Of a stretch of DNA of 64,000 bases, positions 1 through 64,000 are shown piece by piece (position 1 is the stretch's first letter; every line of letters starts with the position of its first letter). The notes below the pieces were generated by a model. That model did no database searches. It saw only the letters and a list, made by a program, of their open reading frames with translations, and was not told the origin of the DNA. The translations under genes were made by a program, and so were the position numbers. Source of the stretch: Lacibacter sp. H375 (lineage in GTDB: Bacteria; Bacteroidota; Bacteroidia; Chitinophagales; Chitinophagaceae); contig NZ_JBBKTT010000001.1 in assembly GCF_037892425.1 (NCBI RefSeq), positions 310,001-374,000 of the forward strand. Direction: 5' to 3'.

Positions 1-39
1 AGAGTGAATCAACTTTTTTTCCAAATTCCTGCCAACAAA

Positions 40-71
40 TTGCCAATTCCTCCAAAAACCCCCTACCTTTG
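40..71 (+). promoter_or_regulatory. Bacteroidota-type promoter of rplS
   Basis: TACCTTTG at 64-71 matches the Bacteroidota -7 consensus TAnnTTTG exactly, and a TTG at 40-42 lies 21 nt upstream where a -33 element belongs. Transcription should begin about 5-8 nt downstream, giving a short leader before the rplS ATG at 93. This is pattern recognition only. Confidence 0.7.
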
Positions 72-92
72 CCGTCCTAAAAATTAAGAGTT

Positions 93-446
93 ATGAACGC
101 CGCTGTTGCATTTGTACATGAGCAATTGACTGCTAAGAAAGAACAACCAAAGTTCAAAGCAGGTGATAACGTTACTGTGAATTATAAGATCGTTGAGGGT
201 GGTAAAGAACGTATCCAGGGTTTCCGTGGAGATGTGATTAAACGCCAGGGACAGGGCGCAACTGCAACATTTACAGTGCGTAAGATCTCTGATGGTGTTG
301 GTGTTGAGCGTACATTCCCGGTTAATTCACCAAACGTTGATTCAATTGAACTCAACAAAGTAGGTAAAGTAAGCCGTGCAAAACTCTTCTATCTCCGTGA
401 AAGAAGCGGTAAAAGTGCCCGTATTAAGGAAAAGCGCATGAGATAA
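93..446 (+). CDS. rplS: 50S ribosomal protein L19
   Basis: L19 sits at the interface of the 30S and 50S subunits and is part of an intersubunit bridge. The 117-residue product has normal family length and shows the conserved [20 protein letters not shown] region, the [18 protein letters not shown] core near residues 62-79, and the basic tail with [17 protein letters not shown]. The ATG at 93 lies about 22 nt downstream of a good -7 element, which supports this start. The gene is monocistronic: a perfect 12-bp terminator hairpin follows the stop codon within 25 nt. In many bacteria rplS follows trmD and rimM; those would lie outside the window. Identification is secure. Confidence 0.97.
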
Positions 447-470
447 TCGGCGTTTTGAACATATTTTAAC

Positions 471-500
471 AAAGGGGGAAAGAAAACTTTCCCCCTTTAT
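471..500 (+). terminator. Intrinsic terminator of rplS
   Basis: AAAGGGGGAAAG (471-482) pairs perfectly with CTTTCCCCCTTT (487-498) across an AAAA loop, ending in a short T run. It lies 25 nt after the rplS stop. Confidence 0.85.
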
Positions 501-619
501 GCTTTAAATAACCGGATTTCATTCTTATATTTAAACCCCGAATCGTACAGATTCTCTTAATCCCATACCTTTTGAAGTAATCGTTACTCTATTTATTAAC
601 TAAATAAGTCGTCTCGATC

Positions 620-745
620 ATGAAAAAGGTATTAGTAGCCCTCGCTGTAATTACAATGTTTTTAATGTCTTGTAACCGTGGTATCACTCCATACCAGGCT
701 GCAAATGGCAAAGCAGGTAAATGCGGCAGGAATTTTATCCGTTAA
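620..745 (+). CDS. 41-residue predicted lipoprotein
   Basis: This very short gene encodes 41 residues that begin MKKVLVALAVITMFLMSC, a textbook lipoprotein signal peptide: basic start, hydrophobic core and an LMSC lipobox with the acylated cysteine at residue 18. The predicted mature peptide is only about 24 residues, ending ANGKAGKCGRNFIR, with a second cysteine at residue 35. It stands alone between two terminators (471-500 and 771-798), so it is its own transcription unit. The ATG at 620 is the only start that gives the complete signal peptide. The role is unknown; a cell-envelope location is inferred from the lipobox only. Confidence 0.75.
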   Translation: MKKVLVALAVITMFLMSCNRGITPYQAANGKAGKCGRNFIR

Positions 746-770
746 TCCCCGTTGAAATTAAACGCATTGA

Positions 771-798
771 AACCTTCCCTTACTGGAAGGTTTTTTAT
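771..798 (+). terminator. Intrinsic terminator of the small lipoprotein gene
   Basis: AACCTTCC (771-778) pairs with GGAAGGTT (785-792) over a 6-nt loop and runs straight into TTTTTATTTTT. It lies 25 nt after the 41-codon gene. Confidence 0.85.
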
Positions 799-830
799 TT
801 TTCTTTTCAAGGCGGCGTTACAAATAACTG

Positions 831-838
831 TAACTTTG
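831..838 (+). promoter_or_regulatory. -7 element of tatA
   Basis: TAACTTTG at 831-838 matches TAnnTTTG, 21 nt before the tatA ATG at 860. The element lies after the start of a longer open frame, which argues against starting translation at 752. Confidence 0.65.
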
Positions 839-859
839 TGTTCCTTTAAAATTTATATC

Positions 860-1075
860 ATGAATTTTCAACCCATACTTCTCGGCGTTCTCGGTACCCA
901 GGAAATTATCATTATTGCCATTATCATTTTATTGTTGTTCGGTGGTCGTAAGATCCCTGAGCTGATGAAAGGTTTGGGTAAGGGTATCCGTGAATTTAAC
1001 GATGCCAAGAACACTGTTCGTAAAGAAATCGAGGAGAGCTCTACTCCTACTGATGCAAATCAGAACAAACAGTAA
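860..1075 (+). CDS. tatA: Sec-independent protein translocase TatA/TatE family
   Basis: TatA forms the membrane-weakening pore component that moves folded twin-arginine precursors across the inner membrane. The 71-residue product has one N-terminal transmembrane helix (roughly residues 13-28, [14 protein letters not shown]), the FGG hinge, then the amphipathic helix [20 protein letters not shown] and a polar tail, which is the standard TatA/B architecture. The frame is open upstream to 752, but translation probably starts at the ATG at 860 because a TAACTTTG promoter element lies at 831-838 and the extra residues are not TatA-like. gatA and a lytic transglycosylase follow on the same strand. 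TatB cannot be strictly excluded, but the short tail favours TatA. Confidence 0.93.
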
Positions 1076-1128
1076 TTTCTTTAACGCTCATTTTCGTTCT
1101 CACTTCAATTTTCTGAAGAGATTCTTCA

Positions 1129-2574
1129 TTGTATCCTTTTGCAACCATAAAAGCATACCAGCAACGTTTGTTTGATGGAACAACCTCCTGTAAACAGGCG
1201 GTTGAATTCTATTTAACACAAACAAACAAGTATGAACATCTTAATGCGTTGCTGCACATTTTTCCGGAAGAAGCATTGCAAAGGGCAACTGAATTAGATG
1301 AGCAACGTGCTGCAGGTAAAACACCGGGCAAACTTCATGGTGTTGTCATTACTGTTAAAGATGTAATTGCCTGGGAGCAGCATCCTTTATCTGCTTCTTC
1401 AAGCGTTCTTAAGAACTTTCATTCCATTTATCATTCAACAGCCGTTCAAAAGCTGTTGGCAGAAGATGCAATCATCATCGGCATAAATAACTGTGATGAA
1501 TTTGCCATGGGCAGCAGCAATGAAAATTCTGCCTTCGGTCCTGTAAAAAATATGCTGGATGAAACAAGGGTTCCCGGCGGATCATCAGGTGGTTCAGCAG
1601 TTGCTGTGCAGGCCAACCTTTGCATGGTGAGTTTAGGAAGTGATACAGGCGGTTCCGTTCGTCAGCCTGCGGATTTCTGTGGCATTGTTGGTGTGAAGCC
1701 AACGTATGGACGTGTAAGCCGGCATGGATTGATTGCTTACGGTTCCAGCTTCGACCAGATCGGTGTACTTTCTCATTCTGTTGAAGATGCTTCGCTTGTA
1801 CTTTCGGTCATTGCAGGAGGAGATGATTTCGACAGTACTGTTTCTACAATTCCTGTTCCTGATTATACGTCAGCCATTGCTGAAAAAAAATCAACCAAAC
1901 CTGTACTCGGTTATTTCAAACAAACGCTGCAACATGCAGGTTTAGATGAAGAGATCAGAACAACGCATACAAACTTCATTAATCAATTGAAAGCTGATGG
2001 CTATGAAGTGAAAGAACTGGATTTCGACCTGATCGATTACATCGTTCCAACATACTACGTTCTTACCACAGCTGAAGCCAGCAGCAACCTCTCCCGTTTT
2101 GATGGGGTGCGTTATGGCTACCAGGCAACACCTGTAAAAGAAGAATTAACAGAATTTTACTCGGCCAACCGCTCCGAGGGTTTTGGTAAAGAAGTACAAC
2201 GCCGCATTATGCTCGGCACATTCGTATTGAGTGCCGGTTATTACGATGCTTATTATACCAAGGCGCAGCAGGTACGTCGTAAATTATATGAACAAACAAA
2301 ACTGGTTTTCAGTGATATAGATGTGTTGCTGATGCCTGTTTCACCCTCTACTGCGTTTAAGATCGGGGAAAAAAGCAATAACCCCATCGAGATGTATTTA
2401 GCTGATATCTATACCGTATTTGCCAACCTCGTAGGTATTCCCGGCGTTTCGATTCCTTTGTTTCAGCACAGCAATGGTTTACCGTTCGGACTTCAATTGA
2501 TGACAAAGCATTTCGATGAAGTATCTTTGCTCGGCCTTGCTGATGTGCTGTTAAAAAACTACAAGGCATCGTAA
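1129..2574 (+). CDS. gatA: Aspartyl/glutamyl-tRNA amidotransferase subunit A
   Basis: GatA is the glutaminase subunit of GatCAB, which releases ammonia from glutamine for converting misacylated Glu-tRNA(Gln) or Asp-tRNA(Asn). The 481-residue protein carries the amidase signature with the Ser-cis-Ser-Lys triad: Lys77 in VVITVKDV, Ser152 in PGGSSGGSAVAV and Ser176 in GSDTGGSVRQP. Their spacing matches characterised GatA enzymes. The start is a TTG at 1129: no ATG or GTG lies near, and the next methionine (about residue 127) would remove the catalytic lysine. It lies 53 nt downstream of tatA and 10 nt upstream of the lytic transglycosylase, consistent with co-transcription. gatB and gatC are not in the window. 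Confidence 0.95.
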   Translation: MYPFATIKAYQQRLFDGTTSCKQAVEFYLTQTNKYEHLNALLHIFPEEALQRATELDEQRAAGKTPGKLHGVVITVKDVIAWEQHPLSASSSVLKNFHSIYHSTAVQKLLAEDAIIIGINNCDEFAMGSSNENSAFGPVKNMLDETRVPGGSSGGSAVAVQANLCMVSLGSDTGGSVRQPADFCGIVGVKPTYGRVSRHGLIAYGSSFDQIGVLSHSVEDASLVLSVIAGGDDFDSTVSTIPVPDYTSAIAEKKSTKPVLGYFKQTLQHAGLDEEIRTTHTNFINQLKADGYEVKELDFDLIDYIVPTYYVLTTAEASSNLSRFDGVRYGYQATPVKEELTEFYSANRSEGFGKEVQRRIMLGTFVLSAGYYDAYYTKAQQVRRKLYEQTKLVFSDIDVLLMPVSPSTAFKIGEKSNNPIEMYLADIYTVFANLVGIPGVSIPLFQHSNGLPFGLQLMTKHFDEVSLLGLADVLLKNYKAS

Positions 2575-2584
2575 GGTTTTGCCG

Positions 2585-3673
2585 ATGCATAAAATTATTC
2601 TTTCTCTCCTATTCATCTCTTGTTCCGTGTTGTCATTTGCACAGAAGGATTCTGTTGTTAATGGGCTTGCAACCGATACAACGGTCGAAAACAAGCAAGG
2701 CGATGTATCAAAATACGGATTCCAGGCGCTTTTTGTAAATAAAGAATTTAATTCTTCTACATCTTACGATGCACAGATCCATCCGCAGGCATGGGGGTTT
2801 ATACAGGATTACCTTGATCGTTATGGAAAGAACCTGCAGAAAATGAAAGGTTGGGGCATGCCCTATTTTACCTTGATCGATAATGTGCTTACACAATATG
2901 GTTTGCCACATGAATTAAAGTATCTCGCCGTGATTGAAAGCGGATTGAACACCAATGCCACAAGTTGGGTTGGTGCCCGTGGCCCCTGGCAGTTTATGCC
3001 TTACACTGCTAAAGAATATGGACTGAATGTGAATGGCTGGATCGATGAACGCACTGATTATTTCCGCAGCACACATGCAGCAGCAAAATATCTCACCTCA
3101 CTTTATAATGATCTTGATGATTGGTTGTTGGTGATTGCTGCTTATAACGGCGGGCCCGGACGTGTTTATAGTGCGATCAAGAAAAGTGGAAGTCGTGATT
3201 TCTGGAAGTTGCAATATTATCTCCCGACAGAAAGTCGTATGCATGTAAAGAAATTTATTGCCACGCATTATATCATGGAAGGCAAAGGCGGCATCACAAC
3301 GATGGTGAATGATGGCAAGCAACCTGCAACAATTGAATTTGCACCGGAAAAAACAGATCCCAATATTGCTGTGGAGCCGATCGTTGGTAAATTCAGTTCG
3401 GTGGTGATGGCGAAAAATCTTATGATTGATCTTATATACTTCAATCAACTGAATCCAAATTTTGATGCGGTGCTTGCAGGCAATACTATTTTCAATCTTC
3501 GTTTGCCGAAAGATAAAATGCAGGCGTTTAATGCCAACCGTTATGCCATTCTCAATGAAAGCGTACAATTGCTGATGCGTTTTTACGGTGAAGATGGCAT
3601 GAAAGATATGTATCCCAAAGTATCTGATCTGCCGGAGGTGAAGAAGAAACCGGTACCCAAGAAAAAAGGTTGA
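2585..3673 (+). CDS. Lytic transglycosylase, MltD-like (SLT domain)
   Basis: This predicted periplasmic muramidase cleaves peptidoglycan with formation of 1,6-anhydro-muropeptides. It begins with a signal peptide (MHKIILSLLFISCSVLSFAQ), so it should be exported. The SLT domain spans roughly residues 90-220: the catalytic glutamate lies in YLAVIESGLN, followed by GARGPWQFMPYTAKEYG and AAYNGGPGRV, the three hallmark SLT motifs. A C-terminal stretch around residues 255-315 resembles a degenerate LysM-type region, and the tail is lysine/proline rich. I chose the ATG at 2585 over an in-frame TTG at 2579 because it gives a clean signal peptide. It directly follows gatA. The family is secure; the exact Mlt subclass is not. 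Confidence 0.9.
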   Translation: MHKIILSLLFISCSVLSFAQKDSVVNGLATDTTVENKQGDVSKYGFQALFVNKEFNSSTSYDAQIHPQAWGFIQDYLDRYGKNLQKMKGWGMPYFTLIDNVLTQYGLPHELKYLAVIESGLNTNATSWVGARGPWQFMPYTAKEYGLNVNGWIDERTDYFRSTHAAAKYLTSLYNDLDDWLLVIAAYNGGPGRVYSAIKKSGSRDFWKLQYYLPTESRMHVKKFIATHYIMEGKGGITTMVNDGKQPATIEFAPEKTDPNIAVEPIVGKFSSVVMAKNLMIDLIYFNQLNPNFDAVLAGNTIFNLRLPKDKMQAFNANRYAILNESVQLLMRFYGEDGMKDMYPKVSDLPEVKKKPVPKKKG

Positions 3674-3700
3674 AACGTTTCTGATTATTTTATTGTACAC

Positions 3701-3925
3701 TTCAAATAAGCATCTGCACACTGAAATTACGGCACTGCAACATGCATTTAAGACAGCGTAACTTCCGATTTTTTTATTGTACACTTCAATTAAGCATCTG
3801 TACCTGTTCATTAAGTTACTGCACAATGCTATTAAGGCACTGTAACATGTAATTAAGACAGTGTAACCATAATTAATTTACTGTAACGATCGATTTATGC
3901 GGTGTAACTCCTGTTTAAGTTGTTG
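3701..3925. repeat. 21-bp-period tandem repeat array, about 10-11 degenerate units
   Basis: A noncoding array follows the transglycosylase gene. Its units share the core ATTAAGnnACTGTAAC plus a variable connector. The G ending the TTAAG core (or its variant) falls at 3710, 3731, 3752, 3794, 3815, 3836 and 3857, and matching positions at 3878, 3899 and 3919, that is every 21 bp with a shift of one base near the end. The unit around 3773 is too degenerate to read but the phase is kept across it. There are no spacers, so this is not CRISPR. With the hairpin at 3949-3987 it fills the 349-bp gap between the + strand transglycosylase and the - strand SUKH gene. Confidence 0.85.
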
Positions 3926-3948
3926 AAGTACATGGAAAAATGTTTTAT

Positions 3949-3987
3949 GTGGTTGGTCGGGAGACACAACCACGGCGTGTTTTTTTT
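3949..3987. terminator. Strong hairpin, possible bidirectional terminator or REP-like element
   Basis: GTGGTTGGTC (3949-3958) pairs with GACACAACCAC (3963-3973) as a 10-bp stem with one bulged A and a GGGA loop. On the + strand it is followed, after GGCGTG, by eight T residues. It separates two convergent genes and could terminate either; the distance from stem to T tract is longer than in a classical terminator. Confidence 0.5.
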
Positions 3988-4022
3988 CGATTCAACCAAA
4001 ATGAGCAAAGAACTCGCCTTTG

Positions 4023-4604
4023 TCAATTTATTTTCCAATACTCTGAGTTTGGGTTGAGTGCTGAACTTATTAATTTTTCCTTTTCAACATCAAACTCAAT
4101 ACCTCCTGTATTTGAAAAGTAATACGCTTTCTCCTTGTAGCACTGGTAAATTGTATTAACAAATGTGTTTAGTGAATCATACATTGTTATGATAATATCA
4201 AAATCAATATTGCCTATTGAATGATGATATATCATACCATAGTTTACTGAAGATTTTTTACAGTCAATCAAATAAAATTCACCGCCTCCACTTGCGAATA
4301 ATGGGAACATTCCTTCATCCCACTTAGGCAGATTGTTAACCCCTTCTTTGTAATAGGTAAGAGCTTGTTCAATTGGTAGAAAAACTCCAAAATTGTATAA
4401 CCACAATTTATTTAGACTAATATCCTCTGTAATCTTTGTACCGTTCCGCCATCTATAAAGGAGTTTTACCTCGTTGGGTAGTTGTTCCAGAATACTGTCT
4501 TCAGCAAATAATTCAGTTCCTTCTTGTAAATAGTTTAAAATCGGAGCCTTAATTTCATCTAAGTAATTCTCCAATTGCAAAAGTAATTCTTCAAAATTTT
4601 TCAT
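4023..4604 (-). CDS. SMI1/KNR4 (SUKH) family protein
   Basis: The 193-residue product resembles the SUKH superfamily: an N-terminal helical segment, then LPNEVKLLYRWRNGT near residues 42-56, and the central PLFASGGGEFYLID strand region, the usual markers of SMI1/KNR4 domains. In bacteria such proteins are mostly immunity proteins against contact-dependent or polymorphic toxins, but some are unrelated to toxins. I see no toxin gene beside it: neighbours are pabB (47 nt upstream on the same strand) and a repeat array. I chose the ATG at 4604; an upstream in-frame start at 4649 would overlap the pabB region needlessly. The gene is visibly AT-richer than pabB, which may indicate acquisition. The function is inferred from the domain only. 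Confidence 0.65.
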   Translation of the reverse strand: MKNFEELLLQLENYLDEIKAPILNYLQEGTELFAEDSILEQLPNEVKLLYRWRNGTKITEDISLNKLWLYNFGVFLPIEQALTYYKEGVNNLPKWDEGMFPLFASGGGEFYLIDCKKSSVNYGMIYHHSIGNIDFDIIITMYDSLNTFVNTIYQCYKEKAYYFSNTGGIEFDVEKEKLISSALNPNSEYWKIN

Positions 4605-4650
4605 TTGTTGTTTTGGTCTATTATTGATACCGAACAATGTACAACCCAAC

Positions 4651-5937
4651 TCAACCCAACACCTTCCTTATCGCATCAGCCTTCAACAAACATTCTTCAT
4701 ATTCTTTCTCTGCATCACTGTAAAACGTAATGCCGCTGCCCACCATATAAGAAAGATAATTTGTTGCAGCATTATAAAAAATACTCCTGATCACTACATT
4801 AAAATCAAAATCGCCATTGGGAGCAATATAACCAACAGCACCGGAGAATAATCCTCTTCTTGATTGTTCGTTTTGCTCTGTTAACTGCATTACTTTTCGT
4901 TTGGGTGCACCCGTCATACTGCCCATGGGGAAAGTTGCACGGAGAATATCCGTGAAGTTTAAAGCATCATTCACTTCACCGCTGATGGTGGAGATCATCT
5001 GATATAATTGCGGGAACGAATAAATACCAAACAATTCATCAACCTGCACCGTTCCTTCTTTGCAAACCCGACTGAGATCATTGCGAACCAAATCAACCAC
5101 CATTACATTTTCACTCTGGTCTTTCTTGCTGTTACGTAATTGTTCTTTCAATTCTTCATCTGTAACAACATCTGCTGTGTTGCGCTTCAATGTTCCTTTG
5201 ATGGGTTGTGAAATAAGTGTTGCTCCCTGCCTGCGTAAAAAACGTTCAGGGCTCGCACAGAGTAAGTAACTGTTCTCTGCTTTATAAAAAGCAGAGAAAG
5301 GATTGGGTGAAATGCTTGTAAGTGCGGCATAACTCTGCAATGGATCAATGATGGCATCTTCAGCAAAAAATTCCATGCAGTAATTCAACTCATAACAATC
5401 GCCACGAAGGATGTGCTTTCGAATGGTTTCAATTGTTTCAATGTACTTTTCTTTTGAAACACGCTCACTGATCTGCAATTCATTTACTGCAACAGTTGAA
5501 TTTGTTTCCACAGCACCGATTTCACTCCATACAGTTTCGTGATCATCTGTTAATGACCCTATGCGTAACTCCTGTTCATTGAGTTGAAAAACATATTGCG
5601 GAACAAAGAATAACAGATCAGCAAAGCCAATCTTATCACTATGTGTTGAAGGAAGTTGTTCTGTTTCTTCTTTGAGATTATAAGCTAAATGTCCAAAGCA
5701 CCAATTGCCTTGTTGAAGATCGAGCCATTGCTGCAATTCTGTTAATGCAGTGCCCGCATTCGTACTTACTGATGATGCAACACCACAACCAATCAGGCAT
5801 TCATAACTATGACCAGGTAAACGGTAATGATGGTTATCCAAAAAAGAACAAATGTTGAACCGGTTACACCAGCTCAACATTTGACGTTTGGTTACAGAAA
5901 AATCTGTTATTAAGAAAGACCGGAAGTTATGCTTCAC
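4651..5937 (-). CDS. pabB: Aminodeoxychorismate synthase component I (anthranilate synthase I family)
   Basis: The enzyme converts chorismate with ammonia or glutamine-derived nitrogen to 4-amino-4-deoxychorismate, toward p-aminobenzoate and folate. The 428-residue product has the chorismate-binding fold: CASPERFL near 227-234, QPIKGTLKR (Lys247, the lysine characteristic of PabB rather than TrpE), VVDLVRNDLSR near 280-290 and GSMTGAPKRKVMQL near 339-352. The length and PIKGT motif favour PabB over anthranilate synthase. Translation starts with GTG at 5937, 8 nt after the stop of the acidic protein gene, so the two are probably translated from one transcript. No glutamine amidotransferase subunit or pabC is adjacent. 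Confidence 0.9.
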   Translation of the reverse strand: MKHNFRSFLITDFSVTKRQMLSWCNRFNICSFLDNHHYRLPGHSYECLIGCGVASSVSTNAGTALTELQQWLDLQQGNWCFGHLAYNLKEETEQLPSTHSDKIGFADLLFFVPQYVFQLNEQELRIGSLTDDHETVWSEIGAVETNSTVAVNELQISERVSKEKYIETIETIRKHILRGDCYELNYCMEFFAEDAIIDPLQSYAALTSISPNPFSAFYKAENSYLLCASPERFLRRQGATLISQPIKGTLKRNTADVVTDEELKEQLRNSKKDQSENVMVVDLVRNDLSRVCKEGTVQVDELFGIYSFPQLYQMISTISGEVNDALNFTDILRATFPMGSMTGAPKRKVMQLTEQNEQSRRGLFSGAVGYIAPNGDFDFNVVIRSIFYNAATNYLSYMVGSGITFYSDAEKEYEECLLKADAIRKVLG

Positions 5938-5945
5938 AAATTGAG

Positions 5946-6377
5946 TTAAAAATCATCATCGTCGTCATCAAAATCATCTGCGCCGCCACCCATCATATCA
6001 AACTCTTTAAAGTCGTCATCCACTTTAAAGTCATCCTCTTCTTCAGCGCCTTTCTTCTTGCCTGCAGCTTTGCCTTTTGATTTTGGAATATCAAACTCTT
6101 CAAAGTCGGGATCGTAATCATCATCTTCTTCGCCTTTGTTCCAATCATCATCTTCTTCATCCACTTCGTCTTCATCGTCATCATCATCTTTACCTTTCGA
6201 TTTTGATGCAGATGCTTTTGCGCCTTTTTTCACAACGGGTTCATCATCCTCAAATTCTAAATCATCATCTTCGTCTTCATCATCTTCATGATTCTTTTTT
6301 GGCTTGGTATCAGCCTTCTTTGTATTCTCCGGTTTTGGAGTAGATGAGTCTCCTGTTTTCTTTATTGACTTTGCCAT
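5946..6377 (-). CDS. Highly acidic, low-complexity conserved protein
   Basis: The product (143 residues from the ATG at 6377) begins with a short basic segment (MAKSIKKTG, then Lys/Pro-rich) and then alternates long Asp/Glu tracts with Lys-rich patches, ending GGGADDFDDDDDDF. No folded domain is apparent and it is probably intrinsically disordered. It resembles acidic tails of histone chaperones or nucleic-acid mimics only in composition. It lies between purA and pabB on the same strand, 8 nt from pabB, so it is probably in an operon. Possible roles, all speculative, include binding basic proteins or cations. An alternative start 9 nt upstream is possible. I cannot assign a function. Confidence 0.7.
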   Translation of the reverse strand: MAKSIKKTGDSSTPKPENTKKADTKPKKNHEDDEDEDDDLEFEDDEPVVKKGAKASASKSKGKDDDDDEDEVDEEDDDWNKGEEDDDYDPDFEEFDIPKSKGKAAGKKKGAEEEDDFKVDDDFKEFDMMGGGADDFDDDDDDF

Positions 6378-6464
6378 TTGTAACAACGATTATGCTGTAA
6401 AATTTCAACGGGTTTTTGAATTAGCCAAACTTTTTTTTAAAATTATTTTTGTAAGGCGTTTGTA

Positions 6465-7727
6465 TTATAAAGTTACGATCTGATCTCTTCCCGGTCCGTT
6501 GGAAACGTACTTCACTTCCACACCAAGGTACTCATTAATAAATGCAAGATAAGTATTCATTTGTTCAGGAAAATCAGCTGCAACTCTGCAGTCAGCAGCG
6601 GGTTTACTCCAGCCTTTGAATGCTTTGTAAACCGGATCAATTTTTACCTTACTGATCTCAAAAGGAATTTCCTGTGTTTCTTTTCCATTTACATTATAAG
6701 ATGTGCACACCTGGAGTTCCGCAAAACTATCAAGCACGTCTGATTTGGTCATTACAATTTGTGTAATGCCATTGATCATACAGGCAAATTTAAGCGCCAC
6801 GAGGTCGATCCATCCGCAACGGCGTGGACGACCGGTTGTTGCACCAAACTCGTTACCGATCTTACGTAGCTCATCGCCCGTAGCATCAAACAACTCAGTT
6901 GGAAAAGGTCCGCTACCTACTCTTGTGCAATATGCTTTGGTAATACCAATCACTTCCCTGATCTTATTTGGAGCCACACCAAGTCCTGTACTTACACCAG
7001 CCGAAATAGTGTTTGAAGAAGTTACAAACGGAAAGGTTCCGAAATCAACATCGAGCATACTACCCTGTGCACCTTCGGCCAATACTTTTTTGCCTTCGGC
7101 TATTTTTGCATTGATGAAATATTCACCGTTTACAATATTTAACGTTTTCAGGAATTCAACCGCTTCAAAGAATTCGGCTTCCCATGCACTGATATCTTCT
7201 GTGAAATTGTAATTATCGAGTAACTGCTGATGCTTTGCCTTCAGTTTGTTGTACAGTTTATTAAATTCAGGATCGAGGAGATCACCAACACGCAATGCAT
7301 TACGTCCTGTTTTATCCATATAAGCCGGGCCAATACCTTTTAAGGTTGATCCGATCTTCTCATCGCCTTTTGCCAGTTCAGCCGCCTTATCTAAAGCTCT
7401 GTGAGTTGGGATGATGATGTTGGTGCGTTGTGCAATGAAAAGATTCTCTTTTACATTCACACCCATCGATGCTACTTTTTCACACTCTCTTTTTAATGTT
7501 ACCGGGTCGAGCACCACACCGTTTCCAATGAGGTTAATGATGCCTTTATGAAAAATACCGCTGGGGATTTGATGAAGCACTACTTTTTCACCATTCACAT
7601 ACAGTGTGTGTCCTGCGTTTGGACCACCCTGGAAACGGGCAATCACATCATAATTAGGTGCAAAAAAATCAACGATCTTTCCTTTTCCTTCGTCGCCCCA
7701 TTGGAGGCCCAGAATTACATCAACCAT
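6465..7727 (-). CDS. purA: Adenylosuccinate synthetase
   Basis: PurA couples GTP hydrolysis to the condensation of IMP and aspartate to adenylosuccinate, the first committed step to AMP. The 420-residue protein opens MVDVILGLQWGDEGKGK, carrying the GDEGKGK phosphate loop with the catalytic aspartate, followed by GGPNAGHT (catalytic histidine), GIGPAYMDKTGRNALRV, EGAQGSMLDVDFGTFPFVTS, the TGRPRRCGW loop and MTKSDVLD for guanine recognition. All are as expected and the length is normal. The start is the ATG at 7727; the open frame continues upstream into the 3' end of the RelA/SpoT gene, but those 38 residues are not PurA-like. CAAAAATA at 7758-7765 could be its own -7 element on the minus strand. 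Confidence 0.97.
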   Translation of the reverse strand: MVDVILGLQWGDEGKGKIVDFFAPNYDVIARFQGGPNAGHTLYVNGEKVVLHQIPSGIFHKGIINLIGNGVVLDPVTLKRECEKVASMGVNVKENLFIAQRTNIIIPTHRALDKAAELAKGDEKIGSTLKGIGPAYMDKTGRNALRVGDLLDPEFNKLYNKLKAKHQQLLDNYNFTEDISAWEAEFFEAVEFLKTLNIVNGEYFINAKIAEGKKVLAEGAQGSMLDVDFGTFPFVTSSNTISAGVSTGLGVAPNKIREVIGITKAYCTRVGSGPFPTELFDATGDELRKIGNEFGATTGRPRRCGWIDLVALKFACMINGITQIVMTKSDVLDSFAELQVCTSYNVNGKETQEIPFEISKVKIDPVYKAFKGWSKPAADCRVAADFPEQMNTYLAFINEYLGVEVKYVSNGPGRDQIVTL

Positions 7728-7757
7728 AAAATAATTTGAGTGGATAATTTGAAGCCG

Positions 7758-7765
7758 CAAAAATA
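7758..7765 (-). promoter_or_regulatory. Possible -7 element of purA
   Basis: On the minus strand the sequence reads TATTTTTG, fitting TAnnTTTG, about 31 nt upstream of the purA ATG. No good -33 element is seen, so this is tentative. Confidence 0.35.
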
Positions 7766-7815
7766 AGTGAAACACAAGGGGAAGAAGAAATAAAAATGCA
7801 GTTGGGGAAAGAAAA

Positions 7816-10056
7816 TTATTGCTCGGTATCGTAACGCTCAACTTTCTGAATGCCCGTTAGTTTATGCAGCCGTGAGACAAGTTCGTCGAGTTCATCTTTA
7901 TCGTGTACAAATATTTTGATGTTGCCTTGAAACACACCTTCTTTTGCTTCGATAGTAATGGCGCTGATGTTAAGACGCATTTCACCACTGATAAGATTGG
8001 TGATCTTGCTCACCACGCCCACATCATCAACCCCAATGATCTTGATACCGGTGAGGAAAGAGATTTCTTTGTTCTTTGCCCATTTTGTTTTAACCACACG
8101 GTGACCAAAATTTGCAAGCAATCTTGATGCGTTGGGACAAGTGGTGCGGTGTATGATCAAGCCTTTACCTGTTGATACAAACCCGAACACGTCATCACCC
8201 GGAATGGGTTTGCAACAATTGGCTAATGTATAAACGATCCTGTCGCTGCTTTCGCCAAAAATGATGAGTTCAGAATCTTTGTGTGATCCTGTACGGTTAG
8301 GATCATATTCCGGCTTGGGTTCCATGACGGGCTTCACCGGTTTCGGGAGTTCCAGTTTATCGCCATGAATATGCAGCTCTTTTATTTCCTTGAGATCAAT
8401 GGCCTTGGTAGCAATTTTATAAAAGAGTTCAAGTTGTGAAGGCAGTTTATAAAACAATGTGAGCGTTTCTACATTGTTCACATCAAAACTGGCACCCATT
8501 TGTTCCAGTTTGCGTTGCAGCACATACTTTCCTTCATCGGCCACTTTACGTTTTTCTTCTTTCAGGGCATCTTTGATCTTGCTTTTTGCTTTTGCCGTTA
8601 CAACAAAGTTCAACCAGTCTTCACTGGGTTTTTGTTTGCTGCTGGTGATGATCTCGATCTGGTCGCCACTACGCAATTTATGCGCAATAGGTACCAGCTT
8701 ATGATTCACTTTTGCACCAATACATCGGCTGCCCACATCACTATGCACACTAAATGCAAAGTCTAAAGCAGTTGCACCAACAGGAAGCATTTTTACATCA
8801 CCCTTTGGTGTGTACACATAAATTTCTTCTGCAAGAAAAGAACTTTTAAAATCCTGCAGAAAATCAAGTGAACTGCTATCCTGGTTACTTAATGCTTCAC
8901 GAATATTATGGAACCATTTATCAAACCTGTCTTCATCGCCACTACCCTCTTTGTATTTCCAGTGAGCAGCCAAACCTTTCTCCGCAATTTCATTCATACG
9001 CTTGGTACGTATCTGCACTTCCACCCATTTACCTTGTGGCCCCATTACTGTTGTATGCAAGGCCTCATAACCATTGCTTTTGGGATTACTCAACCAGTCA
9101 CGTAAACGTTCTGGTGATGGTGTGTACATATCTGTAACAATGGAATAAGCTTTCCAGCAATCTTCTTTCTCCCGTTCACTTGGTGAATCGATGATGATAC
9201 GAATAGCAAACAAATCATACACTTCTTCAAAACTCACGCCCTTCTTTTTGATCTTGTTGGAAATGGAGTGGATGGATTTTGGCCGGCCATATAATTCATA
9301 ATTTGTAAATCCGGCACGCTCTAATTTTTCCTTGATGGGTTTTACAAACTCGTTGATATACCTGCTGCGTTCCCGTTTTGTTTCTGACAATTTGCGGGCA
9401 ATTTCTTTGTACACATCCGGCTCCAGGTATTTCATGGAAAGATCTTCCATCTCCGTTTTGATATTATACAAACCAAGACGATGAGCTAATGGTGCATACA
9501 CATAAACCGTTTCGCTGGAGATTTTTAATTGCTTCTCACGCTTCATACTATCCAGCGTACGCATATTGTGCAAGCGATCGGCCAGTTTAATCAGGATCAC
9601 TCTCGGGTCATCCGTAAGCGTAAGTAATATTTTCTTGAAATTCTCTGCCTGCTGTGTTGAGTTGGCATCAACCACCGTTGATATCTTGGTAAGTCCATCA
9701 ATGATGCGTGCAATTTCATTTCCAAATTCACGGGCCACGTCTTCGAGTGTAACATCGGTATCTTCCACGGTATCATGCAACAAAGCACAAATCGTTGATC
9801 GCACCCCAAGTCCGATCTCTTCCACACAAATTTGGGCTACAGCCAACGGATGTAATATATAAGGCTCCCCGCTTTTCCTGCGCATGGTCTTGTGGGCATC
9901 AGCCGCCATCTCAAAGGCAGTACGCACCAGTTCCTTATCGCCTTTTTTGAGTTTAGTCTTGAGCGAACGTAACAAACTACGGTAGTGACGAAGGATTTCC
10001 TTTTTCTCCTGATCGGGGGTAAGGGTATAGGCCGGTATAGTTGAAATTGTTTCCAG
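7816..10056 (-). CDS. Bifunctional (p)ppGpp synthetase/hydrolase, RelA/SpoT family
   Basis: The long Rsh enzyme makes and degrades (p)ppGpp. Domains in order are: hydrolase HD domain with intact LLHDTVEDT; synthetase with YGRPKSIHS, VYDLFAIRI and WVEVQIRTKRMNEIAEKG; TGS domain starting EEIYVYTPKGDVKMLP; a zinc-finger/CC region with CCKPIPGDDVFGF; and a C-terminal ACT domain. Both active sites look functional. The start is odd. The first conventional start in frame is TTG at 9975, but conserved N-terminal residues EKKEILRHYRSLLR are encoded upstream of it. No ATG, GTG or TTG exists on this strand between 9976 and about 10136. I place the start at CTG 10056 (746 residues, the usual family length). 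TTG at 9975 gives 719 residues. Confidence 0.93.
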   Translation of the reverse strand: METISTIPAYTLTPDQEKKEILRHYRSLLRSLKTKLKKGDKELVRTAFEMAADAHKTMRRKSGEPYILHPLAVAQICVEEIGLGVRSTICALLHDTVEDTDVTLEDVAREFGNEIARIIDGLTKISTVVDANSTQQAENFKKILLTLTDDPRVILIKLADRLHNMRTLDSMKREKQLKISSETVYVYAPLAHRLGLYNIKTEMEDLSMKYLEPDVYKEIARKLSETKRERSRYINEFVKPIKEKLERAGFTNYELYGRPKSIHSISNKIKKKGVSFEEVYDLFAIRIIIDSPSEREKEDCWKAYSIVTDMYTPSPERLRDWLSNPKSNGYEALHTTVMGPQGKWVEVQIRTKRMNEIAEKGLAAHWKYKEGSGDEDRFDKWFHNIREALSNQDSSSLDFLQDFKSSFLAEEIYVYTPKGDVKMLPVGATALDFAFSVHSDVGSRCIGAKVNHKLVPIAHKLRSGDQIEIITSSKQKPSEDWLNFVVTAKAKSKIKDALKEEKRKVADEGKYVLQRKLEQMGASFDVNNVETLTLFYKLPSQLELFYKIATKAIDLKEIKELHIHGDKLELPKPVKPVMEPKPEYDPNRTGSHKDSELIIFGESSDRIVYTLANCCKPIPGDDVFGFVSTGKGLIIHRTTCPNASRLLANFGHRVVKTKWAKNKEISFLTGIKIIGVDDVGVVSKITNLISGEMRLNISAITIEAKEGVFQGNIKIFVHDKDELDELVSRLHKLTGIQKVERYDTEQ

Positions 10057-10113
10057 TAAATGCGAATTTACGAAAAAGCCGTTTGCGAAAGCGTATGAAT
10101 AACTGAAACCCCC

Positions 10114-10121
10114 TACCTTTG
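10114..10121 (+). promoter_or_regulatory. -7 element of the tRNA-Leu/tig transcript
   Basis: TACCTTTG at 10114-10121 matches TAnnTTTG and ends 25 nt before the tRNA 5' end. It is preceded by CCCCC, as is the one upstream of rplS. Confidence 0.65.
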
Positions 10122-10146
10122 CAGCCCGTTTTTAAACAAAGTTCTT

Positions 10147-10231
10147 CCGGATGTGGTGAAATTGGTAGACACGTCAGACTTAGGATCTGATGCCGTAAGG
10201 TGTGGGGGTTCGAGTCCCTCCATCCGGACCA
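10147..10231 (+). tRNA. tRNA-Leu (anticodon UAG)
   Basis: An 85-nt class II tRNA folds from CCGGATG (10147-10153), which pairs with CATCCGG before the discriminator A and an encoded CCA (10229-10231). The D arm contains GAAATTGGTAGAC. The anticodon stem TCAGA/TCTGA encloses the loop CTTAGGA, so the anticodon at 10181-10183 is TAG, reading CUA and other CUN leucine codons. A variable arm (TGCCGTAAGGTGT) and T arm GGGGGTTCGAGTCCCTC complete a standard tRNA-Leu. It lies 47 nt upstream of trigger factor. Confidence 0.96.
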
Positions 10232-10236
10232 AAAAA

Positions 10237-10261
10237 AGCTGACAGCTTATCGCTGTCAGCT
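10237..10261 (+). other. Perfect 10-bp hairpin between tRNA-Leu and tig
   Basis: AGCTGACAGC (10237-10246) pairs exactly with GCTGTCAGCT (10252-10261) over a 5-nt loop. No T tract follows on the + strand, so it is not a standard intrinsic terminator. It may mark a processing boundary between the tRNA and the trigger factor message, or be a short intergenic repeat. Confidence 0.6.
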
Positions 10262-10278
10262 AAAAGCTAAAAATCAAT

Positions 10279-11652
10279 ATGGCAACAGTAACAAGAGAAA
10301 ACATTGGTTTGTTAACCGACAAACTCACTGTTAAAATCACCAAAGAAGATTATTTTCCTGCATTTGAAAAAACGCTTAAAACGTACAGCAAACAGGCGAA
10401 TATCCCAGGTTTCCGCAAGGGCATGGTGCCTGCAGGAATGGTGAAGAAGATGTACGGTCCCGGCATTTTTACTGAAGAAGTGATCCGTAATATCGAAAAA
10501 GGGTTGAACGATTACCTGGTGAATGAGAAGCTGGACATTTTTGCTCAGCCTCTCCCGCTCAGCAATCTCGATTTCAAACCAAATATGGAACAACCTGCCG
10601 ATTACAGCTTTGATTTTGAAATTGGTTTGAAACCTCCGTTTGAACTCAACCTCAGCAGCGTAAAAGCTCCTTACTACAAAGTGAAGGCAACGCCTGAAAT
10701 GGTGAATGAAGAAATTGAGCGTCTGCAAACTCGTTTCGGCAAAATGACCGAGCCTGAAACTGTAAACAGCGACGACAATGTGCTCAATCTTACTTTCGAA
10801 GAAAGTGATGCAGCCGGTAATTTGGTTGAAGGCGGCATTAAAAAAGATAATTCTTTACTGGTTAAATATTTCACGCCTGCTTACCGCACACAACTGCAAG
10901 GCAAAAAGAAAGATGATACCATCGTTATCACGTTACAGGATGCGTTTGAAGAAAAAGAACGCAATTGGGTGATAAGCGATCTTGGTTTGAAAGATGCTGC
11001 TGAAGCAGAAGGAAAAAATTTCAAACTCACCATTACAAAAGTTGGTTTTATTGAAAAGCGTGAGCTCAATGAAGAATTCTTTAAAGAAGCTTTACCTGGT
11101 AAAGACATTACTACTGAAGCTGATTTCCGTGCAGCTATTGAAGCCGATATCCAAACCTATTGGGATCGCCAGAGCAGCAACCAGCTCCAGCACCATCTCT
11201 ACCATGTATTATTAGATGATACCAAAATGGAATTACCAGAAAGCTTCCTGAAAAAATGGTTAGCTACTTCCGGTGAAAATCCAAAATCACCTCAGCAGGT
11301 TGAAGAAGAATATCCAACATTCAACAATCAATTACGTTGGACGTTGATCACCGATAAAGTGATCACTGAAAATAAATTAGAAGTTACACAGGAAGAATTA
11401 AAAGAAAGCATGCGCCAGCAGGTATTAGGTTACTTTGGCAGCATGAACCTGGGCGATGGCAACCTCGAATGGTTAGATCAATACGTTGATGGTTTATTGA
11501 AAGATGAGCAGCAGGTTGACCAAACATACCGTCGCCTTGTAACTGAAAAAGTATTTGTTTGGGCTGAAGGCCAGGTGCAGAAAGAAGAAAAAGAAGTAAG
11601 TGCTGAAGAGTTTGCAAAAATGAATGAAGAGCACCAGCACCACCACCATTAA
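10279..11652 (+). CDS. tig: Trigger factor (ribosome-associated chaperone/PPIase)
   Basis: Trigger factor binds L23 at the tunnel exit and shields nascent chains. The 457-residue product has the N-terminal ribosome-binding domain with the signature around FRKGMVPAGMVKKMYG (FRKGxxP loop near residues 40-46), a middle FKBP-like region (about 150-245) that is divergent from the E. coli PPIase, and the helical C-terminal domain. The C-terminus is acidic and ends in HQHHHH, a histidine-rich tail that may bind metal. It is followed by a strong terminator and then clpP-clpP-clpX, an arrangement common in bacteria. The ATG at 10279 is clear. No promoter is seen between the tRNA and tig, so the two may be co-transcribed. 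Confidence 0.93.
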   Translation: MATVTRENIGLLTDKLTVKITKEDYFPAFEKTLKTYSKQANIPGFRKGMVPAGMVKKMYGPGIFTEEVIRNIEKGLNDYLVNEKLDIFAQPLPLSNLDFKPNMEQPADYSFDFEIGLKPPFELNLSSVKAPYYKVKATPEMVNEEIERLQTRFGKMTEPETVNSDDNVLNLTFEESDAAGNLVEGGIKKDNSLLVKYFTPAYRTQLQGKKKDDTIVITLQDAFEEKERNWVISDLGLKDAAEAEGKNFKLTITKVGFIEKRELNEEFFKEALPGKDITTEADFRAAIEADIQTYWDRQSSNQLQHHLYHVLLDDTKMELPESFLKKWLATSGENPKSPQQVEEEYPTFNNQLRWTLITDKVITENKLEVTQEELKESMRQQVLGYFGSMNLGDGNLEWLDQYVDGLLKDEQQVDQTYRRLVTEKVFVWAEGQVQKEEKEVSAEEFAKMNEEHQHHHH

Positions 11653-11965
11653 GATTTCTGATTTGCGATTTTAGATTTCAGATTAATACAAAACCCCGAT
11701 GCAGCAATTCATCGGGGTTTCTTTTGCATTAGTCGTTGGCATCAATGTAATTGAACTGATTAATCGTCAACCAATCTGCAATCGCCCTTCTGAAATTTGC
11801 AATAAACTCAGCCAATATAACCGACCTGCAACAACTTTCCACTTCCCACTTTCCACTTTCCACTTGTCTTCTGCCTTAATGTCCTGATTTTCTGCCTCGC
11901 ATGGTATTTGAAAATAGATTATTCCAAACGATTTCCCTTAACTTCAAACCGGAAAAAAAACGATT
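11653..11965. other. Gene-free 313-bp interval between tig and clpP
   Basis: The interval holds an AT-rich tract of repeated GATTT words (about 11655-11685), the tig terminator (11691-11724), and a tract of repeated ACTTTCCAC words with period 7 (about 11838-11873). A 62-codon open frame at 11699 starts inside the terminator and is not credible. I see no convincing -7 element or RNA gene. Confidence 0.6.
11691..11724 (+). terminator. Intrinsic terminator of tig
   Basis: AAACCCCGATG (11691-11701) pairs with CATCGGGGTTT (11710-11720) over an 8-nt loop, followed by CTTTT. Confidence 0.85.
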
Positions 11966-12664
11966 ATGGATTTGAATAAAGAATTTGAAAAATACGCCGT
12001 GAAACATCGTGGTATCTCCGGCGCCACATTGCATAATTATCAATCAGCATTAAATAACCCAACCAATCTTACGCCATACATTATTGAAGAGCGTCCGTTG
12101 AACGTAGCCAGCATGGATGTGTTCTCACGCCTCATGATGGATCGTATCATTTTTTTGGGTGAGCCGATCAATGATTATGTAGCCAACATTGTAACTGCAC
12201 AGATGTTGTTCCTTGAAAGTACTGATCGCACACGTGATATACAGATGTACATCAACAGTCCGGGCGGAAGTATTTATGCTGGTCTTGGCATTTATGATAC
12301 CATGCAATACATCACACCTGATGTAAGCACTATTACCATTGGTATTGCTGCCAGTATGGGTGCCGTGTTAATGTGCGCAGGTACAAAAGGAAAACGTACA
12401 GCATTAAAACATTCACGCATCATGTTACACCAGCCTTATGGTGGTGCAGGTGGCCAGGCTACAGACATCCAGATCATGGTGAATGAAGTAAAGAAACTCA
12501 AAGAAGAACTCTATGAGATCATTGCTTATCACAGCGGTCAAACAATTGAAAAAGTAAAAGAAGACAGCGACCGTGACTTCTGGATGAAAGCCAGCGAAGC
12601 AAAAGAGTATGGATTGGTGGATGAAGTGTTAGTAATGAACCCCCGTAAATCAAAAGAAAGCTAA
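11966..12664 (+). CDS. clpP: ATP-dependent Clp protease proteolytic subunit (first paralogue)
   Basis: ClpP forms the tetradecameric barrel that degrades substrates unfolded by ClpX. The 232-residue protein has an intact triad: Ser130 in GIAASMGAVL, His155 in SRIMLHQP and Asp204 in DSDRDFWM. The spacings of 25 and 49 residues equal those of E. coli ClpP. An N-terminal extension of about 30 residues precedes the first conserved strand. YINSPGGSIYAGLGIYD provides the oxyanion/handle region. It lies 21 nt upstream of the second clpP and in the same orientation as clpX. The ATG at 11966 is well placed. Having two active paralogues raises the possibility of a mixed ClpP particle. Confidence 0.93.
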   Translation: MDLNKEFEKYAVKHRGISGATLHNYQSALNNPTNLTPYIIEERPLNVASMDVFSRLMMDRIIFLGEPINDYVANIVTAQMLFLESTDRTRDIQMYINSPGGSIYAGLGIYDTMQYITPDVSTITIGIAASMGAVLMCAGTKGKRTALKHSRIMLHQPYGGAGGQATDIQIMVNEVKKLKEELYEIIAYHSGQTIEKVKEDSDRDFWMKASEAKEYGLVDEVLVMNPRKSKES

Positions 12665-12685
12665 ACCTCAAAAATCAAGTAAACG

Positions 12686-13318
12686 ATGTATCAGCATAAT
12701 TTAAAATTTCCCGTTCGTTTCGAAGACGAAGAAGATGATGAACCAAAAGAAAATCCGTTAGAGAATTTTACTGCTGCGGCCTTTGGTCCTTACAATAAAA
12801 AATTCTTAGAGCAACGTAAGATATTTTTCTGGGGCGTTGTGCACGATAATTCTGCAAAAGAGATCGTCAACAAATTATTATATCTCGATGCAGTAAAACC
12901 TGGCGAAGAAATTAAACTGTATATCAACAGCCCCGGTGGTGTGGTAACAAGTGGTATGGTGATTTATGATACCATGAAGTTGATCAGCTCACCTGTAAGT
13001 ACAATTTGTATGGGCATGGCTGCTTCTATGGGTTCTATCCTGTTAAGCGGTGGCACAAAAGGTAAGCGTTATATTTTCCCAAGTGGTGAAGTAATGATTC
13101 ACCAACCAAGCATTGGTGGTGCACAAGGTACCAGTGCAGATCTTGAGATCATTGCCAACCAAATTGCAAAGACAAAGGAGATGGGGGCTAAAATACTGGC
13201 AGAAAACTGTGGCAAAACCATTGAACAGGTTTTGAAAGATTTTGACCGTGATTACTGGATGGATGCCAACGAAGCAGTGCAATATGGCATTGTAGACGGT
13301 ATTCTGGATAAACTCTAA
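12686..13318 (+). CDS. clpP: ATP-dependent Clp protease proteolytic subunit (second paralogue)
   Basis: The second ClpP has 210 residues and an intact triad: Ser114 in GMAASMGSIL, His139 in GEVMIHQP and Asp189 in FDRDYWMDA. A one-residue insertion between His and Asp distinguishes it from the first copy. Its N-terminal segment carries an acidic stretch (FEDEEDDEPKENP, residues 12-24) where typical ClpPs have the propeptide and axial loop, so contacts with the ATPase may differ. It begins 21 nt after the first clpP and ends just before a strong terminator, so the two form a bicistronic unit separate from clpX. Sequence divergence from its neighbour is large, so this is not a recent duplication. 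Confidence 0.92.
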   Translation: MYQHNLKFPVRFEDEEDDEPKENPLENFTAAAFGPYNKKFLEQRKIFFWGVVHDNSAKEIVNKLLYLDAVKPGEEIKLYINSPGGVVTSGMVIYDTMKLISSPVSTICMGMAASMGSILLSGGTKGKRYIFPSGEVMIHQPSIGGAQGTSADLEIIANQIAKTKEMGAKILAENCGKTIEQVLKDFDRDYWMDANEAVQYGIVDGILDKL

Positions 13319-13338
13319 ATCAGCCGTTATATCAGCAA

Positions 13339-13373
13339 AAGGGATGGAATCTTGTAGTATTCCATCCCTTTTT
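13339..13373 (+). terminator. Intrinsic terminator of the clpP pair
   Basis: AAGGGATGGAAT (13339-13350) pairs with ATTCCATCCCTT (13359-13370) and runs into TTTTT. It separates clpP-clpP from clpX. Confidence 0.9.
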
Positions 13374-13406
13374 CATCATAATACTAGCGTAATTAAAAAG
13401 CATTAT

Positions 13407-13414
13407 TATCTTTG
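13407..13414 (+). promoter_or_regulatory. -7 element of clpX
   Basis: TATCTTTG at 13407-13414 matches TAnnTTTG. Transcription starting about 7 nt later would exclude the TTG start at 13417 and leaves a leader of about 38 nt before the ATG at 13459. Confidence 0.65.
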
Positions 13415-13458
13415 AGTTGGTTTTGTATAATCAAACCAACCTGAAAAATCCATTTCAA

Positions 13459-14691
13459 ATGGCGAAAAACAACATGTTGCACTGTTCCTTTTGTGGCAGA
13501 AGCAGAGACGAAGTAAAGATCTTGATAGCAGGACAGGAAGGACATATTTGCGAAAACTGTGTAGAACACGCTCAGGAAATCATTGCCCAGGAATTATTAT
13601 TGCGCAATGAAGCAACTACCTCCAACTTTAAACTGAATGTAAAAAAACCGGTTGAGATCAAACGGTTTTTAGATGAATACATTATTGGTCAGGATGAAGC
13701 TAAAAAAGTTTTAGCTGTTGCTGTTTATAATCACTACAAACGTTTAAAGCAAAAAGCAGAAAGCGAAATTGAAATTGAAAAGAGCAATATTGTAATGGTG
13801 GGAGAAACCGGTACCGGTAAAACCTTACTTGCCAAAACCATTGCACGATTACTTAATGTTCCATTTGCTATTGTTGATGCAACCGTATTTACTGAAGCCG
13901 GTTATGTAGGTGAAGATGTGGAAAGCATTCTCACACGCTTGTTACAGGTTTGTAACTACGATGTAGCTGCTGCTGAAAAAGGTATTGTATATATTGATGA
14001 GATCGATAAAATTGCACGCAAAGGTGATAATCCTTCTATTACACGTGATGTTAGTGGCGAAGGTGTTCAGCAAGGTATGTTGAAGTTGCTCGAAGGAACT
14101 GAAGTATTGGTTCCACCACAAGGCGGCCGTAAACATCCTGAACAAAAACTCATCAAGATCAACACACAAAACATTCTCTTTATTTGCGGTGGTGCATTTG
14201 ATGGCATTGATAAAGTGATTGCACGCCGTGTAAACACTAATGCTATTGGATTCAATGTAAACAAAGAAGAACAAGAGCATATGAAAAAGAACCTGCTGCA
14301 GTATGTAAATGCACAGGATCTGAAAAGTTTTGGTTTGATCCCTGAGTTACTCGGTCGTTTGCCAATCGTTACTTATCTCAATCCATTAGATGTAGAAACA
14401 CTCCGTGAGATCCTGGTTACGCCTAAGAATGCGCTCATTAAACAATATCATAAGTTATTTGAACTGGAAGGAATTGAACTTATCATTGATAATGATGTAT
14501 ATGATTTCATGGTGAGCAAAGCAATGGAATACAAACTTGGTGCAAGAGGTTTACGCAGTATCTGTGAAAGCATCTTGACCGATGCCATGTTTGATCTTCC
14601 CGGCAGCGATGAAAAACAATTCCATCTTACTCTCGACTATGCAATGCATAAGTTTGATAAGAGCAAACTTGGACTGCTGAAAGTAGCATAA
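13459..14691 (+). CDS. clpX: ATP-dependent Clp protease ATP-binding subunit ClpX
   Basis: ClpX is the AAA+ unfoldase that feeds ClpP. The 410-residue product starts with the zinc-binding domain (CSFCG and CENC pairs within the first 36 residues), then the AAA+ module: [11 protein letters not shown], Walker A GETGTGKT, pore-1 loop GYVGED, Walker [11 protein letters not shown], the RKH-type pore loop in GGRKHPEQ, and sensor-2 GARGLRS. Its length is normal. The ATG at 13459 is preferred because a -7 element at 13407-13414 makes an upstream TTG at 13417 untranslatable. It has its own promoter and terminator, so it can be expressed independently of the two clpP genes just upstream. Confidence 0.96.
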
Positions 14692-14732
14692 CAAGTACGA
14701 GGTAAGAAATACGAACAACGTGAACTCTTTTG

Positions 14733-14764
14733 AAACCTGTTGATTTTTTTCAACAGGTTTTTAT
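14733..14764 (+). terminator. Intrinsic terminator of clpX
   Basis: AAACCTGTTG (14733-14742) pairs with CAACAGGTTT (14751-14760) over an all-T-rich loop and continues TTATTTTA. Confidence 0.85.
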
Positions 14765-14816
14765 TTTACTTGAATCAACACTTTTAACTTATAACTTTCC
14801 ACTTTAAACTGAGATT

Positions 14817-14990
14817 ATGCAAGACCTCATCAACCGTTTAATGGCCGAAGGGTTAACTGAACAACAAGCGTACAAATCTATTGAAGTGATCAAAAATTTT
14901 GCGAAAGAGAAGTTTCCCATCTTCGGCGGTGCAATTGATAAATTATTTGACAAGTACGGACCAAAAGATGAAGATGATTTCCTGGATTAA
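14817..14990 (+). CDS. 57-residue conserved-looking helical protein
   Basis: A short gene encodes 57 residues, MQDLINRLMAEGLTEQQAYK through an acidic DEDDFLD end. It looks almost entirely helical: GLTEQQAYKSIEVIKNFAKE is an amphipathic helix pattern, followed by KFPIFGGAIDKLFDKYG. Codon use is like the flanking genes and the reading frame is flanked by the clpX terminator and by its own downstream hairpin at 14997-15020, which supports a real unit. There is no signal peptide or membrane segment, so it should be cytosolic. No function is assigned. Confidence 0.65.
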   Translation: MQDLINRLMAEGLTEQQAYKSIEVIKNFAKEKFPIFGGAIDKLFDKYGPKDEDDFLD

Positions 14991-14996
14991 ATAACA

Positions 14997-15020
14997 AAGC
15001 CGCCCCTTACGGAACGGCTT
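14997..15020. terminator. Short hairpin between convergent genes
   Basis: AAGCCG (14997-15002) pairs with CGGCTT (15015-15020), with further partial pairing inside. It lies between the 57-codon gene and the convergent acyl-CoA dehydrogenase gene and could serve both. Confidence 0.5.
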
Positions 15021-15041
15021 GCTTTCTCTCATGCTTAGTAA

Positions 15042-16181
15042 CTATTTTAATTGCTCACGTGCAATAACGATCTTTTGAATTTCACTTGTACCTTCTCCAA
15101 TTGTACACAGCTTCGAATCTCGATAATATTTTTCAACCGGAAAGTCTTTTGTATAACCGTAACCGCCAAAAATCTGTACGGCATCATTACTCACTCTTAC
15201 TGCAACCTCACTTGCATAATATTTTGCCATGGCTCCGGCTTCCGTCACCTTTTCACCCCTGTTCTTCAGATCGGCTGCTTTCATGATGAGCAATTCAGCG
15301 GCTGCGATCTCGGTTGCCATATCTGCTAATTTAAAAGAAATTCCTTGAAAATTTGCAATAGGCTGATCAAATTGATAACGCTCCTGTGAATATTGCAAGG
15401 CTGCTTCAAATGCACCCTTTGCAATACCCAGCGCTAAAGCTGCAATCGAAATACGGCCTCCATCCAATATTTTCAATGCTTGACGAAACCCATCTCCTAC
15501 CTCACCAATCCGGTTAGCATCAGGTATACGACAGTTATCAAAGATCATTTCGGAGGTTTCGCTGGCACGCATTCCTAACTTATTTTCTTTTTTACCAGCT
15601 TTAAAACCAGGGGCTCCTCTTTCAACAATAAACGCTGTGGAATTACCACTCACTCTTGGTTCGCCTGTACGGGCAATAACAACGGCAACTTCTGAACTTA
15701 TACCATGTGTGATCCAGCATTTTGTTCCATTCAACATCCAATCATCGCCATCTTTCACCGCTGTTGTTTGCATGTTTCCTGCATCACTGCCAGTATTTGG
15801 TTCTGTTAGTCCCCAAGCCCCGATCCATTCACCACTTGCAAGTTTTGGTAAGTATTTTTTCTTCTGTTCTTCATTTGCACAGTACAAAATATGACCGGTA
15901 CAAAGTGAGTTATGGGCAGCAAGACTTAATCCTACTGAACCGCAGACTTTTGCAGTTTCCACAATGGCTGCAACATATTCATAATAACTAAACCCGCTAC
16001 CGCCATACTGTTCCGGAACAAACATACCCATCAATCCAAGCTTACCCATTTCCTGTAAAACATCTTTGGGGAAATGTTGGGTCTCATCCCATTCCATCAC
16101 GTGCGGTTTGATGTGTTTGTGTGCAAAATCCTTTGCCACCTGCGCTACCTGTTGAGTTATTTCGTTTTGTTTAAAGTCCAT
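15042..16181 (-). CDS. Acyl-CoA dehydrogenase (short-chain type)
   Basis: This flavoenzyme oxidises acyl-CoA to trans-2-enoyl-CoA, passing electrons to an electron-transfer flavoprotein. The 379-residue product has all expected landmarks: WGLTEPNTGSDAGNMQTTA (FAD/substrate loop), CWITHG, the RYQFDQPIANFQ helix, QIFGGYGYTKDFPVEKYYRD and IGEGTSEIQKIVIA, where the glutamate of the GEGTSE motif is the catalytic base position used in short- and medium-chain enzymes. Substrate is probably butyryl-CoA or a similar short chain, but branched-chain acyl-CoA cannot be excluded. The gene has a 113-nt leader with a hairpin and a promoter whose spacer contains a palindrome, suggesting repression by a TetR- or FadR-like regulator. 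No other beta-oxidation gene is adjacent. Confidence 0.92.
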   Translation of the reverse strand: MDFKQNEITQQVAQVAKDFAHKHIKPHVMEWDETQHFPKDVLQEMGKLGLMGMFVPEQYGGSGFSYYEYVAAIVETAKVCGSVGLSLAAHNSLCTGHILYCANEEQKKKYLPKLASGEWIGAWGLTEPNTGSDAGNMQTTAVKDGDDWMLNGTKCWITHGISSEVAVVIARTGEPRVSGNSTAFIVERGAPGFKAGKKENKLGMRASETSEMIFDNCRIPDANRIGEVGDGFRQALKILDGGRISIAALALGIAKGAFEAALQYSQERYQFDQPIANFQGISFKLADMATEIAAAELLIMKAADLKNRGEKVTEAGAMAKYYASEVAVRVSNDAVQIFGGYGYTKDFPVEKYYRDSKLCTIGEGTSEIQKIVIAREQLK

Positions 16182-16217
16182 CGTCTGTGTTTTATTCCCA
16201 ATATGCCCTTAAAATAA

Positions 16218-16260
16218 GTTGAGCCATGAACTGACTAACAAACCAGCACCATGACTCAAC
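16218..16260 (-). promoter_or_regulatory. Leader hairpin of the acyl-CoA dehydrogenase gene
   Basis: GTTGAGCCATG (16218-16228) and CATGACTCAAC (16250-16260) are inverted with one mismatch over a 21-nt loop. They lie in the predicted 5' untranslated region, between the promoter and the ATG at 16181. Function is unknown. Confidence 0.45.
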
Positions 16261-16293
16261 TATTTTACATAGCAATCAATCGAAACGGCACTA

Positions 16294-16328
16294 CAAATAT
16301 AAGAGAACGCTAACACATGTTAGTCAAA
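16294..16328 (-). promoter_or_regulatory. Promoter with embedded palindrome, acyl-CoA dehydrogenase gene
   Basis: On the minus strand a TTTG (16328-16325) and TATATTTG (16301-16294) resemble the -33 and -7 elements with a 23-nt spacer. Between them lies the palindrome CTAACACATGTTAG (16310-16323), six paired bases on each side of CA, an operator-like arrangement. Confidence 0.5.
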
Positions 16329-16349
16329 ATCTAAAAAAATATTTCCCTT

Positions 16350-17318
16350 TTATTTTACTGTAAGATAAGGACTGATTTTTCGATAAAGTATCCCATCTAT
16401 GGCACCGATCTTTTGCAGATCGGTAATTGTGGAGAAATTGCCATGCTGGCTCCTGTATTGCACAATGGCGTTGGCTACTGAGAAACCGATGTAAGGATGG
16501 GCTTTCAGCTCATCAATTGTAGAATTATTCACATCAATTTGATTGATGGAAGCACTGCCGAAACGAAGCTGCTGTTTCACTTTCTGAAAAACAGAATCCG
16601 GCAACCCGTATGTCTCACCTACCTGTTCTATTGAAACAAACCCACCAAGTTTTGTTCGAAAGTTAACGATCCGTCTTGCGTAAGCTGAGCCAATTCCTCT
16701 CAACTGTTTCCAGGTTGTTGTGTCAGCGTTATTAATATCAACCACAACAGAAGCATATTCTTTTCGCTCAGATTTAGTGTCAAGTGGAACGGTTGGCGAT
16801 TCAGTAACTTTTTTGGTTGAAACCTCAAGTCGTACATAAGGGAACAAGCGTTCATACTCATCGGTATGCAAACCATAAATCCGTTGCAGATCTTCAGGTT
16901 TATAAAACTTTCCGCCTTTGCTTCGGTATTTGACGATTGTTTGAATGGTTTTATCACGCAGGCCTAAACGCTTCCACTCTTCTGCTGTAGCTGTATTTGG
17001 ATTAAAAGAAAATAATTCGCTTACGATTTTTTCTCTTCGGTATTTTTCAAACTTTGATTCTTTGGGCTGATAGAGGTCGGCATCGGAATAGGAAGCTGTT
17101 GCAGATTCATTTTTATCGGGTAGAATTTCTAATGCAGCTAATTCACGTTGCGCAACCGTATCAACAACCAGTTCAATGTCGTCTTTCACAAGAAAAGGGA
17201 AAATTGTGGGCAAAAGAGAAAACAATAACGCCAATAAACCAAGCATGATAATGGCATTACGCTCCTTTTTTGTGAAGGAGAAATATTCCTTCACCCATTT
17301 GGTTTGGGTAAACTGCAT
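16350..17318 (-). CDS. Helix-hairpin-helix (ComEA-like) membrane-anchored protein
   Basis: The 322-residue protein has a cytoplasmic N-terminus, one transmembrane segment near residues 22-43 (NAIIMLGLLALLFSLLPTIF) and a large extracytoplasmic part with three helix-hairpin-helix units: FNPNTATAEEWKRLGLRDKT, NADTTTWKQLRGIGSAYA and VNNSTIDELKAHPYIGFSVA. Such repeats bind DNA nonspecifically, as in ComEA, the periplasmic DNA receptor of natural transformation. A role in DNA uptake is possible, notably since ComM also occurs in this window (48.4 kb), but many Bacteroidota proteins of this kind are uncharacterised. It lies 56 nt downstream of the MBL-fold hydrolase gene on the same strand. Confidence 0.8.
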   Translation of the reverse strand: MQFTQTKWVKEYFSFTKKERNAIIMLGLLALLFSLLPTIFPFLVKDDIELVVDTVAQRELAALEILPDKNESATASYSDADLYQPKESKFEKYRREKIVSELFSFNPNTATAEEWKRLGLRDKTIQTIVKYRSKGGKFYKPEDLQRIYGLHTDEYERLFPYVRLEVSTKKVTESPTVPLDTKSERKEYASVVVDINNADTTTWKQLRGIGSAYARRIVNFRTKLGGFVSIEQVGETYGLPDSVFQKVKQQLRFGSASINQIDVNNSTIDELKAHPYIGFSVANAIVQYRSQHGNFSTITDLQKIGAIDGILYRKISPYLTVK

Positions 17319-17374
17319 ACCTCTAAAATAACAGCCGAAAGAGAAAAATGAAATACTACAAAGCGGGTAGTTGA

Positions 17375-18151
17375 TTATAAATTCAGCACTAATCCATCAT
17401 AACCCAGATGTACGCCTGATGGTAATTCCTTAGTGACCGATACATGTAATCCTAATTGATGACTGATGTGTGTGAAATATGCTTCTGGTACTTCTAATTC
17501 CTGCACCAGTTCAATTGCTTCATCAAGATTATAATGTGAGATATGTTTTTCCTTTCGAAGTGCATTCAACACCATCACCTTACTACCTCTTATCTTTTGC
17601 TTTTCGTTTTCTTCAATAAGATTTGCGTCTGTGATGTAGGTAAACGGACCGAAACGAAAACCATACACAGGCATTTTTAAATGCCAAACCATGATCGGTT
17701 GAATAGAAAGATCGTTAATCGTAAAAATTTCTTCAGTGATCGTATTCAAATTGATCTCAGGCACACCGGGATATCTTGTATCGGAAAACGCATAATAAAA
17801 ATCACGACGCAGCGCTTCTTCTGTGAGGTAATTGCAATATACTTCCATTGGCTTTTTACTGATGTAGTTAAATGCACGTACATCATCTAAACCTGCAATA
17901 TGATCTCTGTGTGGATGTGTAAAAATAATCGCATCAACTTTTTTGATACCAAGCCGAAGCATCTGGTAACGGAAATCGGGTGTAGTGTCAACAATAATGG
18001 TTGTTTCTGCCGTTTCAACCATGATACTGCTGCGGAGACGATTATCCTTTGGATCAGTTGAAGTACATACTTCACAATCGCAACCGATCATGGGTACACC
18101 GCTGCTGGTACCTGTTCCTAGAAAAGTAATTTTAATTGGAGGATAGCTCAC
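17375..18151 (-). CDS. Metallo-beta-lactamase-fold hydrolase, PhnP-like
   Basis: The 258-residue protein opens with ITFLGTGTSSGVPMIGCDC and carries the metal-binding THPHRDHIAG motif (HxHxDH), a downstream FTYITDANLI aspartate and TYFTHISH-type histidines, all typical of the PhnP/RNase Z branch of the MBL superfamily. Members hydrolyse phosphodiesters, for instance cyclic phosphates. The CDCEVC cysteines in the N-terminal region match the extra zinc site of PhnP proteins. The start appears to be GTG at 18151; no ATG precedes the first beta strand. It is a housekeeping-type gene in Bacteroidota; there is no phosphonate operon nearby, so the physiological substrate is unknown. Confidence 0.85.
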   Translation of the reverse strand: MSYPPIKITFLGTGTSSGVPMIGCDCEVCTSTDPKDNRLRSSIMVETAETTIIVDTTPDFRYQMLRLGIKKVDAIIFTHPHRDHIAGLDDVRAFNYISKKPMEVYCNYLTEEALRRDFYYAFSDTRYPGVPEINLNTITEEIFTINDLSIQPIMVWHLKMPVYGFRFGPFTYITDANLIEENEKQKIRGSKVMVLNALRKEKHISHYNLDEAIELVQELEVPEAYFTHISHQLGLHVSVTKELPSGVHLGYDGLVLNL

Positions 18152-18229
18152 GGAACGAAAGTAATGAATGATGAGTGATGAATAATCAGTTTTTGGAGCT
18201 CTGTAATTTCTTTACTCATCATTGATCAA

Positions 18230-18520
18230 TCATTCCTCATTTGTAGCTTTTGCTTTAGCTTCAGCCAGTGCCATTACTTCTTCATATAGTTTTTGTGAAC
18301 CGGCTGTAAGTGCATCAAAGTTGATGTTCACCTGAGGAATAAGTTCGAGCAACGTGTTGATACGACTTTCCTGCATCAGGAATTTGTTGAGCACCACCAC
18401 TTTTTTCTGTTCCAATATACAATAGCCGCTTTGGAAAGTGCCACGTTCGTAACGCACAACGTAGCCGCTTTCCTCGAGTATATCTTCTAATTTATCTAAT
18501 GTTGTTTGATTCAGTTTCAT
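18230..18520 (-). CDS. Small conserved protein of unknown function
   Basis: The 96-residue product starts MKLNQTTLDKLEDILEESGY, continues with a hydrophobic-basic core (YVVRYERGTFQSGYCILEQ, KVVVLNKFL) and ends in a helical, Ala/Lys/Glu-rich tail. It looks like a compact alpha/beta cytosolic protein. I chose the ATG at 18520 over a TTG at 18526. It lies downstream of porX (110 nt away) in the same orientation. I recognise the style of a widespread Bacteroidota protein but know no function and do not assign one. Confidence 0.7.
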   Translation of the reverse strand: MKLNQTTLDKLEDILEESGYVVRYERGTFQSGYCILEQKKVVVLNKFLMQESRINTLLELIPQVNINFDALTAGSQKLYEEVMALAEAKAKATNEE

Positions 18521-18629
18521 GCCCAATCCCCTGAGGGATTTTTAGTTCGTTGCAAATTTACCGTTACTGCTGCTCATAACCTGTTTCGCCAGAAAGGACT
18601 TTTCCACAGTTTCTGTTGCATTGTCATTG

Positions 18630-20186
18630 CTATTTACTCGTCATTCTTACCACCGGAATGATCATTTCCTCTAAACTCACACCACCATGCTGAAACGTAT
18701 TACGGTAATAATTCACATAATAGTTGTAGTTATTGGGGTAACAGAGGTACATATCCTCTCTAGCAAAAATGAACGATGAGTTCACGTTAGGCATGGGCAA
18801 ACCTGCTTCAGCCGGATCACGGAAAGCCAATACTTCTTTTGGTTCGAAGTTGAGATTGCGGCCGTGTTTATAACGGATGTTGGTAGTAGTTTCTTTGTCG
18901 CCAATAACCTTCGATGGTTTTTGTACACGAATGCTGCCGTGATCGGTCGCCATTACAATATTGATCTTCTTATCAGCGATCTTTTTCAACGCCTGGTTGA
19001 GCGGTGAATGTTCGAACCAACTGGTGGTAATGCTGCGGTAACTTTTTTCATCGTTTGCAAGTTCTTTCAAAACTTCCATTTCAGTTCGTGCATGACTCAA
19101 CATATCAACGAAATTGTACACGATCACATTAATATCATTCTGCAACAGGTTGTGAATATTATTCACCAACTCTTGCCCTGCATGATGATTCAATACTTTG
19201 GTAAACGATACTTTTAAATCTCCTTTCCCTAATCGCTTTAACTGCTCTCTAAAGAATTCTTCTTCATGCAGGTTCTTTCCTCCTTCATCATTATCGTTCT
19301 TCCATTGCTTCGGAAATTTCTTTTCAATATCAACAGGTAATAACCCACTGAAAATAGCATTGCGGCTGTATTGCGTTGCGGTTGGTAAAATTGAGTAGAA
19401 CGATTCTTCTTCTGCTATGCGAAAATTCTCAGCAAAAATGGGTTGAATGGCTTTCCATTGGTCGAAGCGAAGATTATCGATCAAGATAAAAAATAACGGA
19501 ATTCCTTTCTCCACATGTGGTAACACTTTAAACTTAAAAAGTGTATGGCTCATGATGGGTGCTTCAGCCGATTTTGGTTTCAACCAATCAGCATAATTCC
19601 GTGAAATGTATTTGAAGTATTCATTGTTGGCTTCGCTTTTTTGTTGCTGCAAGACTTCGCTCATCTCAGGACTATCGGCCTTACTCATTTCCAGTTCCCA
19701 ATACACAAGTTTTTTATAAATATCCATCCACTCATTATAGTTAGGATTGCTATTGAGTGCCATGAATAAATTGCGGAATTGCTGCTGATATGCCGATGTT
19801 GTTTTTTCGCTCACCAATCTTTTGTTATCAATGATCTTTTTTAAACTAAGCAACACCTGGTTGGGGTTAACGGGCTTGATGAGATAATCACTGATTTGCG
19901 AACCAATAGCATCGTCCATCAGGTTTTCTGTTTCATTCTTTGTAATGAGCACAACCGGTATCGATTGATTCACTTCTTTGATCTTTGTGAGTGTTTCCAA
20001 ACCGGTTATACCCGGCATGGTTTCATCCATCAACACCACATCAACAAAGTTTTCCTTTACATAGTCAATAGCATCAAACCCATTGGTGAGTGTGTGTACT
20101 TCGTAGCCTTTATTTTCGAGGAAGAGTTTCTGTGATTGCAGACTTTCTATTTCATCATCAACCCAAAGAATTTTTGCTAATGCCAT
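18630..20186 (-). CDS. porX: Type IX secretion response regulator with PglZ domain, PorX
   Basis: PorX is the response regulator that, with the sensor PorY and sigma factor SigP, controls type IX secretion genes in Bacteroidota. The 518-residue protein has an N-terminal receiver domain (ILWVDDE; phospho-acceptor Asp54 in VVLMDETMPG; Lys in DYLIKPVNP) followed by a helical linker and an alkaline-phosphatase-superfamily PglZ domain (about residues 210-510), with metal-site motifs FILIDNLRFDQW, SILPTATQYSRNA and MATDHGS. The PglZ domain of PorX has been reported to act as a phosphodiesterase on nucleotides. The size and architecture are diagnostic. It diverges from the HD-domain gene at 20289. 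porT lies 21 kb away in this window, consistent with a working T9SS. Confidence 0.95.
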   Translation of the reverse strand: MALAKILWVDDEIESLQSQKLFLENKGYEVHTLTNGFDAIDYVKENFVDVVLMDETMPGITGLETLTKIKEVNQSIPVVLITKNETENLMDDAIGSQISDYLIKPVNPNQVLLSLKKIIDNKRLVSEKTTSAYQQQFRNLFMALNSNPNYNEWMDIYKKLVYWELEMSKADSPEMSEVLQQQKSEANNEYFKYISRNYADWLKPKSAEAPIMSHTLFKFKVLPHVEKGIPLFFILIDNLRFDQWKAIQPIFAENFRIAEEESFYSILPTATQYSRNAIFSGLLPVDIEKKFPKQWKNDNDEGGKNLHEEEFFREQLKRLGKGDLKVSFTKVLNHHAGQELVNNIHNLLQNDINVIVYNFVDMLSHARTEMEVLKELANDEKSYRSITTSWFEHSPLNQALKKIADKKINIVMATDHGSIRVQKPSKVIGDKETTTNIRYKHGRNLNFEPKEVLAFRDPAEAGLPMPNVNSSFIFAREDMYLCYPNNYNYYVNYYRNTFQHGGVSLEEMIIPVVRMTSK

Positions 20187-20246
20187 GCTTATTGGTTTAA
20201 AACAAAAGTTAAGTGCTCAAGGTACAAGTTTCAGACCACAAGACAT

Positions 20247-20254
20247 TACCTTTG
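20247..20254 (+). promoter_or_regulatory. -7 element of the HD-domain gene
   Basis: TACCTTTG at 20247-20254 matches TAnnTTTG. It implies transcription from about 20260 and supports translation from the ATG at 20289 rather than the TTG at 20268. Confidence 0.6.
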
Positions 20255-20288
20255 CACACTTGCTGCCTTGATATTTAACAGATTAAAA

Positions 20289-21506
20289 ATGAAATTCAGG
20301 AAAATAGTAAATGATCCCGTTTATGGCTTTATCACGTTTGATGATGTATTGATCTATAAAATACTCTCCCATCCCTTTTACCAGCGTTTGCGCCGTATTC
20401 ATCAAATGGCACTGGCGCATTTAGTATATCCTGGTGCTGTGCACACAAGATTACATCACAGCATGGGCGCATATCACCTCATGTGCCAGGCATTGCTTGA
20501 ATTAAAAAATAAAGGAGTTGAAATAACGGCTGAAGAAGAACAGGCCGCAAAGCTGGCAATTTTGTTACACGATGTCGGTCATGGCCCATTCAGTCATGCA
20601 TTGGAACATGTGTTGATCGAAGATGTACATCACGAAGAGATTTCACTACTCATTTTTGAACATCTCAATAAAGAATTTAACGGAGCACTTGAACTCGCAA
20701 TCTCCATTTTCAAAGGCACTTATCACAAACTGTTTTTGCATCAGCTCATCAGCAGTCAATTGGATGTTGACCGGATGGATTACCTTACCCGGGATAGTTT
20801 TTATAGCGGTGTGAGCGAAGGGGTTATTGGTTACGACCGAATCATTAAAATGATGGTGGTGCATAACAACGAGTTGATGGTGGAAGAAAAAGCAGTATAC
20901 AGCATTGAAAAGTTCCTGGTTGCCCGCAGGTTGATGTATTGGCAGGCCTACCTGCATAAAACAGTTTTGAGTGCTGAAAATATGTTGGTGAAGATACTCG
21001 GGCGTGCAAGGGTATTGGCAAAAGAGGAAACAGGAGCTTTCTCTTCAAACCCTGTGTTGGATGAATTTCTGCGTACAACTAATTCGGCCACTTTTATCCG
21101 GAATAACCTTGCTAAGTTTTGCGAACTGGATGACTACGATGTGCTGGCCTCGATCAAGAAATGGATGCACCACCCTGATATAGTATTAAGCACCTTAAGC
21201 CAATGGTTGTTAAACCGTAATATGCTTAAAACAAAACTGCAGATGCAACCGTTTGATGAAAAAGAAATCGAGGCCGTGCAGCGGAAGGCAATGGAACAGT
21301 TGTCGTTAAGCAGCGAAGAAGTTGGGTATTTTGTGTTTAACGGCATTGCCGAAAACAGGATGTATAACCCGGGCAACGAGCATATTAATATTCTTTATAA
21401 AGACGGTACGGTTAAAGATATATCAGAAATAGAGTATGGATTGATCCATAAAGCTATCGCCAGCCCCGTTCGTAAGTTCTATCTTTGCCGGCCGGCACTA
21501 AAGTAA
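20289..21506 (+). CDS. HD-domain phosphohydrolase (dNTPase/SAMHD1-like)
   Basis: The 405-residue product belongs to the HD superfamily related to SAMHD1 and bacterial dGTP triphosphohydrolases. The N-terminal KFRKIVNDPVYGFI, then FQRLRRIHQMALAHLVYPGA, THxRLHHSMG (first metal histidine), LLHDVGHGPFSHALEH (HD motif) and SQLDVDRMDYLTRD (last aspartate) make the complete metal site. It probably hydrolyses nucleotides, but many members are biochemically untested. The ATG at 20289 is preferred because of the promoter just upstream. It is followed 77 nt later by lpxD, with a likely separate promoter, so its link to lipid A genes may be positional only. Confidence 0.87.
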   Translation: MKFRKIVNDPVYGFITFDDVLIYKILSHPFYQRLRRIHQMALAHLVYPGAVHTRLHHSMGAYHLMCQALLELKNKGVEITAEEEQAAKLAILLHDVGHGPFSHALEHVLIEDVHHEEISLLIFEHLNKEFNGALELAISIFKGTYHKLFLHQLISSQLDVDRMDYLTRDSFYSGVSEGVIGYDRIIKMMVVHNNELMVEEKAVYSIEKFLVARRLMYWQAYLHKTVLSAENMLVKILGRARVLAKEETGAFSSNPVLDEFLRTTNSATFIRNNLAKFCELDDYDVLASIKKWMHHPDIVLSTLSQWLLNRNMLKTKLQMQPFDEKEIEAVQRKAMEQLSLSSEEVGYFVFNGIAENRMYNPGNEHINILYKDGTVKDISEIEYGLIHKAIASPVRKFYLCRPALK

Positions 21507-21533
21507 AAAGTGAACAACTGGCAAAGTAAAAGA

Positions 21534-21564
21534 TTGTTTCGAATCGTTTTTGAAAGTAACTTTA
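21534..21564 (+). promoter_or_regulatory. Probable promoter of lpxD
   Basis: TAACTTTA (21557-21564) differs from TAnnTTTG at the last base only; TTG at 21534-21536 lies 20 nt upstream. The leader to the lpxD ATG at 21584 would be about 14 nt. Confidence 0.5.
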
Positions 21565-21583
21565 AAACATTAAGACAGGATAC

Positions 21584-22636
21584 ATGGAGTTTTCGGCTTC
21601 GCAAATTGCGCTCATCATTAAAGGTTCGGTAGAGGGTAATCCTAACGCAACAGTAAATTCTTTCAATAAAATTGAAGAAGCAGTTGCCGGTCAACTCGCC
21701 TTTTTAGCCAATCCCAAATACGAAGATTATTTATACAGCACCGGTGCTTCTATCATTATCATTAATGAATCATTAGACTTGCGGCAGTCAATTGGAGCCA
21801 CGTTGATCCGTGTACCTGACGCTTACAGCGCTTTTGCCACCTTACTTCAGGCTTACGAACAGATTATGGAGCAAAAGATGGTAGGCATCCAGGAGCCATC
21901 ATTTGTAGCCAAATCGGCCAGTATCAGCGAGAATGTTTTCGTGGGCGCTTTCACCTATATCGGCGAAAATGTGAAGTTGGGAAAGAATGTGAAAGTACAC
22001 CCACACTGTTTCCTTGGAAATAATGTGGTGATCGGTGATAACAGCATACTTCACGCTGGTGTTAAGATTTACCATGATTGTGTGGTGGGCAAGAAGGTCA
22101 TAATCCATGCCGGCACCGTACTTGGTGGCGATGGATTTGGTTTTGCTCCCCAACCCGACGGTACTTACAAGAAAGTTCCGCAGATCGGCAATGTGTTGGT
22201 TGAAGATGAGGTAGAGATTGGGGCAAATTGCACCATCGACAGGGCAACCATGGGTTCAACCATTATTCATCATGGGGCTAAACTTGACAACCTCATTCAG
22301 ATAGCTCATAACGTAGAAATAGGAACTTACACTGTTATTGCTGCCCAAACCGGCGTGAGTGGAAGTACCAAGATCGGCAACCGGGTAATGATTGGTGGAC
22401 AGGCAGGCATTGTTGGCCATATTTCTATTGCAGATGGCAGCCGAATTAACGCTCAAAGTGGTGTGAGCAAATCAATGAAACAGCCAAACAGTGTGGTAAC
22501 GGGCTCCCCAGCCTTCGATTATACCAGTACGCTGCGCAGCCAGGCTATTTTCCGCAACCTTCCAGACCTTGAAAAGCGCATTGCTGAACTGGAATTTCTC
22601 ATCAAACAATTGATGGCAGAAAAAGAAAGTATTTAG
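21584..22636 (+). CDS. lpxD: UDP-3-O-acylglucosamine N-acyltransferase
   Basis: LpxD transfers the second 3-hydroxyacyl chain to UDP-3-O-acylglucosamine in lipid A synthesis. The 350-residue trimeric enzyme has the uridine-binding N-terminal domain (residues 1-100, with QLAFLANPKY), the left-handed beta-helix of hexapeptide repeats (about 110-320), the GGDGFGFAPQPDGTYKK segment and the histidine motifs HHGAKLDNLIQIAHNVEIG used in catalysis. The C-terminal helix is present. It precedes lpxC-fabZ by 51 nt and lpxA follows, the standard Bacteroidota lipid A cluster. Start at the ATG at 21584 is unambiguous. Confidence 0.96.
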   Translation: MEFSASQIALIIKGSVEGNPNATVNSFNKIEEAVAGQLAFLANPKYEDYLYSTGASIIIINESLDLRQSIGATLIRVPDAYSAFATLLQAYEQIMEQKMVGIQEPSFVAKSASISENVFVGAFTYIGENVKLGKNVKVHPHCFLGNNVVIGDNSILHAGVKIYHDCVVGKKVIIHAGTVLGGDGFGFAPQPDGTYKKVPQIGNVLVEDEVEIGANCTIDRATMGSTIIHHGAKLDNLIQIAHNVEIGTYTVIAAQTGVSGSTKIGNRVMIGGQAGIVGHISIADGSRINAQSGVSKSMKQPNSVVTGSPAFDYTSTLRSQAIFRNLPDLEKRIAELEFLIKQLMAEKESI

Positions 22637-22687
22637 CCTGTTATACGCTTACGGTCGTTTCACCTCTTTTTTATTACTTTCGTGCCC

Positions 22688-24109
22688 ATGAATCAGAGTA
22701 ACGGCAACGGGCAAACCAACCAACATACACTGGCTGAGTCAATTACCATTTCCGGCGTGGGCATCCATACCGGCTCCCCGGTAAATATGACCCTCGAACC
22801 CGCCGAGCCAAATACAGGCATCATTTTTCAACGTATTGACCTTCCTGATCAGCCAACCGTAAAAGCTGATGTGGATTTTGTAATAGAAACAAACCGCAGT
22901 ACTACCCTCTCAAACAACGGAGCTTCGGTTAGTACAGTGGAACATCTGCTGGCAGCTTTTGCCGGTTGTGAGATTGATAATGTGCTCATTAAAATAGATG
23001 GACCGGAAACCCCGATCCTTGATGGCAGTTCGCAGCCATTTGTTGAAGCTTTGCAAAAAGTAGGACGCAAAAAACAGGATGCCATCAAAACCTGGTATAC
23101 CATCGACCATAATATTTATTTTCTCGATGAGAATAAGAAAGTGGAAATGGTTGCAATGCCGGCCGATACTTTCCGCATCAATACATTGATTGATTTCAAC
23201 TCACCTGTGCTTGGTACACAACATGCGCAAATGAGTAATCTCGGTGAGTTTAATGATGAAATTGCATCGTGCAGAACCTTTTCCTTTTTTCACGAACTGG
23301 AGTTTCTCTTAAAAAATAATCTCATTAAAGGCGGCGATCTCAATAATGCGATCGTAGTGGTTGATAAACCTGTAAGTGATGAGCAATTAGAAACACTTTC
23401 AAAGGCATTCGGCAAAGAAAAGTTTGCGGTTACCAGCGAAGGTTATCTCAACAACCTGCAATTGCGTTTCCCCAATGAACCTGCACGTCATAAGTTGCTT
23501 GATTTGGTTGGCGATCTTGCATTAGTGGGTATGCCCTTCAAAGCGCATATTATTGCTAACCGTCCGGGCCATGCAAGTAATGTTGAGTTTGCCCGCAAGA
23601 TCAAAGAGCATATTAAAAAGAACAGGTTCAAAGTAAATGTTCCTGCTTATCATCCTGATAAACCACCGGTACATGATGTAACAGCAATCGAAAAAATCCT
23701 TCCGCACCGTTACCCTTTCCTGTTGGTTGATAAGATCATTGAACTGACCGATACATATATTGTGGGTGTAAAGAATGTAACTTACAATGAACCATACTTC
23801 CAGGGGCATTTCCCGGGCAACTATGTTATGCCGGGTGTATTACAGGTAGAAGCATTGGCGCAATGTGGTGGATTGTTAGCTATTCCAAAAGATACAGAAG
23901 ACAAATACGATACTTATTTTCTGAAAGTTGATAATTGCAAATTCAAACAGAAAGTTGTACCGGGCGATACCTTAATTTTAAAAATGGAATTAAAAAATCC
24001 AATAAGAAGAGGGATCGTAGAAATGAGGGGAACCATTTTTGTGGGCAGCAAAGTGGTGTGTGAGGGAGATCTTACTGCTCAAATCGTAAAACGAACAAAG
24101 AATGATTAG
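22688..24109 (+). CDS. lpxC-fabZ: Fused UDP-3-O-acyl-GlcNAc deacetylase / 3-hydroxyacyl-ACP dehydratase
   Basis: This natural fusion joins LpxC (residues about 1-310), the zinc deacetylase that commits to lipid A, to FabZ (about 325-473), the hot-dog dehydratase of fatty acid elongation. LpxC motifs include SGVGIHTG, EHLLAAFAG, GSSQPFVEAL, CRTF and the metal ligands in RHKLLDLVGDLALVG. FabZ motifs include ILPHRYPFLLVD and EPYFQGHFPGNYVMPGVLQ with catalytic histidine and glutamate positions. The fusion is a known hallmark of Bacteroidota and ties lipid A flux to 3-hydroxyacyl-ACP supply. I chose ATG 22688; a GTG two codons upstream is possible. The 3' end overlaps lpxA by 8 nt. Confidence 0.96.
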   Translation: MNQSNGNGQTNQHTLAESITISGVGIHTGSPVNMTLEPAEPNTGIIFQRIDLPDQPTVKADVDFVIETNRSTTLSNNGASVSTVEHLLAAFAGCEIDNVLIKIDGPETPILDGSSQPFVEALQKVGRKKQDAIKTWYTIDHNIYFLDENKKVEMVAMPADTFRINTLIDFNSPVLGTQHAQMSNLGEFNDEIASCRTFSFFHELEFLLKNNLIKGGDLNNAIVVVDKPVSDEQLETLSKAFGKEKFAVTSEGYLNNLQLRFPNEPARHKLLDLVGDLALVGMPFKAHIIANRPGHASNVEFARKIKEHIKKNRFKVNVPAYHPDKPPVHDVTAIEKILPHRYPFLLVDKIIELTDTYIVGVKNVTYNEPYFQGHFPGNYVMPGVLQVEALAQCGGLLAIPKDTEDKYDTYFLKVDNCKFKQKVVPGDTLILKMELKNPIRRGIVEMRGTIFVGSKVVCEGDLTAQIVKRTKND

Positions 24110-24908
24110 TAATCTTGCTCATATACACCCCAATGCTCAGATCGGTAACAATGTTACCATTGATCCCTTTACCGTTATTCATGATGATGTTATAATTGGA
24201 GATGGGACTCATGTTATGAGCAACGTCACCATTTTTTCTGCTTCACGAATTGGAAAGAATTGCAACATTTTTCCAGGTGCTGTTATTGGCGCCGTGCCAC
24301 AGGATCTGAAATATCGTGGAGAATATACGTTGGCTGAAATTGGTGACAATACCACCATTCGTGAATGTGTAACCGTGCATCGTGGTACAACCGATAAGAA
24401 TACAACGAAAGTTGGCAACAATTGTCTCATCATGGCCTATGCGCATGTTGCGCATGATTGTATTGTTGGCAATAATGTTATTCTTGCCAACTCTGTCCAA
24501 TTAGCGGGGCATGTGACCATTGATGATTACGCTATTATTGGTGGAATGAGTGCGGCTCACCAGTTTACACATGTTGGTAAACACTCCTACATTGCCGGAA
24601 TGAGTGCTATACGAAAAGATGTACCTCCTTATGTAAAAGCAGCACGTGAGCCATTAAGCTATGTAGGCATCAACAATGTTGGTTTAAGCCGCAGAGGTTA
24701 CAGTAAAGAAACGATTGAAGAGATTTTCAAGATCTACCATATTCTTTTTGTTGAGAAACATATTGTATCAAAAGCAGTTGAGCTGATTGAGCAAATGTTA
24801 CCCATTACGGAAACAAGAGATGAAATTCTCGGATTTATTAAGAAGTCTGAGATCGGCGTTATCAAACGTAAATCACAAACCGGCGGCGATGAAGATATTG
24901 CTTTCTGA
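24102..24908 (+). CDS. lpxA: Acyl-[ACP]-UDP-N-acetylglucosamine O-acyltransferase
   Basis: LpxA adds the first 3-hydroxyacyl chain to UDP-GlcNAc. The 268-residue protein is a left-handed beta-helix of hexapeptide repeats from residue 1 to about 190, with the catalytic histidine in MAYAHVAHDCIVG, the GGMSAAHQFTHVG segment, and a helical C-terminal domain with GLSRRGYSKETI. Its start overlaps the lpxC-fabZ stop by 8 nt, indicating translational coupling, and its 3' end overlaps the next gene by 20 nt. Length and motifs are standard. Confidence 0.96.
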   Translation: MISNLAHIHPNAQIGNNVTIDPFTVIHDDVIIGDGTHVMSNVTIFSASRIGKNCNIFPGAVIGAVPQDLKYRGEYTLAEIGDNTTIRECVTVHRGTTDKNTTKVGNNCLIMAYAHVAHDCIVGNNVILANSVQLAGHVTIDDYAIIGGMSAAHQFTHVGKHSYIAGMSAIRKDVPPYVKAAREPLSYVGINNVGLSRRGYSKETIEEIFKIYHILFVEKHIVSKAVELIEQMLPITETRDEILGFIKKSEIGVIKRKSQTGGDEDIAF

Positions 24909-25506
24909 TGCCGGCAAGCGATATAACAGGGAATGGATCTTTCGGGGCCTCACTTACGAATTTACTGACGCTGATGCTTATGCCATAACCGGCAACAACG
25001 GTTCGGGAAAATCAACCTTATTACAGATCATTGCAGGTGCGGTGCAACATTCCGAAGGGAAAGTTGATTTCATAAATTCTGCTGGCAATATTGCAGCAGA
25101 ACATCATCATCAACATATCGGTATTGCAGCTCCTTATCTTGAACTTCCTGAAGAAATGACCTTGATCGAGTTCCTTGAATTTCATCAATCATTCAAATCT
25201 TTTCTTTCTACCTATACAGCAAAAAGCATCATCCATCTACTTGGTTTGGAAAAAGCAAGTAATAAACAACTCCGCAACTTCAGTAGCGGTATGAAGCAAC
25301 GTGTAAAACTGGCGCAGGCTATTTTAAGCGATGTGCCTGTTGTTTTGCTCGATGAACCTTGCACAAACTTAGATGCAGATGGTATTTCATTATACCACAG
25401 GTTGATTAATGAGAATTGCAGTAACCGGTTAGTAATTGTGAGCAGTAATGATGAAGTGGAATACAAGTTCTGCAATCACAAGCTCAGCATTATGGACTAT
25501 AAATAA
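24889..25506 (+). CDS. ABC transporter ATP-binding protein, stand-alone
   Basis: A 205-residue ATPase with Walker A GNNGSGKSTLLQ (about residues 34-45), a Q-loop region, signature NFSSGMKQRVKLAQ (variant of LSGGQ) and Walker B VVLLDEPCTNLD. The H-loop is atypical: VIVSSNDEVE sits where a switch histidine is expected, so hydrolysis or cooperation may be modified. It starts within the last 20 nt of lpxA, so it is translationally coupled to lipid A genes, but no permease gene is next to it. It might energise an export step through a permease encoded elsewhere. The true start is ATG 24889; the frame upstream is internal to lpxA. Confidence 0.8.
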   Translation: MKILLSDAGKRYNREWIFRGLTYEFTDADAYAITGNNGSGKSTLLQIIAGAVQHSEGKVDFINSAGNIAAEHHHQHIGIAAPYLELPEEMTLIEFLEFHQSFKSFLSTYTAKSIIHLLGLEKASNKQLRNFSSGMKQRVKLAQAILSDVPVVLLDEPCTNLDADGISLYHRLINENCSNRLVIVSSNDEVEYKFCNHKLSIMDYK

Positions 25507-25513
25507 TCAGCAC

Positions 25514-25834
25514 ATGTATTTCCATCATCTCAATTCTATTGCAGCAAAAGAAATGTTTCCAGGTTATCATGGAAAATTCATTCATACCGGAAAATCCACT
25601 ATTGCATTCTGGAACATTGATGCCAACTCTCCTATTCCTGAGCACTCGCATATGCACGAACAGATCATGCATGTAGTTGAAGGCGAATTTGAGTTAACGG
25701 TTGATGGTAAAACTGAAGTGCTGTCAGCAGGAGCTGTGGTAACCATTCCCGGAAATATTAAACACGGTGGCAAAGCAATCAGCAATTGTAAAGTGATTGA
25801 CGTGTTTATGCCGGAGAGGGAAGAGTATAAATAA
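25514..25834 (+). CDS. Cupin-domain protein
   Basis: A 106-residue single-domain cupin. The metal motif is in PEHSHMHEQIMHVVEGEFEL (His/His/Glu in the first cupin box, about residues 38-57) and the second box contains IPGNIKHGGKAI with the last histidine. Similar small cupins include KdgF-type sugar-metabolism enzymes and various uncharacterised proteins. It starts 7 nt after the ABC ATPase stop, so it is the last gene of the lpx transcript, perhaps by chance. The ATG at 25514 is used; an upstream frame reaches into the ABC gene and is not credible. Confidence 0.8.
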   Translation: MYFHHLNSIAAKEMFPGYHGKFIHTGKSTIAFWNIDANSPIPEHSHMHEQIMHVVEGEFELTVDGKTEVLSAGAVVTIPGNIKHGGKAISNCKVIDVFMPEREEYK

Positions 25835-25890
25835 AGTCTAACGGACTACAATTTTCAAATCTTCAAATTCCTGAATTTTCAAATTCCTTC

Positions 25891-27108
25891 CTACCCCCTG
25901 CTTGCAATCAACAAATTCAAATCGGTGTACTTCAGATCAAACCGTTGACTGAGATAAAAATTGGTGAGAGATCCCTTGAAGAGATAAATACCGTTGCGGA
26001 TATTCAGCTTATGCCAGAGTAATTTTTCCAAACCGCCTTCATCAGCAATTTCGAGCAACAATGGCATCAATACATTGCTGATGGCTGTAGAAGCAGTACG
26101 TGCAAAACCACTCGGAATATTCGGAACACAATAATGGATAACGCCGTGTTTGATAAAAATGGGACTTTCATGACTAGTAACCTCGCTCGTTTCAAAACAA
26201 CCACCACGATCAATACTAACGTCAACGATTACACTACCCGGACGCATTGCTGCCACCATTTCTTCGCTCACAACAATGGCACTTCTTGCGCCTCCAATTG
26301 ACGACAACGCACCAACCGCAACATCGCAAGTCTTCAACTGTTTCGCTAAAATTTTCGGCTCAACAACTGAGGTCCACATGCGATGACCGATGGCCGTTTG
26401 CATCCGCTTCAGTTTATAAATATTATTATCAAACACTTTTACACTTCCACCCATTGCCAATGCTGTACGTGCTGCATATTCACCCACAATACCTGCACCG
26501 ATGATGATAACTTTTGTTGGAGGTATACCACTGATACCTCCCAGCAACACACCTTTACCACTATTGAAACTGCTCAGGTATTGTCCGGCGATCAGCATCA
26601 CAGCACTCCCGGCAATTTCACTCATACTACGAACGATGGGATTGTGCCCGGAATCATCTTTCAGGTTTTCGAATGATAATGCAGTAATACGTTTCTCCAT
26701 CATACCTTCCAGTATCTCCGGTTTCATTACCGCAAGATGGATGGGAGAAATAATCGTCTGACCTGGTTTAAGGAGTTCCAGCTCTTGTTCACACACCGGA
26801 GCCGATTTGATCAATATATCACATTGGTAAACTTCTTTGCGGTCGTACGCAATCTTAGCACCTGCCTCACTGTAATCTTTATCGCTGAAATGCGATCCTT
26901 CGCCTGCAAGGTATTCGATCATTACCCGGTGACCATTGCTCACCAACACACTTACCGCTTCCGGTGTAAGTGCAATGCGGTTTTCCTGGAACATTTGTTC
27001 ACGGGGAATACCGATGAACAACTGGGCGCCTTTTGCTTTAATATCTAATTTTTCTTCTAAGGTCTCGTAACTGAACGATGCACTCACTATTGGTTTTGAT
27101 AACGCCAT
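25891..27108 (-). CDS. ald: Alanine dehydrogenase
   Basis: Ald interconverts L-alanine and pyruvate with NAD(H). The 405-residue protein carries GIPREQMFQENRIALTPEA (substrate arginine), ILIKSAP (lysine), SPIHLA (catalytic histidine position), SFENLKDD, and the Rossmann motif IIGAGIVGEYAART, followed by VVDVSIDRGGCFETSEVT and HYCVPNIPSGFARTAS. An N-terminal extension of about 28 residues precedes the catalytic fold, and the C-terminus is longer than in Bacillus Ald, as in other Bacteroidota members. The gene lies 46 nt downstream of tsaE on the same strand, probably co-transcribed, and is convergent with the cupin gene. Confidence 0.92.
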   Translation of the reverse strand: MALSKPIVSASFSYETLEEKLDIKAKGAQLFIGIPREQMFQENRIALTPEAVSVLVSNGHRVMIEYLAGEGSHFSDKDYSEAGAKIAYDRKEVYQCDILIKSAPVCEQELELLKPGQTIISPIHLAVMKPEILEGMMEKRITALSFENLKDDSGHNPIVRSMSEIAGSAVMLIAGQYLSSFNSGKGVLLGGISGIPPTKVIIIGAGIVGEYAARTALAMGGSVKVFDNNIYKLKRMQTAIGHRMWTSVVEPKILAKQLKTCDVAVGALSSIGGARSAIVVSEEMVAAMRPGSVIVDVSIDRGGCFETSEVTSHESPIFIKHGVIHYCVPNIPSGFARTASTAISNVLMPLLLEIADEGGLEKLLWHKLNIRNGIYLFKGSLTNFYLSQRFDLKYTDLNLLIASRG

Positions 27109-27154
27109 ACAATCGCTGCCTGTTGGTTTTTTAGAAAGTACCCAAATTACAAAA

Positions 27155-27574
27155 CTACTTCGGAACTTTTGCAGTTATTCTCCTTGTGTTTGCATCAATC
27201 ACCTCAATTGAGAGGTATACAGTATCATCGGGAAAGAGGTCAGCTGCCTTGCCGGGCCATTCAACCAAACAAAGATCACCGCTGAACAACACATCTTCCA
27301 CACCCGCCTGGATGGCTTCTTCTTCATCTTTTATACGATACAGATCAAGATGATAGATCATTTGCCCATCAGCCGATTGATATTGATTGATAATAGAAAA
27401 AGTTGGGCTGCCAACTGCATCAGTTACACCCATTACATCGCACAGGGCATGAATAAAGGTTGTTTTACCGCTACCCATTGCTGCGTCAAAAGCCCATACT
27501 CTGTATTGCTTCAATTGCTGCAACAGTTCTTTTGCAACGCTGTGTATATTTTCTTTTGTTAAAGTGTATTGCAC
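27155..27574 (-). CDS. tsaE: tRNA threonylcarbamoyladenosine biosynthesis ATPase TsaE
   Basis: TsaE is the P-loop ATPase that helps the TsaBD complex make the universal t6A37 tRNA modification. The product has Walker A in AAMGSGKTTFIHALC, then SPTFSIINQYQ, the IYHLDLYRI motif and a C-terminal LVEWPGKAADLFPDD, all characteristic. I start at GTG 27574 (139 residues), which aligns with the family's usual beginning (VQYTLTKENI). A longer frame to 27706 would cross the start of the divergent copper-ATPase gene at 27644 and is not TsaE-like. The gene precedes ald on the same strand. Confidence 0.9.
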   Translation of the reverse strand: MQYTLTKENIHSVAKELLQQLKQYRVWAFDAAMGSGKTTFIHALCDVMGVTDAVGSPTFSIINQYQSADGQMIYHLDLYRIKDEEEAIQAGVEDVLFSGDLCLVEWPGKAADLFPDDTVYLSIEVIDANTRRITAKVPK

Positions 27575-27631
27575 AAAGGGATTTGAATAGTGGTTGCAAA
27601 GATATTGATTGACGGGCTTTTGCTCCTGCCG

Positions 27632-27639
27632 TAACTTTG
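27632..27639 (+). promoter_or_regulatory. -7 element of copA, start codon 4 nt downstream
   Basis: TAACTTTG at 27632-27639 matches TAnnTTTG and the copA ATG begins at 27644. The expected transcription start (about 5-8 nt after the element) coincides with the ATG, so the mRNA is predicted to be leaderless or nearly so. Confidence 0.6.
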
Positions 27640-27643
27640 CATT

Positions 27644-29887
27644 ATGGAAACAATGAATTGGAAAGTAGATGGAATGACTTGTGCCAATTGCGCCCTTACG
27701 ATCCATAAATATCTTGAAAAAGAAGGTATGAAGAATGTAAAGGCCAACCCGGCAAGCGGTGAAGTATTGTTTGACCTTATTGAAAATACGGATACAGATA
27801 AACTCGAAAAAGGACTTGAATCATTAGGCTACCAAGTTGCAGAACGGAATGGTGTTGCAGCAAAACCTGTAGAGAAGAAAAAGATGAACAGGTTCCTACG
27901 CTATGTATTACTCTGCGCACCATTTACATTGGTGTTGATGCTGCACATGTTTGAAAAATGGATCCATATTCATTGGTTGATGAATCCATGGGTGCAATTA
28001 GGGTTATGTATTCCGGTGTATGTTATTGGTATGAGTTTCTTTGGTCGTAGTGCATGGAAAAGCATCCGCAACGGTATGCCGAATATGAATGTATTAGTGG
28101 CAGTGGGTGCAACAGCTGCATTTGTGTATAGCTTGTACGGCACATTAACCGGTCAGGCCGAACAATATTTATTTTATGAAACTGCAGCCACCATTATCAC
28201 CTTAGTATTCCTTGGTAATTACCTGGAAGATGCATCCGTTGAACAAACACAACGAGCATTGAACAGTTTGGCAAAGAGCCAGAAAGTAATGGCGAATATG
28301 ATTGCGTTTGATGATCATCATCACGAACAAATATTCCCTGTTGAAAATACTGTGTTACATGTGGGTGATCTTATTCTCATTAAAAGTGGCGAACAGATTC
28401 CTGCAGATTGCAAAATACTTTGGGGTGAAGCAACAGTTAACGAAGCAATCATTACCGGCGAAAGTTTGCCGCTCACCAAAAAACAAAAAGATCAACTGAT
28501 TGGTGGAAGTATTTTGGTTGATGGAACTGTAAAAGCTCAGGTTACTGCAACGGCCAAAGATTCTGTACTCTCAAATATTGTGAATCTTGTAAAACAGGCA
28601 CAGGGAGAAAAACCACCTGTGCAACAATTGGCCGATAAGATCAGCGCCATCTTTGTTCCAATCGTATTAGGTATTGCGTTGGTAACACTTGCAGCCAACT
28701 GGATCATCATCAAAGAATTTACACCTGCATTGATGCGTAGCATTGCTGTATTAGTGATTGCATGTCCTTGTGCAATGGGATTAGCAACACCGGCTGCAAT
28801 TGCTGTGGGTCTGGGTCGTGCTGCAAAGAATGGAGTCTTGTTCCGTAATGCGAAAAGTCTTGAACTGTTCAAAAATATTACGCAGGTTGTATTTGACAAA
28901 ACAGGAACTTTAACTACTGGTAATTTTGTGTTGGCAGACTGGAAAGTTGTGAATGGTGAGCGGTCAATGGTGAACGGCCACTCAGCAGTCATCAATCGTC
29001 AATTTGCAAATAGTTATTCATCAAATACACAAGAGAATACAGCTTTAGACTCTCCTATTCAGCATTCACCACTCGCCATTGACGACACAGAATTCAAACG
29101 TATCGTTTATTCGCTTGAAAAATATTCGAATCACCCTATTGCAGCTTGTATTACATCTTCATGGAAAACAAACAAAGATGAACGCTGGACTTCAATAGAA
29201 GAGATCAAAGGCTTTGGAATGAAAGCAGTGACTAAAGAAGGCGTTGAATGGATAGCAGGTTCATACAAAGCAGCGGAAGCAGAAACAACAGATGAAACAC
29301 ATAATGTGTATGTATTAAGAAATGGAAAATTAGTTGGTTGGGTTGATGTAAAAGATGAATTACGTGCAGAAGCAAAGCCAATTGTTCAATACCTCAAGAG
29401 TAAAAACATCAAAACCATTTTACTCAGCGGCGATCGTAAAGCAAAAAGCGAAGCCATTGCTAAACAGTTAGGTATTGATGAAGTGATTGCTGAACAAACA
29501 CCCGAACAAAAATTAGAAGTGATCGAACGGTTGAATAAAATTACACCTACTGCCATGGTGGGGGATGGTATTAATGATGCACCTGCACTTGCCAAAGCAA
29601 CTATTGGAATTTCATTAAGCGAAGCTTCACAGGTTGCTATGCAAACAGCTGATGTAGTGTTGATGAATCATGGTTTGAAAAATCTGCCTTTATCGCTGGG
29701 ATTGGGTAAACATACATTCATCACCATCAAACAGAATTTATTCTGGGCATTTTTCTATAACATCATTGCCATTCCTGTTGCTGCATTCGGTTTATTAACC
29801 CCAACATTTGGTGCGTTGGTTATGGGGCTAAGTGATGTGGTATTAGCAATCAACAGTGTGCGTTTGTTTGTGAAAAGAGTCGTGTAA
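27644..29887 (+). CDS. copA: Copper-type P1B-ATPase, with an insertion in the nucleotide-binding domain
   Basis: CopA exports Cu(I) across the inner membrane. The 747-residue protein has an N-terminal heavy-metal domain (GMTCANC, Cys13 and Cys16), eight predicted transmembrane helices, the metal site ACPCAMG (Cys374-Pro-Cys376), the phosphorylation motif DKTGTLT (Asp418), an HP motif in YSNHPIAAC and MVGDGINDAPALAKA. Between the phosphorylation site and the HP motif, residues about 436-483 form a nonconserved insertion encoded by DNA full of inverted words (see repeat). The rest of the enzyme is normal, so it is probably active. The promoter abuts the ATG; tsaE diverges. Confidence 0.93.
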   Translation: METMNWKVDGMTCANCALTIHKYLEKEGMKNVKANPASGEVLFDLIENTDTDKLEKGLESLGYQVAERNGVAAKPVEKKKMNRFLRYVLLCAPFTLVLMLHMFEKWIHIHWLMNPWVQLGLCIPVYVIGMSFFGRSAWKSIRNGMPNMNVLVAVGATAAFVYSLYGTLTGQAEQYLFYETAATIITLVFLGNYLEDASVEQTQRALNSLAKSQKVMANMIAFDDHHHEQIFPVENTVLHVGDLILIKSGEQIPADCKILWGEATVNEAIITGESLPLTKKQKDQLIGGSILVDGTVKAQVTATAKDSVLSNIVNLVKQAQGEKPPVQQLADKISAIFVPIVLGIALVTLAANWIIIKEFTPALMRSIAVLVIACPCAMGLATPAAIAVGLGRAAKNGVLFRNAKSLELFKNITQVVFDKTGTLTTGNFVLADWKVVNGERSMVNGHSAVINRQFANSYSSNTQENTALDSPIQHSPLAIDDTEFKRIVYSLEKYSNHPIAACITSSWKTNKDERWTSIEEIKGFGMKAVTKEGVEWIAGSYKAAEAETTDETHNVYVLRNGKLVGWVDVKDELRAEAKPIVQYLKSKNIKTILLSGDRKAKSEAIAKQLGIDEVIAEQTPEQKLEVIERLNKITPTAMVGDGINDAPALAKATIGISLSEASQVAMQTADVVLMNHGLKNLPLSLGLGKHTFITIKQNLFWAFFYNIIAIPVAAFGLLTPTFGALVMGLSDVVLAINSVRLFVKRVV
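28949..29092. repeat. Inverted short-word repeat inside copA
   Basis: Left arm: GTGAATGGTGAGCGGTCAAT (28949-28968), then further TGGTGAA words. Right arm near 29062-29092 contains CATTCACCACTCGCCATTG. The arms are imperfect inverted copies of each other. Such words look like the intergenic tracts seen elsewhere in the window, yet here they keep the reading frame and encode a 48-residue insert. Confidence 0.65.
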
Positions 29888-29900
29888 CTTCACGGCATTG

Positions 29901-31805
29901 ATGCAAAACCTCTCTTCCATACTTCAACAATACTGGGGCTACTCTTCTTTTCGGCCAATGCAGGAAGAGATCATTACTTCGGTATTAGAAAGTCATGATA
30001 CACTTGCATTGCTTCCAACAGGCGGTGGTAAAAGCATTTGCTACCAGGTGCCCGCTTTAGCAAAAGATGGAATGTGCATTGTTGTATCGCCACTTATTGC
30101 TTTAATGAAAGACCAGGTGGAAGCACTGCATCGAAAAGACATCAGGGCAGCAGCGATCTATACCGGCATGCCTTTCCCGCAGGTGAAAGATATTTTACAG
30201 ATGGCAGTAAATGAGAAACTGAAATTCCTCTACGTATCTCCGGAGCGTTTAGAAACAAATCTATTCCTTGAATATTTGCCGGGGATGAATATTCAACTTA
30301 TTGCCATTGATGAAGCACATTGTATTTCACAATGGGGTTACGATTTTCGTCCTTCTTATTTAAAGATCGTCAACTTCAGAAAAGAATTAAGAGGTGTTCC
30401 TTTGCTTGCAGTAACAGCATCGGCAACTCCACAAGTTCAGGATGATATCTGCAACCAACTGCAATTTCGTAATCATCATATTTACAAAGGTTCTTTTCTT
30501 CGCCCTAATGTTTCATTCAGTGTGTTTCGTGTAGAAAGCCGCATTAATAAAATATTACAGATACTCAACAATGTGCAAGGTTGTGCTATTGTGTACTGCA
30601 AAAGCAGGAAGATAACACAGGAAACAGCACAACTTTTGCAACTGCATCATATTTCAGCAGACTATTATCATGCAGGCTTGTCAAATGATGAACGAAGTAA
30701 ACGACAGGAATCCTGGCTAAAGAACGAAACAAGAGTGATTGTTTGTACCAATGCATTCGGCATGGGCATTGACAAACCAGATGTGCGTGTAGTAATTCAT
30801 CATGACATGCCTGATTGTTTAGAAAACTATTACCAGGAAGCAGGCCGTGCAGGTCGTGATGGTCAAAAATCGTATGCTGTTCTTCTGTACGAAGAAAAAG
30901 ATCTTATTGACTTGAAAGGATTATCTGCTATTCGCTTTCCCCCTGTTACAGAAGTTAAAAGAGTTTATCAATGTTTGGTAAATTATTTACAACTTCCGAG
31001 TGGTAGTGGTGAATTGCAATGGGTGGATTTCGATCTGAATGATTTCATCAAAACTTTTAAGTTGAATGTTTACACCGCTGTGTATGCAATCAAAACTTTA
31101 GAACAGGAAGGATGGATCAGTTATGCAGAACAGATCTTTCTGCCGGCAAAAGTTGTTTTCACAGCCAACAAACAACAGCTTGTTGAATTTGAACAACAAC
31201 ATCCGCAACTGGAGCCTGTTATGAAAGCATTGTTGCGTACTTACGGTGGCATTTTCGACATGGAGTCATTTATTTCAGAAAAACAATTAGTAAGTGTTGT
31301 AAAAACTGATCTTGATTCTATCAAACAGGCATTGTTTCAATTGCACCAACACGGCATCATTAATTATAGTCCGCAGAAAGATAAACCACAATTACAGTTT
31401 TTAGAAAACCGCCCGGCAGTAGAAGATCTGTTCATTAATCCTATGAATCTTTTACAACGCAAAGAACAGTTTGAACAACGAGTCAACAAAATGCTGGAGT
31501 ATGTAACTGCTGCTACAACTTGCAGAAGTAAAACGATCGGAACATATTTTGGCGATCAAAATATTGGTGATTGTGGAGTATGTGATAATTGTTTACAGAA
31601 AAAAGGAAATGATCTATCGCCTGATGAGTTTGAACGTATCCGTTCATTCATAAATGAAAATGCCGTTGATAAAGGCATTGTAGTAAAAGACCTGTTACTT
31701 AAAATGGGAAGTAAACAGAAAGAACGGATATGGAAAGTGATTGATCATTTAATGGCAGAAGAAAAAATAACCCTTACAAAAGAAGGTTTGCTTAAATTGA
31801 AATAA
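29901..31805 (+). CDS. recQ: ATP-dependent DNA helicase RecQ
   Basis: RecQ is a 3'-5' superfamily 2 helicase acting in recombination and replication-fork repair. The 634-residue product shows GYSSFRPMQEEII (motif 0), TGGGKSICYQ (Walker A), IDEAHCISQWGYDFRPSY (DEAH box plus aromatic-rich loop), TASATP (motif III), CTNAFGMGIDKP and QEAGRAGRDGQ (motifs V and VI). The RQC zinc site follows, with CRSKTIGTYFGD and CGVCDNC. After it comes a short C-terminal winged-helix-like part, and no HRDC domain is seen. The ATG at 29901 is chosen over a TTG at 29898. It starts 13 nt after copA and ends at a strong bidirectional terminator. Confidence 0.95.
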   Translation: MQNLSSILQQYWGYSSFRPMQEEIITSVLESHDTLALLPTGGGKSICYQVPALAKDGMCIVVSPLIALMKDQVEALHRKDIRAAAIYTGMPFPQVKDILQMAVNEKLKFLYVSPERLETNLFLEYLPGMNIQLIAIDEAHCISQWGYDFRPSYLKIVNFRKELRGVPLLAVTASATPQVQDDICNQLQFRNHHIYKGSFLRPNVSFSVFRVESRINKILQILNNVQGCAIVYCKSRKITQETAQLLQLHHISADYYHAGLSNDERSKRQESWLKNETRVIVCTNAFGMGIDKPDVRVVIHHDMPDCLENYYQEAGRAGRDGQKSYAVLLYEEKDLIDLKGLSAIRFPPVTEVKRVYQCLVNYLQLPSGSGELQWVDFDLNDFIKTFKLNVYTAVYAIKTLEQEGWISYAEQIFLPAKVVFTANKQQLVEFEQQHPQLEPVMKALLRTYGGIFDMESFISEKQLVSVVKTDLDSIKQALFQLHQHGIINYSPQKDKPQLQFLENRPAVEDLFINPMNLLQRKEQFEQRVNKMLEYVTAATTCRSKTIGTYFGDQNIGDCGVCDNCLQKKGNDLSPDEFERIRSFINENAVDKGIVVKDLLLKMGSKQKERIWKVIDHLMAEEKITLTKEGLLKLK

Positions 31806-31809
31806 AGTA

Positions 31810-31838
31810 AAAAACACGCTGCCAGGCAGCGTGTTTTT
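31810..31838. terminator. Bidirectional terminator between recQ and susD-like gene
   Basis: CACGCTGC (31815-31822) pairs with GCAGCGTG (31826-31833) over a 3-nt loop, flanked by an A run upstream and T run downstream, so it can terminate both convergent genes. Confidence 0.9.
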
Positions 31839-31860
31839 TACTTTCACCCAAAATATTCAA

Positions 31861-33237
31861 TTACCCACCGGTATAAATATCCCAGTTAAGATCTGCCTGT
31901 GGTTTTGGGAACTGTTTGAATACAGCACCTTGATCTGCAGCAACAGGAATTTCATTCATCCGGTCGTACCTGCGAGTATCAATCCAGCGATGCCCCCATG
32001 GTTCAGCCCACAATGAATATCTACGCTGATAAAGAATTTCACTGATCAATGCAGGTTGCGTTTGTGCTCCACCGTAAGCTCCGATGTTGGCAGCTGTTCT
32101 GATAATATCAATTGCTGCAACTGCCTGCGTTAGTTGATTTAACTGTGCATGAGCCTCCGCCTTAATAAGGATCAGTTCTTCATTTTTTATGAATGGAATA
32201 GCAGTCGTATTCGTTGGCCAACGACGATCCTGGTGGGTACCGAATAATGTACCCGCATCTGTTGAAACACTGGCCGCAGTTGTACGTTGGAAAAACTTCG
32301 CAGCCACTCGTGCATCATTAGGTGTTGCATCAGCAATCATAGAAGGATGCACAACAATGATCGTACTGATACTTGCATCCAGCACATAAAATAATGGATT
32401 GAAAATATCGGGAGCTGCACCGTATGTATGTGCAGGGCCGGCACTTAAACTTCCAGTTAAGTTCATGAAAGATGCATTAGCTGCATCTAAAGCACCTTGC
32501 CAGTCTTTCCTGTAAATCGCAAGGCGTGCAGCAATTGCACGGTTCACTTTCTTTATCCCGTCAATGTTATTATAGCCGCTCCATCCTGCAGTAAGACTAA
32601 ATGGGAATGTAGTACCTGCTGCATTCAGATCAGCATAACCTTCATCCAGAATTGCTTTAATAGCTGTAAGTGCATCCTGGTAAGGAACAAAATCACCTGG
32701 ATTTAGCGGATCTTCAATATCAACACGAATACCATTATCATACAAAAAATTAGCAGGTATCATGAATTGATAGCCCATGATCGTTTTTGCAAAGCCAGTT
32801 ACAGCCTTTTTTTCCTGGTCGTTTAATGCACCGGTATTGTTTGCAGCATTACGCAACACAATTGCCTGGCGAATGGCTTGGTATGGTGTTGCATAAGCTG
32901 CACCACCGGTAGCGCCAAAACCAAAATAAGCAGCATCTGGCCTCCTGCCGCTTTGTCCTAACCAATCTGTCTGGAAACGGGGATCGGATGCATTAAAATA
33001 CCAGATCTCTCTGCCAAATGTTCCAAAAGCGGCCGTTACAGTAAAGAGATAATCACGATGACGTGACTCTAAGCCTGTGATCAAAAATTGTATCTGTGCA
33101 CGGGAAGCATTATTTGATACACTTCCTACAGATGGGTTGTTAGGATCTGCCACTTCATCAAGCTTCATCGGGTTACATCCCACCATCGAAAGAAGTGCAA
33201 GACCTCCCAGGAATGATTTTATGAATTTATATTTCAT
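31861..33237 (-). CDS. RagB/SusD family outer-membrane lipoprotein
   Basis: SusD-type proteins cap the SusC channel at the cell surface and bind nutrient glycans or peptides. The 458-residue product has a lipoprotein signal peptide (LALLSMVGC, acylated Cys21), followed by the helical TPR-like scaffold typical of the SusD/RagB family, with RAQIQFLITGLESRH near the start and YQRRYSLWAEPWGHRWIDTRRYDR near the C-terminus, a conserved SusD signature. It lies 18 nt downstream of the SusC gene on the same strand. No glycoside hydrolase, peptidase or regulator (ECF sigma/anti-sigma or HTCS) is adjacent, so the substrate cannot be guessed. Confidence 0.92.
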   Translation of the reverse strand: MKYKFIKSFLGGLALLSMVGCNPMKLDEVADPNNPSVGSVSNNASRAQIQFLITGLESRHRDYLFTVTAAFGTFGREIWYFNASDPRFQTDWLGQSGRRPDAAYFGFGATGGAAYATPYQAIRQAIVLRNAANNTGALNDQEKKAVTGFAKTIMGYQFMIPANFLYDNGIRVDIEDPLNPGDFVPYQDALTAIKAILDEGYADLNAAGTTFPFSLTAGWSGYNNIDGIKKVNRAIAARLAIYRKDWQGALDAANASFMNLTGSLSAGPAHTYGAAPDIFNPLFYVLDASISTIIVVHPSMIADATPNDARVAAKFFQRTTAASVSTDAGTLFGTHQDRRWPTNTTAIPFIKNEELILIKAEAHAQLNQLTQAVAAIDIIRTAANIGAYGGAQTQPALISEILYQRRYSLWAEPWGHRWIDTRRYDRMNEIPVAADQGAVFKQFPKPQADLNWDIYTGG

Positions 33238-33255
33238 ACTAAATAATTTAAAATT

Positions 33256-36249
33256 TTAGAAATCAAGATTAATGTGGAAGAAGAGACGACGTGTTGTAGG
33301 ATATGGAGCCACATCTACGTTTCCGGCAATTGACTGTGCACCAAATGTTGAAGTTTCAGGATCATAACCTTCATACTTTGTAAATAACAAAACATTATTT
33401 CCGGAAGCTCCAATCCTGATGCGATCTACGAAACCGTTGAACCATTTGTTTACACTGTTTTGCGGAACATTATAATACAAGCCGATCTCTCTCATTTTTA
33501 AGAACGTTGCATCTTGCACCCAGCGTCCTGCATTGTTGTACGGTGCAGGTGGACGTTGCCGTCCGTTTGGTGTACCATCTTTATTATCATCATCAAACCA
33601 ACCTTCTGTTGTACCACCTGAATCGGTAAGAAAACTTGTAAGATTGATATTATCGCCGCCGTTTCTCCACTCCCACATCATACTGAAATCAAAATTCTTA
33701 AGAAAGGTTACAGTGTTAAACCATGACATCGTGAACTTGGGTTGATTATTTCCCCAAACAGTAAACACGCCGGGAGTTATAGCCGGAGAACCAACAATCG
33801 TTAAAGGACTAACTCCTTCCTGTATAAGGAATGTACCCAAGCCTGTACCGAATGCTCCGGTTAAATAAGATGGTATACCAAGTTTCTTTACAAGAACATC
33901 ATTCTTCCACCACATTAAACGTGAGAACCAACGCACATTAGATTTTTGAATAACAGTACCTGCCAGCGCAAGCTCAATACCTTTATTCTCCAGTTCTGCT
34001 TCATTACTTGGCGTTGTATTCACACCTACAGCAGGTGAAAGATTCAGGTTCTGAATATTATTCGCAGTTGTTTTGATATAATAAGTGGCTTCAAGTGAAA
34101 GCCGGTTTTTAAATAACCCGGCATCAATACCAAATTCAATTTCACGTGCTGTTTCGGGTCGAATTCCAGTATTACCAATTTGTGTTGATACAACTGAACC
34201 AAGTAAGCCGCCAATATTAGTACCATTCAATGGCGTAAAGGTTGAACCAAAAGCAACAGGGCCGGCTGTTTCACCATATGCAATTCGTGGTTTTAATTGA
34301 TTAATAAACCCTACGTTCCAGAAATCAAAATTGGTAAGATTAATTGCAAGTGAAGCCTTTGGAAATGCATACATTTTATTGATATCTCCATTAAGAGTTG
34401 ACTTATCAAAACGAACACCGGCTGTTGCAATAATCTTATCATCCCAGTTAACTTCTTCCTGTGCAAATATGCCTGCTTCCTGAACACGGCTGTCGAACTG
34501 TTGATCGATCTGTTGAACAGTTGCCTGTTGCACATTTGTTTGTTTAGGTGCTAAACCACGTCCACGAATAAAGAAAGAATTATAATCAAACTCAAGACGA
34601 ACAATACCTGCCTGTGTTGTAAAACCAAACTTATTTACATTCACATTATGCACCAATGCAGCCTGGAAGTTCTTATTAAAACTTTCCTGGCGGCCATGTA
34701 ACACATCACCCGGATTAGCTTGTGATCGTTGATATTGCAGATCTTCAGGCAAATGAATCAGTGTTTTGTTTTGCACAAAATCAATACCACCTGTTACCTG
34801 TAATTTTAAACCAGAGTTGGCACGGTCAATAATTTCCCAGTTTAAAGTTCCCGATTGAATAAACCTGTTCACCAAAGAATTATTGGTTGCCTTATCTGTT
34901 ACTGCCAGCGGGTTTTCTCTTGGGCCACCATAATCTACATCAGGATAAATACCTGCTGCGTTTGGACGCAGGTCAAAATAATTAGGGATGTAAGAAATAT
35001 TATAACCGATAGATGCACCTGTATTATTTTGGTTTCCTGTAAAACCACGATCAGTATTTGATCTTACATAATTTGAATTAACAGAAAAGTTTAATCTATT
35101 GCTGATCTTATGCTCAATGTTAGCCCGTATTGAGTAACGTTCAAAACCTGTTCTTCTTACGGTACCTTCTTCGTTCGTAATAACTCCACCAACATAAAAC
35201 TTTGTCTTATCAGTACCACCTGTTACAGTTAACCGAGTGTTAGACAGTGTCGCCGTATTGGCATAAAAGATCTCTTCATAATCGAAAAACTGACCTGTGC
35301 TTTGCGCCTGTTGAAAGCGAGCCAGTTCAGTTGCACGTTTTGTCGCATTAGTAAAGAAGAAATTAATTTTTTCAACACTCCAGTCATCAGTTCCAACTAA
35401 ACGTAAAGGACGACCAAAGCCAATATCCTGACCAAAGCTGATTGCAGTTTTACCAGTTGATCCTTTTTTTGTTGTAATAATAATTACACCGGCGTTCGCT
35501 CTTGTACCATAAATGGCCGCTGCTGAAGGTCCCTTCAGGACTTCGATATTTTGAATATCTGCAGGGTTGATATCAGCTAAACGATTGGCCCCATCATCTT
35601 GTGCGGGAGCGCCTGCCCCTGCTGCAGCACCGGTAATTGTTGCACGACCTGTACGTTGAAACGAATTGTTGATGTACACACCATCAAGAATGATCAATGG
35701 TTGCGATGCACCTACCAGAGAAGAAACACCACGCAACTGTATGGATAACCCACCGCCCGGTGCGCCACCATTCATACGAATATTTGCACCAGGTACTTTA
35801 CTATACAACGCCCCGTCGGTAGTTTGAATTTGCGTAGTACCTGTCAGCTCCTTTGAGTTAATAGATGTAACCGCATTGGCGAGGTTACTTCTTTTAACTG
35901 ATGTGGCCAAACCAGTTACAACCACTTCTTCAAGATTAAGTACATCTGTTTTTAACGACACATCAAGTGCGGCACTTGTGCTGGAGACATTGATAGATTG
36001 TGACATAAACCCTACCAATGAAATTACTAACGTGACAGATTTGTTGTCGGGCACAGCAAGACTGAACGTGCCATCTGTTCCAGTTACTGTACCAATTTTT
36101 GTTCCTTTGATTTGAACGCTTACGTTAGGTAGAGGTTCGTTCCTGGCCTCGTCAGTAATTTTTCCCTTAACAGTGTACTGGCTGAAGCCGGCAGTGGAGA
36201 ATAGCAGGAACAGCAACAGCTGTCCGAGCCTTTGCACAGATTTTCTCAT
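33256..36249 (-). CDS. SusC/RagA family TonB-dependent outer-membrane transporter
   Basis: The 997-residue protein is an energised outer-membrane importer. Order: signal peptide (LLLFLLFSTAGFSQ), carboxypeptidase-regulatory-like domain (about 25-110; YTVKGKITDEARNEPLPNVS), a TonB-box-like VLNLEEVVVTG segment, the plug domain with LRGVSSL and PLIILDGVYINNS, the ATIYGTRAxxGVIIITTKKG-like segment, and a large beta barrel ending in the aromatic LFFHINLDF. The signature SusC motif DGVYI is present. It forms an operon with the SusD lipoprotein 18 nt downstream. No N-terminal signalling extension for an anti-sigma factor is seen. The 301-bp upstream interval contains no clear consensus promoter. Confidence 0.93.
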   Translation of the reverse strand: MRKSVQRLGQLLLFLLFSTAGFSQYTVKGKITDEARNEPLPNVSVQIKGTKIGTVTGTDGTFSLAVPDNKSVTLVISLVGFMSQSINVSSTSAALDVSLKTDVLNLEEVVVTGLATSVKRSNLANAVTSINSKELTGTTQIQTTDGALYSKVPGANIRMNGGAPGGGLSIQLRGVSSLVGASQPLIILDGVYINNSFQRTGRATITGAAAGAGAPAQDDGANRLADINPADIQNIEVLKGPSAAAIYGTRANAGVIIITTKKGSTGKTAISFGQDIGFGRPLRLVGTDDWSVEKINFFFTNATKRATELARFQQAQSTGQFFDYEEIFYANTATLSNTRLTVTGGTDKTKFYVGGVITNEEGTVRRTGFERYSIRANIEHKISNRLNFSVNSNYVRSNTDRGFTGNQNNTGASIGYNISYIPNYFDLRPNAAGIYPDVDYGGPRENPLAVTDKATNNSLVNRFIQSGTLNWEIIDRANSGLKLQVTGGIDFVQNKTLIHLPEDLQYQRSQANPGDVLHGRQESFNKNFQAALVHNVNVNKFGFTTQAGIVRLEFDYNSFFIRGRGLAPKQTNVQQATVQQIDQQFDSRVQEAGIFAQEEVNWDDKIIATAGVRFDKSTLNGDINKMYAFPKASLAINLTNFDFWNVGFINQLKPRIAYGETAGPVAFGSTFTPLNGTNIGGLLGSVVSTQIGNTGIRPETAREIEFGIDAGLFKNRLSLEATYYIKTTANNIQNLNLSPAVGVNTTPSNEAELENKGIELALAGTVIQKSNVRWFSRLMWWKNDVLVKKLGIPSYLTGAFGTGLGTFLIQEGVSPLTIVGSPAITPGVFTVWGNNQPKFTMSWFNTVTFLKNFDFSMMWEWRNGGDNINLTSFLTDSGGTTEGWFDDDNKDGTPNGRQRPPAPYNNAGRWVQDATFLKMREIGLYYNVPQNSVNKWFNGFVDRIRIGASGNNVLLFTKYEGYDPETSTFGAQSIAGNVDVAPYPTTRRLFFHINLDF

Positions 36250-36550
36250 GCGTAATTTGTTTTGATTTTAAAAAATAAAACCAAACAACCGGATCAGCCG
36301 ATAGATAAATAGCAAGCAATCGTTCCTCTGTCCACTGACCACAGGTTGTCAGTTTTCATTACAGAAAAATAGCAATTCTCACTTTACTTCAAAAACATTT
36401 TCAATGTTTTTATTGATGAGGGAACTGCCAATTTTAAGGCTAAGACATAAGGCATCGGAAAGTCGCTGCATATACAAGAAGCTGGAAATGTAAAGCAGCC
36501 GACAAATGCAACAATTTTGTTTAAGAAAACGATTACTTAGCAGGTAATAT
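36250..36550. other. Gene-free 301-bp interval upstream of susC
   Basis: The interval separates the susC start from the end of the HerA-like gene. It includes a 6-bp hairpin ACTGAC/GTCAGT (about 36338-36357) and a 9-bp AT-rich hairpin AAAAACATT/AATGTTTTT (36391-36411) that could terminate transcription in either direction. A TATTTTTT on the minus strand near 36275 is one base off the -7 consensus. No credible gene is present. Confidence 0.5.
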
Positions 36551-38116
36551 TTAAAACCATCCCGTCTTCTTCCTTCTCGTTGTACGGCCGCCCAAACCCA
36601 ATGCGCCCAATAAACTTCTTGTAATAATTGAGGCTGCTGTGCGGCCAACCTGCTTCACTGTTGGGTTATCAAAAAATGTTTCTTCTTTTTTGGCGGGCCG
36701 TTTCTTTTCTTCTTTTTCTTCGGCTTCTGCTTCTTCAGCTGCTTTTGTTTTTTCAGCAGCTTCTTCCAGTTTAGCCGTAATTATTTCGTGAGCACTTTCG
36801 CTATCGATCGTCTCTGCATATTTTTTTACCAGTTTACTTTTGGTAACAAGTGCATCCACTTCTGCATCTGTTAATACATCCATCCGGCTACGAGGTGCAA
36901 CCAGCATTGCATGAACCAGCGGAGTTGGAATTCCTTTTTCATTCAGCAGTGTTACAAATGCCTCACCAATACCTAACTGAGTGAGCAATTCATCTACATC
37001 ATAAAATTCTGTTTCAGGATAATTTTCTGCAGCTTGTTTAATTACTTTCCTGTCGGCGGCTGTAAAGGCACGCAAAGCATGCTGCACCTTTAACCCTAAT
37101 TGAGATAATACACTGGCCGGAACATCCTGCGGATTTTGTGTGCAAAAGAAAATACCAACGCCTTTTGATCGAATCAATTTGATCACTGTTTCAATCTGCT
37201 GCAACAATGCTTCATTTGCTTCCTGGAAAACAAGATGTGCTTCATCAATGAACAAAACAAGTTTTGGCTTATCCATATCGCCTTCTTCGGGCAGAGTTGC
37301 ATATAACTCAGCTAATAAGCTCAACATGAATGTGGAGAAAAGTTTTGGACGATCCTGCAATTCCATCACTCGAAGAATACTGATCATACCTCGCCCATCA
37401 TCGCTGATGCGCATCAGGTCATCTACTTCAAAACTTGGCTCACCAAAAAATGCATCTGCACCTTGTTGCTGCAGTTCAATTACTTTACGCAGAATAGTTC
37501 CGGTTGATGAAGTAGATATTTTGCCATAATCTTTTTCAATGGTTGATTTTCCTTCATCACTGATGTATTGAATGATCTTGATAAAATCTTTCAGATCAAG
37601 CAACGGCATTTTATTATCATCACAAAACTTAAAGATCATCGCCACAATTCCCTGTTGTGTATCATTTAAACCTAAGATCTTTGATAATAAGATAGGTCCA
37701 AACTCACTCACGGTAGCCCGTAGCCGCACACCTTTACCATCATCAGTCAATGTCATTAACTCAACAGGAAATGCCGATGGTTTATATTCGCCTCCCATCA
37801 GCTGAATACGCTCTTCTATTTTTGAATTACTTGCACCTGCTGCTGCAATTCCACTCAGATCACCTTTTATATCCATCAATACAACAGGAACACTGGCATC
37901 ACTCAATCCTTCTGCAATTACCTGTAATGTTTTTGTTTTACCTGTACCTGTTGCACCTGCAATTAAACCATGACGGTTCATTGTTTTAAGTGGCAGTAAT
38001 ATTTCTGCTCCTTTTACTATCTGCTTATCGTGTACACCAACACCTAAACGAAATGATTCACCTTTAAATGTGTAACCTTGTTGTATCGCATGTACGAATT
38101 GTTCTGTGGTTGCCAT
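36551..38116 (-). CDS. HerA-like helicase/ATPase (DUF853 family)
   Basis: The 521-residue product resembles the YjgR/DUF853 group of HerA-FtsK-type hexameric ATPases. Walker A is in IAGATGTGKTKTLQ near residues 47-60, DIKGDLSGIA follows, and Walker B is LVLFIDEAHLVF near residue 280; an arginine-rich STFMLSLLAELY region and FFCTQNPQDVP are also typical. The C-terminal 90 residues contain an acidic/Lys-rich coiled segment (AEEAEAEEKEEKKRPAKKEE) and a basic tail. The ATG at 38116 is used; 30 upstream codons would lie in the promoter region (CAAAAATA at 38167-38174). HerA proteins usually act with the NurA nuclease, which is not encoded here. The cellular role is unproven. Confidence 0.87.
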   Translation of the reverse strand: MATTEQFVHAIQQGYTFKGESFRLGVGVHDKQIVKGAEILLPLKTMNRHGLIAGATGTGKTKTLQVIAEGLSDASVPVVLMDIKGDLSGIAAAGASNSKIEERIQLMGGEYKPSAFPVELMTLTDDGKGVRLRATVSEFGPILLSKILGLNDTQQGIVAMIFKFCDDNKMPLLDLKDFIKIIQYISDEGKSTIEKDYGKISTSSTGTILRKVIELQQQGADAFFGEPSFEVDDLMRISDDGRGMISILRVMELQDRPKLFSTFMLSLLAELYATLPEEGDMDKPKLVLFIDEAHLVFQEANEALLQQIETVIKLIRSKGVGIFFCTQNPQDVPASVLSQLGLKVQHALRAFTAADRKVIKQAAENYPETEFYDVDELLTQLGIGEAFVTLLNEKGIPTPLVHAMLVAPRSRMDVLTDAEVDALVTKSKLVKKYAETIDSESAHEIITAKLEEAAEKTKAAEEAEAEEKEEKKRPAKKEETFFDNPTVKQVGRTAASIITRSLLGALGLGGRTTRRKKTGWF

Positions 38117-38166
38117 GAGAAAAAACTTTACCGAAAGATAAGATATAGAATGAGATAATATTAAAA

Positions 38167-38174
38167 CAAAAATA
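38167..38174 (-). promoter_or_regulatory. Possible -7 element of the HerA-like gene
   Basis: Minus-strand TATTTTTG fits TAnnTTTG, 50 nt upstream of the ATG at 38116. No clear -33 is present. Confidence 0.4.
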
Positions 38175-38194
38175 CCTGTTTGTGGTATTGACAT

Positions 38195-38277
38195 TTGCTG
38201 ATACAAGTAATAGTTTTACTTCAGCAATTTTCTCAGCAATCGTTTACGACGCCGCATTTATATGCGGCGTTTTTTTA
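38195..38277 (+). ncRNA. Candidate small RNA: hairpin plus orphan terminator
   Basis: Between divergent genes, a two-part hairpin (TTGCTG 38195-38200 with CAGCAA 38222-38227; AAGTAA 38205-38210 with TTACTT 38216-38221) is followed by a strong intrinsic terminator (38249-38277). No + strand gene lies upstream that this terminator could serve. A short noncoding transcript is the simplest explanation, but I found no exact -7 element just upstream, so this is tentative. Confidence 0.4.
38249..38277 (+). terminator. Orphan intrinsic terminator
   Basis: ACGCCGCAT (38249-38257) pairs perfectly with ATGCGGCGT (38262-38270) over TTAT, followed by TTTTTT. It is oriented + between a minus-strand gene and a plus-strand gene whose promoter lies further downstream. 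Confidence 0.85.
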
Positions 38278-38309
38278 TACTACTTAAAGGTAGATACCGT
38301 AAAGTGGTA

Positions 38310-38340
38310 TTGTAAAAATAAAAATATGAAAATAGCTTTG
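38310..38340 (+). promoter_or_regulatory. Promoter of the 130-residue lipoprotein gene
   Basis: TTG (38310-38312) and TAGCTTTG (38333-38340) are spaced by 20 nt, close to the Bacteroidota -33/-7 consensus. The leader to the ATG at 38376 is about 30 nt. Confidence 0.65.
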
Positions 38341-38375
38341 CCTCACATTAATCATTAAACCTAAATCACAAAAAA

Positions 38376-38768
38376 ATGAACAAGTTAATTATTGCAGTAC
38401 TCGTGTGCAGTTTCGTTTTTATTTCTTGCAAAAAAGACAAAGCACCTGAAACAGCATCCATAGTTGGATTTTGGAAAGGCAAGTGGGGAAACAGTGACGT
38501 TTACCCTGCTTATGGATATGCAGCTTTATTCCGGGCAAATGGTACTGTTCGCATTTTCGATGGAGCTGATACCGCTACAGCTTCTAAAGCAGAAGGTACA
38601 TATACTGTTGCCGGCACTACAGTGACAGCAAACTATACATATACAGGCTCTTCAAGTCCACTGGCTATTTCCGCCATTGTAGATGCAAAGTTTACATTTC
38701 TTGAAGGAACATGGGGAACTAGTCCAAGCAGTACCAACGGCGGTAAATGGATCTTGAACAAAAAATAA
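38376..38768 (+). CDS. Small secreted lipoprotein, lipocalin-like
   Basis: The 130-residue product has a lipoprotein signal peptide (MNKLIIAVLVCSFVFISC, acylated Cys18) followed by KKDK and a mainly beta domain: SIVGFWKGKWGNSD, ALFRANGTVRIFDGAD, KAEGTYTVAGTTVTANYTYT, FTFLEGTWGTSP and GKWILNKK. The repeated GxW and turn pattern resembles the lipocalin-like domains often found in Bacteroidota lipoproteins, which are poorly characterised. It has its own promoter and a terminator shared with the convergent GroES-like gene. The position after Cys18 (Lys-Lys) differs from the negatively charged surface-export signal reported for some Bacteroidota lipoproteins, so it may stay periplasmic. No function is assigned. 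Confidence 0.8.
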   Translation: MNKLIIAVLVCSFVFISCKKDKAPETASIVGFWKGKWGNSDVYPAYGYAALFRANGTVRIFDGADTATASKAEGTYTVAGTTVTANYTYTGSSSPLAISAIVDAKFTFLEGTWGTSPSSTNGGKWILNKK

Positions 38769-38794
38769 TCTCTGGTTTCGATAATAGTTAAACG

Positions 38795-38823
38795 GCATCC
38801 TGTGTTTACAGGATGCTTTTTTT
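38795..38823. terminator. Terminator between lipoprotein and GroES-like genes
   Basis: GCATCCTGT (38795-38803) pairs with ACAGGATGC (38808-38816) over GTTT, followed by seven T residues that overlap the end of the convergent gene. Confidence 0.85.
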
Positions 38824-39193
38824 ATAGCTCTTCTTCACGCTCCAGCATAAGAATAGCACTTTGCGGAACAATGAAATAACGATCGCCTTCATACATTACT
38901 TCGGTGGCACCGCTCAACAGGAAAATTGCGAGATCACCCTCTCGTGCCTGCAAGGGCACATACTTTACCTGTTCGTCTTCATTTTTCCAAGGCTCATCAT
39001 CCACGGGCATTGGAATAGCGTAACCGGGACCGGTTTTAATAACATATCCTTGTTGCACTTTCTCTTTTTCCTGCACACCCGGTGGCAGGTACAAACCACT
39101 GGCAGTGCGTTCATCGGGCTGGCTTGGTTTAATAAGTAAACGATCACCAATCACAATCAGCTTCTTAAAACGATTATCGGAAGTAATGCGCAT
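38822..39193 (-). CDS. GroES-like co-chaperonin paralogue, without GroEL
   Basis: The 123-residue product has the chaperonin-10 fold: LIVIGDRLLIKPSQPDE, a mobile-loop region ASGLYLPPGVQEKEKVQQGY, VIKTGPGYAI and a final AIFLLSGATEVMYEGDRYFIV strand set. Compared with ordinary GroES (about 95 residues) it has an extra acidic segment in the middle (PVDDEPWKNEDEQVKYVPLQ) and an N-terminal extension of about 8 residues. No groEL follows, and the gene lies alone between a lipoprotein and a response regulator. It is probably a second, divergent co-chaperonin; a canonical groES-groEL pair would be expected elsewhere. It could instead act without GroEL. Confidence 0.82.
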   Translation of the reverse strand: MRITSDNRFKKLIVIGDRLLIKPSQPDERTASGLYLPPGVQEKEKVQQGYVIKTGPGYAIPMPVDDEPWKNEDEQVKYVPLQAREGDLAIFLLSGATEVMYEGDRYFIVPQSAILMLEREEEL

Positions 39194-39313
39194 AGTCTCT
39201 GTTTAGATGCAAAAATAACAGGAGAACAGCTATCACTCATCTATCTTGCTCATATTCAAAAAATCTTCTTTAACAAAAAATTAGACGGGCAAAGAATTTG
39301 AGCCAAAAGGTTT

Positions 39314-39321
39314 TATCTTTA
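39314..39321 (+). promoter_or_regulatory. Possible -7 element of the response regulator gene
   Basis: TATCTTTA at 39314-39321 differs from TAnnTTTG at the last base only; it lies 24 nt before the ATG at 39346 and argues against a start at 39298. Confidence 0.45.
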
Positions 39322-39345
39322 TTTGTCAACACAAACACAAGTAAA

Positions 39346-40044
39346 ATGGAAGAAGCTAAATCAAAAGTATTATTAGTTGAGGACGACAGCAGTTTTGGAA
39401 ATGTACTGAAGAATTACCTGGAGTTGAACGATTTTGATGTAACACTGGAGCGTGATGGCCGTTTAGGTCTTGCTGCCTTTCAACGTGAGAAGTACGATAT
39501 CTGTTTATTAGATGTAATGATGCCGCATGTAGATGGTTTTACACTGGCTGAAGATATACGTGATATTGATCCGGATGTTCCCCTGTTTTTCCTGAGTGCA
39601 AAAACCATGAAGGATGATATTTTAACCGGTTATAAACTGGGCGCCGATGATTACATCACCAAACCATTCGACAGTGAAGTGTTGTTGATGAAGATCAAGG
39701 CTATTTTGAAGCGGAACGAAGAGACCAAACACGAAACAGAAAATAAAGAATTCGATCTTGGAATGTATCATTTCAATCCCAAGTTGCGTGAACTGACTGT
39801 TGAAGGAAAAACAAATACGCTTTCACCAAAAGAAAGTGAATTACTTCGTATGTTATGCGAATACAAAAATGATCTTTTACCAAGAGAAACAGCATTGAAA
39901 CGTATCTGGGGCAGCGATACTTATTTCAACGGTCGCAGTATGGATGTTTACATTGCTAAACTCCGCAAATACCTGAAAGAAGATCCAAAAGTTGAGATCG
40001 TAAATATTCATGGTAACGGTTTCAGATTAGTTGTAAGCGAATAA
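39346..40044 (+). CDS. OmpR/PhoB-family response regulator, orphan
   Basis: The 232-residue transcription factor has an N-terminal receiver domain (VLLVEDDSSFG, phospho-acceptor Asp56 in ICLLDVMMPHVDGF, switch Thr/Ser in FFLSAKT and Lys in DYITKPFD) and a C-terminal winged helix (TLSPKESELLRMLCEYKN, RSMDVYIAKLRKYLKED, IHGNGFRLV). It resembles RprY-type regulators of Bacteroidota. No histidine kinase is adjacent, so its partner lies elsewhere. The ATG at 39346 is supported by a near-consensus -7 element just upstream. A strong bidirectional terminator separates it from the convergent engB gene. Confidence 0.9.
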   Translation: MEEAKSKVLLVEDDSSFGNVLKNYLELNDFDVTLERDGRLGLAAFQREKYDICLLDVMMPHVDGFTLAEDIRDIDPDVPLFFLSAKTMKDDILTGYKLGADDYITKPFDSEVLLMKIKAILKRNEETKHETENKEFDLGMYHFNPKLRELTVEGKTNTLSPKESELLRMLCEYKNDLLPRETALKRIWGSDTYFNGRSMDVYIAKLRKYLKEDPKVEIVNIHGNGFRLVVSE

Positions 40045-40064
40045 TAATTTCAGACTTATAAAAT

Positions 40065-40096
40065 AAAAAGGTCGTTCAGTTTGAACGACCTTTTTA
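40065..40096. terminator. Bidirectional terminator between response regulator and engB
   Basis: AAAAAGGTCGTTC (40065-40077) pairs with GAACGACCTTTTT (40083-40095), a 13-bp perfect stem. It overlaps the first bases after the engB stop codon region and serves both convergent genes. Confidence 0.9.
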
Positions 40097-40756
40097 TTAT
40101 CTGGTTATTTCCTTTGCAGCTATCGCTTGTTCCGCTGCCTCTTTGTTGCATTCTTCAATGAATTGCAAAATTTCTTTCCGTCCCCGGAATTTTACTGCCG
40201 AGCTCACAAAACTTTGTGGGAGGAACTGCCACGTTTTACCCAACGCAGCTAAAAAGGTTTTTACCATTGCTGCAACTTCCTTCTGGGTGCTCTTATCAGC
40301 TTTTGTAAATACAATGGTGAAAGGGATCTTCCACTCACCGAGTTGATTCATAAACTTCAGATCAAGTTCCTGTGGTTTATGTCTGCTATCTACCAGCACA
40401 AATAAATTCAGCAGGTTTTCCCGTTTGCGGATGTAATTCTCGATCATCTTGATCCACTGTTTCCGCTGCCCCTGTGCTACTTTGGCGTAACCATAGCCAG
40501 GAAGATCCACCAGGTACCAATCGGTTTTCTTATTGTTCTTCTCATCGAGACTTTCAATAAGAAAATGATTGATCATCTGCGTTTTACCGGGGGAGCCACT
40601 TGTTTTTGCCAGTTTCTGGTTGTTGCAGATCATGTTTATGAGCGAAGATTTGCCCACATTACTACGACCGATAAAGGCATACTCGGGCTTATCGGGCTTG
40701 GGGCAATCCTCCACCTTTGGACTGCTGATGACGTATGTTGCTGAGTGAATGTTCAC
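40097..40756 (-). CDS. engB: Ribosome biogenesis GTP-binding protein YsxC/EngB
   Basis: EngB is an essential small GTPase for large-subunit assembly. The 219-residue product shows G1 GRSNVGKSSLIN, the switch I threonine in SGSPGKTQ, G3 VDLPGYGYAKV, G4 FTKADKST and G5 in SSAVKFRG. I start at GTG 40756 (VNIHSATYVISSPKVEDCP), which matches the usual family N-terminus. A longer frame to 40834 would translate an intergenic inverted repeat (40774-40831). The convergent response regulator shares its terminator, and menG diverges. Confidence 0.93.
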   Translation of the reverse strand: MNIHSATYVISSPKVEDCPKPDKPEYAFIGRSNVGKSSLINMICNNQKLAKTSGSPGKTQMINHFLIESLDEKNNKKTDWYLVDLPGYGYAKVAQGQRKQWIKMIENYIRKRENLLNLFVLVDSRHKPQELDLKFMNQLGEWKIPFTIVFTKADKSTQKEVAAMVKTFLAALGKTWQFLPQSFVSSAVKFRGRKEILQFIEECNKEAAEQAIAAKEITR

Positions 40757-40773
40757 GGCTGCAAGATACTGCT

Positions 40774-40831
40774 TTAGCCAATAGCCGTCAGTCGGGAGTA
40801 GATAGCAGGAACCTCTTGTACTATTGGCTAA
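40774..40831. repeat. Inverted repeat between engB and menG
   Basis: TTAGCCAATAG (40774-40784) is the exact reverse complement of CTATTGGCTAA (40821-40831), with a 36-nt loop that holds more related short words (ATAGC, CTATC). It is upstream of both divergent genes and ends 65 nt before the menG -7 element. Confidence 0.7.
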
Positions 40832-40896
40832 CAACTATCGGCTATCGGCTTCACCCTACTTCTTAGTTCGTACCACGTACTTCTTCATTCCCTCCT

Positions 40897-40904
40897 TACC
40901 TTTG
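40897..40904 (+). promoter_or_regulatory. -7 element of menG, start codon 6 nt downstream
   Basis: TACCTTTG at 40897-40904 matches TAnnTTTG and the menG ATG is at 40911. The predicted transcription start falls on or beside the ATG, so the message would be leaderless or have at most a base or two of leader. Confidence 0.6.
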
Positions 40905-40910
40905 CGCTCC

Positions 40911-41657
40911 ATGAGCGAACAATACGCACACGATAAAGTAGTACCCGACAAAGCATCGGAACAAAGTAAGAAGAAACAAGTAGCGGAGATGTTTGATGAC
41001 ATTGCTCCCCGTTACGATTTTCTCAACCGTTTTCTTTCAGCCGGCATCGATACAGGCTGGCGCAAAAAAGCATTGGCCAGGTTGAAAGACCTGCAGCCAA
41101 AACTGATGTTGGATGTGGCAACAGGCACCGGCGATGTGGCAATTATGGCGGCAAAACAGCTGCAACCGGACAAGATCATTGGAATTGATATCAGCGAAGG
41201 GATGCTGCAAGGCGGCCGTGTAAAGGTGAAAGCCAAGGGGTTAGAACAGGTAATTGAGCTCAAAAGCGGCGATAGTGAAACAATAAATTTTCCCGATAAC
41301 ACGTTTGATGCAGTAACTGTTGCGTTTGGCGTGCGAAATTTCGAAAACCTTGAAAAAGGCATCAGCGAAATTTACCGTGTGCTAAAACCTGGTGGCCGGC
41401 TGGTGGTGCTGGAATTTTCGAAACCAAAACTACCCGGTGTATTACAGGCATACAATCTTTATATGGGATTGGTTGCCCCACAGGTGGCTGGCGCTTTCAG
41501 TAAAAACAAAAAAGCCTATCAATATCTTAACAACAGCATCAAAGCATTTCCTGAAGGACAAAATTTTGTGGCTGTATTGAACAAAACCGGATTTAAAGAC
41601 ACTTCATGCAAACCTCTTACGCTCGGCATATGCAGTATTTATTGCGGCGACAAATAA
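40911..41657 (+). CDS. menG: Demethylmenaquinone methyltransferase (UbiE/MenG)
   Basis: The S-adenosylmethionine-dependent enzyme performs the last step of menaquinone synthesis, the main quinone in Bacteroidota. The 248-residue product has the signature MFDDIAPRYDFLNRFLSAG, motif I LDVATGTGDVAIMAA, FDAVTVAFGVRNFEN and RVLKPGGRLVVLEFSKP, all diagnostic of the UbiE/COQ5 family. ATG 40911 is favoured by the adjacent promoter; 29 codons upstream would lie before the transcription start. Its 3' end overlaps porT by 28 nt, so the two are one transcript. This menG-porT pairing is recurrent in Bacteroidota. Confidence 0.95.
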   Translation: MSEQYAHDKVVPDKASEQSKKKQVAEMFDDIAPRYDFLNRFLSAGIDTGWRKKALARLKDLQPKLMLDVATGTGDVAIMAAKQLQPDKIIGIDISEGMLQGGRVKVKAKGLEQVIELKSGDSETINFPDNTFDAVTVAFGVRNFENLEKGISEIYRVLKPGGRLVVLEFSKPKLPGVLQAYNLYMGLVAPQVAGAFSKNKKAYQYLNNSIKAFPEGQNFVAVLNKTGFKDTSCKPLTLGICSIYCGDK

Positions 41658-42346
41658 TCGTTACCCTTCTTCTAATTACCTGTGCGTTTTCATCATTTGC
41701 ACAACGTGAAACAAACCTGCCTAACCACGAATTAAAATCGTACTACTTTGGTATTACATTGAGTGGCAACAGCGCTTATTTTCATATGAATCATCATCCA
41801 AAATTTTTACAGGATGACAGTGTTGCAACTGTAGGTTCTACCAGCAGTGCAGGATTTGGATTGGGTTTACTCGGCACCTTGCGTCTGGTTGATCATTTAG
41901 AAGCAAGGATAAATCCCCAACTCATTTTTGCCTCACGTGGTATTAACTACTATCTCAATTATCCGCTCACAGGAGATAAGAACTGGCAACAAAAAACAGT
42001 TGAAAGTATTTACATCAGTGTGCCATTGCAATTAAAATTCAGCAGCGACAGAATTGATAATTTTCGTGTGTATATGTTAGGTGGTGGCAAGTTCGATTAT
42101 GATCTTGCCAGCAACAGCCAGGCACGTCGTGCAGAAGACCTTGTAAAACTCAATAAGTCGGCACTGGGTTATGAAGTTGGTCTTGGTTTTCATTTCTACT
42201 TTCCAACGTTCATCATGAGCCCTGAAATAAAATTCAGCAACAGCTTTCAAAGTGTTCATGCCAGGGATCAACATCTCATCTATTCAAATGTGATTGATAA
42301 GATGCAGGCGAGGATGATTGTGTTTAGTATACATCTGGAAGGGTAA
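41630..42346 (+). CDS. porT: Type IX secretion protein PorT
   Basis: PorT is an outer-membrane beta-barrel protein required for type IX secretion. The 238-residue product has a signal peptide (IIVTLLLITCAFSSFAQ) and a barrel with repeated aromatic-ended strands: LKSYYFGITLSGNSAYFHM, LGLLGTLRLVDHLEARINPQ, SIYISVPLQLKFSS, VYMLGGGKFDYDLAS, LGYEVGLGFHFYFPTF and a C-terminal MIVFSIHLEG. The ATG at 41630 gives a compact signal peptide; ATG 41606 is an alternative. It overlaps menG. With PorX (18.6 kb) it indicates that the host encodes T9SS. Identification rests on family features and gene order. Confidence 0.85.
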   Translation: MQYLLRRQIIVTLLLITCAFSSFAQRETNLPNHELKSYYFGITLSGNSAYFHMNHHPKFLQDDSVATVGSTSSAGFGLGLLGTLRLVDHLEARINPQLIFASRGINYYLNYPLTGDKNWQQKTVESIYISVPLQLKFSSDRIDNFRVYMLGGGKFDYDLASNSQARRAEDLVKLNKSALGYEVGLGFHFYFPTFIMSPEIKFSNSFQSVHARDQHLIYSNVIDKMQARMIVFSIHLEG

Positions 42347-42356
42347 GTTGATAAAA

Positions 42357-42455
42357 TCACAGATTAGACTGATTGAAAAAATATTCATTGATTTTTTATA
42401 TTAAATCTTTGTTTATCCTCTCCATCTGCGTCCTCAGCGAATCTATCAATCAATA
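42357..42455. repeat. Dispersed intergenic repeat, copy A
   Basis: This copy begins TCACAGATTAGACTGATT, contains ATTGATTTTTT, then CTTTGTTTATCCT and CTGCGTCCTCAGCGAATC. The second copy is at 46987-47063. Both follow + strand genes. A T-rich segment might aid transcription ending, but no clean stem is visible. Confidence 0.65.
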
Positions 42456-44165
42456 ATCATAATCCCTATACCACAAATTCATCCTAACTCCTAACCCAAG
42501 CACAGTTGTATTTTGTGCAGCAGCATTTCCTTTGGTGAATCGGCGAAGCAAGAGATTGGCATCAATAAAAATATTTTCATACACTTCATAGCTGGCAAGG
42601 AATAATGCGTTGATGCCTTTGCTCGCTACACCATTTGTTGTTGTATAACCATAGTTGCTTGTGCGGCCATCAGTATTCAAACGGAAAATATCAGAACCTG
42701 CATTACGTCCGCTTGCACTGTCCAAACCCTGTTTCCAGTAAATCAGTCTGCCGGTTAAATTCAATTTGCCTATTGGTTGATAACGCAGCACTGCAATTAT
42801 TTCTTTAAAGTTGGCACCAAGCGGATGCGCCAATGGCTGGTTATAGTGTGTATAGCTCGATACAGAATCAAAATGCGAATAAGTAAACGGACGAACAGTA
42901 TTCCATTCCAACTGCAGATCAAGATTATTGACATTGGCTACATCAATGTATTTCAACCCAAGCTGTGTTCCTGTTTTATTACCCCACCAACTACGATTGT
43001 TCCTTAATTCAGCGAAATTAAATTCATCAATCACCAATTGTCCGTACAGTTGTACACGTTTGAACAGGTTCGCTTTAAAATCGGCGCCCACTAATGCGTT
43101 ATCGCTGCTACCTAAATTACCTTCGATAGTACGGTAGAAAATGATTGGGTTCATATACCCGAACTCAAACTTATCCTTTCTTCCAAACACCACACCTTCA
43201 AACAAACCAACATTCAACCAGGGCAATACATTCATACTTAAATGATGCATGGCTGCATACTTCTTTGGCACCAAGGCATTACTGCTGTTGCTTTTGCCTG
43301 TGGTATGCAATTCCATAAACAGGTTTTGGTAATTAAATTTCCAGAAACGTGTGTTGAGTTTTACAAATAACTGGTTGCCGGCAAACTCACTCAGCATTAA
43401 ACTGCGGTATCCATTGCCAATAAAATTCCGATCGTATCCGATCTGGAAGTTGATATATTTTGCTGCATTAAAAGTGAACGATCCACGTGCATCAAAATAA
43501 TCAACACCTGATTGCTTGAAGTCCTTGTAAAAATTAGCACCGGGTACAGCATCGAGACTATCGATCCAGTTTTGTACAAACAACGGAGCACGCTCCTGCA
43601 CATCCATGGCCATGGCACTAAAACCAACACGTTTGCCAATATTGCCACGGACGTTCAAACCACGTTGATTGATGAAAATGTTCTGATCCGTATTATTCAA
43701 CTCTACCGATTGACGATAGCTGATCATCGGGTTGATGGCAATAAAGAAATCATCGCCGTATTTTTCAATAAAGCTGGCAGGCGTTTTATAAAATTTCTTG
43801 AGGAATGGCTTTTTGCTATTAAAGGTGCTGCGATCACCCGATACCCATTCCTGGTTATTGAGATAAAGGCTGCGGAGATTGTACTGATCGGCCTTACTTA
43901 ACCGAAGAGCTGTATCCTGGTTATAAAATAGTGGCGTAAGCGCCAGCATTGAATCGGCTTTTGCACCCAGCCATTGCACAGCATAACGGCGGTCGTATGG
44001 CTTGGTACTGGTGAAATTGAGATCGCTGATATTACCGGTCTTTAATTCAAGCCGGTCGATAAAATGAAGGTGTTTTGATTGCTGCTGCAGGTAAGTACTT
44101 TGCGCAGCGGAAAAAAAGGGTATAGCAAGAAGAGCTAACCATAGACTGCATTTGCTAAATTGCAT
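42450..44165 (-). CDS. Outer-membrane beta-barrel protein, capsule-assembly Wzi-like
   Basis: The 571-residue protein has a signal peptide (SLWLALLAIPFFSAAQ) and then a periplasmic start followed by a long series of amphipathic beta strands, with a C-terminal aromatic end LGVRMNLWYRDYDY. Segments such as FQIGYDRNFIGNGYRSLMLS, AMHHLSMNVLPWLNVGLFEG and FEFGYMNPIIFYRTIEGNLG resemble the Wzi family, which binds capsular polysaccharide at the cell surface. A link with the polysaccharide locus at 50-64 kb is attractive but only inferred. It is convergent with porT across the repeat at 42357-42455. Confidence 0.7.
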   Translation of the reverse strand: MQFSKCSLWLALLAIPFFSAAQSTYLQQQSKHLHFIDRLELKTGNISDLNFTSTKPYDRRYAVQWLGAKADSMLALTPLFYNQDTALRLSKADQYNLRSLYLNNQEWVSGDRSTFNSKKPFLKKFYKTPASFIEKYGDDFFIAINPMISYRQSVELNNTDQNIFINQRGLNVRGNIGKRVGFSAMAMDVQERAPLFVQNWIDSLDAVPGANFYKDFKQSGVDYFDARGSFTFNAAKYINFQIGYDRNFIGNGYRSLMLSEFAGNQLFVKLNTRFWKFNYQNLFMELHTTGKSNSSNALVPKKYAAMHHLSMNVLPWLNVGLFEGVVFGRKDKFEFGYMNPIIFYRTIEGNLGSSDNALVGADFKANLFKRVQLYGQLVIDEFNFAELRNNRSWWGNKTGTQLGLKYIDVANVNNLDLQLEWNTVRPFTYSHFDSVSSYTHYNQPLAHPLGANFKEIIAVLRYQPIGKLNLTGRLIYWKQGLDSASGRNAGSDIFRLNTDGRTSNYGYTTTNGVASKGINALFLASYEVYENIFIDANLLLRRFTKGNAAAQNTTVLGLGVRMNLWYRDYDY

Positions 44166-44287
44166 GCGGTTGTGTTTTAATCGTAAAAATAAGTGTTACA
44201 AACGATACATCGTGCCGAATAATACAGAGTTTTAAGGACTTGTACCGGCAAATTACAAACCAAATATTTGAAATAACTGAACAATAC

Positions 44288-45634
44288 ATGGCGCAACATT
44301 ACTTAATTAAGAACTGCTTACTTGTAAATGAAGGAAAGATCACTCCAACTGATGTACTCATTAAGAACGGACGAATTGAAAAGATTGCCTCGTCTATCAG
44401 TAATGCAAACGGAGCAACAGAAATAAATGCAGAGGGAAAATATCTTTTACCGGGTGCTATAGACGACCAGGTGCATTTTCGTGAACCCGGATTAACACAC
44501 AAAGCAACGATTCATACCGAAGCAAAAGCAGCTGTGGCTGGTGGCGTTACCAGTTTTATGGAAATGCCCAACACCATTCCAAATGCATTGAATCTTGAAT
44601 TACTTGAAGACAAGTACACGATTGCTGCAAACACCTCGCTTGCCAACTATTCTTTTTATATGGGCACCAGCAACACAAGTGCCGATGATACATTAAAAGC
44701 AAATGATTTTAAAAACAGCATTTGTGGTATCAAGATCTTTATGGGTGCAAGCACAGGCAATATGCTGGTCGATAATTATAATACACTTGATAAGGTTTTT
44801 CGTGAAAGTGAAATGCTGGTGGCTACACATTGCGAAAGCGAAAGTATTATCAAAGAAAATTATGACCGTTTAAAAGCTTTGAAAGGTGAATTATCGCCGG
44901 CAGATCATCCACTGGTGCGTGATGAGAACGGTTGTTATGAATCATCGTTAATGGCAATACAAATCGCAAGACAATACAATACACGTTTACATATTCTGCA
45001 CATCAGCACAGCAAAAGAGCTGGAGTTGTTTGGCAATATGATGCCGTTGAAAGAGAAACGCATCACCAGCGAAGTATGTGTGCATCATTTACATTATACG
45101 GCTGATGATTATGAAACACTTGGCTATCGTATTAAATGTAACCCGGCCATTAAAGCAAAAGAAAACAAAGAAGCTTTGTGGAAAGCATTGCTTGATGACA
45201 GGATAGATGTAATTGCAACCGATCATGCACCACATGCATGGGAAGAAAAACAAGGGTCGTATGAAAATGCACATGCAGGATTACCATTGGTGCAACATCC
45301 TCTGTTACTAATGCTGCATTATTATAAAGAAGGACGTATTTCCTTAGAAAGAATTGTGGAGAAGATGAGCCATGCAGTTGCAGATTGTTTCCAGATAAAA
45401 GAACGTGGTTATGTGCGTGAAGGTTATTTTGCTGATCTCGTGTTGGTTGACCTCAACAAACCATCTACGGTAACAAAAGAAAACTTACTTTACAAATGTG
45501 GCTGGAGCCCGTTGGAAGGTTTTACTTTTCCGGCTACCATCACACATACTTTTGTAAATGGTCATTTAGTTTATGGAAATGGAAGCATAGATGAATCACA
45601 GATGGGGCAACGATTACTTTTTGACAGGAATTAA
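44288..45634 (+). CDS. Dihydroorotase
   Basis: Dihydroorotase cyclises carbamoyl aspartate in pyrimidine synthesis. The 448-residue amidohydrolase has GAIDDQVHFREPGLTHKATI, GGVTSFMEMPNT, GIKIFMGASTGNML (catalytic lysine position), VATHCESESI, LHILHISTA and VIATDHAPHAWEEK. One point stands out: the class I metal motif is normally DxHxHxR, but here it reads DDQVHFR, so the first metal-ligand histidine is Gln61 while His63 is kept. I recall this variant in Bacteroidota dihydroorotases, but some dihydroorotase homologues are inactive. I use ATG 44288; a longer frame to 44240 has no support. A MutS-core protein follows 20 nt later. Confidence 0.85.
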   Translation: MAQHYLIKNCLLVNEGKITPTDVLIKNGRIEKIASSISNANGATEINAEGKYLLPGAIDDQVHFREPGLTHKATIHTEAKAAVAGGVTSFMEMPNTIPNALNLELLEDKYTIAANTSLANYSFYMGTSNTSADDTLKANDFKNSICGIKIFMGASTGNMLVDNYNTLDKVFRESEMLVATHCESESIIKENYDRLKALKGELSPADHPLVRDENGCYESSLMAIQIARQYNTRLHILHISTAKELELFGNMMPLKEKRITSEVCVHHLHYTADDYETLGYRIKCNPAIKAKENKEALWKALLDDRIDVIATDHAPHAWEEKQGSYENAHAGLPLVQHPLLLMLHYYKEGRISLERIVEKMSHAVADCFQIKERGYVREGYFADLVLVDLNKPSTVTKENLLYKCGWSPLEGFTFPATITHTFVNGHLVYGNGSIDESQMGQRLLFDRN

Positions 45635-45654
45635 TTTAATACAGTCAGTACAAC

Positions 45655-46971
45655 TTGGAAATAGACAAAGTCACATACCACGACCTTTCGATCTTCAATA
45701 ACGAGGAAGAGTATTCGCTGCTGCACCGTATCAATTTCTGTAACACATTTGGTGGTAAACAGAAACTGGAATACCTGTTAACGCATCCGCATCACAATCT
45801 GAAAAAAATTGTCGATACACAACAAACACTGCAACAGATCAGGGAAGTGATTGAGCAATGGCCCAAAGAAATCACGAATGGAACCATACTTGTGTTAGAA
45901 AAGTTTTATGGCTATCCGTTTGATAAAATTCCAGACAGCTATTCACATGTTCCAGCGTTTTTTTATCGTTTGTTTGAAGGGCCGGATTATCGTTTGGTTC
46001 GTTACACAGTCGGGCATTTTATTGATTTCCTGAGAGGCATGCATCAATTGCAGCAATTGTTCAACAACGATAACATCTCTCCTATCCTCCGTTCATTAGT
46101 AGTTGATATAAGAAAGTTGTTGGATCATGGCATGGTGCATGATATGATCAAACAACATTCATCTGCCACACTTGCCCCGCCAAAAATGTTACGTTTTGGT
46201 AATTTTTTGCGCATTGAATATAAAAGGCAGGCAGAGCAACTGATCGATATTTATCATAAGCTCGATGCTTATTACAGCATGGCAAAAGCTGTAGATCATT
46301 TTAATCTGCATTTTCCTGAAGTAAAAGAAAGTGGTGAACCATTGATCAAAGCACAGGGTTTATATCATCTGTTGTTACAGACACCAGTTGCGTATGATAT
46401 TACCTTGAACCCGCAAACGAATTTTCTTTTTCTCACCGGTGCGAATATGGCGGGTAAGAGTACGTTTATTAAATCAGTCGGTTGTGCTGTTTATCTTGCA
46501 CATGTGGGTATGGGTGTTCCTGCGGCTTCCATGGAGTTGAGTTTGTTTGATGGTTTGCTGAGTAATATACAGGTGCAGGATAATATTGTAAAAGGTGAAA
46601 GTTATTTTTATAACGAAGTTCAACGCATCAAGAATACCGTTCTAAAAATAACTGATGGAAGAAAGTGGCTGGTGCTCATTGATGAACTATTCAAAGGCAC
46701 CAACATACAGGATGCCATGCATTGCAGCACAGCCGTGATCAAAGGATTGCTGAAGATCAAAAACTCTTTGTTCATTCTCTCCACACATTTGTATGAAATT
46801 GGTGACGAGTTGAAACAATATCCAAACATTTCCTTCCGCTATTTTGAAACAACGGCTACCGATGAGCAGTTGCAATTCAGTTACCAGTTAAAAGAAGGTA
46901 TCAGTAACGACCGCTTTGGTTATTTGATTTTGAAACGGGAGAAGGTGGTGGAGATGCTGGAGAAATTGTAG
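45655..46971 (+). CDS. MutS-core ATPase without mismatch-recognition domains
   Basis: The 438-residue protein has a lever/core region (residues about 1-240) and the MutS ATPase domain: LFLTGANMAGKSTFIKSVG (Walker A), VKGESYFYNEVQRIKN, LVLIDELFKGTN (Walker B) and FILSTHLYEI. It lacks the N-terminal mismatch-binding domain and the Smr nuclease domain, so it is not MutS1 or a typical MutS2. Such short MutS-like proteins are common in Bacteroidota but uncharacterised. Translation starts at TTG 45655: the frame has a stop (45637-45639) only five codons upstream and no other start. It lies 20 nt after the dihydroorotase gene, so it is probably co-transcribed. Confidence 0.85.
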   Translation: MEIDKVTYHDLSIFNNEEEYSLLHRINFCNTFGGKQKLEYLLTHPHHNLKKIVDTQQTLQQIREVIEQWPKEITNGTILVLEKFYGYPFDKIPDSYSHVPAFFYRLFEGPDYRLVRYTVGHFIDFLRGMHQLQQLFNNDNISPILRSLVVDIRKLLDHGMVHDMIKQHSSATLAPPKMLRFGNFLRIEYKRQAEQLIDIYHKLDAYYSMAKAVDHFNLHFPEVKESGEPLIKAQGLYHLLLQTPVAYDITLNPQTNFLFLTGANMAGKSTFIKSVGCAVYLAHVGMGVPAASMELSLFDGLLSNIQVQDNIVKGESYFYNEVQRIKNTVLKITDGRKWLVLIDELFKGTNIQDAMHCSTAVIKGLLKIKNSLFILSTHLYEIGDELKQYPNISFRYFETTATDEQLQFSYQLKEGISNDRFGYLILKREKVVEMLEKL

Positions 46972-46986
46972 AGCTAGACAATAGAG

Positions 46987-47063
46987 TCACAGATACTGCT
47001 GATTATTAATGATTTTTTTCCTTTGTGTACCTTGTGAAATCTTTGCGTCTTAGTGATTCAATA
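46987..47063. repeat. Dispersed intergenic repeat, copy B
   Basis: This copy shares TCACAGAT, CTGATT, ATGATTTTTTT, CTTTGTGTACCTTG, AAATCTTTGCGTC and TTAGTGATTC with copy A at 42357-42455. It lies in the 100-bp gap between the MutS-core gene and the nitrilase gene. Confidence 0.65.
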
Positions 47064-47071
47064 AAAATTTA

Positions 47072-48232
47072 ATGAAAAAATTCTTCATCCGCATAGCTAT
47101 CATCATCGCTGTTCTTCTTTCGGCTTATTTCATCTGGTCATTCACTGGCCGTGCAAAAGAAAAAGAAACCGGCTGGAGTAAACTACCCGAACTCAAAGCA
47201 AGATTTGAATATGTAGAAGTTGGTATCGACAGCGGCAAAGGAAATATCATTGGCATTCAGCCTTATCTCACTGCCACCAGTTATTCAACTGCTTTTAATT
47301 TTGAAATATCACTTCGCTTTTATTTTGAACAATTGAAGCGTGAAAACAAACTCAACGATAAATCAATTGTTGTATTGCCGGAATATATCGGCACATGGTT
47401 AGTAGCAGCAAATGAAAAAGAAACGATCTATAAACAGGAAAAAATTGAAAAAGCGATGACGACCATGGTACGCTCCAACCTGTTCAGTTTTTTATACGGT
47501 TATTTAAAATCACCAGCTGCGGACAAATCGAAGTATGCCATCTTTCATTTGAAAGCAGCGAAAATGGCCAAGCAATACCAACAGGTTTTCTCAACATTAG
47601 CTAAAGAATACAAGTGCACTATTGTCGCTGGCTCGATTGCATTGCCTGATGCTTCCATTAACTCCAACGGTGACTTGCAGATCAAACAAGGCGCACCTGT
47701 TTATAATACCTCCGTTGTATTTGGAAATGATGGAAAAATTCTTTCTCCATTGATCAAGAAAATGTTTCCCATTGATGATGAACAGGGTTTCACTGCGGCA
47801 GCTGATACTTCACAGCAATCTGTGATCACAACCAAAGCGGAAAAGATGGCAGTACTAATTTGTGCTGATAGTTGGTATCCGCAGGCATATAGCAATCTTA
47901 CAAACAAAGCAGATTTCATTGTCGTGCCATCTCTTGGCGGCAAGGATAGTGTTTGGCTTGCAGCATGGAATGGATATAATGGTTTTAAAGTTCCTGTTGA
48001 TGTTGATACAACTGATTACAAAAAGATAAGCGAAGGTGATGCATGGCTTAAATACAGTATGAACAAACGGGCTGTACTGGCAAACATTCATCAAGGCATG
48101 AATGTATTTTTCACAGGCAGTTTGTGGGATATGAAAGCGGAAGGCAGGGTATTGATCTTACAAAACGATTCAACAACTGTGTTACCTGCATCTGTTGGTA
48201 AAGGAAGAATTGTGAATCTCTACTTACAATGA
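47072..48232 (+). CDS. Membrane-anchored nitrilase-superfamily hydrolase
   Basis: The 386-residue protein starts with a single membrane anchor (FFIRIAIIIAVLLSAYFIWS, residues about 4-23), so its catalytic domain is probably periplasmic. The Glu-Lys-Cys triad of carbon-nitrogen hydrolases is present: Glu in VVLPEYIGTW, Lys in LIKKMFPIDD and Cys in MAVLICADSWYPQAY. The family hydrolyses or transfers amide-bound acyl groups; the periplasmic nitrilase Lnt acylates lipoproteins, but Lnt has a multi-helix membrane domain that is absent here. The substrate is unknown. The ATG at 47072 is clear. It follows the dispersed repeat copy B and precedes comM. Confidence 0.85.
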   Translation: MKKFFIRIAIIIAVLLSAYFIWSFTGRAKEKETGWSKLPELKARFEYVEVGIDSGKGNIIGIQPYLTATSYSTAFNFEISLRFYFEQLKRENKLNDKSIVVLPEYIGTWLVAANEKETIYKQEKIEKAMTTMVRSNLFSFLYGYLKSPAADKSKYAIFHLKAAKMAKQYQQVFSTLAKEYKCTIVAGSIALPDASINSNGDLQIKQGAPVYNTSVVFGNDGKILSPLIKKMFPIDDEQGFTAAADTSQQSVITTKAEKMAVLICADSWYPQAYSNLTNKADFIVVPSLGGKDSVWLAAWNGYNGFKVPVDVDTTDYKKISEGDAWLKYSMNKRAVLANIHQGMNVFFTGSLWDMKAEGRVLILQNDSTTVLPASVGKGRIVNLYLQ

Positions 48233-48377
48233 TCATTGTCAATTGAAATATTTATTTGTTCAATTGCTGCAATACCGATGAACGGATTGCGACGCAACCG
48301 GGAATAATCAGGGAACTGTCGCTGGTATTCAAATTTCTTATTAACTTGTTCTCACTTCTCAACTAACCATCAATTGC

Positions 48378-49919
48378 ATGCTCGTTAAAACCTTTGGAAG
48401 CGCTGTTTACGGAGTGAACGCTATTACTATTACGGTAGAAGTGAATGTGAGCGGCGGACAAAAATTTTTTATGGTTGGGTTGCCCGATAATGCAGTAAAA
48501 GAAAGCGAACAACGTATTGAAAGTGCATTAAAAACATCCGGCTACTATTTTCCAAGAACAAAGGTTGTTGTAAATCTTGCGCCTGCTGATATTAGAAAAA
48601 CAGGAACTGCTTTTGATTTATCCATAGCAGTTGGCATTCTTGGTGCAACTGAACAACTTGCCAACCCTGAACGACTGAGTGAATATGTGATCATGGGTGA
48701 GTTAAGTTTGGATGGAACCATTCAATCCATCAAAGGTGCATTGCCCATTGCCATTCAGGCTCGCAAAGAAAATTTTAAAGGCCTGATCGTTCCCAAACAA
48801 AATGCAAAGGAAGCAGGGATGGTGAACAACCTGAATGTGTATGGTGTTGAGCACATCAATGATGTAATTGCCTTTTTTAAGGATGAAACAACATTACAAC
48901 CGACTGTTGTAAATACGAGAGAAGAATTTTTTAATGCGCAGTATGAATTTGAATTTGACTTCAATGATGTAAAAGGTCAGCATAATATAAAACGTGCATT
49001 GGAAATTGCAGCAGCAGGTAGTCATAACGCCATTCTCATTGGTCCACCCGGCGCAGGTAAAACAATGCTTGCAAAACGTTTACCTACTATTCTTCCTCCA
49101 TTGAGTTTGCAGGAAGCATTGGAAACAACAAAAATTCATAGTGTAGCAGGTAAACTCCCGGAGAATGCAACATTGATTTCTAAACGTCCGTTTCGTTCGC
49201 CGCATCATACCATTAGTGATGTTGCACTTGTTGGCGGAGGAACCAATCCGCAACCCGGTGAAATTTCATTGGCACATAATGGAGTATTGTTTTTAGATGA
49301 GTTACCAGAATTTAAACGAACCGTGCTGGAAGTGATGCGTCAACCAATGGAAGAACGACGTGTTACCATTTCACGTGCAAAGATCGCAATTGATTTTCCT
49401 GCATCATTTATGCTCATCTCTTCTATGAACCCCTGCCCTTGTGGTTTTTATAATCATCCTGAAAAAGAATGTACTTGTCCGCCAGGGGCTGTGCAGAAAT
49501 ATCTCAATAAAATTTCAGGACCGTTGCTTGATCGTATCGATCTGCATGTGGAAGTAACGCCTGTTCCTTTCAGTGAATTATCAAAAGCAGAAAATAGTGA
49601 ACCTAGTGCAGCTATCCGTGACCGTGTGATTGCTGCACGTGAAATTCAGGCTGAACGTTATAAAGATGTGGATGGTATTTATGCCAATGCACAAATGAGC
49701 AGCAAACAACTCAAAGAAATTTGTGTGATCTCACAAGCAGGACAAACGTTATTGAAAGCGGCCATGGATAAACTGAATCTGAGTGCAAGAGCCTACGATC
49801 GTATTTTAAAAGTTAGTCGTACTATTGCCGACCTTGCACAAAGCCCCGATATAAAAGTGGAACACCTGGCTGAAGCTATTCAATACAGAAGTCTGGACCG
49901 GGAAGGATGGGCAGGGTGA
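48378..49919 (+). CDS. comM: YifB/ComM-type AAA ATPase (Mg-chelatase-like)
   Basis: ComM is a hexameric helicase that promotes branch migration during integration of transforming DNA. The 513-residue protein has the N-terminal LonC-like domain (MLVKTFGSAVYGVNAITITV, VVVNLAPADIRKTGTAFDLS), the AAA+ module with Walker A GPPGAGKTMLAKR, RPFRSPHHTISD, LFLDELPEF (Walker B) and SSMNPCPCGFYNHPEKECTC, whose cysteines form a zinc site, and the C-terminal SARAYDRILKVSRTIADL. The length is normal. Together with a ComEA-like helix-hairpin-helix protein (16.4 kb) it suggests competence potential. The ATG at 48378 is well placed, and a glycosyltransferase gene follows 13 nt later. Confidence 0.94.
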   Translation: MLVKTFGSAVYGVNAITITVEVNVSGGQKFFMVGLPDNAVKESEQRIESALKTSGYYFPRTKVVVNLAPADIRKTGTAFDLSIAVGILGATEQLANPERLSEYVIMGELSLDGTIQSIKGALPIAIQARKENFKGLIVPKQNAKEAGMVNNLNVYGVEHINDVIAFFKDETTLQPTVVNTREEFFNAQYEFEFDFNDVKGQHNIKRALEIAAAGSHNAILIGPPGAGKTMLAKRLPTILPPLSLQEALETTKIHSVAGKLPENATLISKRPFRSPHHTISDVALVGGGTNPQPGEISLAHNGVLFLDELPEFKRTVLEVMRQPMEERRVTISRAKIAIDFPASFMLISSMNPCPCGFYNHPEKECTCPPGAVQKYLNKISGPLLDRIDLHVEVTPVPFSELSKAENSEPSAAIRDRVIAAREIQAERYKDVDGIYANAQMSSKQLKEICVISQAGQTLLKAAMDKLNLSARAYDRILKVSRTIADLAQSPDIKVEHLAEAIQYRSLDREGWAG

Positions 49920-49932
49920 GAAAATTACTGTG

Positions 49933-50742
49933 ATGCTCGATTTTTATCTTTTAATTCCATGTTACAACAATACGGATGGATTGATCCGGTCGCTTTTTTC
50001 GGTTGAATACCCGAAAGAAAAGTATAAAGTAATGGTAGTTGATGATGGAAGTACTGTTCCGGTATCGTTATCGGAATTTCCTGAAGCGTTATTGCAAAAC
50101 CAGAGCATTGAAATCATTCGATTGCCACAAAACAAAGGCATCACCGAGGCATTGAATACCGGCCTTCGTTTAATTCTCAACAGAAATGATTCATTATATA
50201 CTGCACGTTTAGATTGTGGTGATATTTGCAGAGCAGATCGTTTTACAAAACAGATTTCATTTTTAAGTGTAACCACTGATGTTGCCCTACTTGGTTCTTT
50301 GTGTTTATTTGTTGACCATAAAAAGAAAACTCAATTCGTTTACAAAGCAGCTGAGCATCATTATGCAATTCTGAATCAAATGCATCTCAAGTGCAGTTTC
50401 ATTCATCCAACAGTCATTTTCAGGAATGAAATGATCAGGAACACGAAACTTTATCCTTATGATTATCCTTATGCGGAGGATTATGCCTTTTTCTTTGAGT
50501 TAACGAAAAAATATAAGACGCACATTATTCAGGAGATACTGGTTGAAGCACAAATAGATACAAATGGAATAAGTGTAAAAAAAAGACAGGAACAAATAAC
50601 ATCAAAAATAAAAATCATCAAGTTCTATGGCGTCATTAAATCATTAACTTGCATCGGATTTATAAAACAAAGTATACTCGCATTGCTTCCGTATAAACTA
50701 ACTACCCAAATCAAGCATTTGTTATTCCGCATCGGAAAATAA
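49933..50742 (+). CDS. Glycosyltransferase family 2
   Basis: The 269-residue protein has the GT-A fold start YLLIPCYNNTDGLIRSLFS, KVMVVDDGST (UDP-sugar aspartate) and LPQNKGITEALNTGL, then YTARLDCGDICRADR where the DxD equivalent is DCGD, and a receptor part with HLKCSFIHPTVIFR and EDYAFFFEL. The C-terminal 40 residues are basic and hydrophobic, consistent with membrane association. I use ATG 49933, 13 nt after comM; a GTG one codon upstream is possible. It opens the polysaccharide locus. The sugar and acceptor are unknown. Confidence 0.87.
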   Translation: MLDFYLLIPCYNNTDGLIRSLFSVEYPKEKYKVMVVDDGSTVPVSLSEFPEALLQNQSIEIIRLPQNKGITEALNTGLRLILNRNDSLYTARLDCGDICRADRFTKQISFLSVTTDVALLGSLCLFVDHKKKTQFVYKAAEHHYAILNQMHLKCSFIHPTVIFRNEMIRNTKLYPYDYPYAEDYAFFFELTKKYKTHIIQEILVEAQIDTNGISVKKRQEQITSKIKIIKFYGVIKSLTCIGFIKQSILALLPYKLTTQIKHLLFRIGK

Positions 50743-50811
50743 ATTGTTCGCTAAAATTCATAACTGTGTGCTTTAAGTAATAAGTGTGCGTTTAATTAAA
50801 TGTGCAGCAAG

Positions 50812-50819
50812 TACCTTTG
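50812..50819 (+). promoter_or_regulatory. -7 element in front of the polysaccharide gene cluster
   Basis: TACCTTTG at 50812-50819 matches TAnnTTTG, giving a leader of about 65 nt before the GT4 ATG at 50893. It may drive the long + strand run of glycosyltransferase and export genes. Confidence 0.6.
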
Positions 50820-50892
50820 CAGCGCTTTTTGTTTTTCATTTGTCAGTACAAATGACAAGAAGAGAACCTGAGAGAAAATACAATATCTGTAA

Positions 50893-51969
50893 ATGAGAAT
50901 TGTTCATGTAGTAGAGCCCTTTGCATCGGGCGTAGTAACCTTTGTAAAATCACTGGTGGAGCATCTGCCGGAGGATTATCATATTGTTATACACGGCGAG
51001 CGACAAGAAGTGATGGAACGTGCTGAAGTAAAGAAGCTTTTCCCACCTAACCAGGTAAAATTTATTCATTGGAAATCGGCGCAGAGGGGTCTTCACTTAG
51101 TAAAAGACACAAGGGCCTTATTTGAACTTTACAATATTTTAAAACGTTTTCGTACTGTTGATGCTGTTCATCTTCATTCATCGAAAAGTGGTTTTATTGG
51201 AAGATTGGCTTGCCGTTGGTTAAAGATCAAAAATGTTATTTATACTCCTAACGGTGCCCCTTTTCTCATGCAGCAAAGTAAATTCAAACAATTGCTATAC
51301 AAGCAACTTGAGTTGTTAGGTCATTCGTTTGGCGGTAAAGTTGTTTGTGTATCTGCGTCAGAAGCCGATGCTTACAAGCAATTAGGTATTGAGGCATCCT
51401 ATATTAATAATGGCACTACACTGCCTTTTGTGAACAATAAATTACTTAATGCAGCCACTGATCAGAATAAATTCATTATTGCTTTTTCGGGCCGCATACT
51501 TGCCCAAAAAAATCCGAAACGTTTTAATGACATTGCCCAACAATTTTTGAGTTATTCAAATGTTGAATTTGTATGGATTGGCGATGGTGAAGACAGTGAT
51601 TTACTTTCCTCACCCAACATACGTATTACGGGCTGGCTTACTGAAGATGAAGTGAAGAATGAATTAGCAAAAGCTTCTCTGTATTTGTCAACAGCAGATT
51701 ACGAAGGTTTATCCTTTGGTGTTTTGGAAGCGATGGCTTTAGGCAAACCTTTGATCCTTTCGAACTGTACAGGGAATAAAGACATTATCCGTTATGGCGT
51801 AAATGGTGATCTTTTTGAAACAACAGCACAAGCTTGTACGCAGATTCATTACTACATGAATAATCCATTTATGATGGAAGCCATGGGGAGTTACTCGAAA
51901 GATCTTTGCAGCACGGAGTTTAATGCAGCCAGCAGTGCAGGCAATTATCGACTTGCTTATACCTATTAA
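50893..51969 (+). CDS. Glycosyltransferase family 4
   Basis: The 358-residue protein is a GT-B fold enzyme: MRIVHVVEPFASGVVTFVKS opens the N-terminal domain, and the C-terminal domain has FSGRILAQKNPKRFNDIAQ, VWIGDGEDSD and the nucleotide-sugar motif ADYEGLSFGVLEAMALGKPL with the two glutamates (ExxxxxxxE) of the family. LTEDEVKNELAKASLYLST is typical of retaining GT4 members. Length is normal. It has a promoter 74 nt upstream and is followed 17 nt later by a coiled-coil protein. The donor sugar cannot be predicted. Confidence 0.9.
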   Translation: MRIVHVVEPFASGVVTFVKSLVEHLPEDYHIVIHGERQEVMERAEVKKLFPPNQVKFIHWKSAQRGLHLVKDTRALFELYNILKRFRTVDAVHLHSSKSGFIGRLACRWLKIKNVIYTPNGAPFLMQQSKFKQLLYKQLELLGHSFGGKVVCVSASEADAYKQLGIEASYINNGTTLPFVNNKLLNAATDQNKFIIAFSGRILAQKNPKRFNDIAQQFLSYSNVEFVWIGDGEDSDLLSSPNIRITGWLTEDEVKNELAKASLYLSTADYEGLSFGVLEAMALGKPLILSNCTGNKDIIRYGVNGDLFETTAQACTQIHYYMNNPFMMEAMGSYSKDLCSTEFNAASSAGNYRLAYTY

Positions 51970-51986
51970 ACCAGTAAGACACCAAT

Positions 51987-52376
51987 ATGGATACGCAACC
52001 AAACAAACAATCAGATCAGGGCAAACTGATCGCATTACCCGGTAACCTCACAGAACTTCAGTTAGAAGATCTGTTACGCCAGGTGTACAGTCATCTACTA
52101 TCTGAGAATGAATATAAACGTGAACGGATTGAAGATTTGATCAAGCGATTAAAAGATCTTGAAGCTAAACTTGCGGAAGAACAACAGGAAAAGAAACAGC
52201 TTCATAAAACGTTAACCGAAGAAAATAAGAAACAGGAAGGCACAAAACAACTGATCAATAAATTACTCGAAGACATTCGCCGCTATCAAAATGATATTGA
52301 GTGGTATAAGAGGACGTATGAGACGAGGAGTTTACTAGGAACATTAAAAGAAAAAATCTTCAATCGACTTGGGTGA
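51987..52376 (+). CDS. Coiled-coil protein of the polysaccharide locus
   Basis: The 129-residue product is predicted to be mainly a long coiled coil from about residue 40 to 115, rich in Glu/Lys/Gln with heptad-like leucines (RERIEDLIKRLKDLEAKLAE), and ends with YKRTYETRSLLGTLKEKIFN. The last segment, an aromatic-basic tail, resembles ends of other proteins in such loci. There is no signal peptide or membrane segment. It might act as a scaffold or chain-length ruler for neighbouring glycosyltransferases, but this is speculation. It lies 17 nt after the GT4 gene. Confidence 0.65.
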   Translation: MDTQPNKQSDQGKLIALPGNLTELQLEDLLRQVYSHLLSENEYKRERIEDLIKRLKDLEAKLAEEQQEKKQLHKTLTEENKKQEGTKQLINKLLEDIRRYQNDIEWYKRTYETRSLLGTLKEKIFNRLG

Positions 52377-52429
52377 GTTGTCTTTTAACTCCTTACCCAT
52401 CATTTTATAAAATGTAGACTAACGATAAT

Positions 52430-54691
52430 ATGTTAAAGAATTCGTATGCCTTAACTCCTGTAAAAGATCTTTCTTTTGATGAGAAAACAAATCTCTTTCA
52501 CAGTTCGGGTGTTGATCCAATATTCACAATAAACCTAAAAAATAAAAAGCTAAGAGCAGGCTGGTATTGGATATCAATAAAAATATCGCTTAAAAAAGGG
52601 TTATTCTTATCTCCTAAGCTATACTTCGATTACGGCAGAGGCTATAATGAGGAAGACAGTTGGCCGCTCAATCGTCCCACAGATGGCATTATTGAAGGAT
52701 TAGTAAAATTCCCGTTTGATATTTTGCATTTGCGATTCGATCCCAGCATAGCAGATTGTAGTTTTGAACTTAATTACCTCCAATTAACCCCGATTTCAAA
52801 AGTTCGTGCTTTCAGTTATGCATTAAAGAATTATCGCAAAATCAATAACCTTAAAAACAGCTATGCTTCTATAATCTCACAACTATTAAAAACATTTGTG
52901 AAAGCAGGTGTTCTTGAAGTAAAAGGAAAGATGAAGGATGCTGTAACGATCAAACAAGAAGAAACATACTCTGAATATTATCAATGGTTCAAACACTACG
53001 ATAATATTTTGGAGGAAGACAAGATAGCAATGCAGCATTTGATAAAAGGCTTTCGGCACAACCCTCTTCTGTCAATTGTAATGCCTGTATACAATGCGCC
53101 TGTTTATTTTCTTCGGAAGGCTATCGATTCTGTTTTAGAACAGGTATATCCTAACTGGGAGTTATGCATTGCCGATGATTGTTCAACATTACCGGAAGTA
53201 AAGAAAACGCTTAGTGAGTACGCCAAAAAAGATAAACGTATAAAAGTTACTTACCGTACCCAAAATGGTCATATAAGTGAAGCCTCGAATTCCGCCATTG
53301 CAATAAGCACAGGAGATTTTATGGTGTTACTTGATCAGGATGATGAATTAAGACCTCACAGTCTTTTCATGATAGCAGATGCTCTGAATAAAAATAAAAA
53401 CCTGGCGCTTATTTATAGCGATGAGGATAAAATTGATGAAAATGGTTTGAGATACGATCCCTATTTTAAAAGTGACTGGAACCCTGACTTGTTTTCCGGT
53501 CAGAATATGATTAACCATCTCGCTGCCTATAAAATGAGCATAATCAAGGAAATAGGTGGGTTTAGAAAAGGGTATGAAGGCAGCCAAGATTATGATCTTG
53601 CACTACGATTTATCGAAAGGATAGAAACTCGCCAAATACATCATATCTCTCATATTTTGTATCACTGGCGGGCTATCCCAGGGTCTACAGCTACTGAAAC
53701 AGCCAGCAAAGGGTATGCCTACAAAGCAGGTCTAAAAGCATTACAAGATCATATTGCACGTACCAATACGAATGCTGTTGCAGAAGAAAACATCAATTTC
53801 TCCTACAGAATAAGAAGACAGCTTCCAGAAAAGAAACCATTGGTTTCAATTATAATCCCTACAAAAGACAAGATTGATATTTTAAATACTTGCTTACAGA
53901 GCATTTTAAGTAAAACAAGCTATCCCAACTATGAAATTATCATAATTGATAACAATAGTGAAACTGAAGCTGCGCACTACTATTTTAAAAAAATGCAGGA
54001 ACAGACCCGATCGATTAAAGTTTACAATTATAATAAAGAGTTCAACTTTGCGGCGATAATGAATTATGGCGTCAATTTGGCAAATGGAGAAGTGGTTGTT
54101 CTACTCAATAACGATACAGAAGTCATCAATGACGACTGGCTAACAGAAATGACGTCCCACACCTTACGCAAAGAGTGCGGCGCTGTGGGGGCCAAGTTGT
54201 ACTATCCAGATAATTGCATTCAACATGCTGGGGTGTTCGTATGTGAGGGGCATCCGGGAATTCATGTTTTTTGTAGACAAAACAGAAACGAACCAGGTTA
54301 CTTCAACAGGCTTCACCTAGTTCAAAACTATATTGCAGTTACTGCCGCCTGCCTTGCAGTAAGGAAAAATCTGTATCTGAAAGCAGGAGGCTTAGACGAA
54401 GCAAATCTAAAAGTGGCCTATAACGACGTTGATTTTTGCTTAAAGTTGCATGATATGGGCTATCAAAACGTATGGACTCCATTTGCAGAACTGTATCATT
54501 ACGAATCATTATCACGGGGCAGCGATTTTGATGAGAAGAATATTGAACGTTTTAAACGGGAACATAGTTATATGCTTAAAAAATGGGATCGTCTAATTAA
54601 AAAAGACCCATACTTCAATCTTAATCTTTCATCCGACACTTATAAAATAAAATTTTCATACCCTCCTAAAGTCTTATATCCCTGGCATTAG
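52430..54691 (+). CDS. Double-domain glycosyltransferase (two GT2 modules)
   Basis: The 753-residue protein has an N-terminal nonenzymatic domain (about 1-205), then two GT-A modules. Module 1 (about 213-450) has SIVMPVYNAPVYFLRKAIDS, CIADDCST and VLLDQDDELRP (DxD-type QDD). Module 2 (about 469-710) has VSIIIPTKDKIDILNTCLQS, IIIDNNSET, VVLLNNDTEVI and TAACLAVRKNLYLKAGGLDE. This tandem layout resembles rhamnosyl and other repeat-unit synthases that add two sugars. The start ATG at 52430 lies 53 nt after the coiled-coil gene. The linkage made is unknown. Confidence 0.88.
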   Translation: MLKNSYALTPVKDLSFDEKTNLFHSSGVDPIFTINLKNKKLRAGWYWISIKISLKKGLFLSPKLYFDYGRGYNEEDSWPLNRPTDGIIEGLVKFPFDILHLRFDPSIADCSFELNYLQLTPISKVRAFSYALKNYRKINNLKNSYASIISQLLKTFVKAGVLEVKGKMKDAVTIKQEETYSEYYQWFKHYDNILEEDKIAMQHLIKGFRHNPLLSIVMPVYNAPVYFLRKAIDSVLEQVYPNWELCIADDCSTLPEVKKTLSEYAKKDKRIKVTYRTQNGHISEASNSAIAISTGDFMVLLDQDDELRPHSLFMIADALNKNKNLALIYSDEDKIDENGLRYDPYFKSDWNPDLFSGQNMINHLAAYKMSIIKEIGGFRKGYEGSQDYDLALRFIERIETRQIHHISHILYHWRAIPGSTATETASKGYAYKAGLKALQDHIARTNTNAVAEENINFSYRIRRQLPEKKPLVSIIIPTKDKIDILNTCLQSILSKTSYPNYEIIIIDNNSETEAAHYYFKKMQEQTRSIKVYNYNKEFNFAAIMNYGVNLANGEVVVLLNNDTEVINDDWLTEMTSHTLRKECGAVGAKLYYPDNCIQHAGVFVCEGHPGIHVFCRQNRNEPGYFNRLHLVQNYIAVTAACLAVRKNLYLKAGGLDEANLKVAYNDVDFCLKLHDMGYQNVWTPFAELYHYESLSRGSDFDEKNIERFKREHSYMLKKWDRLIKKDPYFNLNLSSDTYKIKFSYPPKVLYPWH

Positions 54692-54717
54692 ACCACAAAT
54701 CATTTTAATTTAACAAC

Positions 54718-55512
54718 ATGAATTATACACTAAGTATTGTTTTAATTGCAAAAGATGAAGAAAATTACTTGGAGGAGTTTGTATGCTACCATCATTTGAT
54801 AGGAGTAGAACATTTTTTTATTTATGATAATGAAAGCAAAATTCCAATAAAAGAAATTCTGAAAAATTATTCAGATATCTGCACCTTCATAGACTATCCT
54901 GGCACTGCAATGCAATTCTCGGCCTATACCCATTTTTGTAAAACCCATGGGCACAAAACAAAATGGGCAGCTTTTACTGATACAGATGAATTTGTTGTAT
55001 TGAGAAATCATGCCAACCTCATTGATTTTCTGCATGAATATAAAGGCTCAGATGCAATTGGTTTAAATTGGGTGTACTTCGGTGACAACTATCATGAAAA
55101 TAAACCTGTCGGTTTGGTTATAGATAATTTCATTTTATGCCAACCGGGGCAAAATAATCATATTAAGACAATTGCAAAACCCGATAGGATCGAGAGTTTT
55201 GGGAATGCTCATTTTATTACAATGAAACCGGGTAGCATTTATACAGACGTGAAAAGAAACAGAATTACAGGCCCGTTTAATGATAATGAAGTAATTGATA
55301 TTGCTCAGATAAATCATTATTTCTCAAAGTCAAAGGAAGAATGCATAAAAAAATATAGTCGAGAAAGAGTAGATACGGGTACAATATACCCAATATCTGA
55401 AGAGACATTAGAATCATGGCGAAATTCATTAAATCAAAGAGAGGATCCATACATAAAGGATAAATATTCATCTCTTGTAAAAGAGATGATCTTGAAAAGA
55501 AGGGAAAAATGA
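54718..55512 (+). CDS. Glycosyltransferase family 92-like
   Basis: The 264-residue protein starts LSIVLIAKDEENYLEEFVCY, then HHLIGVEHFFIYDNES and a metal-binding WAAFTDTDEFVVL region (DxD), which fit the GT92 (formerly DUF23) group of GT-A enzymes. HFITMKPGSIY and IAQINHYFSKSKEE follow, also typical. It is AT-rich compared with the housekeeping genes. It overlaps the next gene by 4 nt (ATGA), implying translational coupling. The acceptor is presumably the same surface polysaccharide. Confidence 0.85.
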   Translation: MNYTLSIVLIAKDEENYLEEFVCYHHLIGVEHFFIYDNESKIPIKEILKNYSDICTFIDYPGTAMQFSAYTHFCKTHGHKTKWAAFTDTDEFVVLRNHANLIDFLHEYKGSDAIGLNWVYFGDNYHENKPVGLVIDNFILCQPGQNNHIKTIAKPDRIESFGNAHFITMKPGSIYTDVKRNRITGPFNDNEVIDIAQINHYFSKSKEECIKKYSRERVDTGTIYPISEETLESWRNSLNQREDPYIKDKYSSLVKEMILKRREK

Positions 55513-56213
55513 TTGCAGTATTCTTACATATATATTATAAGGAAAGCATTGCAGAAATTGCCCCGCTTCTTACACCACTTAAGCGAAAAGGAGTAGCATT
55601 CTATATTAATCTCACAGCGCCACTATCTGCTGCTGATATAGGCGAACTGGAACTTCCAAATGCTGTTGTAAAAACATCTCCCAACCTGGGTAAAGACATC
55701 GGGGGGAAATTTTTGCTGCTGCAGCAGTGGTTATTATTGGGTGCAAAAGAAGACTATCTAATTTTTCTGCATGACAAAAAAAGCCCTCACTCTCCTTTAG
55801 CCCATTTTTGGAAATCAGAACTTTTTAAAATAATAGATAGTACCAATATTGAGATTGTTCTAAATCATTTTTTAGCCAATTCGGGAACAGGCATTGTTTG
55901 CTCTAAATCATTTATACGCAATGAACATATTTCCGGCAATGAATTTAACACAACAAATAACCTTCGACTGAAAACCTTGATTTCAAAATACAATCTTGCT
56001 GTAAATGACTACTCTTTTGTAGCCGGTACTATGTTTTGGTGCAGGGCGTCATCTTACCGAGATTTTTTCATTAAGCACAGCCCTTTATCAATAAGAGCAA
56101 CTTTGGAATCAGGAAATGTAGATGACTTTCAAAATGGAACAGAAACACACTCATGGGAACGGCTGTTAAGTTGGATATGTACATCAAATAAGAAGAAGAT
56201 TTATGGCATTTAG
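55509..56213 (+). CDS. RgpF-like rhamnan-synthesis-type protein
   Basis: The 234-residue product resembles the rhamnan synthesis protein F family: MIAVFLHIYYKESIAEIAPL at the start, VKTSPNLGKDIGGKFLLLQQ, DYLIFLHDKKSPHS, FWKSELFKIID, FVAGTMFWCRAS and a C-terminal THSWERLLSW. RgpF proteins are needed to complete rhamnose-rich glycans. The family's NxGxDIG and FLHDKKS motifs are intact. It overlaps its neighbours on both sides (4 nt upstream, 11 nt downstream), so it is tightly coupled. The exact enzymatic step is unproven. Confidence 0.82.
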   Translation: MIAVFLHIYYKESIAEIAPLLTPLKRKGVAFYINLTAPLSAADIGELELPNAVVKTSPNLGKDIGGKFLLLQQWLLLGAKEDYLIFLHDKKSPHSPLAHFWKSELFKIIDSTNIEIVLNHFLANSGTGIVCSKSFIRNEHISGNEFNTTNNLRLKTLISKYNLAVNDYSFVAGTMFWCRASSYRDFFIKHSPLSIRATLESGNVDDFQNGTETHSWERLLSWICTSNKKKIYGI

Positions 56214-57027
56214 CCTAAATAAAATACTAGTTCACTCATCTTTTATTGCACAAGGTGCTGCAGTTATTCCAACTGCTGTGCCATTTTATGAATTTGATCT
56301 GAGTTCATCACAAGAAGATCTTACTATAAAACTCTGTTCCGGTAAATCTGAACAAGCTTTTTGCATTTATTTAAAACAAACCCAAGAAACTACACATCCC
56401 GAGTCTTTTAATCAAGCTATTCTTTGTTTAACACATCCCTATTATCTTAAAGAAGGTTCCATGTATTTATTACTAGCCGATAACAGCTCACTAAATACGG
56501 AAATTAAAGATTACATGAATGCACAGGGGTTTGATTTTCGTTTTTTGATGACAGACGAAAATGACTTAGAAAACTTGTGGTCCATCAAACATACAGCTGA
56601 AATTGAGTCTTTAAAACCAGAGTATGAAAAGCGAATTTTATCGCAACATTTTTTAAATAAATGGATCATCATTGAAGAAGCCCTAAATGAAAAAGATCTC
56701 TTAAAAATCGTTGAATGCTTAGATAATACCGAAGCTCACTTCAAAGCCAAATTCCCTTTTCTTGAGACGATAGTAATAACAAACAGGACTTTAACACAAC
56801 AAAACTGTCTTTTGGAAGAAGAGAATAAATACTTAACAAGAGAGTTGGAGCACTACAAGGTCTTTAACCAGCAGCTCAAAGATCAAGATGAAAGTGAAAA
56901 GATTTTACACTTTTATCACAAAGAATACGAGCAACTCCCGCTTTGGTACAAACGTTTTGGCCATGTTATAAAAATAATTATGGGTAAACGAAAGTTAAGT
57001 TCACTTTATAAAAAGGAAAAAGATTGA
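56203..57027 (+). CDS. Unknown protein of the polysaccharide locus
   Basis: I do not recognise this 274-residue protein. Residues 1-110 look like mixed beta strands and loops (FSLNKILVHSSFIAQGAAVI, VPFYEFDLSSSQEDLTIKL). Residues about 120-200 are mostly helical, and about 195-235 form a coiled coil (QQNCLLEEENKYLTREL). The C-terminus has YEQLPLWYKRFGHVIKIIMG, a tail I associate with proteins of glycosyltransferase loci. No GT motif, signal peptide or membrane helix is seen. It overlaps RgpF-like upstream by 11 nt and the GT4-GT2 fusion downstream by 4 nt, so it should be made in step with them. It may act as a cofactor or organiser. Confidence 0.7.
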   Translation: MAFSLNKILVHSSFIAQGAAVIPTAVPFYEFDLSSSQEDLTIKLCSGKSEQAFCIYLKQTQETTHPESFNQAILCLTHPYYLKEGSMYLLLADNSSLNTEIKDYMNAQGFDFRFLMTDENDLENLWSIKHTAEIESLKPEYEKRILSQHFLNKWIIIEEALNEKDLLKIVECLDNTEAHFKAKFPFLETIVITNRTLTQQNCLLEEENKYLTRELEHYKVFNQQLKDQDESEKILHFYHKEYEQLPLWYKRFGHVIKIIMGKRKLSSLYKKEKD

Positions 57028-59174
57028 CGTATTGGCTACTTACAACAGAATTTCCTCCATTTTACGGAGGCGGTATCAGCACTTATTGCTATCATACCGC
57101 TTGTATGCTTTCGCAAAAAAAGCATACAGTTTCCGTTTTTGTAGCTGATCCAAGCCTTAACGTTAAGGTTGAGAACGAAAAAAGAAATGACTATCGCATC
57201 ATTAGATTTAACCCATTTCTAGTTTGCCATCATAAAGAATTAGGTCATCAGGCAAGAATTAACTATGCCTTTGCTTTGTTAGTTGAGGAGTTTCTTCGAA
57301 ATGAAGGAAACCCTGATTATGTAGAAGCCCAGGATTATTTAGGAATTGGTTATTATGTGCAACAATTTAAACTTCTAAAGTATCCTCTTTTTGAAAATCT
57401 ATCAATTATTATAACCATTCATTCTCCCGCATTTATATATCTGGAACACAATGAAGTTTCCACCTACAAATACCCCGACTATTGGACATGTGAGATGGAA
57501 AAACAAAGTATTATTTCGGCAGATTTACTCATTTCACCTTCAGAGTTTATGGCTACTGAAATAAAGAAATATCTCGTGAATCTGCCGCCGATTCAAGTTA
57601 TTCCCAATCCATTTGACTATAATTTTCCTGCCGAATTACCTCGAGTTAAAAATAACTCATTCGCATTTCTGGGTAAATTGACCAGGCAAAAAGGGGTTTT
57701 TCATTTGTTGCAAACGATGGAGTCGATCTGGAACAAAAGAAAAGAGATAACTCTTACTTTAATTGGAAGTACAGATATAGTGTACCATCCGGAATTAAAA
57801 ACTGGCGGCGAACTTGTTAGAAGAAAATACAAAAACTTCATAAAAAGTAAGAATTTAATTATTGCAGGTAAGTCTACACAAAAACAAATAGAAGCCCTAA
57901 TTAAAGGTGCTGAAGCGGTAATTATTCCAAGTATAATTGATAATCTCCCATACGCTGTATTAGAAGCAATGGCACAAGGAAAGCTTGTAATTACTACTAC
58001 CAGTGGGGGGCAGTCTGAAGTAATAAGAAATGAGATAGACGGCTTTCTTTACAATTATGCCATTGACGGCTCTTTATCGCAGACCATCAAGAAAGTGCAG
58101 AATTTAAATGAAAAGGAGTACAAGACAATCTGTACAAACGCAATAAACAGAATCCAGACAAGGTACTCATACGATACTATCTATAGTGAAAAGATAAACA
58201 CCCTCCAGCAATTTCAACCTGTACCTAAAAGAAATTTCCCCTTTTTATCTCAGGAAAATTATGTACCGATTGAAGTAAAAGATAGTAACGAGTTTCTCAG
58301 CGTTGTGATACCATTTTTCAATATGAGTAAAACAATTGATGAAACAATTGAAAGCGTATTGAAAAGCACCTGGCCAAAAACTGAAGTTCTGCTTGTTAAT
58401 GACGGCAGTACTCAAAAGGAAAGCCTTGACAAGATCGAAAAATATCGGAACCACTCAAAAATAAAAGTAATTGATACTGAAAACAACGGGCTTTCGGCAG
58501 CACGTAATACAGGTGCACAATTTGCCAAAGGTTCTTATCTGACATTTCTTGATGCAGACGATAAAGTTGCTCCAACGTATTATGAAAAAGCAATAAGAGT
58601 ATTGAAAAATTATAATAATGTTTTTTTTGTTGGCGCATGGACACAATACTTCGAAAACAGCACTGCTACGTGGCCCACCATACATCCGTTACCACCACTA
58701 CTTTTATTTCATAATACCATGAACAGTAGCGCCTTGGTATACAAAAAAGAAAGCTTTCTCTATTCCGGCCTAAACGATTCTGTATTAAAAGATGGGCTTG
58801 AAGACTATGAAAGCGTACTTCACCTTGTATCCAATGGATACAATGGAGTAGTGATGCCGGAAATATTGTTTTTCTACAGAGTAAGGAAAGACTCCATGTT
58901 CAGAAAACTAAATCACACTAAAAAAAGAAGCGCTCTTGAATACATCATTACAGTTCACTCTGAATTTTACAGTAAGTTTGCGGCCGCAATAATTAAGTTG
59001 CAAATTCAAAATGGGCCAGGGTTCTATTATGACAACCCGGCTATAGAATATAAAACAAGATTTACGCTTCACTCTAGTGGGAAAATATTAAAAATTGCAA
59101 AAAGATTTGCCGCCCGCTACCCAATATTAAAAAAAACAGGATTAGCTATATACAAGCGTTTAAAAAACAACTAA
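57024..59174 (+). CDS. Fused glycosyltransferase: GT4 plus GT2
   Basis: The 716-residue protein joins a GT-B GT4 enzyme (residues about 1-400; TEFPPFYGGGISTYCYHTAC, FLGKLTRQKGVFHLLQTME, PSIIDNLPYAVLEAMAQGK) to a GT-A GT2 enzyme (about 423-690; FLSVVIPFFNMSKTIDETIE, VLLVNDGST, NNGLSAARNTGAQFAKGS, FLDADDKVAPTYYEKA). Two successive sugars may be added by one polypeptide. Translation starts with TTG 57024 inside TTGA, overlapping the previous stop by 4 nt. No ATG or GTG precedes the first beta strand, and the Rossmann motif follows directly, so this start is convincing. Together with its neighbour it forms a translationally coupled pair. Confidence 0.88.
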   Translation: MTYWLLTTEFPPFYGGGISTYCYHTACMLSQKKHTVSVFVADPSLNVKVENEKRNDYRIIRFNPFLVCHHKELGHQARINYAFALLVEEFLRNEGNPDYVEAQDYLGIGYYVQQFKLLKYPLFENLSIIITIHSPAFIYLEHNEVSTYKYPDYWTCEMEKQSIISADLLISPSEFMATEIKKYLVNLPPIQVIPNPFDYNFPAELPRVKNNSFAFLGKLTRQKGVFHLLQTMESIWNKRKEITLTLIGSTDIVYHPELKTGGELVRRKYKNFIKSKNLIIAGKSTQKQIEALIKGAEAVIIPSIIDNLPYAVLEAMAQGKLVITTTSGGQSEVIRNEIDGFLYNYAIDGSLSQTIKKVQNLNEKEYKTICTNAINRIQTRYSYDTIYSEKINTLQQFQPVPKRNFPFLSQENYVPIEVKDSNEFLSVVIPFFNMSKTIDETIESVLKSTWPKTEVLLVNDGSTQKESLDKIEKYRNHSKIKVIDTENNGLSAARNTGAQFAKGSYLTFLDADDKVAPTYYEKAIRVLKNYNNVFFVGAWTQYFENSTATWPTIHPLPPLLLFHNTMNSSALVYKKESFLYSGLNDSVLKDGLEDYESVLHLVSNGYNGVVMPEILFFYRVRKDSMFRKLNHTKKRSALEYIITVHSEFYSKFAAAIIKLQIQNGPGFYYDNPAIEYKTRFTLHSSGKILKIAKRFAARYPILKKTGLAIYKRLKNN

Positions 59175-59175
59175 C

Positions 59176-59967
59176 ATGATCAGTTCGATTAAGAAACAAA
59201 ATTCGGGTTCAAATAAAATTGAACGCATTTGGCTGCTTGCAAAGATTGAATTCAAATTAAGATACTACGAAAATAAGCTGGGGCTTTTTTGGGCATTGTT
59301 TAAGCCTCTGATGGATATTTTCTTGTACTATATTATTTTCCAGATAGTAATGAGACAGGATATGCCAGATTTCGCATCCTTCCTGTTTATTGGGCTTATA
59401 CTTTGGAACTTCTTTTTGGAGTCCACTTCCGGAACCATTCAAATCTTAAAAACCAAAAAGTATTTGTATGAGTACAGCAATATGAACAAACTTGAAATTT
59501 ACGTTTCAACCATTCTTAGTAATGTTATCGGATTCTTTTTTAATTTGATTATGTTCTTGCTGTTTTACCATTTAATACAAAATGGTAATGGGCTAGCTAT
59601 GATGAATCTATGGCTAATCCCCTTGTTCATTAATCTATTTATTTTATCTCTTGGTGTATCCCTGATATTGTCTTGCACCTTTATTCTGGCTCATGATATA
59701 ACACAAATATGGGGAGTTGTATCAAGCTTCATGTTTTTCTTGTCTCCGATTTTCTTTAAACTTATCACTTTCAAAGAAACTCTTCCTGGCTTCGATTACA
59801 TCAACCCTATTTCTGGAATTGTTATCAACGCAAGAAACGTACTTATGCTCAACAAACTCCCTGATTGGGAACTTTTCATTTTCAATTTCGGTTATGCAAT
59901 ATTTCTATTATTGATAGGCATTCTTTTATTAAACAAATTGGGGTCACAGGCCGCTGAAAAATTATAA
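59176..59967 (+). CDS. ABC-2 type polysaccharide export permease (Wzm-like)
   Basis: The 263-residue membrane protein has six predicted helices and matches the ABC-2 permease family of O-antigen and teichoic acid exporters: the amphipathic N-terminal KIEFKLRYYENKLGLFWALF (conserved Lx(I/L)W segment), MDIFLYYIIFQIVM, LFIGLILWNFF, the central NLIMFLLFYHL helix, HDITQIWGVVSSFMFFLSPI and DYINPISGIV. It begins 1 nt after the GT4-GT2 stop and is followed 5 nt later by its ATPase, so they form one export unit that moves a lipid-linked glycan across the inner membrane. Confidence 0.9.
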   Translation: MISSIKKQNSGSNKIERIWLLAKIEFKLRYYENKLGLFWALFKPLMDIFLYYIIFQIVMRQDMPDFASFLFIGLILWNFFLESTSGTIQILKTKKYLYEYSNMNKLEIYVSTILSNVIGFFFNLIMFLLFYHLIQNGNGLAMMNLWLIPLFINLFILSLGVSLILSCTFILAHDITQIWGVVSSFMFFLSPIFFKLITFKETLPGFDYINPISGIVINARNVLMLNKLPDWELFIFNFGYAIFLLLIGILLLNKLGSQAAEKL

Positions 59968-59972
59968 CCATC

Positions 59973-60707
59973 ATGGAAAACAATATAGCTATTACTGTAC
60001 GGAATATCAGTAAAACGTTTCACATATCAGAAGACAGCCATAACACGGTAAAACATCGTTTGTTTAATCTGTTTAATCCGCCAAGAACAAAACATATAAA
60101 AGCTTTGAAAATGATGTCACTTGAAATAAAAAAAGGTGAATGCATTGGCTTTATTGGCAGAAATGGGTGCGGAAAATCTACTCTTACAAAACTTTTGGCC
60201 GGGGTATACAAACCTGATACGGGTTATGTGAAAATAAACGGTTCAACTATGCTTATGAATCTTGGGGTAGGCATGAGTCACGAATTGACTGCACGTGAAA
60301 ATGTTTATGTATCAGGATCCGTATTGGGCTTAAAAATAAAGGAAGTTGATGCCATTTTTGATGACATTATTGAGTTTGCAGAACTGAAGGAGTTTGTTGA
60401 TACAAAGATTAAATTCTTTTCATCCGGTATGGTTGCCAGGCTTAGCTTTTCAATTGCCGTTAAAGCCGGTGCCGACATTATGTTTTTGGATGAAGTGTTT
60501 GCTGTAGGCGATATGAAGTTCCAGGAAAAAGCCATCAAAGTTTTTGAAAGCTCATGGATCGAAGGCAAAACAGTTGTGCTCGTTAGCCATAGCATGGAGG
60601 TTATACAACGCTATTGTAAACGAAGCGGCTACATGAAAAATGGTGAAATGGTTTACTTCGGCGAAACAGAAAAAGCAATTGAATTATACATGGCCGACAA
60701 TCAATGA
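59973..60707 (+). CDS. ABC polysaccharide export ATPase (Wzt-like, short form)
   Basis: The 244-residue ATPase has Walker A FIGRNGCGKSTLTKLLA, a Q-loop region with MLMNLGVGMSHELTARENV, signature FFSSGMVARLSFSIAV (variant SSGM), Walker B IMFLDEVFAVGD and switch VSHSMEVI. This family transports polysaccharide with the Wzm-like permease just upstream. The C-terminal carbohydrate-binding domain that many Wzt proteins use to recognise modified chain ends is missing. Either the substrate is recognised without a chain-terminal cap or a separate protein does it. It ends 4 nt before the convergent O-antigen-ligase-like gene. Confidence 0.9.
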   Translation: MENNIAITVRNISKTFHISEDSHNTVKHRLFNLFNPPRTKHIKALKMMSLEIKKGECIGFIGRNGCGKSTLTKLLAGVYKPDTGYVKINGSTMLMNLGVGMSHELTARENVYVSGSVLGLKIKEVDAIFDDIIEFAELKEFVDTKIKFFSSGMVARLSFSIAVKAGADIMFLDEVFAVGDMKFQEKAIKVFESSWIEGKTVVLVSHSMEVIQRYCKRSGYMKNGEMVYFGETEKAIELYMADNQ

Positions 60708-60711
60708 TCGG

Positions 60712-62001
60712 CTATGTATTTCTTTTTGTTGCAGCAATTAAAGAAAAGAAAAACCCTGCAAGCATACTGCCAATACTACGGGCAAGATACACTTCAAAGA
60801 TCATCGAAATAATAAATGCTGTAACCACAAAAAGGTCGAACATGTCTTTTCGTTTTGACACATCAATAAGTGGTAACACTACAAATGTCAACATGAAAAG
60901 AAACAGCCCCCCTACTCCAAAGGTAAGTAAGGCATCGAGGTAACTGTTGTGTACATTCTTTTTTGTTTGAATGGCCATGGTGAAATTCCTGGCTTTGTAC
61001 ACTTCGTTCACCGCTTGTATACGATCACCGATACCAACTCCCGTGATCAGGTTTTTTTTCGCTACTTCCCATCCGCAACTCCAAAGAGCAAGACGTGTGT
61101 TGGCTCCATTCCATTGTTCTTCGCTCAACTTCATATCATAGTGGCTTTCTGCGGCTGTGCTGCCATACTGATAATTGGTGTAGGTTAACTCCTTAAATCG
61201 TTGTACTGTCTTTGGAAAAAATTTGAACAGGATAAATGAACCAATAAACATTCCAAGTATCAAAGTTGTTCCTTCCAGGTACTTGCGTTTCTTAATAATA
61301 TAATAAACAGCAAATAAAAATATCCCACCATACAGAATGATCATCGCTGATCGGCTGGCCAATAAAAAATGATAGCCAAACAAAACAAAAATAGCCAGGT
61401 ATAACAGACCAGGTATTTTAATAAAGGATGGCCGTTTGCTTAACAGATAGATCAACCCAACAATTGAAATGTTCACAAGCATTGCCACATAAATGGACTG
61501 TAACACAAAATGAATAGTTAAGCTGTCATTATATAAATAACCGCTGTTACCTGTTGTTCTGTATTGAGAGAAGGATAACCCCAGACTTATTAAAGCAGCT
61601 GCCGTTGTAACAATGGCAATTGCATAAATGATCCGGTCTTTTAAGACACTATTGATCACCAGGCTGCCAATTGTTAATGGAAATATCAATATAGGCAACC
61701 GCATCGACAACTGTGTTGTGGCTTCGCTCTTATCATTCGACCAGAAAAAACTTAAAAGATGCAGCAGATAGTAAAGAAGAAAAAGCAACATGTATGGTTG
61801 GGCCTTCAACAACTGAAACTTTTCTTTAAGAGAATTAAAACGGAATGAAACGATGACTATAAACCCTAGGATGATGTTTGTAACAACCGGCATAAGTGGA
61901 AGGAACAGGCTACTAAAAAAAAGTAACACGAGAGCATACAACAACTTTTCCACGGTTCGTAGTTGCCTACCCTCTTCATCCAACAATACCAATGCCTTCA
62001 T
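60712..62001 (-). CDS. O-antigen ligase/polymerase family membrane protein
   Basis: The 429-residue protein has about 11-12 predicted transmembrane helices and a large periplasmic loop between the later ones, containing ANTRLALWSCGWEVAKKN, GVGIGDRIQAVNEVY and NVHNSYLDALLTFGVGG. The last is the conserved WaaL/Wzy_C motif (H-N-x-Y-L) that marks O-antigen ligases and polymerases. It could ligate the exported glycan to a lipid A core or polymerise it. It is the only minus-strand gene of the locus and is convergent with the ABC exporter, 4 nt apart. A -7-like TAATTTTG (62025-62018) lies upstream. Confidence 0.87.
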   Translation of the reverse strand: MKALVLLDEEGRQLRTVEKLLYALVLLFFSSLFLPLMPVVTNIILGFIVIVSFRFNSLKEKFQLLKAQPYMLLFLLYYLLHLLSFFWSNDKSEATTQLSMRLPILIFPLTIGSLVINSVLKDRIIYAIAIVTTAAALISLGLSFSQYRTTGNSGYLYNDSLTIHFVLQSIYVAMLVNISIVGLIYLLSKRPSFIKIPGLLYLAIFVLFGYHFLLASRSAMIILYGGIFLFAVYYIIKKRKYLEGTTLILGMFIGSFILFKFFPKTVQRFKELTYTNYQYGSTAAESHYDMKLSEEQWNGANTRLALWSCGWEVAKKNLITGVGIGDRIQAVNEVYKARNFTMAIQTKKNVHNSYLDALLTFGVGGLFLFMLTFVVLPLIDVSKRKDMFDLFVVTAFIISMIFEVYLARSIGSMLAGFFFSLIAATKRNT

Positions 62002-62017
62002 AAATAAATTTGTGCGC

Positions 62018-62050
62018 CAAAATTAACACGTAAAGCGCTCTAAAATTCAA
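62018..62050 (-). promoter_or_regulatory. Promoter of the O-antigen-ligase-like gene
   Basis: Minus-strand TTG (62050-62048) and TAATTTTG (62025-62018) are spaced by 22 nt and fit the -33/-7 pattern; the leader would be about 10 nt. Confidence 0.5.
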
Positions 62051-62134
62051 CTGCTTTTCTAAACATCACTAATACTTCTTACTGCAGAATGAATTGGATT
62101 AAACTGTCGGTTTAACCGTGTATATAGAATTCTT

Positions 62135-62142
62135 TTATCTTT
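62135..62142 (+). promoter_or_regulatory. Possible -7 element of the GT4 gene at 62.2 kb
   Basis: TATCTTTA at 62135-62142 differs from TAnnTTTG at the last base only. Transcription would start near 62149, leaving 33-36 nt before the ATA/ATT codons discussed for this gene. Confidence 0.45.
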
Positions 62143-62181
62143 AGCTGAAAAATCAGACACATCAACCACCCATCAGCCAAT

Positions 62182-63246
62182 ATAATTGTTGATTGCGAAC
62201 GCATGAAGTACCCCAACACGGGCCTCTATTATTTCTGCAAATATTTAAGCGAAGCAATCCTTGAACAAAAGCCTGCAAACCAGAATTCGCCTGCCTTTTA
62301 TATACGTCCCGCTGAAACAGGGTTTCTTCCGGATGGTACAATTTACTACCCCCAAAAATGGTGGCATAAATTTTATCACCCTATACCTTCAAACTATAAA
62401 GTATGGCATGGCACTTACCAGGGAAGTAATTATTATCCAACCGGCAGAAAAGTAAAAAAACTGTTGACTATACATGACCTGAACTTTTTGTATGATAGCA
62501 GCAAGGATGCAGAAAAGAAGAAGAAATATTTAGAAAGAACACAGGCAATGATTGATCGTTCCGATAAAATTGCCGTAATCTCAGAATTTACGCACCAGTG
62601 TATTCGTGAATATCTTGATCTTTCAAATGTATCTGTGCAAACAATTTATAACGGGTGCAATACACCGGAGGACGACTCTGTTTTTCAAAAACCCGCTTTT
62701 ATAAATTCGGACAAGCCTTATATTTTTTCAATTGGCACTGTTTTACGAAAGAAAAACTTTCATGTTTTGCCATGCCTGTTAGTTGGTAATGATTATCAAC
62801 TCATCATTGCCGGCATTAACCAGGATAAAAGCTATGTTGATGAAATACTTGCAGAAGCAAAAAAGCATGGTGTAGAAGACAGGGTTCTCTTGCCCGGCTC
62901 TATAACGGAAAATGAAAAATGGTGGTTGCTGAATAATATGTTAGCAATGGCCTTCCCTTCCATTTCAGAAGGCTTTGGATTACCGGTGGTTGAGGCAATG
63001 CATTTTGGCAAACCCGTCTTGTTATCAACACATACTTGTCTTCCTGAAATTGGAGCAGATGCTGCTTATTATTTCAATTCATTTGATGCTGAAGATATGC
63101 AGCAGACTTTTCAGAATTCGTTGCAACACTTTCACACACATCCTGAAATGGTTAACAAGATAAAAAACAGGTCAGCTTTTTTTAGTTGGGATAAAGCTGC
63201 CAAACAATACTGGCAGTTGTATGAACAGCTGTTGCAGAATAAATAG
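62182..63246 (+). CDS. Glycosyltransferase family 4
   Basis: This GT-B enzyme shows LLTIHDLNFLYDSSKDAEKK, IAVISEFTHQCIREY, the C-terminal SIGTVLRKKNFHVLPCLLVG, LLPGSITENEKWWLLNNML and FPSISEGFGLPVVEAMHFGK with the ExxxxxxxE donor motif. The only ATG (62203) starts MKYPNTGLYYFC, losing the first Rossmann strand, yet the codons directly upstream read IIVDCER in frame. They match the usual GT4 N-terminus, and no ATG, GTG or TTG precedes them. I therefore place the start at ATA 62182 or ATT 62185; if ATG 62203 is used the protein has 347 residues and a truncated fold. Confidence 0.85.
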   Translation: MIVDCERMKYPNTGLYYFCKYLSEAILEQKPANQNSPAFYIRPAETGFLPDGTIYYPQKWWHKFYHPIPSNYKVWHGTYQGSNYYPTGRKVKKLLTIHDLNFLYDSSKDAEKKKKYLERTQAMIDRSDKIAVISEFTHQCIREYLDLSNVSVQTIYNGCNTPEDDSVFQKPAFINSDKPYIFSIGTVLRKKNFHVLPCLLVGNDYQLIIAGINQDKSYVDEILAEAKKHGVEDRVLLPGSITENEKWWLLNNMLAMAFPSISEGFGLPVVEAMHFGKPVLLSTHTCLPEIGADAAYYFNSFDAEDMQQTFQNSLQHFHTHPEMVNKIKNRSAFFSWDKAAKQYWQLYEQLLQNK

Positions 63247-63273
63247 TTCTCCTTCATCCAGAAAATTAATCTT

Positions 63274-64000
63274 ATGCCTGCGAAAGGATTTAAACGATAC
63301 ATCGAGTTATTCAAACATATTCAAAACCCTTTTGAATATGTTTTCCATAAAAATGAAAGGTTCAAGCGATCATTGATCTTTACAACAAAGCCGAACAAGA
63401 TTAAATTTAACGTAGCACTGCCTTTATACCAGGTATTTAAAGAAATATTTCTTGAAGATGTTTACAACATTAAAGCCGTTGTTAATCAAATACCGCAGAA
63501 ACCAGTGATCATTGATATTGGTGCGAATGCCGGTTTTTTTGATGTGTTGATCCTGTCAAAAATAAAAGATGCAAAAATATTTGCGTATGAACCAATTCCC
63601 AGAAATACGCAGCAAATAAAAACGGTACTCGATGCAAACCCAATCATAAAAAATAATGTGATCGTTCACCAGGTGGCCGTAACGGGAACTGCAAGTGGAA
63701 AAATTGATCTCTACATTGAATCCGAAAACGATAACAGCGTTATCGCCAGTATTTTTTCAGACTTTAATTCAAGTAATGCAAAAAAAATATCTGTTGATAC
63801 AATTACATTAACGGATATATTTTTGAAGAATGGACTTACTGAAGTAGATATTATGAAAGTTGATTGCGAAGGAAGTGAATATGATATTTTTTATAACACC
63901 GATCCTGCTTTAATTCGTCGTGCAAAAATGTTACTGCTGGAAGTTCATGACCTGGATGATGACAAGAACAATATAACTGCTATGCATAAATTTCTTGAAG
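63274..64000 (+). CDS. FkbM-family methyltransferase, cut by the window end
   Basis: The frame from ATG 63274 runs to the window end (about 242 codons, partial). It encodes an S-adenosylmethionine-dependent methyltransferase of the FkbM type: VIIDIGANAGFFDVLIL (motif I), AYEPIPRNTQQIKTVLDAN, VHQVAVTGTASGKIDLYI and VDIMKVDCEGSEYDIFYNT, the diagnostic DxxKxDxEGSE motif. Such enzymes O-methylate sugars in O antigens and other glycans. It lies 27 nt after the GT4 gene, so it probably belongs to the same locus. Its end cannot be seen. Confidence 0.88.
   Translation, partial: MPAKGFKRYIELFKHIQNPFEYVFHKNERFKRSLIFTTKPNKIKFNVALPLYQVFKEIFLEDVYNIKAVVNQIPQKPVIIDIGANAGFFDVLILSKIKDAKIFAYEPIPRNTQQIKTVLDANPIIKNNVIVHQVAVTGTASGKIDLYIESENDNSVIASIFSDFNSSNAKKISVDTITLTDIFLKNGLTEVDIMKVDCEGSEYDIFYNTDPALIRRAKMLLLEVHDLDDDKNNITAMHKFLE

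Follow-up and report, generated by a model that had tools for sequence, protein, structure and literature searches.

What a long run of degenerate 21-bp repeats does in a gap between two bacterial genes is the question raised by this locus of Lacibacter sp. H375. The array was examined within a stretch of 64,000 nucleotides (the window). The first-pass annotation had counted 10 to 11 units; the array and its core, ATTAAGnnACTGTAAC, were as described, and the count rose slightly, to 12 class 1 units on a 21-bp grid on the forward strand (positions 3679–3930), as judged from the grid, autocorrelation and relatives in the genus. Self-identity at lag 21 was 0.52 over 200 bp versus a window mean of 0.28 (SD 0.04), and 21 was the top-scoring period among all periods from 10 to 119 in the window, so the possibility that the phasing might not exceed chance falls away. 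TRF called the tract as an 84-bp (4 × 21) plus an approximately 20-bp repeat. The phase, described earlier as unbroken, is exact over most units and slips once, by a single 20-bp step at 3867–3868 (ATTAAG at 3852 to ATTAAT at 3872). This 1-bp deletion offsets the last three units by −1, leaves the remainder in exact 21-bp register and is not found in the orthologue of the sister species. Two doublets of units termed D1 and D2 lie on the forward strand, the first (CTGAAATTACGGCACTGCAAC ATGCATTTAAGACAGCGTAAC) at 3721–3762 and the second (ATGCTATTAAGGCACTGTAAC ATGTAATTAAGACAGTGTAAC) at 3826–3867, their starts 105 bp apart; the terminal unit, TCCTGTTTAAGTTGTTGAAGT (3909–3929, forward strand), resembles ACACGGTTTAAGTGGTTGAAA, the fixed last unit of the relatives. 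In 464 kb of this 5.08 Mb genome (the window plus 20 spaced 20-kb samples) scanned for period 21, the window copy was the sole non-coding degenerate 21-bp array. The remaining signals were a gene with coding heptads (DRREDVR), a 7-bp microsatellite and a GC-rich low-complexity stretch. The heptad gene (L294, 4879–5271) encodes a secreted-looking protein and is a useful control for period-21 scans.

The array lies between a gene on the forward strand at 2579–3673, found in the ORF list and in 80 relatives, which we take from its sequence to be an MltD-like lytic transglycosylase gene, and a SMI1/KNR4 (SUKH-1) family gene on the reverse strand at 4023–4604 (PF09346, E = 1e-10). These genes are convergent, as the first-pass annotation had stated. 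Between the array and the SUKH gene, a terminator-like hairpin (GTGGTTG...CAACCAC) and the T run after it occupy 3949–3987 on the forward strand. In L. luteus (locus L037), mltD directly abuts a convergent pabB, indicating that the array, the hairpin and the SUKH gene together form an insertion (3674–4650) relative to that species. None of the 80 other mltD loci carried an array above threshold. In the sister species (G003), several other genes occupy the mltD gap where the window has the SUKH gene. A GAGACAC hairpin of the GGTTCGTGAGACACGAACC type adjoins several class 1 arrays (window 3949–3987; L175 at 7754 and 10321; L177 at 9574; L174 at 9436; L159 at 8414); we considered whether it was a high-copy repeat and rejected this, as just two matches occurred in the window genome.

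A BLAST search of the window tract against 14 genomes of the genus, with the window genome as G000, detected an orthologous array behind mltD in G003 (80% identity, E = 1e-59) and further arrays in G003, G005 and G001. The tract is thus not without copies in its genus, the outcome on which the first-pass annotation would have let its reading fall. With a sequence profile built from four units (R1), five class 1 and three class 2 arrays were found in G005, one class 1 and four class 2 arrays in G004, one variant array in G009, and distant arrays in G058, G061 and G147, which belong to two other genera. In a PWM scan, the arrays scored 86–113 bits per five units and all shuffled controls fell below −32, a separation to be read with the caveat that the matrix was trained on those very arrays, including that of the window. 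The relatives are scattered over many unrelated chromosomal sites, which lends no support to the suggested nucleoid or terminus signal. Nor is the convergent setting general: several relatives have flanking genes that point the same way, and home copies, described below, lie upstream of a linked gene. Several dispersed arrays between convergent genes lie where there is no promoter. All 14 dispersed arrays were located 3' of a co-oriented gene (11 independent, p = 0.001), and several of them come just after a terminator. At L159, a truncated second copy of the 3' half of an array with a conserved tail (8424–8600) follows the full array, with a hairpin between them, which suggests that the spreading unit is the array plus a tail of about 100 bp. 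Defence-like genes also adjoin arrays (L174, 9733–11597; L159, 8741–11863; L176, 3376–5744); these are a Septu-like pair of HNH and AAA ATPase genes, a methylase-specificity fusion and HNH endonucleases.

Comparison of the genes flanking 21 arrays revealed that one family adjoins seven of them, in seven genomes and more than one genus, its start lying approximately 90–190 bp from the array. To measure this pairing, we took 63 homologous gene loci and, regardless of unit sequence, scored tandem periods over the 900 bp preceding each gene. A strong periodic array was present upstream of 50 of the 63, and the best period was exactly 21 in 49; at the fiftieth (L233), a 16-bp repeat outranks the 21-bp array. 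Random 900-bp windows gave period 21 in 7 of 952, and loci matching through the C-terminal domain only had a period-21 array in 0 of 19. Four further loci carry a 21-bp array downstream of the gene, a placement seen in the divergent paralogues at L216, L220, L221 and L222. Eight loci had no nearby array that passed the threshold. Fisher's test gave p of about 1e-62, a value that overstates the evidence because the loci are related and not independent. The paired loci represent about twenty genera and at least six families. In the home form, the array typically ends approximately 70–240 bp upstream of the gene. In G005 and G004, every extra paralogue is preceded by a separate 21-bp array with a distinct unit sequence. 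Where the core could be read, the array points away from the linked gene by 10 to 1, and its orientation differs at G004-C30. An array with a 22-bp period (CACGTCTCTAC type) lies downstream of one homologue (L232, 1301–1500).

The linked protein has an N-terminal domain of approximately 215 residues that is predicted with high confidence to be all-helical (mean pLDDT 89–93) and is cytosolic-looking; many members also have a C-terminal CarboxypepD_reg domain (PF13620). The helical domain had no recurrent match across members in Pfam, PHROGs or NCBIfam, and on its own it gave no significant match in Foldseek; full-model fold matches came through the C-terminal transthyretin-like domain alone. 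The best VIA-align row for the helical domain was 2rld (Z 8.6, rmsd 3.0, 94 aligned), which we rejected as a fold relative, the score being within the chance range for helical bundles. Its pI ranged from 4.7 to 9.9 (median 7.7) and thus was not consistently basic. Of 246 genomes of the taxonomic family, 57 gave homologues, some via the C-terminal domain only, and helical-domain homologues also occur in further Bacteroidota families. Among the homologue loci compared, the linked gene had no conserved neighbour gene. A phage or plasmid origin was considered and rejected: tblastn with the linked protein returned no match in 72,556 plasmids or in the phage collection, and several of the loci lie on chromosome-scale contigs.

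Within Lacibacter, the helical domain was detected in G001, G003, G004 (three copies), G005 (two copies) and G009, which are all the array-bearing genomes except that of the window. Array and gene were both present in five genomes, the array only in one and neither in eight (p = 0.003); the gene-free genomes were scanned with R1, so this tally is to be read knowing that arrays of classes unlike R1 could escape. A search of the window genome for the N-terminal helical domain found no copy above chance. Because this genome has the array without the linked gene, the window array is an orphan, and it is probably a decaying remnant whose linked gene is gone.

The units change in an ordered manner. 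Class 1 and class 2 arrays have a common plan, a D1-D2 doublet every 105 bp (once 126 bp) and a fixed last unit. The doublet occurs in every class 1 array; in arrays with two scoring copies, these are 105 or 126 bp apart. The D unit can be written [CA]TGYMAT-NNNN-KCAGTGTAMR and is kept across several classes and genera, the NNNN letters being TAAG/TTAG, CCAG, AAAG, TGAT or TTCT/TGCT according to class. These letters are largely common to the units of one array and change together in most of them. In two orthologous pairs of dispersed arrays from gene-bearing genomes, the core positions (6–9 and 15–18) differed less than the others (31/264 versus 103/429, p = 7e-5), and each alignment had 21 gap columns inside the array, by eye a single whole-unit gap; indel counts from consensus alignments were too noisy and were not used. 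The contrast between core and rest was absent from the orthologous pair of the window genome and G003 (13/72 versus 21/117), which is consistent with relaxed constraint where the linked gene is missing. Between most genomes the unit sequences are unrelated, and no motif was common to the whole family, in which a weak excess of TGACA/TTACA was the only signal and is not relied on here. The array in the window matched no Rfam family, dyad symmetry of the unit was not above permutation (a dyad-symmetric operator was therefore rejected), and the contiguous degenerate 21-bp units have no spacers and so do not form a CRISPR array.

The pairing of a helical-protein gene with an exactly 21-bp array, the dispersal of such arrays and the orphan copy in the window are direct observations. 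They apparently define an undescribed two-part element of Bacteroidota, and we found no description of the array-gene system in the open-access literature. The phased protein binding proposed in the first-pass annotation is the best fit and now has a concrete candidate in a gene linked to 21-bp arrays across the phylum, although the binding itself is hypothetical. We propose, with a probability of roughly 45%, that the linked protein recognizes the arrays as phased tracts of many units and that the array in the window is a dispersed copy left without its gene. The linked protein, or a complex containing it, would read each 21-bp unit. A 21-bp unit spans two turns of B-DNA, so all units look out from one side of the helix; there they could seed a cooperative assembly of protein and DNA, which may control the linked gene itself and mark the dispersed sites. 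As the recognized core shifts over time, the units would shift along with it. We infer unit-by-unit recognition from the fixed two-turn period, the separate units of each paralogue, the parallel change of the core letters and the position-specific constraint; the parallel change could result partly from concerted evolution. A broader proposal, which we put forward tentatively and consider somewhat doubtful, is that the element is a bacterial counterpart, spread across the phylum, of satellite DNA that coevolves with its reader protein; each paralogue would own a phased array, the recognition letters would switch as the protein changes, and the dispersed arrays would be sites for the same protein. 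Recognition by the linked protein gives no account of the invariable placement of the dispersed arrays 3' of co-oriented genes. If correct, the proposal would reveal a protein-DNA system that is widespread in Bacteroidota yet overlooked by sequence annotation, since arrays of most genomes have no sequence in common and the helical domain has no recurrent database match. It would also provide a natural series of protein/target pairs for studying evolving DNA recognition and account for a class of 'degenerate intergenic repeats'.

The variable charge of the protein, the absence of a match to a DNA-binding fold and the orphan arrays leave room for neutral or RNA-level readings. A neutral or selfish satellite could originate in an upstream region that tolerates it, through slippage and unequal crossing-over, and could spread by hitchhiking, its period being historical and without function. 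The 105-bp higher-order structure is typical of satellite turnover, the units are wholly different between most genomes, orthologous arrays align with gaps of whole units, and the window array outlives its linked gene. However, one gene family is preceded by the same 21-bp period in at least six taxonomic families despite unrelated units, and D units are kept across classes and genera while the core alone changes; we regard this explanation as unlikely. The plain ancient slippage tract of the first-pass annotation likewise leaves the link to one gene family and the recurrent homologous higher-order architecture unexplained. Seven codons per unit might instead suggest a coding repeat, given that 21 is divisible by 3 and that an open frame is present in some arrays (e.g., window 3098–3826, reverse strand). 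This was rejected by open-frame statistics and is extremely improbable: open frames numbered 31 of 48, close to the 23.9 expected by permutation, the strands were even (24 to 24), and the frames differed between arrays.

By analogy with type III toxin-antitoxin systems, the array transcript might be a repeat RNA that binds or neutralizes the linked protein. An antitoxin alone is harmless, so orphan arrays would be tolerated; arrays without a gene do occur, and genes without an array are in the minority. The 10 to 1 orientation away from the gene is that of a divergent transcript, although G004-C30 differs, and the 14 of 14 placement would also fit. On the other hand, there was no RNA structure signal on either strand (mean MFE z of about −0.5), one would not expect an RNA to hold strictly to a period of two DNA turns, and the scanned proteins have no toxin or RNase domain, making this reading quite improbable. 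A little less probable still is an operator array for a host transcription factor (e.g., a LytTR-type regulator) with the helical protein as a mere regulated target. The upstream position and 21-bp spacing fit phased operators, and the lack of a DNA-binding fold match in the helical protein is also in favour. It would be surprising, however, for a host factor to follow one gene family while the unit differs from paralogue to paralogue, and the promoterless arrays between convergent genes also speak against this reading.

The arrays and their linked gene can also be compared with known systems. Like plasmid iterons with a rep gene, the arrays precede a gene and consist of direct repeats of about 21 bp with two-turn phasing; unlike iterons, they are chromosomal, multi-copy and dispersed, the linked protein matched no replication-initiator family in Pfam or NCBIfam, and the tblastn search places the linked-gene loci in no plasmid or phage replicon of those collections. 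Type III (ToxIN-like) systems also have a tandem array upstream of a gene, and that array may outlast the gene. Their repeats are approximately 35–47 nt, structured and co-transcribed, whereas the arrays here are unstructured, strictly 21 bp and mostly divergent, and the protein is all-helical in the model, with no ToxN/AbiQ endoribonuclease match in Pfam among five linked proteins scanned. Centromere-like or ParB/ParR clusters resemble the arrays in having many phased, fast-evolving sites for one linked protein (here, putative binding) but differ in that our loci have no ParA/ParM partner or conserved neighbour and several arrays per chromosome. LytTR operators are direct repeats two helical turns apart as well, but usually comprise two copies at a promoter, and the linked protein has no LytTR domain in Pfam. 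REP elements with RAYT transposases are likewise dispersed intergenic repeats, and a Y1_Tnp gene lies 3' of 2 of the 21 arrays, but the arrays are long, non-palindromic and mostly without such a gene nearby. The two Y1_Tnp genes (IS200-like, RAYT-like) are directly 3' of arrays in two genera, at L165 (7323–7868) and L172 (7535–8077).
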